From Candidatus Bathycorpusculum sp. (GTDB lineage: Archaea > Thermoproteota > Bathyarchaeia > Bathyarchaeales > Bathycorpusculaceae), in assembly GCA_009778385.1 (NCBI GenBank), contig WRJX01000093.1, positions 1 to 38,863 of the forward strand: 38,863 nt of DNA. The letters are read 5' to 3'. Position 1 is the stretch's first letter. Each line of letters begins with the position of its first letter. Both the position numbers and the translations under genes were made by a program. Under the pieces are notes generated by a model. That model was given only the letters and a program-made list of their open reading frames with translations. It was not told where the DNA came from and did no database searches. Shown piece after piece: positions 1 to 38,863 of the stretch.

Positions 1-94
1 GAAGACCGCACTACAGTTGGGAACGGAACACGGTTTAACTTCTGAGTTCGGAACGGGATCAGGTGGAACCCGCGCCCTCTGGCCGGCAACAGTA
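1..94 (-). rRNA. rrf: 5S ribosomal RNA, 3' end cut off by the window edge
   Basis: Read on the minus strand, positions 66 down to 32 match the most conserved part of 5S rRNA: the CCACCTGA element followed by the CCGAACTCAGAAGTTAAAC loop. Aligning to the usual position of this element (about base 28 of the RNA) puts the 5' end near 94. The 3' part that would close helix I lies beyond base 1. No 16S or 23S sequence is visible beside it and it has its own promoter, so it seems to be a stand-alone 5S gene, which is common in this part of the archaea. The exact 5' end is uncertain by a few bases. Confidence 0.9.
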
Positions 95-111
95 GTTAGC
101 GTTTCAACAGA

Positions 112-123
112 ACCTTATATACC
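112..123 (-). promoter_or_regulatory. TATA box of the 5S rRNA gene
   Basis: The minus strand reads GGTATATAAGG, a strong archaeal TATA box. Its centre lies about 25 bases before the inferred 5' end of the 5S RNA, the normal archaeal spacing. This supports independent transcription of the 5S gene. Confidence 0.75.
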
Positions 124-280
124 TTTAGCATACTAGTTATAGAATAAGCATGCAGTCAGGCATTTTAATGATTATCAGGTTTTAGTGACAAAATCTATTG
201 TCACCTATTGGTTTCTATTTATGGGATTACATTTAGAATTTGGAATACAACACGTTTTGTCGAGATTGTTCTTCTTTATG

Positions 281-320
281 TTTGGGGCGTTTGGGGCGTT
301 TGGGGCGTTTGGGGCGTTTG
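281..320 (+). repeat. 9-bp tandem repeat, four copies
   Basis: Four perfect copies of TTTGGGGCG plus a partial fifth. The stretch is much richer in G than its AT-rich surroundings. It forms one arm of an imperfect inverted repeat with 387-414 (listed separately). The short reading frames that cross it are repeat-driven and do not look like proteins. Confidence 0.9.
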
Positions 321-414
321 TTGCGGAACTTTTTCCGGAAGGGGGCAGAGGATAGTATAGAGAGAGTAGGGGAAAAACTTCCGGAGGTAACGCCCAACAC
401 GCCCTAAACGCCCT
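281..414. repeat. Imperfect long inverted repeat (hairpin) in the 5S-downstream gap
   Basis: The tandem GGGCGTTT array at 281-320 is answered at 387-414 by the complementary pattern AACGCCC..ACGCCC..AACGCCC. A stem of about 25 bp with a few mismatches and a loop of about 65 bases is possible. The loop holds an AGAG-rich stretch and two TTCCGG motifs. The right arm shares GTAACGCCCAA (387-397) with the GC-rich element at 3771-3781. No gene is seen from 95 to 722; this hairpin and the promoter of the next gene are all that can be named there. Confidence 0.6.
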
Positions 415-722
415 TTTTCTTTTGTGGACTCTAAGAAGATAGGGATATGTGCTGTGTGATTTACTTGAAAATGTTTTGAAAACAGTCTTCTGCCAAAACA
501 TAACGTAACAGTATAACGGTGATGGTTTACATGTGGTGTTATTAACAACAAGTTAAATTGCTACCCAAACCACCGATTAAAACACCTGTAAGTGTTCTGG
601 CAATGAGAAAATAATGCTTTGAGCCAACTAAACAGGTCATGGTTTATGGTGTTGGTTTTTGGATAGCGAAAAGGTGAAAAGCAACAATGTGCTGTTTAAA
701 TCATCAGATAGGATGACTTAAT

Positions 723-917
723 ATGAGTAACGAAGTTGATATGGCAACTATTGAGTTAAATGGCGAAAGAATGAATTTTCTTTTAGGCAAAAAAGACTTC
801 AAAACTGGTAGCCGCGGTTATCATGCACAGGGGAAAATGATGTCAGGCGGTAAAAACTATCAGGTAAACATACTTGTCGTTGAGATTGGTTCTAAACCTA
901 AAGAAGAAAAAAAGTAA
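723..917 (+). CDS. Small conserved-looking protein of unknown function (64 aa)
   Basis: A 64-residue basic protein with a compact body (about residues 8-56) and a charged Lys/Glu tail. It looks like a small all-beta fold, with alternating hydrophobic residues in NYQVNILVVEIGS, and has no cysteines or membrane segment. A TATA-like GTTTAAAT at about 693-700 lies 25-28 bases before the ATG, so the mRNA would be leaderless, which supports this start and a real gene. It converges with the XRE regulator across a 134-bp gap. No family is recognised. A small nucleic-acid-binding protein is possible from size and charge but nothing shows it. Confidence 0.65.
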   Translation: MSNEVDMATIELNGERMNFLLGKKDFKTGSRGYHAQGKMMSGGKNYQVNILVVEIGSKPKEEKK

Positions 918-1051
918 AAACACTTTAGGTACAAACTTTATTTTTGCACAATAATTAAACACACTATCATAATGATTTTTTGACTGGCTTATTGTAGCTG
1001 TTTGCTTTACGTTACTGATCGTCTCAGTAGCTTAGGTTTAGAAACAGTTTT

Positions 1052-1873
1052 TTAGGCGCTGATTTTTGGTGGTGGGCGAACACGTCGTCCCAGTTTGATG
1101 TGTAATGCAATGCGGTAGAGTTTACGTAGGGATTTTACAAGTTGTTCAACGCTTGGAGCTGAAGAGTAAATTAGAGGTATTTGTTCGTATTCAGCAAGTT
1201 TGATGGCTTCTTCATCAGGCAAGGTTTTATGGAAAACTATTACACGCGGTTTGAGGCTGCAAACGCGGACAATCATCATAGGTAGAGTGCCATTTTCCAC
1301 GTTGGTGAAGATTAGTGCTCGTTCGCTAGAAGCGCCAAAAAGTTGGGTGTATTCATGTCCAGAAAGAGATTCAACAGCGTGTTTACTGTCAATTACGGTG
1401 TAGCCGTTAATTTCTTTGACTGATTTTTCTTCAGATGCGACAATTTTGCCGTTAATTGCTCGGCATAGGTATTCTACACGAACGGGTATAGGAAACTCTC
1501 GTAAATCAATAATGGCCATGCTTGGTGAGCTTGTGAGTTTAGCAAACTCGCGTATGAAGCGACTGCCTTTGGATTCATCAATTCGTAATAATGCCAAAAC
1601 AAAGCGGCGGATAAATTTGGCTCCAGGGCTTTTTCGGCGTCCACTTTCATAATCGCTGATAACAGATGAAGACAAACTCATGACTTCTGAAAGGCTAAGT
1701 TGGGATACAGCAAAAAGTTCACGCCATTTTCTCATGGTCACACCGGGTTTTCCGGAAAGTATGATTTCGCCAGCGATTCTTCTTGCCAGAACTTCACGAG
1801 TGCTAGGTGAGACAGACATAAAGCAACGCTCTTTTTTAGGTTTACCTGTTTCTTCAAACAAGTATAAAGCCAT
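1052..1873 (-). CDS. XRE-type helix-turn-helix transcriptional regulator (archaeal)
   Basis: A 273-aa protein with an XRE/Cro-like helix-turn-helix at about residues 47-82: the LSLSEVMSLSSSVISDYESG stretch has the typical Ser-rich turn, the recognition helix and the Y-E-S-G-R end. The remaining ~190 residues form an archaeal C-terminal domain that probably senses a ligand or mediates oligomerisation. This arrangement is typical of conserved archaeal regulators whose targets are largely unknown. A TATA box at 1911-1919 predicts a transcript start near 1890, giving a short leader to the ATG at 1873; a second in-frame ATG at residue 19 is possible. It is divergent from Alba-1, with about 170 bp between the starts, so the two promoters are close, but regulation of Alba by this protein is only a guess. 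Confidence 0.85.
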   Translation of the reverse strand: MALYLFEETGKPKKERCFMSVSPSTREVLARRIAGEIILSGKPGVTMRKWRELFAVSQLSLSEVMSLSSSVISDYESGRRKSPGAKFIRRFVLALLRIDESKGSRFIREFAKLTSSPSMAIIDLREFPIPVRVEYLCRAINGKIVASEEKSVKEINGYTVIDSKHAVESLSGHEYTQLFGASSERALIFTNVENGTLPMMIVRVCSLKPRVIVFHKTLPDEEAIKLAEYEQIPLIYSSAPSVEQLVKSLRKLYRIALHIKLGRRVRPPPKISA

Positions 1874-1910
1874 AACGTTTTAGAGTATGAGGAATTAAAA
1901 ATTTTTGAAA

Positions 1911-1919
1911 TCTATATAC
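1911..1919 (-). promoter_or_regulatory. TATA box of the XRE regulator
   Basis: Minus strand reads GGTATATAGA followed by an A/T-rich stretch. It lies 38-46 bases before the ATG, so a start about 25 bases downstream leaves a leader of roughly 15 nt without an obvious Shine-Dalgarno sequence. Confidence 0.6.
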
Positions 1920-1961
1920 CAAAAGATGCCAAAAAAGTGTTAGCAGTATTTTGAATTGCGT

Positions 1962-1974
1962 TTATAAGGAAGTT
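1962..1974 (+). promoter_or_regulatory. Conserved promoter element of Alba-1
   Basis: TTATAAGGAAGTT, 70 bases before the Alba-1 ATG. The identical 13-mer occurs 90 bases before Alba-2 (33474-33486, minus strand). The TTATAA part fits a TATA box; the flanking AAGGAAGTT may be part of a shared factor site. It predicts a 5' leader of roughly 45 nt. Confidence 0.6.
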
Positions 1975-2043
1975 CTAACATATTTGGCTATAACGGGCTG
2001 TCAAAGAAATCGACAGAACGACAAGTACAACAAGTGAAATAAA

Positions 2044-2331
2044 ATGGCAGAAAAACAACAAGACGTTATTTTCGTTGGAAATAAACCTCCAATGAGCTAT
2101 GTTCTAGCTATTATCACGGCATTCTCTTCTGGGACAACAAAAGACATCACTTTGAAAGCACGAGGCCAAGCAATCACTACAGCTGTTGACGTTGCAGAAA
2201 TCACAAGAAGCCGCTTTATCAAAGAACTCAAAGTGAGCAAAATAGCAATTGGAACAGCCGAGATGCCGCCACGAGAAGGCGAGAACAAGTCTAGAATGGT
2301 TTCTACAATAGAGATAACTCTAGTAAAGTAA
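2044..2331 (+). CDS. albA: Alba DNA/RNA-binding chromatin protein, copy 1
   Basis: A 95-aa Alba-family protein. Diagnostic features are the VGNKPPMSYVLAI segment near the N terminus, where the family carries the nucleic-acid-contacting lysine, the LKARGQAITTAVDVAEI helix, and the C-terminal beta hairpin with IGTAEMPPREGENKSRMVSTIEI, whose basic loop grips the DNA minor groove. Alba dimers coat and bridge DNA and also bind RNA. The gene stands alone, divergent from the XRE regulator and convergent with Mrp. The second copy at 33.1-33.4 kb is identical at 77 of the 89 residues aligned from DVIFVG onward. Heterodimers between Alba paralogues are known in other archaea, so the pair may have distinct roles. 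Confidence 0.95.
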   Translation: MAEKQQDVIFVGNKPPMSYVLAIITAFSSGTTKDITLKARGQAITTAVDVAEITRSRFIKELKVSKIAIGTAEMPPREGENKSRMVSTIEITLVK

Positions 2332-2422
2332 ACCAGATCTTGACAATACAGTTTAGAAATGAGAGTTTGATTAACTCTCACACCCCTTTTTACAGTAAAA
2401 ATTTAATCTAAAAAATTAAGAG

Positions 2423-3274
2423 CTATTTTTTGAGTTTAGCTTCAACTTTAGAGACTACTTTGTTAAAGATTTTAGAGGCGTCAGATTCAGGATAAGAGAG
2501 GATAAACGGTGAACCTTTATCTGCGTCAAAACTGATTTTAGGGTCAATTGGGATGCTTCCAAGAAAGTCAACACCGGTGTCTTTGGCTATTTTTAATCCG
2601 CCGCCTGACTGGAAGATTTCGGTTTTTTCACCGCAATGAGGGCAGATAAAGCCGTTCATGTTTTCGACAATTCCTAATACAGGCATCTGAAGGTTTTCAG
2701 CGAAGATTATGGCTTTTTTGACGATTTCACTGGAAAGAATTGAAGGCATTGTAACAATAATTACACCAGATATTTCAGGTAACAGTTGGGCTACACTTAA
2801 AGGTTCATCACCAGTTCCAGGCGGTAAATCGATAAGCAAATAATCCAATTCACCCCATAGAACATCAGATAAGAACTGTTTAATTGCCTTCATCTTTAAG
2901 GGCCCACGCCAAATAGCAGGGGTTTGTCCAGGCAAGAAAAAGTCAATTGACATCACTTTGATACCTAAGGGACCTTCCACAGGGAAAACACCTGCAATAC
3001 TAGAACGGACTTGCTTACCCTCTAAACCATACAAACGCGGAATACTCGGACCATGAATATCAGCATCTAAAACACCAACACGATAACCCTCTTTAGCCAA
3101 CGCAGCACCCAAATTAGCAGTTACAGTGCTCTTACCAACTCCACCTTTACCACTGATTATGGCAATTTTATGTTTAATACGACCCATGTTTTCGTGGAAC
3201 TGCTGCTGTTCTGCAGCTTCTTGCTGACGATAAGCTTCAATCTGTGCTTGATTTTGCTCTAACCGACTACACAA
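2423..3274 (-). CDS. mrp: Mrp/NBP35 family iron-sulfur cluster carrier ATPase
   Basis: A 283-aa P-loop ATPase of the Mrp/NBP35/ApbC family. The deviant Walker A GKGGVGKST lies at residues 42-50, followed by the switch regions LDADIHGPSIPR and DLPPGTGDEP, and the conserved C211-P-H-C214, which in this family binds a bridging [4Fe-4S] cluster between two subunits. Role from the family: binding and transferring Fe-S clusters to apoproteins in the cytoplasm. The N-terminal ~35 residues are Gln/Glu-rich and helical. The best start is a TTG at 3274 with AGGAG about 12 bases upstream; the internal ATG at residue 30 would remove only the helix. Single gene, convergent with Alba-1. Confidence 0.93.
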   Translation of the reverse strand: MCSRLEQNQAQIEAYRQQEAAEQQQFHENMGRIKHKIAIISGKGGVGKSTVTANLGAALAKEGYRVGVLDADIHGPSIPRLYGLEGKQVRSSIAGVFPVEGPLGIKVMSIDFFLPGQTPAIWRGPLKMKAIKQFLSDVLWGELDYLLIDLPPGTGDEPLSVAQLLPEISGVIIVTMPSILSSEIVKKAIIFAENLQMPVLGIVENMNGFICPHCGEKTEIFQSGGGLKIAKDTGVDFLGSIPIDPKISFDADKGSPFILSYPESDASKIFNKVVSKVEAKLKK

Positions 3275-3372
3275 TAAAACACACTACTCCTAAAGGCATT
3301 ACCTTCACTCTCCAATCTACATCTCCAACATAATATCCCTTTTTATTTTTCTGAGTCCATCTAGGACGGTTT

Positions 3373-3554
3373 ATGAGCAGGTATAAAGATAGAGAGAAGA
3401 CTGAGCAGGCCCTTAAGTATATGAAGAATTATTTGGAGGCGAATAGAACGTATTTGGGTAACGATAGGACGGTTCAGGGTATTTTGTTGTGGCGTTTTTA
3501 GCGACACGGATATATTTTAAGAACCTACAACAGCAGCTGCATGAGAAGGATTGA
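3373..3554 (+). pseudogene. Decayed small gene (one frameshift and one nonsense codon)
   Basis: An ATG at 3373 opens 42 codons of normal-looking, Lys/Tyr-rich helical protein (starting MSRYKDREKTEQALKYMKN), ending at TAG 3499-3501. If one T is added to the five-T run at 3495-3499, the frame continues FLATRIYFKNLQQQLHEKD to TGA 3552-3554. Beyond that TGA the same frame stays open (IDKVSFGRYFMLQTV...) up to about 3680, where it enters an inverted-repeat element. The pattern suggests a small helical protein gene broken by a 1-base deletion, a Trp-to-stop change and an insertion. A programmed frameshift or an assembly error at the T run cannot be excluded. No family is recognised. Confidence 0.45.
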
Positions 3555-3593
3555 ATTGACAAGGTCTCGTTCGGAAGGTACTTTATGCTCCAG

Positions 3594-3704
3594 ACTGTGT
3601 CAAAAGTCAAAATTCAACTCATCAAACCACAACATATAGTATGCGATAAAATAACATACATCATATATAGCATAGTATAATTGATAAAAAATTAGTTTTG
3701 ACAC
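3594..3704. mobile_element. MITE-like element with 11-bp terminal inverted repeats
   Basis: CTGTGTCAAAA at 3594-3604 is repeated in inverted orientation (TTTTGACACAG) at 3694-3704, bounding 111 bp of AT-rich DNA with no gene. Ends of the form CTGTGTCAAAA resemble the tips of several DDE insertion-sequence families, so this may be a non-autonomous derivative. The left end lies inside the reading frame of the decayed gene at 3373. No clear target duplication flanks it, so identification as a mobile element is tentative. Confidence 0.4.
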
Positions 3705-3845
3705 AGGCTGGCTCGCTCCGAGGCGTTACGCGCCAAATGGCGCGATGCTCAAATGCTCGGCAACTGCCCCGTAACGCCCAAGGGACGATACCGCGCCAAG
3801 CCTCTTCGCTCACGCCCAACCAATGGAGGACAGGGGCAGATAAAA
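3705..3845. repeat. GC-rich folded element (REP-like)
   Basis: About 140 bp of markedly GC-rich sequence within AT-rich DNA. It contains nested inverted repeats: GGCGTTAC (3722-3729) pairs with GTAACGCC (3771-3778), and inside this GCGCCAAATGGCGC (3730-3743) forms its own hairpin. The outer arm shares GTAACGCCCAA with 387-397. Compact nested stems of this kind are typical of REP-like mobile hairpins or structured RNAs. The + strand stays open across it as a 78-codon frame, but the codons are those of the stems, not of a protein. Together with the decayed gene and the MITE-like element it fills the gap from 3275 to 3955. Confidence 0.5.
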
Positions 3846-3955
3846 CAGTAAAATATCAAAAAAATGTTAATTTTTTTCCGACAAAAATCATTGCTACGCA
3901 TCAAGAGGCATTAAACCCCATATTAAAGGTATAACGCCACAACCTAAAGTTACTA

Positions 3956-4324
3956 TCACAAAATATCAATTCGCCTATATGTATCATGTTGATTATTTGT
4001 AACCTTCAACCCATATGAAGTAGCTTTATCTTTATCTTTGCTGAGTTCACCCAGTGAATCACTAAAAAAGAGAACAAAAGTTGGATCGCCGAATGCCTTT
4101 TTCATAGCATCCAATACAAAATCTGACCCCCGCACATAATTTTTTATAAGCTCAGGATCGCTTAACCCCCGAGTTAATGCCTTTGATACGTAAAGTTTTC
4201 CTCCTTTCAAACTCAACATAAAGTCCACAAGAGACTTCTGTGCTTGTGGATTGAGCTTTTCCCACTCCTTTTTAAGACTGATCCCCATCCGAAGAATTCC
4301 GCCACCTTCATGACCACAACTCAT
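3956..4324 (-). CDS. Hypothetical protein, 122 aa
   Basis: A soluble, mixed-charge protein. The N terminus MSCGHEGGG carries a Cys and a His close together and is followed by an amphipathic helical region (KKEWEKLNPQAQKSLVDFML). The C-terminal half contains hydrophobic strands (DPTFVLFFSDSL). The ATG at 4324 has a GGTTGGT stretch 4-10 bases upstream; an in-frame ATG at residue 13 is an alternative. The 146 bp upstream are very AT-rich and run to the IS481 element. No family is recognised. As an orphan in an island it may be an accessory protein of transferred origin. Confidence 0.55.
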   Translation of the reverse strand: MSCGHEGGGILRMGISLKKEWEKLNPQAQKSLVDFMLSLKGGKLYVSKALTRGLSDPELIKNYVRGSDFVLDAMKKAFGDPTFVLFFSDSLGELSKDKDKATSYGLKVTNNQHDTYRRIDIL

Positions 4325-4456
4325 ACAACCAACCTTTTCTTAAAATAAAATATAGCTAACAAAAAAATTGAAAAATAAACATGTCAAAAGCATGATAAAC
4401 TATAATTGAATTATATCCTTAAATTATTATGTCTTTTGACCTTTATTTACCTTTTT

Positions 4457-4470
4457 CATTTTATATACAC
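4457..4470. repeat. Left 14-bp target-site duplication of the IS481 element
   Basis: CATTTTATATACAC immediately before the left inverted repeat. The same 14 bases follow the right end at 5400-5413. IS481-family elements are known for long and variable target duplications, so 14 bp fits. Confidence 0.9.
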
Positions 4471-4500
4471 TGTTCTATCTAGAAAATGCCTTACACTCTT
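4471..4500 (+). repeat. Left terminal inverted repeat of the IS481 element
   Basis: Starts TGTTCTATCTAG and matches the reverse complement of 5370-5399 at roughly 25 of 30 positions. The mismatches are concentrated in the middle. Confidence 0.85.
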
Positions 4501-4532
4501 GTGTAGTAATATAATGGTAAGAGTGAGTAGGT

Positions 4533-5379
4533 TTGGATAGAGATATTGATCAGATTAAAGTGTGGATTGTAAAGAAGCGGTTACAGGGGTGGGCAGTTAC
4601 GGATATTTGTGCTTCTGTTAAGATAAGTCGTGATATGTTCTACCGTTGGTGGAATCGCTATCAGACCTTGGGATGGAGGGGGTTAGATGAGAAGCCTAAG
4701 GACGTCCAAATGGTCCTGAAATAGATCGAGCGCTAAAAGACCGGATTGTAAAGTTACGTGAAAGATATGAGTGGGGTCCAAAAAAGATCGCAGGCACCCT
4801 AAGGCACAAGGGCTATGACATAGATAATAATCAAGCCTACAAAATCATCTGTCAAGCAGGCCTAAACCATCCTATAGCTGCACCTAGAAAGACCTGGGGC
4901 ACTAAACGCTTCCAAAGAGAGCATAATAATAGTTTGTGGCAGGCCGATTTCAAGCTATGCGGTGATATGATTTCTGGATGATAAGCTACCAAGACGACCA
5001 TTCACGCTTCATCACCGGCTCAATTAAGATTTGGAATCCCACAGGCGAGAATGCCCTGTTACTATTAGATAGGGCGGTTAGAAAGTATGGAGTTCCACAG
5101 CAGATTTTGACTGATCAGGGTACACAGTTTAAGCCTGCGCGCGGCGGGATTTCTGCATTTAGACACCATTGCACAGAGCTGGGCATTGAACACATTACTG
5201 CAAGTGTACGCAGACCCACTACCTGCGGCAAAATTGAAGCGTTTCACAAAGCCTACCAAGTAGAATCCCACCTATTCAAACAACACTGGAGCTTCATAAG
5301 ATACTATAATTTCACAAGACCCCACGAAGGCATAGACTATTTAACACCCGCAGAAATATACCTAAAACCAAAAGTGTAA
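4533..5379 (+). pseudogene. IS481-family DDE transposase, broken by two frameshifts
   Basis: Three reading frames together make one transposase. Frame 1 (4533-4724, TTG start) is the N-terminal helix-turn-helix (VTDICASVKISRDMFYRWWNRY). Near 4700 a single base is lost: continuing in the neighbouring frame restores KPKGRPNGPEID and runs through a second DNA-binding region to 4980. Around 4967 a second shift of frame leads into the rve integrase core (4978-5379). The catalytic triad survives at sequence level: first Asp in WQADF (codon near 4945), second in LTDQGTQF, Glu in GKIEAFHKAY. With two frameshifts this is a pseudogene rather than a programmed-frameshift element, which would need one shift at a slippery site. 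Confidence 0.88.
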
Positions 5380-5399
5380 GACAATTACTAGATAGAACA
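5370..5399 (-). repeat. Right terminal inverted repeat of the IS481 element
   Basis: Reverse complement of the left end; the last bases before the target duplication are AGATAGAACA. It overlaps the last codons of the transposase frame. Confidence 0.85.
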
Positions 5400-5413
5400 C
5401 ATTTTATATACAC
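5400..5413. repeat. Right 14-bp target-site duplication of the IS481 element
   Basis: CATTTTATATACAC, identical to 4457-4470. It is followed by further TATACAC-rich sequence, so the target was an AT-rich intergenic stretch. Confidence 0.9.
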
Positions 5414-5591
5414 ATATACACTTTTTTATATACACTTTTTTTGACATGCTGATAGAAAATCATCCACCAATATAAGTTCAAAAAAGAGCAAATCCGATAT
5501 CTAAAAAACAAAAAGTATTTTTCCCAAAAAATTTATATTTTCTAAGTGCCGAAATAGCCTATCGCCAGCATATTAATGGGTATGTTTAAGG

Positions 5592-7139
5592 TTAATTATG
5601 TGCCTTTTTCTCAATATTTTTCAATTTTTTGCGCATATTTTCTGTTAAAAGTTTCTCATTTCCCCCATCTAAATGTTTGCAGAGTCCATCAAATGTTGTC
5701 TTCAAGTCTTCGTGGATGAGATCAATAGCATCCTTCATAATTTTGCTATACTCTGCCTGTTGGTTAAATATCCGCCTTACACGCCTAACATCTTCCTCAA
5801 AGTATCTATCATAATTTTCCTGCACACCTGAGTTAATGCGCATGATCTGTCCAATGAATGATGGATAAACCTGTGCTGTAAATTTAGTAAAATTCAACAT
5901 ATGATTATAGAATGGCTTCAAGGTATTCTCCATGAATGCGTTTTTGTCTTCAATATCCTTGATTTCATACAATCCTTTGTAATGTGGCAGTTGGTATTGA
6001 TTTCTTATGTTGTCTAGGATTCGCATATTTTTAGCCATATACCTGCTTTTTTTCAGCCAGTCATTGTCATCAATTCCAGTTATAGAATTCTGTTTAATTG
6101 AAATAAGAGTCGATACGCATTGAGGACAACACGAAACAGACTTTTTGCCATATCGTATATTCCTGAACGCTTTTGCATGTTGTCTCGAATGCGAAACAAA
6201 TCTATAAAAAGTATCCTTGCCATGTTTTTCAGTTAAATTATAAGTTATCGCAAAGTTTGCTGCATCTATTTCGTTATTCTCATCACGGTAATATATTTTT
6301 TTAGTTTCATCAAGGAAATACGGTCTGCAATCGTTTAACTTTGATAATGCTTTACTATAAATACTCTTAATGCCCTCGATGCCCTCTTTAGTTTCAATTT
6401 GCCCTATATCTTCTGCTAAGGATTCGCCCATAGGTGGAATTATTCCATCGAGAAGCGTTTTAACAGTCGAGTAATTATGTGCCAATCTCGCGCCCAGTTG
6501 CTTTTCATCGACAAGTGCTAAAATATCAAGAAAATTACCCATAGCAATATAATGTTCCATTAGTTTTCCGCTAAATACTTCAGGATTTTTTCCGTCCCAA
6601 CTATCTACGACCTTGCAAAATTCAGCTATTTTACCATGTTTATTGATTTCTAAATTTGACAATTGTACTACGTCGTCATGCATTAAATCTAGTTTTTTTA
6701 TTAGTTCATATATGGTTGGCGGTGTCATAAAATACTTTTTTTTACTCGCCGACTCGAGCATATAATTAATACTGCCTAAATCGTTATTGCTGATAATTTT
6801 ATTTTGATTACCCATTGCTTCAACAGGGTATAAGTATGCATGGATATCCGAATAATCAATATTAAATTCGTGGTTAATACCTGCATATTTTTCTTCGTAG
6901 TATGTTTTTCCCATTTCACATGCCAGTGAATATGTAGAAACAAGGTAATGCAATGCATCATACCTTGAAAATAGTATAGCTTTTTTGTCAATTCGGTTTA
7001 ATATATTTTGAACTTCTTCATAGGTGTACTTTTGAGATTTATCTTCTGCTACTATAGTCTCAATATCCTTATTTTCGCGCCTATTGAGTCGATAAATATC
7101 TTTTTCTTCAGGATTGAGCAAATTGTCAATATTCGTCAT
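5592..7139 (-). CDS. Large protein of unknown function with a possible PIN-like nuclease core (515 aa)
   Basis: Third gene of a three-gene cassette. No family is recognised with confidence. Several blocks are spaced like the acidic motifs of PIN-like RNases: Asp98 in YSDIHAYLYP, Glu145 in PPTIYELIKKL, and Asp292 in NEIDAANFAITY followed by a hydrophobic strand and FVSHS (313-317), where PIN proteins have their last acidic/Ser position. A helical insert of roughly 130 residues (about 150-280) separates motifs two and three. C337-C338-x2-C341 may bind metal. The C-terminal 150 residues are helical and highly charged. The ATG directly follows the stop of the upstream gene, with GGAGG 8 bases before it, so translation is coupled. 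Nuclease assignment is inference. Confidence 0.7.
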   Translation of the reverse strand: MTNIDNLLNPEEKDIYRLNRRENKDIETIVAEDKSQKYTYEEVQNILNRIDKKAILFSRYDALHYLVSTYSLACEMGKTYYEEKYAGINHEFNIDYSDIHAYLYPVEAMGNQNKIISNNDLGSINYMLESASKKKYFMTPPTIYELIKKLDLMHDDVVQLSNLEINKHGKIAEFCKVVDSWDGKNPEVFSGKLMEHYIAMGNFLDILALVDEKQLGARLAHNYSTVKTLLDGIIPPMGESLAEDIGQIETKEGIEGIKSIYSKALSKLNDCRPYFLDETKKIYYRDENNEIDAANFAITYNLTEKHGKDTFYRFVSHSRQHAKAFRNIRYGKKSVSCCPQCVSTLISIKQNSITGIDDNDWLKKSRYMAKNMRILDNIRNQYQLPHYKGLYEIKDIEDKNAFMENTLKPFYNHMLNFTKFTAQVYPSFIGQIMRINSGVQENYDRYFEEDVRRVRRIFNQQAEYSKIMKDAIDLIHEDLKTTFDGLCKHLDGGNEKLLTENMRKKLKNIEKKAHN

Positions 7140-7667
7140 CTATACCCCTCCAATGGGTAGAGCAACAAAACGAGCGCAACAGTTCTTCAAACAGGATGTC
7201 GGCAAGTGTGGTGGACGAAAACCGCCAATAAGTAGAGCGCCAGAACAAGGGCAACAGTGCGTTACATTTATAAATTCAACATTATAATTACGGTCCGTCA
7301 AAACCTGCAATAAAGTTTGATTAGCAATCACAAATTTTGCATATTCTGTATTACACTTAACTCTTCTATCCCTAAATGCAATACCGAGCTTATCTCGCCA
7401 CTCCCTCTTTTTTGCGTCTGAAGCAATCAAAAACCTATCGTCCCCATTCAGTATTTGTTCAAGTATAATCATTACTTTCTTAAGAGTCTCAATCCAACGT
7501 ATTTCACCCCAAAACCCTATAGCAGGTAACAACTTGTGATGAAATTCGTCTCTATAGTCAACATCATTATTTATGATGTTCAATATTTCTGTGTGCTTCT
7601 CCAGCCAATTTTCGGCTCCAGCATTCACAACAGCTTCTACAATTTGAAGTGGTGTCAAGTCCACCAT
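7140..7667 (-). CDS. Unknown protein, middle gene of the cassette, with a repeat-derived C terminus (175 aa)
   Basis: Starts 2 bases after the stop of the membrane-protein gene and ends one base before the next ATG, so the three genes form one unit. Residues 1-136 look like a helical soluble domain (WLEKHTEILNII, IRWIETLKKVMIILEQIL). The last 39 residues (CCPCSGALLIGG to the end) are encoded by two diverged copies of a 36-bp DNA repeat (7222-7257 and 7147-7182) and the spacer between them. They are Cys/Pro-rich and unlike the rest. The second repeat copy also supplies the GGAGG used by the next gene. The original C terminus was probably replaced. No family is recognised. Confidence 0.65.
   Translation of the reverse strand: MVDLTPLQIVEAVVNAGAENWLEKHTEILNIINNDVDYRDEFHHKLLPAIGFWGEIRWIETLKKVMIILEQILNGDDRFLIASDAKKREWRDKLGIAFRDRRVKCNTEYAKFVIANQTLLQVLTDRNYNVEFINVTHCCPCSGALLIGGFRPPHLPTSCLKNCCARFVALPIGGV
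7147..7182 (-). repeat. 36-bp repeat, copy 2
   Basis: 28 of 36 bases are identical to 7222-7257 in the same orientation. Its end contributes TTGGAGG, which is the ribosome binding site for the 515-aa gene. Confidence 0.8.
7222..7257 (-). repeat. 36-bp repeat, copy 1
   Basis: On the minus strand it starts CTGTTGCCC and ends ATTGGCGG. It marks the exact point (residue 137) where the middle cassette protein changes from ordinary helical sequence to Cys/Pro-rich sequence. Its GC content is higher than that of the flanking gene. Confidence 0.8.
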
Positions 7668-7669
7668 GT

Positions 7670-8149
7670 TTAGTTACCCTCGTCAGTCATTGTATATATG
7701 CAAAAAGATACTGTGTTGATGACAAGCAATACTAGTATCGACAAAAGGAAACAAAGAGCGCCAACCAACAACATATTGCCACCAGATTTATAATATTGTA
7801 ATGACAGCAACCCAATTATTGCACTACCTACAACAGTTATCCCTGATGTTACGCCTATGTAGGTGTATGCGGTCACTAAGCGTTCTACACGAGGTTCATC
7901 GCTGTATTTTTCGCGATATGTGAGTGATTGCCCCAAAACAAAAAGCAATATCCCAGTCATTGGAAAAGATATTGATGTGATTAATCTTGCGACCTCTTCA
8001 TTTCCCTTTACATCCACTGGGTTGATTCTACCAAAGCCACTAATCCACGCCACAAAGGGAACTATAAGTAGAATGCAGGCGATTATTGAATAACCATGCT
8101 GCTCCCATACTGTTTTCCAACGCCTAGTCACCGAATTGAACATAGCCAT
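7670..8149 (-). CDS. Four-helix membrane protein, first gene of the cassette (159 aa)
   Basis: Four predicted membrane helices at about residues 20-39, 54-77, 90-115 and 122-150, joined by short charged loops. There is no signal peptide and no recognisable transporter or enzyme motif. The N terminus is basic (RRWKTVWEQHG), suggesting it faces the cytoplasm. Start is ATG 8149 or the in-frame ATG at 8143; an AT-rich TATA-like stretch at about 8165-8175 would give a leaderless transcript for the second. Small multi-helix proteins paired with a candidate nuclease are common in phage-defence and toxin modules, where the membrane protein senses or executes, but that role is inference. Confidence 0.72.
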   Translation of the reverse strand: MAMFNSVTRRWKTVWEQHGYSIIACILLIVPFVAWISGFGRINPVDVKGNEEVARLITSISFPMTGILLFVLGQSLTYREKYSDEPRVERLVTAYTYIGVTSGITVVGSAIIGLLSLQYYKSGGNMLLVGALCFLLSILVLLVINTVSFCIYTMTDEGN

Positions 8150-8198
8150 ATTGTGTTAAAAAATATTATTTAAATTTTTTCATTTATTATTGTTTATG

Positions 8199-8227
8199 AT
8201 ATATTATTATCATAAAGTGTACTTTTA
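8199..8227 (-). repeat. Candidate recombinase site B (inverted partner of 8376-8404)
   Basis: This 29-bp stretch matches the reverse complement of 8376-8404 at 21 of 29 positions, including the block GTGTACTTTT. Both are AT-rich, so part of the match could be chance. With its partner it bounds about 150 bp between the three-gene cassette and the recombinase gene. Confidence 0.3.
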
Positions 8228-8375
8228 GATAATTATTCTTTCTTATATTGTATCATATAAAGCAAGCAAGAGTCAAGCAAAAATTTAAATTTTTTTCAAA
8301 AACCACATTCCCCAGCCCCCAAAACACCTACTTATACCAAAAAACATCCATAAAATAAAAAATTGGAGCTTTCCC

Positions 8376-8404
8376 AAAAAGTACACCTTTCGACAATACT
8401 TTTT
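8376..8404. repeat. 29-bp dyad, candidate recombinase binding site A
   Basis: AAAAAGTA (8376-8383) and TACTTTTT (8397-8404) form a perfect 8-bp dyad around a 13-bp centre. It lies just past the stop codon of the serine recombinase gene (8414). Size and shape fit a crossover site for a resolvase/invertase dimer; it could also be a simple hairpin terminator for the recombinase transcript. The gap 8150-8413 holds this site, site B and AT-rich promoter-like sequence, but no gene. Confidence 0.4.
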
Positions 8405-8413
8405 GAGAATAGC

Positions 8414-9061
<648 letters not shown>

Positions 9062-9560
9062 TTAACAAGGTGTCAATATTTTTTTAAAAAATCAAACGGC
9101 ACCAGAAATTTTTTACAGGCAAAATAGCCTATAAAAGTTGAAGGCAACTAATCGGATAAGGATTCTCTTTGATACAAGCATAACAGGAGAAACAGCACCT
9201 AAATTTTGAAGGTATAGCGTCAAATTTGCAAATTGGTACACTGGGAAACAGCATAAGGGAAATAGAAATAGATTGGACAGATGCTATGGCAAATTAAGAT
9301 CAGGGATTATCGCATTACCAAAGATGTTAGTCACATGCAGTTATCAACCGAACCATTGTTCGACCTTTTTATGGCCAAACTCACCTTTAATGTAATTGTA
9401 AGAACGATGACATCTTTAATTCCCAAAGAAATTTATGTTTTGTCTATAGGCCGTACTTTTGGTTATTTTCATGATTAGAAGGTAAGCAAGTAATATCCAT
9501 CAAAAATAGCTGCTACATAGTCATGGTTATCCCTATCTGAAAGTAAAGTGTTAAAAAGGT
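9062..9560. other. Gap of about 500 bp without a supported gene
   Basis: Two short open stretches are present: 9187-9294 without a start codon, reading IGTLGNSIREIEIDW, and a 65-codon frame at 9281-9478. Neither has a ribosome site, a good promoter or a recognisable family. They may be remains of an earlier insertion at this island boundary. Confidence 0.4.
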
Positions 9561-12500
9561 TTATTCTACGCTTTTTAGTGATTCAATCATGTCGATTTTT
9601 TTGAGTTTAAAGTAGGTTATTGCCTGCATAAGGACTGAGATTGCCATTGTGATTGCGCAGGACATGATAAAGCTAATCCAGCCTATGTTTTTGTATAGGG
9701 ATATGGCGTTGATTTCAATAAGGTCTAACACGAATCGGTGTAGCATAATTCCTAAAATCATGCCTATTCCTATGCTGATTGCTGTTAGAATGAATGCTTC
9801 GCGGTAGATGTAGGCGTTTGTTTCGCCGTCGCGGAAGCCAAGTACTTTAAGTGTGGCGATTTCACGTGTTCGTTCACTTATATTGATAGCTGTTAGGTTA
9901 TACAGCACAACGATTGCGAGGATTGATGCGACAACTAAAATTAGGATAATTACGCCGTTTAGGCTGTTGACGCTGTCGCGAGCGTTTTCTATAGTGTCCT
10001 TTGAGAAAAACACGTTGATAACAAGGCCGCTGGCAATTAAATTTTCAGCTAACTGTGTTTCTTCTACATTATCATTATTATTTGAAACTATAGTGTTGAA
10101 GTTTATAGGGTTTCCAAGTAGTTCTTCATAAGTTGGGGCATTAATGTAGATGTAGTTTGATACGTAATTTTCTGCTATATTAGTTACAGTCAAATTGTAA
10201 AGGTTGTTGTTTGCATCTTTAATTGTAATGGTGTCGCCATTTCCCAAGTTATATACTGTGGCAATTCTTTGGGTGATTATAACATCGCCGTCATGTAAAT
10301 TGATGTCTTTTTTGTTTGTTGTGCTTTTGAGGTTGAAGTATTTTTCAAACAGTTCACTATTTTGCGGTATTATTAAAAAGGTGTTTAGTGATTTTTGATT
10401 TATCTCAACTTTGTATGCGCTTTGTTTGATTAGGAGGGGGTCTTCAATTTGTTGCTCGTTAAGTAGCGTCTTTAGTTCGCCGTTTATTGTTTGTATTTCG
10501 TCTTTAAGTATGATCATGTTGTCGTATTGCATAATTTCGCCGTATTGTTTTTGTGCAATGCCACTCATGCCGTCGTGTACTCCAAAGGCGACAAGTAATA
10601 ATGCAGCACAACCCGCTATGCCCACGATTGTCATGAAGGCGCGTTTTTTATAGCGGAACATGTTTCGTATTGTGATTTTCCATGTAAAGGAAAGACGTTT
10701 CCATATGAACGTAATTTTTTCAAGAAGTATCTGCTGACCGTGTTTAGGAGGAGGCGGACGCAGTAAAGCGGCAGGTTTTTGCTTTAACTCTCTGTTACAG
10801 GTAACAATTGTAACGGCAGACATGAGCGTGACGGTGACTGCTAAAATGATGCCAAAGGTTCTCATGTTGTATTGCAGTACAAGGGGTGGTAGTATATACA
10901 CGAAATTGTCCCATATTAACTGCGGTATAATCCTGCAGCCTATGAAAAAGCCTGCCACTGCACCTATTCCTGAAGCGGATAAAACATACAACAAATAAGT
11001 AGACATAACATGTTTGTCGCCATATCCAAGTGAGGTAAGTGTTCCTAACTCTCCGCGTTCCTCTGTTATCATACGTGCCATCGAATTTGACGTCATAAGT
11101 ATAGAAATTAAAATGAAAAAGAACGGGAAAACGGTGGCGACAATGGCAACAATCTGAATACTGCTATCTAACTCAGCGTATCCAACTGCGGCGTCTCTGT
11201 CAAAAATATACCATGTAGGCTGTTCTATATCTGAAAGATCCGCTTTAGCCTCTTCAATTTGTTTTTTAGCATCAATTATCTCAGCATTAAATTTTTCAAG
11301 GTTGTTGTAGTATTCTTTATAGCCCTCATCTAATTTCTTCTCGTTAGTGGCAATTTCATTTTTGGCGTTTTCTATCTCATTTTTTGCTTTTTCCATTTCT
11401 GCGTTGAAAGCGGCGATTCCATCGTCTAATTGTTTTTCCTGCTCCTTTAAGGTGTCAATAGCACTTTTTAGTTGCCTTAGCCCCTCCAGTTTTTCTGAAT
11501 ACTCTGCAATCAAAACGCTAAGCGCGACATATTCGGGGCTGCCAACAGGCAGGCTGTCAAGTTGCATCTTTAGGGCAGATATAGCCAAATTCAACTCGTA
11601 AATATTTGAATCTACGTCCTCCTGTGCTAGGCCTGCCTCTGATAACGCAAAATTAATTTCATCCCACCCGTTCGCAATCATCTGTTTTGCCAAATCAAAC
11701 TCGGCATTCTGTGTTTCAATGGTATCTGCTAATAGGGCTTCATTTTCTGCTATTTCATTTTTCCCGTCTTGCAGTTTTTTGGCGTTTTCATCGAGTTCTT
11801 TTTTTGCGTCATAAAATTCTTTTTCGGCTTTTGCTTTCTCAGAATTTAACTTAGCCTCATTTTCCTCAATAATCGCCATAGCATCATTATATATCTGATA
11901 ATACCGGGCATTTTCTCGCCCAGGCTTAATTTTATTAAGTTCATTATCAAGTTTTGACGTAAGAGTTTTATATTCGTCTGAATACGCAACAGTATTACCT
12001 GTCTTGGCTATAACATAAATTTCGGTGTATGCGTCTAAAATAAAATTGTCTTTAGTTATGAAAATAAACGAAGACAGCTTGCCATTTCCAATGGTTGTGC
12101 TGCCGTAGTCTTCGGCTAAATATAAAACTGAGTCAATTAAGCCGACAACAGTAAACTCGGTATTTTTGATTTTATCGTTAACGTTGTCGTCTGTTATTTC
12201 AATTATGTCACCAATCTTGTAATTTCTGCTATCCGCAATACACTCCATATCTGAGCGGGGCATTTGCCCCTCTGCTAATCTGACGGTGTTGACTTTTTCC
12301 TCAATAGTATGAATACGAATTGCCCTACCTCGGCTTTGAACATCCAAAGAATAACTTGGAACAACATCAACTACACCAGTTAACTGTTTTAGCGCAGCAA
12401 CATCATCATCGGTAAGTCCCATAGAACTAACAATTTTAAAATCCATAAGTGTGTAGTCCTTATAGTAAGTGTCAGCAATTTTTATGACATTAGGCGTGGT

Positions 12501-12617
12501 CATTTGAATTCCTGCATAGAACCCCACACCTACCATGATAATGATTAGAAGCGAAATGTATCTGCCGAGAGATTTCTTAATTTTTAGCAAGGTGTTTTTG
12601 TAGAGAAGAATATACAT
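9561..12617 (-). CDS. ABC transporter permease, MacB/FtsX type with long coiled coil
   Basis: About 1018 aa. An N-terminal membrane helix (about residues 18-38) leads into a periplasmic-core-like region. Two strongly charged coiled-coil segments follow (about 248-300 and 388-463). The first FtsX domain is at about 485-610, a second membrane anchor after RNMFRYKKRAF, and a second FtsX domain lies at the C terminus (ISERTREIATLKVLGFRD is the typical FtsX loop). This duplicated permease with a coiled-coil insert is common in gut Firmicutes and some archaea and usually moves lipids or peptides out of the membrane by mechanotransmission. The ATG at 12617 overlaps the stop of the ATPase gene (TGATG), so the two are coupled. 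Substrate unknown; probable bacterial origin. Confidence 0.9.
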   Translation of the reverse strand: MYILLYKNTLLKIKKSLGRYISLLIIIMVGVGFYAGIQMTTPNVIKIADTYYKDYTLMDFKIVSSMGLTDDDVAALKQLTGVVDVVPSYSLDVQSRGRAIRIHTIEEKVNTVRLAEGQMPRSDMECIADSRNYKIGDIIEITDDNVNDKIKNTEFTVVGLIDSVLYLAEDYGSTTIGNGKLSSFIFITKDNFILDAYTEIYVIAKTGNTVAYSDEYKTLTSKLDNELNKIKPGRENARYYQIYNDAMAIIEENEAKLNSEKAKAEKEFYDAKKELDENAKKLQDGKNEIAENEALLADTIETQNAEFDLAKQMIANGWDEINFALSEAGLAQEDVDSNIYELNLAISALKMQLDSLPVGSPEYVALSVLIAEYSEKLEGLRQLKSAIDTLKEQEKQLDDGIAAFNAEMEKAKNEIENAKNEIATNEKKLDEGYKEYYNNLEKFNAEIIDAKKQIEEAKADLSDIEQPTWYIFDRDAAVGYAELDSSIQIVAIVATVFPFFFILISILMTSNSMARMITEERGELGTLTSLGYGDKHVMSTYLLYVLSASGIGAVAGFFIGCRIIPQLIWDNFVYILPPLVLQYNMRTFGIILAVTVTLMSAVTIVTCNRELKQKPAALLRPPPPKHGQQILLEKITFIWKRLSFTWKITIRNMFRYKKRAFMTIVGIAGCAALLLVAFGVHDGMSGIAQKQYGEIMQYDNMIILKDEIQTINGELKTLLNEQQIEDPLLIKQSAYKVEINQKSLNTFLIIPQNSELFEKYFNLKSTTNKKDINLHDGDVIITQRIATVYNLGNGDTITIKDANNNLYNLTVTNIAENYVSNYIYINAPTYEELLGNPINFNTIVSNNNDNVEETQLAENLIASGLVINVFFSKDTIENARDSVNSLNGVIILILVVASILAIVVLYNLTAINISERTREIATLKVLGFRDGETNAYIYREAFILTAISIGIGMILGIMLHRFVLDLIEINAISLYKNIGWISFIMSCAITMAISVLMQAITYFKLKKIDMIESLKSVE

Positions 12618-13318
12618 CACCACGCAATTTCATCGGCTTTTTTAGGATGCTCATTTAGGGTAACGCTTTTTATCGTTCCATTTTTTACCTTGATAACCTT
12701 ATCAGCTATGTCAGCAATGACGGTGTTATGCGTAATTAAAACAGTAGTCATACTCATCTCTTTACAAGTCTTCTGCAACAGGGCAATAATGCGCTGCCCC
12801 GTATCGCTATCAAGCGCACCTGTAGGCTCATCACATAGAAGAATTTTCGGGTTTTTAGCTATAGCCCTTGCAATAGCAACCCGTTGCTGTTCCCCACCAG
12901 ATAACTGTGAGGGAAAATTAGCTGCCCTCTCTGACAAACCGACTTGCTCTAAAATAGTTTGAGGCTTAAACGAATTGGGGCATATCTGACAGGCAAGCTC
13001 TACATTTTCAAGAGCAGTCAAATTACCCACAAGATTATAAAACTGAAAAACAAACCCAATATCCCTACGCCTATACTCCACAAGCTGCTTCTTGCTATAT
13101 TCATGGATTTTATTTCCATCCACAAAAATATACCCATCACTTGGACTATCCATACCACCAAGCAAATTCAATATCGTTGTTTTTCCAGCTCCACTGGGCC
13201 CAAGAATGACAACCAACTCGCCCTGGTCAATAGAAAAAGAACAATTATCAAGCGCTGTGATTTTCACATCACCCACGATATACTCTTTCCGTATGTTTCT
13301 AAACTCTATCAGCTGCAT
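12617..13318 (-). CDS. ABC transporter ATPase, MacB/LolD type
   Basis: 233 aa from ATG 13318. Walker A GPSGAGKTT, Q-loop FQFYNL, signature LSGGEQQRVAIARAIA, Walker B ILLCDEPTGALD and H-loop VLITHN are all present and intact. The EPTGALD end and the partner permease place it in the MacB/LolD/FtsE subgroup. The start is chosen because GGGGGT lies 8 bases upstream and because the TATA box at 13343-13352 predicts transcription from about 13323; the frame is open further upstream but would start before the promoter. It drives the permease encoded downstream in the same operon. Confidence 0.93.
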   Translation of the reverse strand: MQLIEFRNIRKEYIVGDVKITALDNCSFSIDQGELVVILGPSGAGKTTILNLLGGMDSPSDGYIFVDGNKIHEYSKKQLVEYRRRDIGFVFQFYNLVGNLTALENVELACQICPNSFKPQTILEQVGLSERAANFPSQLSGGEQQRVAIARAIAKNPKILLCDEPTGALDSDTGQRIIALLQKTCKEMSMTTVLITHNTVIADIADKVIKVKNGTIKSVTLNEHPKKADEIAW

Positions 13319-13342
13319 ACTATTGACCCCCAGCACTTGACA

Positions 13343-13353
13343 TAAACACCTAT
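13343..13353 (-). promoter_or_regulatory. TATA box of the ABC transporter operon
   Basis: Minus strand reads CTCTATATATAGG, a near-perfect archaeal TATA box. It lies about 30 bases before the ATG at 13318, giving a nearly leaderless transcript. The rest of the 13373-13756 gap (384 bp) shows no gene. Confidence 0.65.
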
Positions 13354-13756
13354 ATATAGAGTATAATGGCACTATGCTGATTTTACAGGTGAAAAACCTA
13401 AAAAACTAATGAAACAACTACTTAATCAGTATGTTGCTGGTTATTAGTTTATGGAAAAAATCAGTGACACAATTTGAGGTAATCATAACGGTCAGAGCTA
13501 TGTTTTGGTCTAAAACTGTGTCATCTACACATGTAGCTATGTGAAGATTTATGCGGGGTGTCTGATTTGAAATGTAAAGGAGCAGGCTGTCAAATAAGGT
13601 AAGTCGTAAATTTAGAAAAATGCGTGTCTTAGTTTGTGGTTTGGGTTTATACCTGAAGTTATAGTATTGTTGGAATATTGTTTGCAAGTTTTCCGTAGAG
13701 TTAAATGCGCGTAGCAGAGTTTTATAATAATTGAGCTAGTGTAGGTTGACCGATAA

Positions 13757-15004
13757 GTGTCAATTATCTATGTTTGCAGGAAATGCAAGAAGAGTTACTC
13801 AAAAACAGAGTATGCCCAAAGTAAATCCTGTATGTCATGTGGTTCTTTTTTGTTACCGACTTTCAATAAGAAAGCCCCCTGTTTATCAAATAGTCCTGTG
13901 GAAATTCAAGGAGTTGAGAGGGCTCATAAAGAAGAAGAAAATGTTTTATTTAGAGTGGCTGAAGGTCTGAGAGAAAGAATTGAACGTTCAAAAGATTATG
14001 AAATAGTGTCTGAAAAAGAGCATGACACACAAAAGCCGCCGTCGGTGTTTGAAAGTTGGATATGGCGCTCTGAATATGATGAAGCGTTAAAGTTTGAGAA
14101 ACAAATGCTCAAGCAGTACAGGGATAAAACTCTTGAGGAAACCTTTCCCGGTAAGGTAATTTCAAATGAGCAAGGGGAATGTTATGAGATATCATCGTCG
14201 TGTTGTTCTAATTTTAAAAACATAGTTTATGAAGAATGTAGACAAATTCTGATATCTGATCTTAAGGTGCTTTCAGGTATAGGGCCTGTAAGTGAGCAGT
14301 TGCTAAAAAAGCAAGGGTATAAAACAGTAGAAGACTTAAAATGCCATTCTCGTTTGGGAAAACAAGCTCAGAATTATATAAAATTAATTGACACAAAAGA
14401 AGTTGTCTCAACTCAGAAATGGTTATGGCAACGTTTTCCAAAGTCCCATCCAATGTTGCACTATTTAGCAGGCTTCTGTCAAGACCATTTTGCCATTATA
14501 GACATTGAAACTTTAGGGCTATCTGAGAGACCTATAATTTTACTTGGTGTAGCCAAACCAACAAGGGACCATATTTGTATAAATCAATTTCTTCTACGAG
14601 ACATCCCAGATGAGCCTAGTGCCATATGGGCATTAATTGCTCAAATAGATCCAAAACTATCACTTATCACTTACAATGGCAAAAGTTTTGACGTCCCATA
14701 CATTAAGCAAAGATTAGCCTACTATGGCATAGACGCTTACGTAGGCAACCCAAATTTTGATGTTCTTCATTTCACAAGACGGGCATTAAAACCTAAACTT
14801 GCCGATTGTAGACTGGAAACAGTAGAGAAATATCTTGGAATAAAAAGAGACATCAACATACCTGGCGCGTTGGTTCCTCACTTCTATGACACATATCTAA
14901 GAACAAAAAATGTTGGACCCCTGGTACCAATAGTTGAGCATAATAAACAAGATTTACTAACGCTTGGAACCTTATTTTCTAAGCTCTATGAGGAATGGCA
15001 ATGA
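13757..15004 (+). CDS. YprB/MrfB-like RNase H-fold exonuclease with zinc ribbon and helix-hairpin-helix
   Basis: 415 aa from a GTG start. Domains in order: a zinc ribbon (C7, C10, C25, C28), a variable charged linker, a helix-hairpin-helix (about 168-210: VLSGIGPVSEQLLKKQGYKTVEDL), then an RNase H-fold 3'-5' exonuclease of the DEDD class (D249/E251 in IDIETLG, N306..D310 in YNGKSFDVP, D335 region, and H395/D399 in HNKQDLL). The next gene, overlapping by 4 bases, is a YprA-type helicase. In Bacillus subtilis YprB and YprA (MrfB and MrfA) act together in excision repair of mitomycin C damage; a similar repair role is inferred here. The zinc ribbon and HhH would help bind damaged DNA. Confidence 0.88.
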   Translation: MSIIYVCRKCKKSYSKTEYAQSKSCMSCGSFLLPTFNKKAPCLSNSPVEIQGVERAHKEEENVLFRVAEGLRERIERSKDYEIVSEKEHDTQKPPSVFESWIWRSEYDEALKFEKQMLKQYRDKTLEETFPGKVISNEQGECYEISSSCCSNFKNIVYEECRQILISDLKVLSGIGPVSEQLLKKQGYKTVEDLKCHSRLGKQAQNYIKLIDTKEVVSTQKWLWQRFPKSHPMLHYLAGFCQDHFAIIDIETLGLSERPIILLGVAKPTRDHICINQFLLRDIPDEPSAIWALIAQIDPKLSLITYNGKSFDVPYIKQRLAYYGIDAYVGNPNFDVLHFTRRALKPKLADCRLETVEKYLGIKRDINIPGALVPHFYDTYLRTKNVGPLVPIVEHNKQDLLTLGTLFSKLYEEWQ

Positions 15005-17277
15005 TAGAGGAATTCATTAAACGCATTAAGCAGTCGCGCTCTTACAAAAAACAGATTGTACACATAGAAAAATTGCCTGCCCATAGTGTTAACTTTGGCG
15101 AACTTGAAAAGCCTCTACCTGAAAGCTTACAAAAAGTTTTGCTAAATCGAAAAATCCAGCTCTATTCACACCAAGCTCAAGCAATTAATGAAGCTAGACG
15201 CGGAAAAAACATAGTTATAACTACCCCAACAGCTTCAGGTAAGACCCTATCATTCAACATTCCCGTCCTAGAGGCTCTAGCAAACCATGAAAAAGCAACT
15301 GCTCTATACATCTACCCAACAAAAGCCCTATCCAATGACCAACTTAAAGTTTTAAAAGAACTAGAAAAAGAAAGCGGGATAAAAGCGGATGCTAACATCT
15401 ACGATGGAGATACTCCTCAGCATCAACGGGCAAACATAAGAGAAAACTCTCGAATCATCCTTACCAATCCCTATGGATTACATCAATATCTTCCATGGCA
15501 TTACAAATGGCGCGTTTTTCTTCAAAATCTAAGATTCATCGTAATAGATGAAGCCCACGTTTACCGAGGAGTATTCGGTTCAAATGTGGCTATGGTAATA
15601 AGACGCTTACTGAGAATCTGCAATCGTTATCATGCAAATCCTCAAATTATCCTCTCCTCGGCAACAATTGCCAACCCCGAAGAGCACGCCAAAAGACTCA
15701 CCGGAAAAAACTTTACAGTAATATCAGAGGACGGCTCGCCGAGAGGCAAGAAAGCATTTGTTTTTTGGAACCCACCCCTCACAAACTCAACTAATAACAA
15801 TAACCTTAGAAGATCAACTCATCAAGAAACCAAAGACCTTCTTACATATAGCGTGTTACAAAACTTGCAAACTCTTTGTTTTACAACTTCTAGACAGATG
15901 GCAGAATTAATTACTAGATGGACTAAAGAGGAACTCACAAAAAGATCCAAACCTATTGACGTTGTTACTGCATATCGTGCAGGTTATCTACCTCAAGAAC
16001 GTCGCGATATAGAAAACAGGCTAAAAAACAAAAAATTAATTGGTGTAGTCTCAACCAATGCCTTGGAACTTGGCATAGACATAGGTTCCCTTGACTCAGT
16101 TATAATCTCAGGTTACCCTGGAACAGTCATTTCAACTTGGCAACAGGCCGGAAGAGCAGGCCGAAGCAACTCAGAGTCACTTGTAACCCTAGTCGCCTAT
16201 CAAAACCCTCTTGACCAATATTTCATGAAACACCCAATAGACTTCTTTGGAAGACCACATGAGCAAGCAATAATAGATCTTCACAACCAATACATCACCT
16301 TAGGCCACATCATGTGTGCAGCCAGCGAGTTACCCATAAATGATGAACAGGACAAACAATTTTTCCCCGAACTCCTATCAGAAAGCATCCAAGCCCTAGA
16401 ACAAAAAAAACTAGTCAAAAAAACACCTCGCGGATGGGTCTACTCAGGAACAGCAAGAACAACTGAAGTTGTAAGCCTTGAAAACATCCCCGGTAAAACA
16501 GTCACCGTCCTCTGCAACGAGAAGCTACTTGAAACTTTGCCATTAAACAAAGCCTATGAAGAAGCACATGCCGGAGCAGTTTTACTACATCAAGGGGAAA
16601 CATACCTTTGCGAAAGCCTAGACATCGACAAATTAATAGCCAAGGTAAAACAGAAAAACGTTGACTACTACACTGAAACACTAAAAGACGTTGACGTAAC
16701 AATCAGCAAAATATACAAAGAAAACGATATAGGCACAAAAATAGGTTTAGGAGAACTATCCATTACCGAAATATACCATACATACCTCACCAAAACACAC
16801 GATGAAATTCTCAAAAAAACACCACTTGAGTTACCACCGCTAACTTTCTCAACGGTTGGCTTATGGTTTATCATCCCAAACAAAGTCAAAGAAGAAATAG
16901 AGAGCCAAGGCCTTGATTTCTATGGCGGCCTTCACGCAGTTGAACATGGCATGATAGCAATGTCACCAATCTTTGCAATGTGCGACCGATGGGACATCGG
17001 CGGATTATCAACACCCCTACACCCAAACACTGGAGAACCAACAATTTTCATCTACGATGGCTTTGAAGGCGGAATTGGCATATCAGAAACCCTACACTCA
17101 AAAATGAAACTTCTATGGGAAAAAACCTTAGAACTCATAGAAAACTGCGAATGCAAAGAAGGATGTCCCTCATGCATATACTCACCAAAATGTGGTAACG
17201 AAAACGAACCTCTAGATAAAAAAGCAGCAAGCAACATATTAAAAGAACTATTGAAGTTATGCACCACCAGCGAATAA
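15001..17277 (+). CDS. YprA/MrfA-like DEAH helicase with C-terminal four-cysteine cluster
   Basis: About 758 aa; the ATG at 15001 forms an ATGA overlap with the preceding stop and has GAGG 7 bases upstream (an ATG 6 bases earlier is in frame). Counting from that earlier ATG, superfamily 2 helicase motifs are Walker A TPTASGKT (78-85), DEAH (185-188) and SSAT (221-224), with STNALELGIDIG and QQAGRAGR in the second RecA domain. The C-terminal region matches the DUF1998-type module, with a Cys cluster at about 718-733 (CECKEGCPSCIYSPKC). Bacterial YprA/MrfA has the same layout. The enzyme is predicted to unwind or translocate on damaged DNA and hand it to the exonuclease encoded just before it. 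Confidence 0.93.
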   Translation: MIEEFIKRIKQSRSYKKQIVHIEKLPAHSVNFGELEKPLPESLQKVLLNRKIQLYSHQAQAINEARRGKNIVITTPTASGKTLSFNIPVLEALANHEKATALYIYPTKALSNDQLKVLKELEKESGIKADANIYDGDTPQHQRANIRENSRIILTNPYGLHQYLPWHYKWRVFLQNLRFIVIDEAHVYRGVFGSNVAMVIRRLLRICNRYHANPQIILSSATIANPEEHAKRLTGKNFTVISEDGSPRGKKAFVFWNPPLTNSTNNNNLRRSTHQETKDLLTYSVLQNLQTLCFTTSRQMAELITRWTKEELTKRSKPIDVVTAYRAGYLPQERRDIENRLKNKKLIGVVSTNALELGIDIGSLDSVIISGYPGTVISTWQQAGRAGRSNSESLVTLVAYQNPLDQYFMKHPIDFFGRPHEQAIIDLHNQYITLGHIMCAASELPINDEQDKQFFPELLSESIQALEQKKLVKKTPRGWVYSGTARTTEVVSLENIPGKTVTVLCNEKLLETLPLNKAYEEAHAGAVLLHQGETYLCESLDIDKLIAKVKQKNVDYYTETLKDVDVTISKIYKENDIGTKIGLGELSITEIYHTYLTKTHDEILKKTPLELPPLTFSTVGLWFIIPNKVKEEIESQGLDFYGGLHAVEHGMIAMSPIFAMCDRWDIGGLSTPLHPNTGEPTIFIYDGFEGGIGISETLHSKMKLLWEKTLELIENCECKEGCPSCIYSPKCGNENEPLDKKAASNILKELLKLCTTSE

Positions 17278-17614
17278 TACTAGAAGCAATATAAAACCAA
17301 AAATGGCTTACATAGAACACCCAGAAGTTAGCTATTAACATACAAAGCATATAGCGCTTGTAAAATCAGAACAACTAAAAGTTAAACTGTGCAAACGTTA
17401 ACTTTGCGGTTTAAAAACCCATTAATCGAAGTGATCTCGAGTTGATCTTTTAAAATTTTGGCGCAGTTTAGTGGAGCATTTAGGGAAAAGATGGATGTTT
17501 TTGAACAGAAATTTTGGAGTATAATAAATTTTATATTGCACCAATAACAGTCCAATAATGTAAAGTGCAAACAATAGTGTTTGTACCATAAACGTTTAGA
17601 AGGAGTTGAAAGTA
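17278..17614. promoter_or_regulatory. Gap of 337 bp; probable promoter and leader of the CxxC protein
   Basis: No gene is seen. A TATA-like AATTTTATATTG at about 17527-17538 would start transcription near 17560 and give a leader of about 55 nt ending in AAGGAG. Apart from this the gap is AT-rich without clear structure. Confidence 0.35.
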
Positions 17615-17758
17615 GTGTCCGATAAAGAAATGCACAAGGCAACGTGTTCTGAATGCGGTCAAGAATGTGAAGTTCCATTCGTACCAGACCCAAGCAGACC
17701 AGTGTACTGCCGTGAATGCTGGTCAAAGAAACGCCCAGCAAGACCACGCAGATACTAA
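17615..17758 (+). CDS. CxxC-x17-CxxC zinc-ribbon protein (47 aa)
   Basis: A short gene starting at GTG 17615, with AAGGAG about 9 bases upstream. The protein has C11-S-E-C14, an exact 17-residue spacer, then C32-R-E-C35, and a basic tail (SKKRPARPRRY). This is the CxxC-x17-CxxC zinc-binding domain seen in small proteins of methanogens and relatives (TIGR04272-type, from memory). The pattern of four cysteines, the basic end and small size fit a nucleic-acid- or ribosome-associated role, but none is established. Its strong ribosome site suggests high expression. Confidence 0.85.
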   Translation: MSDKEMHKATCSECGQECEVPFVPDPSRPVYCRECWSKKRPARPRRY

Positions 17759-17901
17759 GCTTCTAAAGCTCTAGTTTGCCTAAATCCAATTTATTCTTCA
17801 TTTTTTCACGCTTGAACCAAACGGTTTTTTTAGCAGTATAACATGTGTGGTTGTACAAAAACTAAATATTGCTGGAAACAAATGTTTTCAGCGCGCAATA
17901 A

Positions 17902-17978
17902 GGGCCGATAGTTCAGCTGGTATGAACGCTTGACTTGCACTCAAGAGGTCGGGGGTTCAAATCCCCCTCGGTCCACCA
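17902..17978 (+). tRNA. tRNA-Ala (anticodon TGC)
   Basis: Full cloverleaf: acceptor stem GGGCCGA pairs with TCGGTCC, including the G3:U70 pair that marks alanine tRNA. The D arm begins at TAGTTCAGC, the anticodon stem CTTGA/TCAAG carries loop CTTGCAC with anticodon TGC, and the T arm is GGGGG-TTCAAAT-CCCCC. The 3' CCA is encoded. No intron. A TATA-like AAATATT at about 17862-17870 lies upstream at suitable distance. Confidence 0.97.
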
Positions 17979-18106
17979 ACAACTATCAAACACAAGTTTT
18001 ATGTCGAGCAAACTAACGACTTTTTCCTAAGAGTACCCGAAATTGATTCTAAAAAATCAAAAATTCTTTTTAACGAGCAATGATATTGAATCAAGAGCGA
18101 ACAGAA

Positions 18107-18307
18107 ATGCCTAAAGTAACTTATAATCCAGAAAAGGTTCAAAAACAGAAAAGGTCAATCGGTGCAGTAGCAGTTGTGCTTCTGTTAATTGTCACAATTT
18201 TAGCGCTCGTATTCAAATTTAATTTTATTGTTTGGGTTCTACTGGACTTGGCTATTTTTGGAGTTGCTAATTTACTATTACGAAGAGTTGGAAAAGTACC
18301 TCTATAG
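18107..18307 (+). CDS. Small membrane protein, two helices (66 aa)
   Basis: Starts at ATG 18107 (MPKVTYNPEKVQKQ); an in-frame ATG at 18080 is possible but a TATA-like stretch around 18067 favours the later start. After a basic N-terminal arm come two membrane helices (about residues 18-38 and 41-58) with a short turn, and a basic end. No family is recognised. It lies between tRNA-Ala and a coiled-coil protein gene on the same strand, with its own spacing, so it is probably a single transcription unit. Confidence 0.65.
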   Translation: MPKVTYNPEKVQKQKRSIGAVAVVLLLIVTILALVFKFNFIVWVLLDLAIFGVANLLLRRVGKVPL

Positions 18308-18472
18308 CAAGTGTGTCCCTGTAAAGAATGGTTCAAGTATAAAATAATTTTAAACTGAGACAAAATTTCTGTGTAGACAAGTTTTCGATGTTTAGTTGCT
18401 CAGCTACCTTAAATAAGAGCGTTACTGCTTGTTGGGCAAAATAAACAAACAGTATTTGAGGGGAAACTAGGT

Positions 18473-18904
18473 TTGGACGAAGTCTTGGAAATGTTAGACA
18501 AAACCACTAAAAGATTACAAAATTTACTTGAAGAAAAAAAGGCAACAATAAACAAGCAAGCAACAGCTTACGCTCAGACTTTACAGTCACCAACAACGAC
18601 ACAAGAGCAGAAAATTAAAATTTTTATAGCTAGAAACTTGGAACTTGACCGAATTGACCGGTTATCCTCTCAGTTAAGCCTGCTTTATACGCTTCAGATT
18701 TTCGCGTTCAAAGTAAAGGTGATGGAAGTGTCCCTTGGCAACGTTAGTGAACAGTTAACTAAGTCGGGGGTAATGCAGAAAAGCAGCGAGTTAGAAGATG
18801 TTAAAAAGAATATTGACGCACTCAAAATTCTGGTTGAAGCTCAATATGAAGCAATGAAACAAATACATGAAGACCAGAATAAAACGTTAAACTATATCTA
18901 TTGA
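18473..18904 (+). CDS. Helical coiled-coil protein of unknown function (143 aa)
   Basis: Starts at TTG 18473, with GAGGGG 9 bases upstream. The protein is almost entirely helical: an N-terminal amphipathic helix rich in Lys/Glu, a middle segment with hydrophobic faces (LSSQLSLLYTLQIFAFKVKVMEV), and a C-terminal coiled coil. Length and helix pattern recall small helical-bundle scaffold proteins, but no family motif is seen. There are no cysteines and no membrane segment. Confidence 0.7.
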   Translation: MDEVLEMLDKTTKRLQNLLEEKKATINKQATAYAQTLQSPTTTQEQKIKIFIARNLELDRIDRLSSQLSLLYTLQIFAFKVKVMEVSLGNVSEQLTKSGVMQKSSELEDVKKNIDALKILVEAQYEAMKQIHEDQNKTLNYIY

Positions 18905-19085
18905 CATCAATTTTTGGGCAACAAACTTGCCCATTAACATTTTTTCATACATAAACAACTAAAAAGTATCTTTGGGCTAACAGTAAATTTCAGCGATTAA
19001 CTGCGCAAGCCTTTTTAAGCAAATTATCCCCTAATCGCAAGTTCAGAATTATTAAAAAAATGTGTTTAGCGGTGCTGCCCAAAAT

Positions 19086-21713
19086 ATGAGCCAATGGCAT
19101 TCCAAACAAGCACAGGAAATCATTAACGATGCAGAAGTGAATCCAGAGATGGGTTTAACTGATGAAGAGGCAGCAAAAAGACTAAATCAGTATGGTAAAA
19201 ATAATCTAACCGAGGAACATCGGGTAAAATTTTTAGAAATTTTCAGGGAAGAAATCACTGAGCCTATGATTTTGTTGCTTTTTGCCATTGGTGTACTTTA
19301 TAGCGTTTTGGGATTTGTTACAGGTTCAGGTTTTATTGACGCTATAACAATTATAGTTATCATCATTTTGCTTGTCTTGGCTGAAGTTTATAACGAGTAT
19401 AGAGCTAAACATTCGATTTCCGCGTTGAAACAATTAGCACCACCAATTGTGCAGGTATTAAGAAACGGTCAAACTGTGATTATACAAACTGGTGATTTGG
19501 TACCCGGCGATATTGTGTTTCTAAAAGTTGGGCAACGGGTTCCAGCTGATGGCCGACTCTTGGAAGCTTATGGTTTAGAAGTTGATGAATCTAGTTTAAC
19601 GGGTGAATCTTTACCTGTAGCTAAGGATGCGACTGCGGTTTTAGCAGGTGAGACACGCATCACTGATCAAACTAACATGGTGTTCACAGGTACAGTTATT
19701 ACGAGGGGGCGCGGCAAAGCACTCATAACTGCCACGGGTATAAAGACAGAGTTGGGCAGAATTGTAGGCATAACTAAAGCTGGAAAAGAACCAAAAACAC
19801 CACTTCAGCTCTCTATGAAACAACTATCAAAGACACTTGTATGGGTTGCTTTATTTTTCAGCATCCTGATTCCGCTACTTAGCTATCTTAGAGGATTACA
19901 GTCTGACCCTGCAGAAGCTGTTCTGTATGGACTTTCATTGGCATTTGTTGTTATCCCAGAGGAGCTGCCCATTATAATCACTATGGTTTTAGGTGTCGGT
20001 AGTTATGCATTGTCACGTAGAGGCGCTATAGTAAAACGTTTACGCGCTGCAGAAACCTTGGGAAATGTCACTGTAATTGCCACTGATAAAACAGGTACTA
20101 TAACTGAAAACAAAATGCGAATTGAACATCTCTATTTTGACAGCAAAATCAAAGGCACAGGGGCTTTCCATGAAAATGAAAAAGCTGCATTAAAAACTGC
20201 GCTTTTAGCAAGTGATGGCATTAAACCCGACAGTGTGCACCTTGGCAACCCAATGGCTCAAGCAATTCTAGAACACCTAAAACAGAACGGCATAGATGCC
20301 TCAACTGTAGCTAAAGATTGGATTTTTAAAGATGAATACAGTTTTGACGTTAACCGCAAACTTGCCTCATACATTTACAAATACGGCAACGCCAATATTG
20401 TCCTATCAAGCGGTGCACCAGAACGTCTGCTGGCAAATTCGGTAAAAGTCTTGCTTCGCGGTGAAGAAACTCCTTTAACAGAAACTTTACGGATAGAAAT
20501 TTCACAGGCTATAACACAGATGGCGCGCGCTGGAGAAAGATTACTGGCGTTTGGTTACCATCGAATCAGTACTGAACAAACAGATAGCCAAACAAATATT
20601 GAACAAGACAGCGTTTTTGTGGGTATAATTGGTTTTATTGACCCCCCACGTAAAGAAACAAAAAACGTTATTCGAACTTGTCAGCAAGCAGGCATAAAGG
20701 TAGTTATGATTACAGGCGACCATCCAGAAACGGCAAAGGCAATCGCAACTCAAGTGGGTATAAACAGTAGCAACGTGCTCACGGGCATGCAAATCGCTCA
20801 AATGTCTGATGAAACCTTGAAAGAGGCCTTAAAGCGTACGTATGTGTTTGCTCGTGCTACACCTGAGGATAAATTAAGACTGGTTAAACTGCTTCGGGAA
20901 AACGGTGAAGTCGTTGCAGTTACAGGTGACGGCATTAATGATGCACCAGCCCTTAAAGAAGCACACATCGGTATTGCAATGGGCGTTCGAGGCACAGATG
21001 TTGCTAAGGAAGCTGCAGACGTGATTTTAACAAATGACAATTTTGCAGTCATAGAAACTGCTATAGACCAAGGACGCAAACTTAATAGCAACCTCCGAAA
21101 AGGTGTACGGTATTACCTTGCCTGTAAAGTTGCATTGGTATCAATCTTTCTTGTTCCAATAATATTGGGCATCCCCTTGCCGTTTGCGCCAATACAGATT
21201 ATTGTGCTTGAACTCTTCATGGATCTTGCTGCATCTGCCACATTCATTGCTGAACCAGCAGAAAAAGATTCAATGAAAAAGAAGCCAACAGAAAAAACAG
21301 AAAAATTCATGAATCAAACCATGACCAAAGGAATATTTGCGGGGGCAGCCAGCTTATTTGCAGCAGTCACAGCTATGTATCTGTTCACATGGTTTATTAC
21401 ACAAAATGTACCGTATTCACAGACGGTTGCATTCGCAACTTGGATGTTTGGACACATTTTCTTAGCGTTTAACTTCCGTTCAGAACAAACCCCACTGGTT
21501 AAACAGGGAGTGTTATCAAACAAGGTTATGCTACTTTGGGCGTTGCTAGCTATTATGATGTTGCTTATAGGCACAAACTTGGCATTCATACAACAAGCAT
21601 TGCAGATTACTAGCTTAAACCTAACTGACTGGGTATTAGTTATCTTGGTTTCGTTTGTTGCTACATTCTGGATGGAAATTAGAAAACTTGTACAGAGAAG
21701 CGACAACTTTTAA
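19086..21713 (+). CDS. P-type cation-transporting ATPase (P2A-like)
   Basis: About 875 aa from ATG 19086; the frame extends 8 codons upstream to a GTG, but the ATG matches the usual N terminus of the family. Intact motifs are TGES in the actuator domain (172-175), IPEELP in membrane helix 4 (290-295), the phosphorylated Asp in DKTGT (D334), TGDGINDAPALKEAHIG in the hinge and the C-terminal bundle of membrane helices. The motif set fits the calcium/manganese-pumping P2 group rather than copper or potassium pumps: there is no N-terminal metal domain and no CPC. It pumps cations out of the cytoplasm. The exact ion cannot be told from sequence alone. Confidence 0.92.
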   Translation: MSQWHSKQAQEIINDAEVNPEMGLTDEEAAKRLNQYGKNNLTEEHRVKFLEIFREEITEPMILLLFAIGVLYSVLGFVTGSGFIDAITIIVIIILLVLAEVYNEYRAKHSISALKQLAPPIVQVLRNGQTVIIQTGDLVPGDIVFLKVGQRVPADGRLLEAYGLEVDESSLTGESLPVAKDATAVLAGETRITDQTNMVFTGTVITRGRGKALITATGIKTELGRIVGITKAGKEPKTPLQLSMKQLSKTLVWVALFFSILIPLLSYLRGLQSDPAEAVLYGLSLAFVVIPEELPIIITMVLGVGSYALSRRGAIVKRLRAAETLGNVTVIATDKTGTITENKMRIEHLYFDSKIKGTGAFHENEKAALKTALLASDGIKPDSVHLGNPMAQAILEHLKQNGIDASTVAKDWIFKDEYSFDVNRKLASYIYKYGNANIVLSSGAPERLLANSVKVLLRGEETPLTETLRIEISQAITQMARAGERLLAFGYHRISTEQTDSQTNIEQDSVFVGIIGFIDPPRKETKNVIRTCQQAGIKVVMITGDHPETAKAIATQVGINSSNVLTGMQIAQMSDETLKEALKRTYVFARATPEDKLRLVKLLRENGEVVAVTGDGINDAPALKEAHIGIAMGVRGTDVAKEAADVILTNDNFAVIETAIDQGRKLNSNLRKGVRYYLACKVALVSIFLVPIILGIPLPFAPIQIIVLELFMDLAASATFIAEPAEKDSMKKKPTEKTEKFMNQTMTKGIFAGAASLFAAVTAMYLFTWFITQNVPYSQTVAFATWMFGHIFLAFNFRSEQTPLVKQGVLSNKVMLLWALLAIMMLLIGTNLAFIQQALQITSLNLTDWVLVILVSFVATFWMEIRKLVQRSDNF

Positions 21714-21761
21714 ACCATTAACCCCTCTTTACATGAAAAACAAATGCAGGGAAGATAGAGG

Positions 21762-22172
21762 TTGCCGATTAAGTATTTTGAGGCTCCAGAAATCAAAAAG
21801 CAAGTTGATCAGTTAGCAGTAGAGTGCGAATTTTACCATGTTGTACCCCAGTTCGTGTTCTGTGTTCGAAGCAAAGGCTCCAAAGCCAAACGCACCATTG
21901 CACGCATTCACGGATTGGGAAAAATCTGGCAAGGCGTCCTAAATCAGCCTCCAACCTACACCATTGAGGTCATCTCTGAAATTTTTGACAAAATGTCTCC
22001 CGAAGATAAAGAACGCGTTTTAATTCATGAATTGATGCATATTCCAGGCGGTTTCGGTGGCGGTTTTCGACCACACAAAGGGTATGTAGAACGCAAAAAC
22101 GTAGAAATGGTATATAAAAAATTGCAGCAGACAAGGGCCGCAAAGAAGCAAAAGAACCTATTATTCCCGTAA
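21762..22172 (+). CDS. Putative zinc metallopeptidase, HELMH type (136 aa)
   Basis: A 136-aa protein with the zinc-protease motif H89-E-L-M-H93 followed by a Gly-rich loop (GGFGGGFRPH) whose His105 is a likely third ligand. It has no signal peptide or membrane helix, so it should act in the cytoplasm. Small single-domain proteins with this motif order are common in archaea and related to phage-type putative metallopeptidases. The start is a TTG at 21762 with a weak AGGGA about 10 bases upstream. It lies 48 bp after the ATPase gene and 147 bp before topoisomerase IB. Confidence 0.8.
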   Translation: MPIKYFEAPEIKKQVDQLAVECEFYHVVPQFVFCVRSKGSKAKRTIARIHGLGKIWQGVLNQPPTYTIEVISEIFDKMSPEDKERVLIHELMHIPGGFGGGFRPHKGYVERKNVEMVYKKLQQTRAAKKQKNLLFP

Positions 22173-22319
22173 ACTTTGCAGTTTTTTACATTACATTTTT
22201 AAACCACGCAATAAATGGTAAGGCTGCAGATTCATCAGCAGAAAAATAAAAATCTAAGCATGCAAATAATGGCAAGGTTTACTGAAAATATTTACTTGCC
22301 AAAATTTGAGGTACAAATT

Positions 22320-23984
22320 ATGAAGCACGTTATGAAAAGTTTGAAACATAACGGAATTTACGTTCCTCCTTACGACCTTAAAGGATTCAACATTAAAATC
22401 CAAGGTCAAGCAATCACACTTACAGAAAAGTCTGAACCTATGGCAGTAGCGTGGGTACGCAGAACCTTATCAACCACAATAGCGCCACCAGACCAGATAT
22501 ATACTAAAAATTTTATGAAAGAATTTTTAGAACAACTAAAGAAAGAAAACCCCAACATAAACTATTTAGACACTTTTATGCCCAAGTATCTTGAAAGTAT
22601 AGGTAATTCTCAGGCAACCCAAGCCAATGGTAAAGGGCAACAATATGAAATTGATTTTAACGAAATAAAAAAATTCATCCTTGAAGAGAAAGCAAAAAAA
22701 GAAGCTGTAACCAAAGAAGAAAAGAAAAACCAAACAGAAGAACGTAAAATAAAACGGTTAGAGATGAAGGAGAAGTATGGTTACGCGGAAGTTGATGGAC
22801 AACGACTGGAAGTAGCCAACTGGACATCTGAACCGTCATGTCTTTTCGCTGGCAGAGGGGACCACCCGCAACGTGGCAGATGGAAGGAAGGACCAAATCA
22901 AGAAGACATTACGCTAAATCTTTCACCAGACGCACCTAAACCAGAAGGATGGAAAATCACTTGGGAACCTAACAAGATGTATGTCGCAAAATGGGTGGAT
23001 AAACTCACAGACAAAGTCAAATACGTCTGGTTTAGCGACACAGCATTTCTAAAGCAGAACCGTGAAAAAGAAAAGTTTCAAAAAGCTGAAAATCTTGGAA
23101 AGCAAATAGGCATAGTAGAGAAACATATTAACAAGAATCTTGAAGCAAAAGAGTTAGAACGCCGCAAAGTAGCAACTGTTGCCTGGTTGATTTTGGCGGT
23201 CAACATGAGGGTTGGCGATGAAAAAGACCCAGATGAAGCAGATACTGTTGGCGCTATTACACTTCGAGATGAGCACATAAATATTAAAGATAACAAGGTT
23301 ACTTTTGATTTCTTAGGTAAAGACAGCGTACGATGGGTAAAAACCATTCAGGCGCCACTTCAAGTAATAAAGAATCTGGAAGAGTTCAAAAAAGACAACA
23401 CTAAGCAATACCTCTTTGAAGGTATTGATAGCAAAAAAGTGTCAAGGTTCCTATCTGAAAAAGTACCCAAACTCACAGCCAAAGTTTTCCGTACTTGGAA
23501 ATGCACCAAAACTCTAAAAGAAGAACTTGATGGAAGCGGCGTAACTAAAGCAGATCCAGACTACAAAAAGAATTATGCAGCTAAAATGGCTAATCTCAAA
23601 GTTGCAGAGGTTGCAAACCACAAACGCAAAATTCCACCCACATTTGATGAACGACTAAAGAAGAAGGAAGAAGTTCTCAAAGACATGCACGCACAACTCA
23701 AAGCAAAGAAAGCAGAAGGCAAAAAAACCGAATCACTTGAATCACGCATTGAAAAGACAAAGCTAGATCTTGAATTAACAAAGCTCACCCGAGAATACAA
23801 CTTAGGCACCTCACTAAAATCGTATATTGATCCACAAGCATACGTGAAGTGGGCAAAGAAAGTAAAGTTTGACATAGTCAAATTCTACCCAACAACATTA
23901 CGTAACAAATTCAGCTGGGCACTTCAAGGCAAAACCAAAAAAGCAGTTCCGGATGACGAAGTGACAGAGTGCACGCCAGTATGA
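22320..23984 (+). CDS. top1B: DNA topoisomerase IB, eukaryote type
   Basis: About 554 aa from ATG 22320, chosen because GAGGT lies 7 bases upstream and the sequence then matches the family N terminus (LKHNGIYVPPYDLKGF). An upstream ATG at 22215 would add 35 atypical residues. Eukaryotic-type Topo I features: the GPNQEDITLN core region, VNMRVGDEKDPDEADTVG, where the first catalytic Arg sits, the helical linker near 23640-23780, and the active-site Tyr in LGTSLKSYIDP (Y502 from this start). It relaxes positive and negative supercoils by nicking one strand and forming a 3'-phosphotyrosine link. Among archaea this enzyme is known from Thaumarchaeota, Aigarchaeota and Bathyarchaeota-like lineages, so it is a lineage marker. 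Confidence 0.95.
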   Translation: MKHVMKSLKHNGIYVPPYDLKGFNIKIQGQAITLTEKSEPMAVAWVRRTLSTTIAPPDQIYTKNFMKEFLEQLKKENPNINYLDTFMPKYLESIGNSQATQANGKGQQYEIDFNEIKKFILEEKAKKEAVTKEEKKNQTEERKIKRLEMKEKYGYAEVDGQRLEVANWTSEPSCLFAGRGDHPQRGRWKEGPNQEDITLNLSPDAPKPEGWKITWEPNKMYVAKWVDKLTDKVKYVWFSDTAFLKQNREKEKFQKAENLGKQIGIVEKHINKNLEAKELERRKVATVAWLILAVNMRVGDEKDPDEADTVGAITLRDEHINIKDNKVTFDFLGKDSVRWVKTIQAPLQVIKNLEEFKKDNTKQYLFEGIDSKKVSRFLSEKVPKLTAKVFRTWKCTKTLKEELDGSGVTKADPDYKKNYAAKMANLKVAEVANHKRKIPPTFDERLKKKEEVLKDMHAQLKAKKAEGKKTESLESRIEKTKLDLELTKLTREYNLGTSLKSYIDPQAYVKWAKKVKFDIVKFYPTTLRNKFSWALQGKTKKAVPDDEVTECTPV

Positions 23985-24253
23985 GTATCAAAGAAACTGC
24001 TGACGGCTCTCTAATTACCATTTTTGTTAAACCCAACAGCCCCAAATTCAACATAGAAATAGATGATGACAAAATCATCATTTACGCCACGGAAGAACCA
24101 GAAAAAGGAAAAGTCAACAAAGAAATCCTTAAAGAACTAACAAAATTTTTTCACGCAAATGTTGAATTGGTTTCTGGTGCTACTTGTAGACAGAAACAAT
24201 TAGCAGTTGGAATTAAAAAAGCAGAGTTGGAACAGCTTTTAAAAGAAATATAA
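23981..24253 (+). CDS. DUF167 (YggU) family protein
   Basis: About 90 aa. The ATG at 23981 overlaps the topoisomerase stop as ATGA, so the two genes are coupled; a GTG 12 bases upstream is an alternative. Typical DUF167 sequence: ITIFVKPNSPKFNIE, then GKVNKEILKELTKFF with the conserved Lys/Asn, then VELVSGATCRQKQLAVG. Role unknown in the family. Convergent with aRF1, 11 bp between stops. Confidence 0.88.
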   Translation: MSIKETADGSLITIFVKPNSPKFNIEIDDDKIIIYATEEPEKGKVNKEILKELTKFFHANVELVSGATCRQKQLAVGIKKAELEQLLKEI

Positions 24254-24264
24254 AAAGTGTTTTC

Positions 24265-25530
24265 TTACTGCAGTCTGAATCGCAATATTGCTGCTAAACC
24301 GCCAAAGGCGCTTTTCAGCATTTGACCTTCCTCAGTCTCCGTTGAGATTACTTCAACATCTGTATTTGAGTACTCAGCAAGCTGCGCTAAATCATCAATT
24401 AAGTCAATTTTTTCAACTATAGTCAAAGATGGCGCGGTGCATTTAGGACAGGGTTTACCAGCAAGACTTTGCTCGAATGTTTGCATACTTGGTGTTTTGA
24501 CGGTTTCTTGTTCTTGATAGCTGCATGCACCACATTTTATGGTTACACGTTGCATGTCAAGTGCTTCTGAAATCAAAAGCATTCTAACTTGACCTGACTG
24601 TAGTGCCTTACGCACTTCAGCCTCACCATAAGTAATCAACCCAGTGTCATGTCCTACTTCATAGAGGAATTTTTGCATGATTTGTTTTTCTTCAATGTAG
24701 CGGACTTTTTTCATGATTTCAGGGGCTTTCTCTACAACTTCTTTAACACCCTGCTCTTCAACATAAGCAGTGTCAACAACATCTAAAATTTTATTTTTAA
24801 GTTGATAGTTAAGGTAGTCGCCTTTCTGGAAATCATATTTTGTTGGGCCAGGACCACCTAAAATTATTCCTTTGAGGGTTTCTATTGGCAAGAAAATCTC
24901 GTTAGCGTGTCCTCCAGCACGAGTGAAATACTCGTTTAACTGCATTTCACGTAGTCGCTCATATCGTCTAGCTGATTGACCACCAGCGCGAGTTTTGCCA
25001 GCAACACCAGAGGTCATTTCACGAATAATATTTAGGTGCTTACCGGTTAAGGTGGCTATTGTGGCGTTTGTTGCATCAATTAGCATGATGCCATAGGTTT
25101 CTTTTTCCCGCAACATCTCTTGTAGGTGTTCAGTGTGAAAACGTGAGTCACAGCGGTAAAGGAAAATGCGAATTGGCTCAGGTGGAATAATAACCCAAGA
25201 TTCCATGCGTTCAGTTCCCGGTCCAGCACCCTCTTGCGGAAGTGCACCGCAAAAGATAACCAGGCCTTTTTCGCCAGGATCTTTGAATAGTTTAAGTTTT
25301 TGCTGCGCTTTAACAATAGCGTCCAAGACGTTTTTGCGTGTAACGTTTGATTTAATATTGGTAGCTGTACCGTATTCTTCTCGCAAAAGGTTAAGGGCAT
25401 CACTAATTTGTTTACCCGGCGGCACATAAATTGTAATCAGCTCTGTGTGACTGCCCTCTTTAGTGGCCAAGGTGTTGATTGCTTTTCTTGTTCGATATAG
25501 CTCTAAGCTGTCTTTTTTTGCAGTACTCAC
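24265..25530 (-). CDS. prf1: Peptide chain release factor aRF1
   Basis: 421 aa. The NIKS motif (58-61), which reads stop codons in the A site, and the GGQ loop (183-185, AGKTRAGGQSARR), which triggers peptide release, are intact. The C-terminal domain carries CGACSYQ and CPKC, the zinc-ribbon-like part seen in archaeal homologues. It recognises all three stop codons and ends translation. The start is GTG 25530 with GTGA 6 bases upstream, and a TATA-like stretch at about 25573-25585. Confidence 0.96.
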   Translation of the reverse strand: MSTAKKDSLELYRTRKAINTLATKEGSHTELITIYVPPGKQISDALNLLREEYGTATNIKSNVTRKNVLDAIVKAQQKLKLFKDPGEKGLVIFCGALPQEGAGPGTERMESWVIIPPEPIRIFLYRCDSRFHTEHLQEMLREKETYGIMLIDATNATIATLTGKHLNIIREMTSGVAGKTRAGGQSARRYERLREMQLNEYFTRAGGHANEIFLPIETLKGIILGGPGPTKYDFQKGDYLNYQLKNKILDVVDTAYVEEQGVKEVVEKAPEIMKKVRYIEEKQIMQKFLYEVGHDTGLITYGEAEVRKALQSGQVRMLLISEALDMQRVTIKCGACSYQEQETVKTPSMQTFEQSLAGKPCPKCTAPSLTIVEKIDLIDDLAQLAEYSNTDVEVISTETEEGQMLKSAFGGLAAILRFRLQ

Positions 25531-25808
25531 AGTAATTCACGTTTAAGTTAAGATTAGACTCTAAGGTAAGGGTATAAGAATATAAGAACAAAATAAAACT
25601 TCCTACGTAACATACACCTACTACTTAGACTACACATACATTATACGTAAAATTACTACCTTACCAGATTTTATTGAAGGGTCAATAGTTTGATGCTCAA
25701 GGTAAATGTTGCTAAAATTAAAACCAAGTATTCAGAGCTATAGAAAGTAGAACCAAAAAAATGATGTACCCACATTCACCATACTTATAGGTACGATAAA
25801 AGGAGAAG

Positions 25809-26822
25809 TTAAGCTTTTGGTTTATCAGCTGGGGTTGCCACAGGTTCAGGTGCAGGAGCACCGATGGCATCTCTTAGGAAAGATTTGAATGGACCCAGTT
25901 TACCGCCATAGTTACCAGCGGAAATCTTGACGACACCAGGACAGTTAATTGAAGCTGTAACGCCAACTTGCATTGCTTTGTTAACTGCCTCTAACGTTAA
26001 ACCATTAAGGACAATTTCAAAGACACTGTTTACACCTTCTGGAACAACTGTATCTGGAACAATGGTTCGCAAAGTTGGGCAGTAGGATTGGTTTGTTGAA
26101 GCTTTTAGTTTGTATTTCATAGAACCAGCTTTGCTTCCTGAACGGCATACACCACCGGGGAAGGGCATAATTACGTCTGGAACTTGTTCACGTATTGCGT
26201 CTACTGCTGCTTCGGATGCCGCTAAAGCTTCAGGCTGAGTCTTAGCAAAAATCATATAGTTACCACCCGCAACTGCTTCCATAGCGCCAAAACCATCTTC
26301 TACTATAAAGTTGCCTTCCATTACAGGGATTTTCCAGCACTTGCGTCCACCAACCATGGTTTTCTTTTGAAACCCATCACCAAAGTAGCGGAGGCTACTG
26401 CCAATATTAAGAGTACGCTTACCAAGTAAACCGTTAAATGCAGCAGTTGAAGGACAAGTCATGACACACTGACCAATACGACCCAAAAGTTGGCCTTTCA
26501 ATTCAAAACGGTCACGATTATAAATGTGAATCAACACACCAGGTCGCTTATCGGGTGTTTGTTCTGCCGGAACTGCACACTCGATTGATGCTTCAGCTGA
26601 AGCAGCAATTACACTTGTGGCAAAACCAGTGGTCACATTCCCAGCAATTTGAGCCCACTTATCGTTCTGAGCGGTAATTAGAACCCTTCCCACCCAAAGC
26701 GAAAACATTTCAGCAAAAGTATCACTCACTTGAACAGTTTGATTTGCTGCAGACTTTACAAGAAAAACCTTTTCTTTATCGTCATACCCGATAATTTCAA
26801 GTTTGCTAGTATTTGGTGACAT
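25809..26822 (-). CDS. ftr: Formylmethanofuran:tetrahydromethanopterin formyltransferase
   Basis: 337 aa. Matches Ftr along its length: DTFAEMFSLWVGRVLITAQNDKWA, IGQCVMTCPSTAAFNG, FFGDGFQ-like YFGDGFQKK, GRKCWKIPVMEGNFIVEDGFG, and PGVVKISAGNYGGKLG at the end. It moves the formyl group between methanofuran and tetrahydromethanopterin, the second step of the archaeal C1 branch (methanogenesis or Wood-Ljungdahl). Compared with methanogen Ftr it has about 20 extra residues at the N terminus and a short Pro/Ala-rich C-terminal tail. The ATG is supported by GAGGT 7 bases upstream. It stands alone; other pathway genes are not in the window. Confidence 0.96.
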   Translation of the reverse strand: MSPNTSKLEIIGYDDKEKVFLVKSAANQTVQVSDTFAEMFSLWVGRVLITAQNDKWAQIAGNVTTGFATSVIAASAEASIECAVPAEQTPDKRPGVLIHIYNRDRFELKGQLLGRIGQCVMTCPSTAAFNGLLGKRTLNIGSSLRYFGDGFQKKTMVGGRKCWKIPVMEGNFIVEDGFGAMEAVAGGNYMIFAKTQPEALAASEAAVDAIREQVPDVIMPFPGGVCRSGSKAGSMKYKLKASTNQSYCPTLRTIVPDTVVPEGVNSVFEIVLNGLTLEAVNKAMQVGVTASINCPGVVKISAGNYGGKLGPFKSFLRDAIGAPAPEPVATPADKPKA

Positions 26823-27026
26823 GGAAGAAACCTCAAATTCAGTTGGTACTTGTATAATTTAAGAGTTTTTGTAAAAACATAACGGTTTATTTGAGTTTAG
26901 GCTATGGTAATTTGTGCATTAGTGTTTACATAGGGACTTATCGTAAATACAGTACCTAAAAGTTAGATTATTTATAGCTTATCAAGAAATGCAAGTTGTC
27001 TTTTAAATATGCATACAAGAAATTAG

Positions 27027-28070
27027 TTATGATGGAGGGTAATATTTGCCTTTGATAGGTAGTTGGTTTCCGCAGAATTTACAGTGCATGTCACTAGTTA
27101 GGTTCCATTGAGTGATTTCGAAACCGTCACGACGTATCACAAGTTCGCTACATGCGGGACAGTATGTATTTTCAGCCACATGACCAGACATATTTCCAAG
27201 GTAAATAAACCGTAAACCTTCACCTTTGGATACAAGGTAAGCATTTTCCATGTCCTCTATTGACGTGACTGGAAGCGTGGTCATTTTGTAGTCAGGATGA
27301 AAACGCAGTAAGTGGAACGGTGTGTTTGGTCCCAAGTAGTCATTGATCCATTTCGCCAAACATTGTATTTGATGCATTGAATCACCCATTTTGGGGATAA
27401 CAAGATTGGTGATTTCAATATGGACACCTGTAAGTTTGAATTCTTTTAAAGCTTCAAAAATCGGTTGTACATCAGGCACAGCTGAAACAGTCTTGTAAAA
27501 ACTAGAGTCACCAGCTGCTTTGAAATCCACTGTTACAGCATCAAGATAAGGCGAAATCGTTTTCACAGCTTCACGAGTCATATATCCATTAGTTACAAAC
27601 GTGTTAAAAAGGCCCGCTTCATGGGCAAGTTTAGCAATGTCATAAGCATATTCCATGAAAATTGTGGGTTCAGTGTAAGTGTAACTGATTCCCTGACAAT
27701 TTGACTCCTTTGCTAATCTAACGATTTCCTCAGGAGACATAGGATCTCCTGCTACTTCTTTATCTTGACTTATCATCCAGTTATCACAGAACTGGCAACG
27801 AAAATTACACCCTACAGCGGCAATTGACGCTACTAAAGCGCCAGGGTTAAAATGCAGCAGAGGCTTTTTGCCTATAGGATCTACCCCAAAAGAAACCGCC
27901 TTACCGTAATTTAAGGCATATAGTATACCATCTTGGTTTTTGCGAACCAAACAGAACCCAGTGGAACCGTCACTAATTAAGCAGCGCCTAGCGCATAAAC
28001 AACAGTTTACCTTTTTTTCAGCCACTTGGGTATAAAGCATCGCTTCATGTGTTGACAAAACAAACCACAC
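27027..28070 (-). CDS. amrS: Radical SAM enzyme, AmrS-like (AmmeMemoRadiSam system)
   Basis: 347 aa as drawn. The radical SAM cluster motif C88-N-F-R-C92-Q-F-C95 is intact. Before it lies a Cys cluster (C23, C24, C26, C30, C40) and the GKAVSFGVDPIGKKPL stretch typical of AmrS; at the C terminus is a ribbon (CPACSELV...HCKFCG). These proteins belong to the AmmeMemoRadiSam set, whose role is not fully settled; the companions (AmmeMemo proteins) are not seen here. Starts: GTG 28070, TTG 28055 or ATG 28040; family N termini favour one of the later two. A TATA-like TTTTAAG at about 28090-28096 lies upstream. Confidence 0.9.
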   Translation of the reverse strand: MWFVLSTHEAMLYTQVAEKKVNCCLCARRCLISDGSTGFCLVRKNQDGILYALNYGKAVSFGVDPIGKKPLLHFNPGALVASIAAVGCNFRCQFCDNWMISQDKEVAGDPMSPEEIVRLAKESNCQGISYTYTEPTIFMEYAYDIAKLAHEAGLFNTFVTNGYMTREAVKTISPYLDAVTVDFKAAGDSSFYKTVSAVPDVQPIFEALKEFKLTGVHIEITNLVIPKMGDSMHQIQCLAKWINDYLGPNTPFHLLRFHPDYKMTTLPVTSIEDMENAYLVSKGEGLRFIYLGNMSGHVAENTYCPACSELVIRRDGFEITQWNLTSDMHCKFCGNQLPIKGKYYPPS

Positions 28071-28202
28071 ACTAAAATACGAAACTTTTCTTAAAACTCT
28101 TTAGGCCAATACAGTTGACATAAAACTTGCAGATACAAGTTCTTCAACTACTAATCAATTAGAAAAAACGAAGTAACTTGCTTAAAAAAGCAAAAAGAGA
28201 CC

Positions 28203-28410
28203 CCTAACTTCCCATTTTAAGTAATAGATGTTAATTTAGGGTTTACTTTTTGGTTATTTTTACAAAAGACACGTTTTTACAGCATAACGTATCACTTATA
28301 AGTACTATCGATGTAACTCTGAAAGAGACTAAATATAACTCTAATTACCAAAATAACTTAAAAATGAGGCTTATAGACGAAATACATTGCTTAATTTTGG
28401 GAAGTTAGAG
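28203..28410. repeat. Pair of inverted 20-bp repeats in the AmrS/PhoU gap
   Basis: CTAACTTCCCATTTTAAG (28204-28221) is answered in inverted orientation by CTTAATTTTGGGAAGTTAG (28390-28408), with about 170 bp between them. The core CTAACTTCCCA is perfect. The gap 28071-28495 between AmrS and the PhoU-like gene holds no gene; this pair is its only clear structure. It could be a regulator site pair or the ends of a small element. Confidence 0.55.
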
Positions 28411-28495
28411 AGAGACTTAAAAATAAGCGGGTTACATAATCGGTATACAAAAGCATCAACAAAACAAACAAAAATAAGAAAAAAGAAAAACGTGG

Positions 28496-29173
28496 TTATT
28501 CTCTGCTTGAAAGCACCAAGATGTAGTCAGCTGTATCTGCACACATGTCTGCTGCTTGCTCAATAAATTCAATTAAGTCATCAAAAATAATCATTGCGCC
28601 ACAGTTTATGCTTGCACCATACTTTACAAATAAGCTTTTGATTCGCAAGTACTCAATATCTATGTCTTGTTCGATTTCGCCTACCTGTTTAGCTTCTTTT
28701 ACAGCTTCAGAAGGATTTGAAGAAATTTTTTCTATACTACTTCGAAGCATCTGGGCAGTATCAACAAGTTTACCAGTCATGTACACAGTTTTTTGGCAAA
28801 GCTCAGAGGGAATTTCTGCTTCCACAAGCATCTCGAGACATCTTGCAGCATCTTTGGTGTGATCAGCTAAAGTGTCAAGGCGTTTTACAACGTGTAATAG
28901 ATCTTCGCGGTAATCTGAAACCAAAGCGGCACCTTTAGACAATTCAAGGAAAGTGTCAGTTCTTAATTTATCCACTTCTTCCTCAGCTAAATACAAATTT
29001 TCAATGTATTTTTTTGTATCGTTAATATTTTTTTCTGAATAACTCTTTGTGGCCTTGTGTAACCAAGTTACTGTGTCAAAGGCTTTAGTAATTTGTTCAT
29101 GTGCAAGTTCTAAGCCTCTTGTTCTTCGTCTATGTTCAAACCAATCATAACTTCTTTTTTCCACGGCAAGCAC
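28496..29173 (-). CDS. PhoU-like / DUF47 family protein
   Basis: 225 aa, all helical, with the repeated acidic patches of the DUF47/PhoU fold (EEEVDKLRTDTFLELSKGA, RLDTLADHTKDAARCLE, EIEQDIDIEYLRIKSLF, FDDLIEFIEQAADMCADTADYI). Members bind metal clusters through these Asp/Glu motifs, and many work with Pit-type phosphate transporters. No transporter lies in the window. Start GTG 29173, with a TATA-like GTTATATTT at about 29205-29213. It is the last gene of a minus-strand series after CofD, but has its own promoter. Confidence 0.88.
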   Translation of the reverse strand: MLAVEKRSYDWFEHRRRTRGLELAHEQITKAFDTVTWLHKATKSYSEKNINDTKKYIENLYLAEEEVDKLRTDTFLELSKGAALVSDYREDLLHVVKRLDTLADHTKDAARCLEMLVEAEIPSELCQKTVYMTGKLVDTAQMLRSSIEKISSNPSEAVKEAKQVGEIEQDIDIEYLRIKSLFVKYGASINCGAMIIFDDLIEFIEQAADMCADTADYILVLSSRE

Positions 29174-29245
29174 CCTAAACTCGATAGAAACAGTATCATA
29201 TATTGAAATATAACCATTATCTTAATCGATTAACGGTTAACATGT

Positions 29246-30163
29246 TCATAAATCAAGCACTATTTTAGCTAATGCTACCTTAGACGCTAAATCTTTCATC
29301 AACGTGTTAACAACAGCCACTTTAACGCCTAATCCCTCAATTCGACTCTTCTCAGCGGCATCCATAGAATCAATCACAAAACCATCCAAAAAATCAACAT
29401 ACAATTTTGCAACACCAAAAGCTGAAACCTCAACACCTAAACCATTTAACAGTTTATCGGCTGGACCCTTAATGGGCGCTCCCGCGACAATCGGACTAAC
29501 AGCAACCTTTTTGGCACGGGTTTTTCGCAGAGCATCTCTTACACCTTGAATGGACAAAATAGTGCCGATACTCACAATGGGGTTACTAGGACAAATAATC
29601 ACACGATCTGAATCCATTATAGCATCAATCACACCCTCGGCAGGTTTAGCCGTCTCTGCACCAACAAACTTGACATCAAGTACAGGATCTTTAGCTGCAC
29701 GTTTAACCATGTACTCCTCAAAATGAATAGAGTCACCAGGTATTTGCACATAAGTGGCGAACTTGTCATCGGTCATTGGCAGAATCTTTAGTTTAAGCCC
29801 CAAGTCACGGCTTACCTTAGCAGATATCTGCGACAGCGTAGCACCGTTTTTTAGCATATTTGTACGCAAAATGCTTGTAGCAAAGTCTCGGTCACCAAGG
29901 TTAAACCAGTCCACTTCACTAAACAGTTTAAGCATGTTTAAACAGTTAAACGTGTCATCTTTGATTCCCCAACCTTTTTCATCGTTGATAATACTAGCAA
30001 GCGTGTAAGTTACAATATCAATATCAGGAGAGATATGCAACCCAAAAAGGTCAATATCATCACCAGTATTTACAATAACCGTTAGATCTTCCTGTTTAAT
30101 TAACTGGGTTAAGCCTGTTAAAAATCGAGCTGCACCCACCCCACCTGCTAAAGCGGTAATCAT
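29246..30163 (-). CDS. cofD: 2-phospho-L-lactate transferase (F420 biosynthesis)
   Basis: About 305 aa from ATG 30163 (MITALAGGVGAARFLTGL, the conserved N-terminal nucleotide-binding turn); a GTG 9 bases upstream is possible. Further CofD features: VNTGDDIDLFGLHISPDIDIVTYTL, GWGIKDDTFNCL, LGDRDFATSILRT, IICPSNPIVSIGTIL and VAVSPIVAGAPIKGPADKL. It joins 2-phospholactate (or a related unit) to the deazaflavin Fo to make coenzyme F420-0. It lies 16 bp after MoaE, likely in one operon. Its presence implies F420-dependent redox steps in this organism. Confidence 0.95.
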   Translation of the reverse strand: MITALAGGVGAARFLTGLTQLIKQEDLTVIVNTGDDIDLFGLHISPDIDIVTYTLASIINDEKGWGIKDDTFNCLNMLKLFSEVDWFNLGDRDFATSILRTNMLKNGATLSQISAKVSRDLGLKLKILPMTDDKFATYVQIPGDSIHFEEYMVKRAAKDPVLDVKFVGAETAKPAEGVIDAIMDSDRVIICPSNPIVSIGTILSIQGVRDALRKTRAKKVAVSPIVAGAPIKGPADKLLNGLGVEVSAFGVAKLYVDFLDGFVIDSMDAAEKSRIEGLGVKVAVVNTLMKDLASKVALAKIVLDL

Positions 30164-30179
30164 AACTATCACTTATAGT

Positions 30180-30638
30180 TTAACGATGATGTTTTTCTGA
30201 AACCCAATACTCAGATTTGCCCTTTTCGTTAATGATGTGTTCTTTTTTAAAGATTGGCGTTTCACTTTTGTAACGTTCAACTGCTTCACGTAGCACAGGA
30301 AACACTTGCTCACGATGAGAACCAGCGACCGCAACATAAACTAAATCGTCACCAACCTTGAATTCACCTGTTAAATGATGAATTTGCACATCAACAATCC
30401 CCGGCTTGAGGGTTAAGTCGTCACAAATTTTACCTAAAACCTCATCAGCTTTTTCTTCATACGCCTCCAAGGTGAGCTTTTCCACTTTTTCCCCACCTTC
30501 AAGAGTTTCTCCCCGCACTACACCGATAAATAAACCAATAACACCAGTTCTACTGAAATCTTCCCGATGTTTGATGCTTTCAATTACATCATTAACATTT
30601 ATTGAACCCTTTTCATGTACTCCTGCATAGTTCACCAT
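30180..30638 (-). CDS. moaE: Molybdopterin synthase catalytic subunit MoaE
   Basis: 152 aa. Conserved MoaE stretches: FIGVVRGETLEGGEKVEKLTLEAY, VQIHHLTGEFKVGDDLVYVAVAGSHRE and the active-site region YKSETPIFKKEHI with its two catalytic lysines. MoaE carries the active site that inserts the dithiolene sulfurs into the pterin; its partner MoaD is not in the window. AGGGG lies 8 or so bases before the ATG. Followed closely by CofD, so two cofactor genes share a transcript, here probably serving molybdenum or tungsten enzymes and F420. Confidence 0.95.
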   Translation of the reverse strand: MVNYAGVHEKGSINVNDVIESIKHREDFSRTGVIGLFIGVVRGETLEGGEKVEKLTLEAYEEKADEVLGKICDDLTLKPGIVDVQIHHLTGEFKVGDDLVYVAVAGSHREQVFPVLREAVERYKSETPIFKKEHIINEKGKSEYWVSEKHHR

Positions 30639-30738
30639 AAATTGTAACCCCTAAAACAACATAATGCTTAGCGTAGTGCCGTTTAAGACTATTTTGGAAA
30701 ACAAAAAATAATTAAAATGAAAATAGAGAAGAAACGGT

Positions 30739-31452
30739 TTATTCTTCTTCGTCTGCAGCTTCTTCAGCTTCAATATCAGCTGTTTCAGCTATTTCCTCAT
30801 CCTCTGGCATAACTTCTTCAACAGTTGTTGGGCTAGCAGCTAACACAATCTCGGAAGCGTTTGCTGGTGCACCGATGAGTTTTGATTTACGTATACCAAC
30901 ATGACGTAACGGCGCAACTTGCTTTGATTCATTATAGATGTCAGAAGCGATTTTACCTAGAACCATTTCTTGAACGAATTGATCCATTGTAAGTGCGGCT
31001 GCTTTTTCTTTGATAATTTTTATCATGATGTTACGGATGATTTTTTCTTGTGAAGTTTTTATGCGTGAAAGTGTCAGGGCAGAAACGGCAATTCTTAGTT
31101 TGAAACCGTCTTTAGTTGTTAAATTAAATAAACCGTCCACTTTGGTTGTTCTTCTTCTAACTAAGCTACGTAGGTAATCACGTGAATATTCATGCCCCTT
31201 GAATAAGGTCTTGGCTGTTTTACCATCCATTACGCTTATTTGGAAGAACATTTTCAAATAGTGATGAGAGAAGTCACCTGTAATATCGTACAGTGTAGCT
31301 TCAACAACTCTACCAATTAGTTGATCTGTTGTCTCTGCTGGTACGGCACCTAAATCAACGTTACCGAAGAATGATGGCGCTACTACGTTGTACCATGATT
31401 TGCCTCGCCATTTATCGCGTATGTGTTTTGCTTTCGAAGACTTTGAAGACAA
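30739..31452 (-). CDS. rps3ae: Ribosomal protein eS1 (S3Ae)
   Basis: About 237 aa. The start is TTG 31452, because GGAGG lies 6 bases upstream and the next residues (SSKSSKAKHIRDKWRGKSWYNVVAPSFFG) match the family. A longer frame to 31485 has no ribosome site. eS1 sits near the mRNA exit on the small subunit. The C terminus ends in an acidic tail (EEDEEIAETADIEAEEAADEEE region), longer than in many archaea. A TATA box at 31488-31499 lies between the SerS stop and this start, so it has its own promoter in addition to any read-through. Confidence 0.95.
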   Translation of the reverse strand: MSSKSSKAKHIRDKWRGKSWYNVVAPSFFGNVDLGAVPAETTDQLIGRVVEATLYDITGDFSHHYLKMFFQISVMDGKTAKTLFKGHEYSRDYLRSLVRRRTTKVDGLFNLTTKDGFKLRIAVSALTLSRIKTSQEKIIRNIMIKIIKEKAAALTMDQFVQEMVLGKIASDIYNESKQVAPLRHVGIRKSKLIGAPANASEIVLAASPTTVEEVMPEDEEIAETADIEAEEAADEEE

Positions 31453-31487
31453 AGTAATCCTCCAAACTTGCCTCAACATTCTCAAAG

Positions 31488-31499
31488 CAATATAAAAGG
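31488..31499 (-). promoter_or_regulatory. TATA box of the eS1 gene
   Basis: Minus strand reads CCTTTTATATTGC, 36-47 bases before the TTG start. The predicted start of transcription leaves a leader of about 15-20 nt that includes the GGAGG. Confidence 0.6.
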
Positions 31500-31501
31500 G
31501 T

Positions 31502-32791
31502 TTAGCGATGTTTGTCTATTTTTTCGAAATCACCCATATATTTCCTAAGCACTTTAGGCACATTTATTGAACCATCTTCATTTTGATTATTCTCAAGTAG
31601 AGCAACAATGGTTCTTCCAGTAGCAATCGCCGTAGAATTAAGCGTATGCAAGAAACCTTTTGGCGGCGCACCCTCTTTTTCACGATAACGAATACCTAAA
31701 CGCCTTGCTTGATAATCAGTACAGTTACTACAGCTAACAACCTCACGGTAACCATTTTGTGCTGGCATCCAAGCCTCAATATCATACTTTTTAGCAGCAA
31801 CACCACCAATATCTCCAGTGCAGACATTAACAACACGATAAGGCAACTCGAGCTTCTGTAGCAGATCTTCAGCGTTTGCCAACAATTCCTCATGAAGCCT
31901 AACTGAGTCTTCGGGTTTACAGAAAATGAATTGTTCCACCTTGTTAAACTGGTGCGTACGAAAAATACCCCGTGTATCTTTGCCATGTGCGCCAGCTTCT
32001 TTACGGAAACATGTACTTAAGCCTGCAAGTTTAAGCGGCATATCCTGCTCCTTTATAACCTCATTCATGTACATGGCAGCCATTGGATGCTCACTGGTAG
32101 CTATTACATAGAGGTCTTCACCTTCAATTTTGTAGAGAACATCGACAAAGTCTGCAAGAGCAGTTACCCCTTCGTAAGCGTCTTTCTTCATCATATAGGG
32201 CGGTTCAACAGCAACATATCCCTTCTTGCTCAGCTCATGCGTAGCAAAACTCAGCAAAGCTAAATCCAGTAGCGCCAACTGATTTTTTAAAAAGAAGAAA
32301 CGAGCACCACTAATTTTGCCGGCACGTTCCATATCAATTAGGTCAAGGTCATTGGCTAGGTCTATGTGGTTTTTTATTTGAAAGTTAAACGTAGGGATTG
32401 TTCCCCAAGTTTTCACTTGCACGTTATCATGTTCATCTTTGCCTAAAGGCACAGTTGGATCAAGCAAATTGGGTAAGCGTAAAAGCAAATCACGCTCTGT
32501 CTCTTCTTCCTGAGCAACCTGCTTCTCAATAGAGGTTATTTGGACGTCAATTCCTTTGGCTTTTTCAACTTGAACTTGAGCATCTTGACCAGCCTTTTTA
32601 AGTTTAGCAATTTCAACTGTGATCACTTTACGGGCATGACGTAAATCGTTAAGGCTTACAAGATTTAGCCGCCACTGCTTATCAAGAGCAATAAGTTCGT
32701 CAAGCATCAACAGATTCTCAGGGTTACCCCGCTTTTCCAAATTTGCTCTTACCAGATCAGGACTTTCACGGATAAGCTTGATATCTAACAT
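31502..32791 (-). CDS. serS: Seryl-tRNA synthetase
   Basis: About 429 aa from ATG 32791 (MLDIKLIRESPDLVRANLEKRG, the standard start); the frame is open 8 codons further. The N-terminal long coiled-coil arm that grips tRNA-Ser is at about residues 25-110. Class II motif 2 is CFRKEAGAHGKDTRGIFRTHQF and motif 3 includes LNSTAIATGRTIVALLENNQ. This is the common bacterial/eukaryotic-type SerS rather than the rare methanogen form. It lies 49 bp before the eS1 start. Confidence 0.97.
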   Translation of the reverse strand: MLDIKLIRESPDLVRANLEKRGNPENLLMLDELIALDKQWRLNLVSLNDLRHARKVITVEIAKLKKAGQDAQVQVEKAKGIDVQITSIEKQVAQEEETERDLLLRLPNLLDPTVPLGKDEHDNVQVKTWGTIPTFNFQIKNHIDLANDLDLIDMERAGKISGARFFFLKNQLALLDLALLSFATHELSKKGYVAVEPPYMMKKDAYEGVTALADFVDVLYKIEGEDLYVIATSEHPMAAMYMNEVIKEQDMPLKLAGLSTCFRKEAGAHGKDTRGIFRTHQFNKVEQFIFCKPEDSVRLHEELLANAEDLLQKLELPYRVVNVCTGDIGGVAAKKYDIEAWMPAQNGYREVVSCSNCTDYQARRLGIRYREKEGAPPKGFLHTLNSTAIATGRTIVALLENNQNEDGSINVPKVLRKYMGDFEKIDKHR

Positions 32792-33093
32792 ACATCTCAC
32801 GCGAATAATTCTCATACAGACCCTTTAGCATTTTAACCTTACGATTCAGCCATACACACAATCAAACATTATGCAGACCAAGTTTAAGTTAATGAAGAGT
32901 TAACATAAAACTGTGACAACAAAAAAAGCAACTATAGGCTGCACTTAACTAATCATCTCGTAAAAACTTGCTTGAAATACACATTTAAAATTTGCGTCCC
33001 AAGCAGAAAAGCAAAATTTTACAAGAGAATAGATTTGTCAAAAAATAAAAGAAAGATTTGATTGGTTATTCTTGGTTTTAACGATTTGTGCCC

Positions 33094-33384
33094 TTATGCT
33101 TTTTTGCTTAAGGTTATCTCCATCGTAGAAACCATTCTAGACTTGTTCTCTCCCTCACGTGGCGGCATCTCGGCTGTACCGATGGCAATTTTGCTCACTT
33201 TGAGATCTTTAACAAAACGGTTTCTTGCAATTTCAGCTACGTCAACAGCTGTAGTGATTGCTTGACCTCGTGCTTTCAAAGTGATTTCTCTAAGGTTGCC
33301 TGAAGAGAGGCTTGTTATGATAGCTAAAACATAGCTCATTGGAGGTTTATTTCCGACGAAGATTACATCTGCGTTTTCAGTCAT
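33094..33384 (-). CDS. albA: Alba DNA/RNA-binding chromatin protein, copy 2
   Basis: 96 aa, identical to copy 1 (2044-2331) at 77 of 89 aligned residues; the differences cluster in the loop after IITSLSSG and at helix surfaces. AAGGTG lies about 10 bases before the ATG. At DNA level the two genes are nearly identical over the C-terminal hairpin, including a run of 25 bases or so spanning GAGAACAAGTCTAGAATGG, and they share a 13-bp promoter element. This suggests duplication with later gene conversion. Beyond its stop a T-rich stretch (33042-33060, read on the minus strand) may end transcription; the rest of the gap to SerS shows no gene. Confidence 0.95.
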   Translation of the reverse strand: MTENADVIFVGNKPPMSYVLAIITSLSSGNLREITLKARGQAITTAVDVAEIARNRFVKDLKVSKIAIGTAEMPPREGENKSRMVSTMEITLSKKA

Positions 33385-33473
33385 ATTGTTTTACACCTTA
33401 TATGTTGCTTTGTGTAACGCTGCTGCTTTGCGCTTTGATGCATGGCAGAACATTACCATTTTATTAATTCATT

Positions 33474-33486
33474 AACTTCCTTATAA
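33474..33486 (-). promoter_or_regulatory. Conserved promoter element of Alba-2
   Basis: Minus strand reads TTATAAGGAAGTT, identical to 1962-1974 upstream of Alba-1. It is 90 bases before the ATG, predicting a leader of about 60 nt. Confidence 0.6.
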
Positions 33487-33623
33487 GTTCACTGAAAGTA
33501 ACCGAAATCAAATCTGAATTTCTACACCAAAAATAGGACAAAGAAACATCTTCCGGAAAAGGCTTTATTACAGCAACCAATAATTTGGCAATAAACATCA
33601 ACAACCCCGAAGGATCCTAAAAA

Positions 33624-34220
33624 TTGTTAACTAAACTTAAAAAAAGAATCCAAGAAATGCTAGGTGCTGAAGCAAACATTGCATACAAATTGGGGTTTAC
33701 GCCAAACAAAATCAGCATTGTGGGTTTCATCCTATCTTTGGCTTCTGCAGTTGCATATGCCATAGTACCAGCGCAACAGATCCTGTTTTTGGTTTTAGCA
33801 GTGGTGTTTATGTTAGCATCAGGATTCTGCGACACAATGGACGGCATAGTAGCTAGAACATTTAATCAAGCTTCTACTTTTGGAGCATTCTTTGATTCTG
33901 TACTTGACAGATACGCAGACGCAGCAATTTACGCTGGAATAATCATCAGTGGCTTATGTAATCCTGTATTGGGACTTGCCGCGTTGGCAGGTTCAGTGCT
34001 TGTAAGTTACACGCGCGCACGAGCAGAAGGCATTGGGATAAAAATGGAGTCCGTTGGATTTGCTGAACGCGCAGAACGCATGCTAATCTTAGGCATTTTC
34101 ACGATTGCTGCAGTATTTTATCTGCCAGCCTTAAACTTTGGCATAATAGTCCTAGCGGTGCTTACAAACGTTACAGTAATACAGAGAGCTTATCACGTGT
34201 TTAAAACATTAAAGAAGTAA
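33624..34220 (+). CDS. CDP-alcohol phosphatidyltransferase (probably archaetidylinositol phosphate synthase type)
   Basis: 198 aa with about six membrane helices. The catalytic signature of the family is complete: D70-x2-D73-G74-x2-A77-R78-x8-G87-x3-D91-x3-D95, at the membrane face. It joins a CDP-activated lipid to an alcohol phosphate; in archaea of this length and motif context the product is often archaetidyl-inositol phosphate, but glycerol or serine versions cannot be excluded. The start is TTG 33624, with AAGGATC upstream. Divergent from Alba-2, with a 239-bp gap. Confidence 0.88.
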   Translation: MLTKLKKRIQEMLGAEANIAYKLGFTPNKISIVGFILSLASAVAYAIVPAQQILFLVLAVVFMLASGFCDTMDGIVARTFNQASTFGAFFDSVLDRYADAAIYAGIIISGLCNPVLGLAALAGSVLVSYTRARAEGIGIKMESVGFAERAERMLILGIFTIAAVFYLPALNFGIIVLAVLTNVTVIQRAYHVFKTLKK

Positions 34221-34247
34221 AAAAAAATATAAGAAAAGCTCAGAAGC

Positions 34248-34538
34248 TTATCTTCTTTTATAACCTTTTGAGTGGCGCTCGTTTTCAGCTCTCACTTTAA
34301 CAATGCCACGGTGCACTGCACATGAAATACAGTAATATTTAGTATCAACCCAAGATGCTAAGAACGTACCCTTTTGTCTAAGTTCCTTTGCCAACTGAGG
34401 CTCAACAAAAGATACTCTACGTGTCGACCGTTTTGCTTTGTCACGCGGCACCATTGCCCCACAGTTTACGCATTGAACAAGACTGCTACTTCCCTTGCTA
34501 CCTTTTGCTCTTCCTCGACTTTTTCGTTTAACTGGCAT
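34248..34538 (-). CDS. rps26e: Ribosomal protein eS26
   Basis: 96 aa. Zinc ribbon C23-V-N-C26 ... C70-I-S-C73, with the family sequences GAMVPRDKAKR and YYCISCAVHRGIVKVRAENERHSK and a basic N terminus. eS26 lies at the mRNA exit channel of the small subunit. It is found in crenarchaeal and related lineages and lacking in Euryarchaeota, so it supports a TACK assignment. GAGGT lies 7 bases before the ATG. Convergent with the phosphatidyltransferase. Confidence 0.93.
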   Translation of the reverse strand: MPVKRKSRGRAKGSKGSSSLVQCVNCGAMVPRDKAKRSTRRVSFVEPQLAKELRQKGTFLASWVDTKYYCISCAVHRGIVKVRAENERHSKGYKRR

Positions 34539-34585
34539 TATTTTGACCTCTTAACACTTTTGCTTCAAATATTGAATTAACTATC

Positions 34586-35482
34586 TTATATATCTGCCCG
34601 TAATTTTAACAGAGAAGCAAGGTTTGCTTTCTGATTTATCTGAGGAACAATTTTACCACTTGTAGAAGACATCAACGATGTCACACCTGGACCATGTCCA
34701 GCAGTCACACAATTAGTATGAACAACCACACCAACAGAAACTGCACCCTGTCTATAGATCCTACCATACGAATGATCCGCATCTATAATAGCAACAAGAT
34801 CACCAAGCCGCAAATCTTCAAGCCCAAACTGCTTAACCATCAAATCATCAAACAATTGAATATCATAGTCACCACTGTTAACCTGATTAGCACCCAAACC
34901 AGAACCCATAATACAAGCAGGAATAAGATGCGTAACGGGAACTTCAAGTTTCCCACCAGTAACCTGTGGATTTATTGCATCAAGCAAACAGGGATCCATA
35001 TTTACTAGTTTAATTTCAGGAAAATCAAGCAATTTTAAACCTGTGCCGAAAGCTTTTATTTGAATACAGTCACCAATCAGAAGTCTATCAAGGACTTCAG
35101 GTTTAAAATCAATCAACACATGCTCTATACCACCATGTTTGCCCGTTACGGTACCTATTTCACCTTTAGCATCTCCACTAGCAACAACCGCTTGATTTCC
35201 AACACAAGAAAAGAGGTTATAGGCAGTGTTTGCTGCACTACCTGAGCGCGCATCATTTTCTTTATTATTAGTGCTAACGCATGGTTCCACATGATCTGCT
35301 TCCCAACCACATGCGAGATCACCAACACGAAGATTATAAGTTACCCCACCTACACCTGGAAGTATACAAGGAACCCCAGTAGCTGAAATATTGTAAACGT
35401 TTTTCGTTGTCGGGCTTGTTACTTCACCCATAACAGAAATTTTGACAAGTTTTTCACGGTTTGTTCTTAGCATCAAAGTCAT
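34586..35482 (-). CDS. DUF4438 family protein
   Basis: About 298 aa from ATG 35482 (MTLMLRTNREKLVKISVMGEV); a TATA-like TTTTATATTA at about 35505-35514 would make this start leaderless, and the longer frame to 35551 would include the promoter. The sequence is Gly-rich and beta-rich: GVPCILPGVGGVTYNLRVGD, CVGNQAVVASGDAKGEIG, ACIMGSGLG, LVAIIDADHSYGRIYR and a C-terminal TAGHGPGV. DUF4438 proteins are known from structures of thermophilic bacteria but have no settled function. It diverges from the CBS protein. Confidence 0.85.
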   Translation of the reverse strand: MTLMLRTNREKLVKISVMGEVTSPTTKNVYNISATGVPCILPGVGGVTYNLRVGDLACGWEADHVEPCVSTNNKENDARSGSAANTAYNLFSCVGNQAVVASGDAKGEIGTVTGKHGGIEHVLIDFKPEVLDRLLIGDCIQIKAFGTGLKLLDFPEIKLVNMDPCLLDAINPQVTGGKLEVPVTHLIPACIMGSGLGANQVNSGDYDIQLFDDLMVKQFGLEDLRLGDLVAIIDADHSYGRIYRQGAVSVGVVVHTNCVTAGHGPGVTSLMSSTSGKIVPQINQKANLASLLKLRADI

Positions 35483-35590
35483 CTTCTGTTTTAAAAAGAT
35501 TAAAGCATAATATAAAACTTGCAGAAAATCAACAATAACTTTTGCAATCATTGTGTAGGCAACTCTTAAATGGCACTTTTCTCATTTTGA

Positions 35591-35599
35591 ACGTATAAG
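35591..35599 (+). promoter_or_regulatory. TATA box of the CBS-domain gene
   Basis: CGTATAAGG, 32-40 bases before the ATG at 35631, leaving a leader of about 10-15 nt that contains a weak GTGGAT. Confidence 0.5.
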
Positions 35600-35630
35600 G
35601 CAAGTTATCTCGTTGTAGAGTGGATATGCA

Positions 35631-36209
35631 ATGTCAGAATTTGGATTAAGAACAAAAATGCTAGTCAAAGACGTAATGAGCAACCCAGTAGTAACTGCTG
35701 ATGAGAATGAAACAACAAACAACATCGCCACCGCAATGGACAAAGAAGGATTAGGAGCAGTAATCATCACCAACAAAGAAAAAAAATCCATTGGAATTAT
35801 TACTGAACGCGACCTTGTAGTCAGGGTTATTGCAAAAAATAACAAACCAGACGAGATTAAAGCAAAAGAAATCATGACTACACCACTTATAACCATTGAA
35901 CCTGACGCCACCATAAGTGACGCAGCAAGAAGAATGAACCGCTTAAACATAAGACGCTTAGGAGTCTTCTATAAAGGCAACTTAGTTGGCATAGTTTCAG
36001 ACAAAGACTTACTTGGCGTTATGCCAGAACTTATTGAAATAATGCAAGAACACACACGCATCGAAGGCTCAAACATCGCTGAAGAACTTGAAGAGGTCCC
36101 ACAGTCAGGCTATTGCGACCGCTGTGAAGCCTACTCTGAAAACCTCAAAGAATTCAACGGCCAAAACATCTGCGATGAATGCCGCATAGAACTTGAACAA
36201 GAGAAATAA
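35631..36209 (+). CDS. CBS-pair protein with C-terminal zinc ribbon
   Basis: 192 aa. Two CBS motifs (about residues 12-70 and 77-135: VKDVMSNPVVTADENETTNN... and AKEIMTTPLITIEPDATISDAA...) form one adenosine-nucleotide-binding Bateman module. The C terminus has C162-D-R-C165 ... C181-D-E-C184, a four-Cys zinc ribbon. Such proteins are common in archaea, often sensing AMP/ATP or SAM, with unknown output; the ribbon suggests a protein or nucleic-acid partner. It lies 82 bp before dihydroorotase, on the same strand. Confidence 0.88.
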   Translation: MSEFGLRTKMLVKDVMSNPVVTADENETTNNIATAMDKEGLGAVIITNKEKKSIGIITERDLVVRVIAKNNKPDEIKAKEIMTTPLITIEPDATISDAARRMNRLNIRRLGVFYKGNLVGIVSDKDLLGVMPELIEIMQEHTRIEGSNIAEELEEVPQSGYCDRCEAYSENLKEFNGQNICDECRIELEQEK

Positions 36210-36291
36210 CAATTTTCCAACCCCATTTTGGGCACTAAACCTTTAATTATTTATCCACTTGCATCATACACTATTATAGCAGGCGGTTTCC

Positions 36292-37647
36292 TTGATTGCT
36301 GATTTAGTCTTAAACAACACTAAAACATACATTAAAGGCGAAATTCTCGAATGCAGCATAGCCATTGAAGAAGGCAAATTCATCAAAATAGGCAGACAAC
36401 CCCAAATGCCAAACGCAGACCAAAAAATCAACCTACATGGCATGCTGGTTTTACCAGGTTTAATAGATGAACATGTGCACCTCAGAGACGAAAAAAAAGC
36501 ATACAAAGAAGATTTCATTTCAGGCACAGCCGCCGCCGCCGCAGGAGGCTTTACCACTGTACTGGATATGCCAAACAATCAACCAGTAACCAACAATGTC
36601 GAAGCCCTAAAAAACCGTTTAGACATAGCTGAGAGACGAACACTAGTTAATGTAGGCCTATACTCAGAATTTCCCAGAAACTTGACAGAGTTACCACAAA
36701 TCAGTCGTGAAGGCGCAATCGGGTTTAAACTATTTATGGGTAACCAAGTTGGTGGTTTAAACATTGATGATGACCAAGCTTTAAAAAACGGATTTAAAAC
36801 CGCAGGTGAAGTTGGCACGGTTGTTGCTGTTCACGCCGAAGACAAAAACCAAATTATGTTTAACGAGCAGCAGCTCAAACAAACAAAACACAACAGCGCC
36901 AAGGATTTTCTTTCCGCTCATACAGAACAGACAGAAGTACAAGCCATGAAACGGGTACTTAAAGCCAGTGAAGACTCAAAGACGAATCTTCATTTTTGTC
37001 ATGTTACAAGCCAGCAAGGATTAGAAACAATCAAAGAAGCAAAAAAGACGGGTAAAAAAGTCACCTGTGAAGTTACCCCCAACCACCTAATGTTATCATC
37101 ATCGGATGTTGCGCTTTATGGCATGATGGCAATTATGATGCCACCTCTACGAGACAAAACCCATCAAGAAGCGTTGCTAAAAGGTATAAGCCAAGGTGAC
37201 ATTGACACGATTGGTTCAGATCACGCGCCGCACACGATTGAAGAAAAATCGGCAAGCAGTGTCTGGGAAGTAAAAGTCGGTGTACCTGGGCTGGAAACCG
37301 CTCTACCGCTGATGTTAACACTAGTCAGAAAGAACTGGTTGACTTTCCAACGACTTGTTGAGTTGTTTGCGGAAAAGCCCGCAGAAATCTATGGCTTAGT
37401 TAGCAAAGGCAAAATCGAAGAAGGCAAAGACGCAGATCTAACAATTATAGACTATAACCAACGTTGGACAGTTGTAGCTGCAGAATTCAAATCTAAAGCC
37501 AAGTTTTCACTCTACAACGGTTGGGAAGTAGTCGGAAAACCCGTAAAAACCTTTGTCAATGGTGCTCTAATCATGGATGAAAGCGAGATTGTCGCCAAAC
37601 CGGGCAGCGGAAAAATTATCCGTGGAGGAAATAAAGTTTCTATCTAA
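36292..37647 (+). CDS. pyrC: Dihydroorotase
   Basis: 451 aa amidohydrolase. The metal-binding H61-V-H63-L-R-D opens the barrel; substrate and second-shell residues follow in DMPNNQPVT, VAVHAED, HFCHVTSQQ and CEVTPNHLMLS, and the catalytic Asp is in IGSDHAPHTIEEK. The position often held by a carboxylated Lys reads FKLFMGN. This is the dihydroorotase/allantoinase-type branch; with no ureide genes nearby, dihydroorotase (ring closure of carbamoyl-aspartate in pyrimidine synthesis) is the likelier role. The start is TTG 36292, with GGCGG 5 bases upstream. Confidence 0.9.
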   Translation: MIADLVLNNTKTYIKGEILECSIAIEEGKFIKIGRQPQMPNADQKINLHGMLVLPGLIDEHVHLRDEKKAYKEDFISGTAAAAAGGFTTVLDMPNNQPVTNNVEALKNRLDIAERRTLVNVGLYSEFPRNLTELPQISREGAIGFKLFMGNQVGGLNIDDDQALKNGFKTAGEVGTVVAVHAEDKNQIMFNEQQLKQTKHNSAKDFLSAHTEQTEVQAMKRVLKASEDSKTNLHFCHVTSQQGLETIKEAKKTGKKVTCEVTPNHLMLSSSDVALYGMMAIMMPPLRDKTHQEALLKGISQGDIDTIGSDHAPHTIEEKSASSVWEVKVGVPGLETALPLMLTLVRKNWLTFQRLVELFAEKPAEIYGLVSKGKIEEGKDADLTIIDYNQRWTVVAAEFKSKAKFSLYNGWEVVGKPVKTFVNGALIMDESEIVAKPGSGKIIRGGNKVSI

Positions 37648-37869
37648 CATAACTCTTAGAAAACTACGTTAGCTAAGAATACTTGGCAAAACGGAGAATA
37701 CTTGAACTCACCGATGACCAACTGTAATCACAAGTGTAAGCTGAGAGCATTTTGTTGATAAAGAATTCTTAGCTTAGGTGTATCAACATACTAAGCTGGA
37801 GACTATAAGAACATCCAGTTTATAGCCGTTTTAATGGTTTAGTAACGAGGTTTTTCATAGAAAAGGAGG

Positions 37870-38205
37870 TTAAGCTTCTAATTCATCAAAGAATTCGAGT
37901 AGAAGCTTTGCTGCTTTTTCGCCTAATTCAGTTTTAAGGTAATACTTCTTTAGAGGATCTATGCGTCCACTTTTGGCTAAACCCAAACTTTCGAGTTCAA
38001 TCATTCGAGCTCTGAAAGTACTATCACTTAATGTAAGCTTATTTTGTCCCATGAATTCTTTAGTATTTTTCCATTTTCCTTTGTCCATGTAGAGCAGTAA
38101 TAGACAGTCTATGGCGTGATCTTTTTCAAGAACCGTTTTAATTGCCGAAAATCTTGGATTTGTTAGAATATGCTTAACTTTTTCTTCAACTTCATTACTC
38201 TTCAT
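37870..38205 (-). CDS. Winged-helix transcriptional regulator (111 aa)
   Basis: 111 aa, made of a helical dimerisation part (residues 1-45) and a winged helix (about 46-95: KEFMGQNKLTLSDSTFRARMIELESLGLAKSGRIDPLKKYYLKT), where the recognition helix and the beta wing are clear. It resembles small archaeal winged-helix proteins and lacks a ligand domain. A TATA-like TTTTTATACTTA (minus strand reading around 38226-38236) lies about 25 bases before the ATG, so a leaderless or short-leader transcript is likely. Convergent with dihydroorotase across a 222-bp gap in which no gene is seen. Confidence 0.82.
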   Translation of the reverse strand: MKSNEVEEKVKHILTNPRFSAIKTVLEKDHAIDCLLLLYMDKGKWKNTKEFMGQNKLTLSDSTFRARMIELESLGLAKSGRIDPLKKYYLKTELGEKAAKLLLEFFDELEA

Positions 38206-38263
38206 ATCTTTACTTTCACGACCTGAATTTTTATACTTACGATATACGTAATTTCAAATAAAT

Positions 38264-38302
38264 AAAAAAACAAAAAAAGAAAGAAGGCGACAAAGCGCCT
38301 CT
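38264..38302 (-). terminator. Stem-loop and T-run terminator after the repeat-protein gene
   Basis: On the minus strand the stem GAGGCG/CGCCTT with a 6-base loop is followed directly by a long T-rich run. It begins about 20 bases past the stop codon at 38324. Its position supports the minus-strand repeat frame as the real gene. Confidence 0.6.
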
Positions 38303-38323
38303 CACAATCTACGTAGCCACTAC

Positions 38324-38863
38324 TTAGGGGTATGGCGGATGTGGTTCAGTGGGAGGCAGAACTCCCTCAAGGTAAACATCATCAAGCTGAATCCAAATGA
38401 TTTCATCAGGAAGCTGCTCACCCTCAACGACCACATCACAAAGCTGACGACCTTCATTGATTACATCATCAAACTGATTCTCAATGATTTCATCACAAAG
38501 CTGACGACCAACCTTGAACACATCATCAAGCTGAACCTCAACGACCACATCACAAAGCTGACGACCAACAACGACATCATCAAACTGCTCACCCTCAATG
38601 AATACATCACAAAGCTGACGACCAACCTTGAACACATCATCAAGCTGAACCTCAACGACCACATCACAAAGCTGACGACCAACCCTGATTTCATCATCAA
38701 GCTGAACCTCAACGACCACATCACAAAGCTGACGACCTTCATTGATTACATCATCAAACTGATTCAGAATGACTACATCATCAAGCTGCTTACCCTCATT
38801 GACCACATCATCAAGCTGCTTACCCTCATTGACCACATCATCAAGCTGCTTACCCTCATTGAC
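38324..38863 (-). CDS. Repeat protein made of 19-residue units (N terminus outside the window)
   Basis: The minus-strand frame is open from the window edge to TAA 38324, at least 179 codons. It consists of alternating 9- and 10-residue motifs of the form QLxDVVxEGx; two make a 19-residue (57-bp) unit such as QLCDVVVEVQLDDVFKVGR, with one Cys per unit. About seven units are visible. Copies nearest the window edge read QLDDVVNEGK without Cys. The protein ends with a Pro-rich tail (PPTEPHPPYP). The repeats are acidic and Val/Leu-rich, which suggests a regular beta-solenoid-like or surface structure. No family is recognised; the start and any signal peptide lie outside the window. Confidence 0.6.
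   Translation of the reverse strand, partial: VNEGKQLDDVVNEGKQLDDVVNEGKQLDDVVILNQFDDVINEGRQLCDVVVEVQLDDEIRVGRQLCDVVVEVQLDDVFKVGRQLCDVFIEGEQFDDVVVGRQLCDVVVEVQLDDVFKVGRQLCDEIIENQFDDVINEGRQLCDVVVEGEQLPDEIIWIQLDDVYLEGVLPPTEPHPPYP
38351..38863. repeat. 57-bp tandem DNA repeats
   Basis: The coding repeats are also conserved at DNA level. A perfect 79-bp direct repeat occurs at 38491-38569 and 38605-38683 (offset 114 bp, exactly two 57-bp units), and the last 60 bp of the window are perfect 30-bp copies. Such near-identity means recent expansion or conversion, so copy number probably varies between strains. Confidence 0.85.

Follow-up and report, generated by a model that had tools for sequence, protein, structure and literature searches.

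The window analysed here, a stretch of 38,863 nucleotides, is the entire contig C93 of a Candidatus Bathycorpusculum genome (G000; 2,179,374 bases in 105 contigs). At its far end the minus strand carries an open reading frame of 179 codons (38324-38863) that is still open where the contig ends, as the original prediction of an open-ended repeat gene had it; we read it as the 3' portion of a gene for a large surface protein, with its 5' end past the contig. The frame encodes 17 tandem units of 9 or 10 residues, spaced 10,10,9,10,9,10,9,10,10,9,9,10,9,10,10,9, and closes with a non-repeat, proline-rich C-terminal tail, VLPPTEPHPPYP, and a stop codon (38324-38362, minus strand). The first four full units (38732-38848, minus strand) are free of Cys and read QLDDVVNEGK twice, QLDDVVILN and QFDDVINEGR; six 19-residue pairs follow (38390-38731, minus strand), each composed as 9+10 or 10+9 and each with one Cys, the six Cys of the array standing exactly 19,19,19,19,19 residues apart, and the final two units have Pro or Asp at the Cys position. 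The strict 19-residue spacing described earlier thus stands for the six Cys pairs, but each 19-residue stretch is a 9+10 pair and the underlying unit has 9 or 10 residues; likewise, because the four leading units lack Cys and the last two replace it, the claim of one Cys per unit holds only across six consecutive 19-residue pairs. Identity autocorrelation along the array peaks at 19 (0.51) and 38 (0.48), and Tandem Repeats Finder returns a period of 57 (7.0 copies, score 449) and a period of 171 (scores 515 and 503). The longest exact repeat, a perfect 79-bp block already noticed at two-unit offset, was recovered on the minus strand at 38605-38683 and 38491-38569, 114 bp or two 57-bp units apart, and the acidic, Val-rich composition also noted then is borne out by the counts (D+E 25%, V+I+L 35%).

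Beyond the stop codon, a minus-strand hairpin (38301-38284) precedes a T-rich stretch. It is terminator-like, but with one such hairpin in 801 scanned bases where 0.5 would be expected, the 'strong terminator' of the original prediction is weak by statistics alone; the Pro-rich tail that it was paired with is plainly there, and contains neither an LPXTG motif nor, by eye, a hydrophobic segment. The next gene downstream (37870-38205, minus strand) encodes a 111-aa protein that is winged-helix-like by eye and for which Pfam gave a single match, below cut-off. Near the opposite end of the contig (280-320) lies a perfect 9-bp tandem repeat, GTTTGGGGC, in 4.6 copies. The impression that the repeats resemble no recognised family also survived: no repeat family in Pfam or NCBIfam fits the window protein. 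DUF732 (PF05305) was considered and rejected, as the whole protein scores 28.7 bits (cut-off 22.4) but no individual stretch passes, the best stretch covering only positions 20-44 of 72 and lying within the repeats. Against PDB sequences the protein gave just two matches (E 0.47 and 0.53), which we judge to be chance, and a search of genome_contigs confirmed nothing. An AlphaFold2 model of the array alone, made with no alignment, reached a pLDDT of 36.8 and was discarded, so no stalk fold is shown.

Relatives of the window protein occur in 6 of 100 genomes (its own included), all within one genus. The array of G001 ranks second, after that of G009, in matching the window protein, and first by bits in the frame comparison described below. 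Units in these arrays may have 9 residues (YSDRKLDNV in G003, VNKVQVDDV in G023), 10 residues (DNRVDDVYLP, ADNKVADEVL, QGCDVTVDGK) or a mixture of both (the window and G001), around a core that by eye reads Q/K/R, hydrophobic, variable (D, C, P or A), D/N, V/E, hydrophobic. The stretch of G003 that was examined contains 21 Cys, and five other arrays (L032, L033, L034, L036 and L113) contain none; judged from these sequences, the Cys is a replacement at a single position of the unit, one that the relatives have irregularly or not at all. Many arrays terminate in LGSEDPEDPESIxYGRYTPPR. A profile of such ends matches in 5 of 32 genomes of the genus, G003 having four of them, and in 2 of 5 termite-gut Bacillota genomes, these being genomes reached through other loci. 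The window's tail is different. It resembles instead the Pro-rich tail (PPPIPYP) of a repeat gene in G014 that stands beside the same neighbour as the window gene, the two downstream neighbours being 74% identical over 109 aa, and the array end in G001 has neither type of tail. No LPXTG motif was seen at any archaeal array end that we read. Of 12 archaeal array genes read, the window's included, 11 run off a contig end, as expected because short repeats break assembly; the exception is a 128-aa gene (L069, G014:C16). The window array is a member of a family of arrays of 9/10-residue units at the ends of proteins in this genus and in a small number of termite-gut Bacillota, a stalk type for which neither Pfam nor NCBIfam has a fitting model.

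What lies upstream of such arrays can be read in relatives. With the upstream repeats of G001 as a query, the 32 genus genomes yielded five N-terminal halves on other contigs (G000, G001, G028 and two in G003), all with a signal-peptide-like start and all running into 8-residue aromatic repeats. Four of the five, including one on contig C57 of the window's own genome (L086; the others are L087, L089 and L090), also have a region of the form SFCA...TQxVxW...QPQ(L/I)VP, which we assign below to the thioester domain (TED); the fifth (L088, G003) has the aromatic repeats and no TED region. In G001 the N-terminal half consists of a signal-peptide-like start, TED and aromatic repeats, the C-terminal half of aromatic repeats, a prealbumin-like domain and a QLDDV-type array, and the two contigs have an exact 97-bp end in common; as this stretch is itself repetitive, the join is strong, not absolute. 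Between its aromatic repeats and prealbumin-like domain, the G001 protein (L015, 10580-12247, minus strand) has an extra array of 10-residue units, NDPEFKETIFNNPVLKKTVL. Where the upstream part can be read, a prealbumin-like domain is present along with further short-period arrays, and the majority of N-terminal halves, though not every one, also have a TED that follows a signal-peptide-like start. Pfam listed no SpaA match on the five N-terminal halves, and a profile of the prealbumin-like domain (A2) found no match in G000. Within G000, end-overlap tests of contig C57 with the window and with C50 were negative, giving no contig that joins the window array to a TED. Most archaeal signal peptides that we read contain, by eye, Gly-Cys within the hydrophobic stretch, and for this reason the proteins may be lipid-anchored at the N terminus. 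One of the N-terminal halves (L089, 3-2243, minus strand) has, after its signal-peptide-like start, a long low-complexity stretch of Asn and Gly, and also a 'TIYLKGTGS...VWHLVY' module that recurs in L103, L107 and L113. The own genome also encodes two small proteins, serine recombinases by eye, that are 87% identical over 205 aa, one in the window (8414-9061, minus strand) and the other (L086, 1622-2254, minus strand) directly upstream of the TED-bearing gene on C57; they could belong to a mobile element or a surface-gene switch.

Two bacterial loci show comparable arrangements. In a termite-gut Oscillospiraceae metagenome-assembled genome (L113), one 601-aa frame runs from a TED core through an aromatic array, a region that looks jelly-roll-like by eye and a TGDYQYVKTE array to a prealbumin-like domain, followed by a short, irregular array of the window's kind and a tail. 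The prealbumin-like domain matches fn3_3 at 28 bits, over the cut-off, and CarboxypepD_reg at 27.9 bits, below it; a SpaA match before the TED (0.0014) is under the cut-off. Since this array scores only 17 bits against that of the window, the link to the window is by architecture. At 9990-10000 of this locus the signal-peptide half and the TED half fall in different frames, through either a sequencing error or a real break. The 601-aa protein gave no match among plasmids and phages, and as its contig is 55 kb long with neighbours that are bacterial by eye, we regard this as a safe bacterial case; two others (L102 and L114), on contigs of 5-6 kb, may be misbinned archaeal contigs. The second locus (L103) is from a member of the Clostridiales with the same termite code, Nt197, as the window's genome. 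Its repeat gene (1658-4162) is complete, encodes 834 aa, and follows the same plan of arrays and tail, with a prealbumin-like region (SpaA 0.0024, under the cut-off) and no TED; a separate TED gene lies 5 kb on. The adjoining gene (4339-6810, minus strand) has, by eye, leucine-rich-like repeats and a dockerin-like C-terminus.

The TED assignment draws on motifs, profile searches and a predicted fold. As defined in PMC4450167 and PMC6194298, TEDs have a [YFL]C-hydrophobic-hydrophilic motif with the bond-forming Cys, in most cases a TQxx-hydrophobic-W helix, and the bond-forming Gln in a late beta strand with a weak motif; the archaeal and bacterial sequences match all three motifs. In an alignment of 15 rows, representing nine archaeal and six bacterial loci, the Cys, the Gln and Trp of TQxxxW, and QPQ are invariant. 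The Cys motif reads [FY]CA with H, N or E as the next residue in 14 of 15 rows (Tyr in L112); the helix motif, which sits on helix 114-124 of the model, has Thr before the Gln in 12 of 15 and a hydrophobic residue before the Trp in 10 (Thr or Ser in the other five); and QPQ(L/I)VP, on model strand 185-190, is present in all 15. A five-row profile searched against the PDB found 6fwy at E 0.0029, an entry that PMC6194298 identifies as EfmTIE86-TED. The AlphaFold2 model of the domain (pLDDT 85.5, pTM 0.82) retrieved TED structures at all of the first seven ranks in Foldseek (best E 4.7e-5), and VIA placed eight entries at Z 9.4-11.8 over 149-166 residues, with the next row at 2.6; seven of these eight best PDB entries are TEDs by title or by PMC6194298, the eighth (5dcq, FNE) being titled only as a bacterial adhesin. 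The Pfam TED model (PF08341), at E 0.01, found no match in five TED-bearing proteins. The assignment is carried by the profile-PDB and fold comparisons together with the motifs, the model itself being a confident one.

Across 162 genomes of the order, our own TED profile (A4) has matches in 10, every one a member of the genus, with two places in G000. The general Pfam TED profile reaches 8 of 162 genomes in 5 of 68 genera, with seven matches over the cut-off, all at 21-28 bits, and none in 14 control genomes; given this spread over genera, archaeal TED-type proteins probably extend beyond the family described here. On another contig of the own genome (C101), a 391-aa protein over the Pfam TED cut-off (L093, 817-1992, minus strand) has a signal-peptide-like start and is without short-period repeats. 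Aromatic repeats follow the TED in just 4 of the 15 loci (L100, L110, L111 and L113), the others continuing otherwise or being cut, and a second TED gene of G000, on C50, shows no short-period array over the 1091 aa that we read, so TED genes form a wider set than those with such stalks. An Oscillospiraceae protein of the same TED subfamily (L112, 3394-5076, plus strand) has an acidic (DDVDEP)n stretch and, by eye, an MPQTG-type sortase end, a classic anchor. The TED profile confirmed nothing in viral_contigs. A tree of 20 rows (15 archaeal and 5 bacterial), drawn from part of the 22 profile matches and leaving out the long L112 and L129, requires four changes of domain and recovers a single bacterial group in 0% of 200 bootstrap trees; its starred branches, however, force one change only, shuffled labels perform equally well in 160 of 500 cases, and the AU test gives p 0.054. 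The apparent mixing of bacterial and archaeal TEDs in this tree is no more than suggestive.

Taken with its relatives, the window gene is best explained as coding for a stalk segment at the C-terminal end of a large adhesin-type protein that a termite-gut Bathycorpusculum archaeon secretes and displays at its surface, a reading to which we give a probability of about 0.6. The stalk of a secreted surface protein is its well-supported part. As the N-terminus lies beyond the contig, a TED in the same polypeptide is something we infer from the related sequences, a TED adhesin being the best inference for the whole. The original prediction, partly supported by the evidence, was in this respect incomplete: the gene belongs to a family of large proteins, several of whose members have a thioester domain. 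The most serious competing account keeps the window gene in the same secreted family but makes it a TED-less stalk or coat protein with some other head, as the 834-aa Clostridiales gene is. That gene is complete, with arrays, prealbumin-like region and tail, one archaeal N-terminal half (L088) likewise has aromatic repeats without a TED, and C57 and the window share no end overlap; the TED in four of the five archaeal N-terminal halves with aromatic repeats, and the 97-bp overlap between a TED half and an array half in G001, nevertheless make this account the less likely of the two. We give little credence to a third, that a pseudogene ends at its 3' side in these repeats, an expansion that is decayed or non-functional: short-period arrays may drift neutrally, the family has a 128-aa short member (G014:C16) and the L113 gene is split by a frame change, but the 179 codons of unequal units contain no stop or frame break, Cys is kept at exact 19-residue spacing, and the arrays that we read in other genomes likewise have an open frame.

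Least probable of all is that the array is antisense to a gene on the other strand. The plus strand is open across it as well (38339-38863), as a Lys/Leu/Thr-rich ORF of 175 aa, which follows from a DNA period that is a multiple of three, and codon counts within the window array do not point to the minus frame, whose synonymous value of 0.13 is below the 0.17 of the best alternative frame; the same test favours the expected frame in L016 (0.27 against 0.20) and is mixed in the remaining arrays. When the window array was compared with ten related arrays, a frame other than minus scored best in four (L032, L033, L036 and L113; by 8 bits in L033), but the minus frame did so in six (L015, L016, L017, L018, L019 and L070), among them the closest relatives, although its lead in L070 is merely 1 bit. 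In the relatives, moreover, the frame that corresponds to it carries on through conserved domains and the conserved tail, so we take the strand as settled for the family, and a plus-strand gene as extremely improbable.

RTX repeats, secreted and Asp-rich nonapeptides of the form GGxGxDxUx, share the nine-residue periodicity, the abundance of Asp and the presumed secretion, but none of the window's 17 units has a GG or a GGxGxD core and no RTX match was listed by Pfam. The 10-residue periodicity could equal two pentads of a pentapeptide repeat; in the window array, however, five is not one of the best periods, and the sole Pfam pentapeptide match is below cut-off and in a different region of L015. 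The closest likeness is to the TED adhesins (PF08341), with which the relatives share the signal-peptide-like start, the TED by motifs and fold, prealbumin/CnaB-type domains and a repetitive stalk. They differ in that the host is archaeal, in a stalk of 8-10-residue units instead of isopeptide or ester domains, in the lack of LPXTG (a usual, not universal, anchor) at the window's end and at the archaeal array ends read, and in that Pfam TED goes unreported in the N-terminal halves. The archaeal DUF11/CLIPPER adhesin-like proteins, according to PMC12617251, have stalks of Ig-like isopeptide domains, unlike those here, and Pfam listed no DUF11 match for the window protein, the N-terminal halves or L103 and L113.

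If the window gene shares the N-terminal plan of its relatives, its product would be secreted and displayed at the surface, where the arrays would form an extended spacer or long stalk. The length of this stalk would drift by gain and loss of units through recombination, of which the exact 79-bp duplication would be a trace, and the regularly spaced Cys could cross-link or stiffen it. The TED would make an internal Cys-Gln thioester, which an amine on a partner surface (the gut lining, a food particle or another microbe) would attack, forming a covalent bond; for SfbI, attack on the thioester giving a covalent link is reported in PMC4450167. The conserved tail LGSEDPEDPESIxYGRYTPPR may be a sortase-independent retention signal. 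The window almost certainly comes from a termite-gut member of the Bathyarchaeia, of the genus Bathycorpusculum (PMC10684969). A broader proposal is that a termite-gut archaeon has covalent thioester adhesins on stalks of 8-10-residue repeats, held without sortase by a short C-terminal tail common to gut Clostridia, and that a single adhesion kit has crossed from one domain of life to another in the termite gut; this we advance tentatively, at somewhat below even odds.

Thioester adhesins have been described for Gram-positive bacteria in PMC4450167 and PMC6194298. The word 'archaea' is absent from these two main papers, and a full-text literature search, with subscription papers mostly outside its coverage, found no archaeal thioester adhesin. 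The feature is real, and the probable TED adhesin to which it belongs would be an archaeal variant of these proteins with a short-unit stalk. A covalent adhesin family is a concrete and testable candidate for how these archaea attach. The shared LGSEDPEDPES tail hints at an unfamiliar way of keeping proteins at the surface, and the TED in this family could help microbes to hold on in the termite gut.
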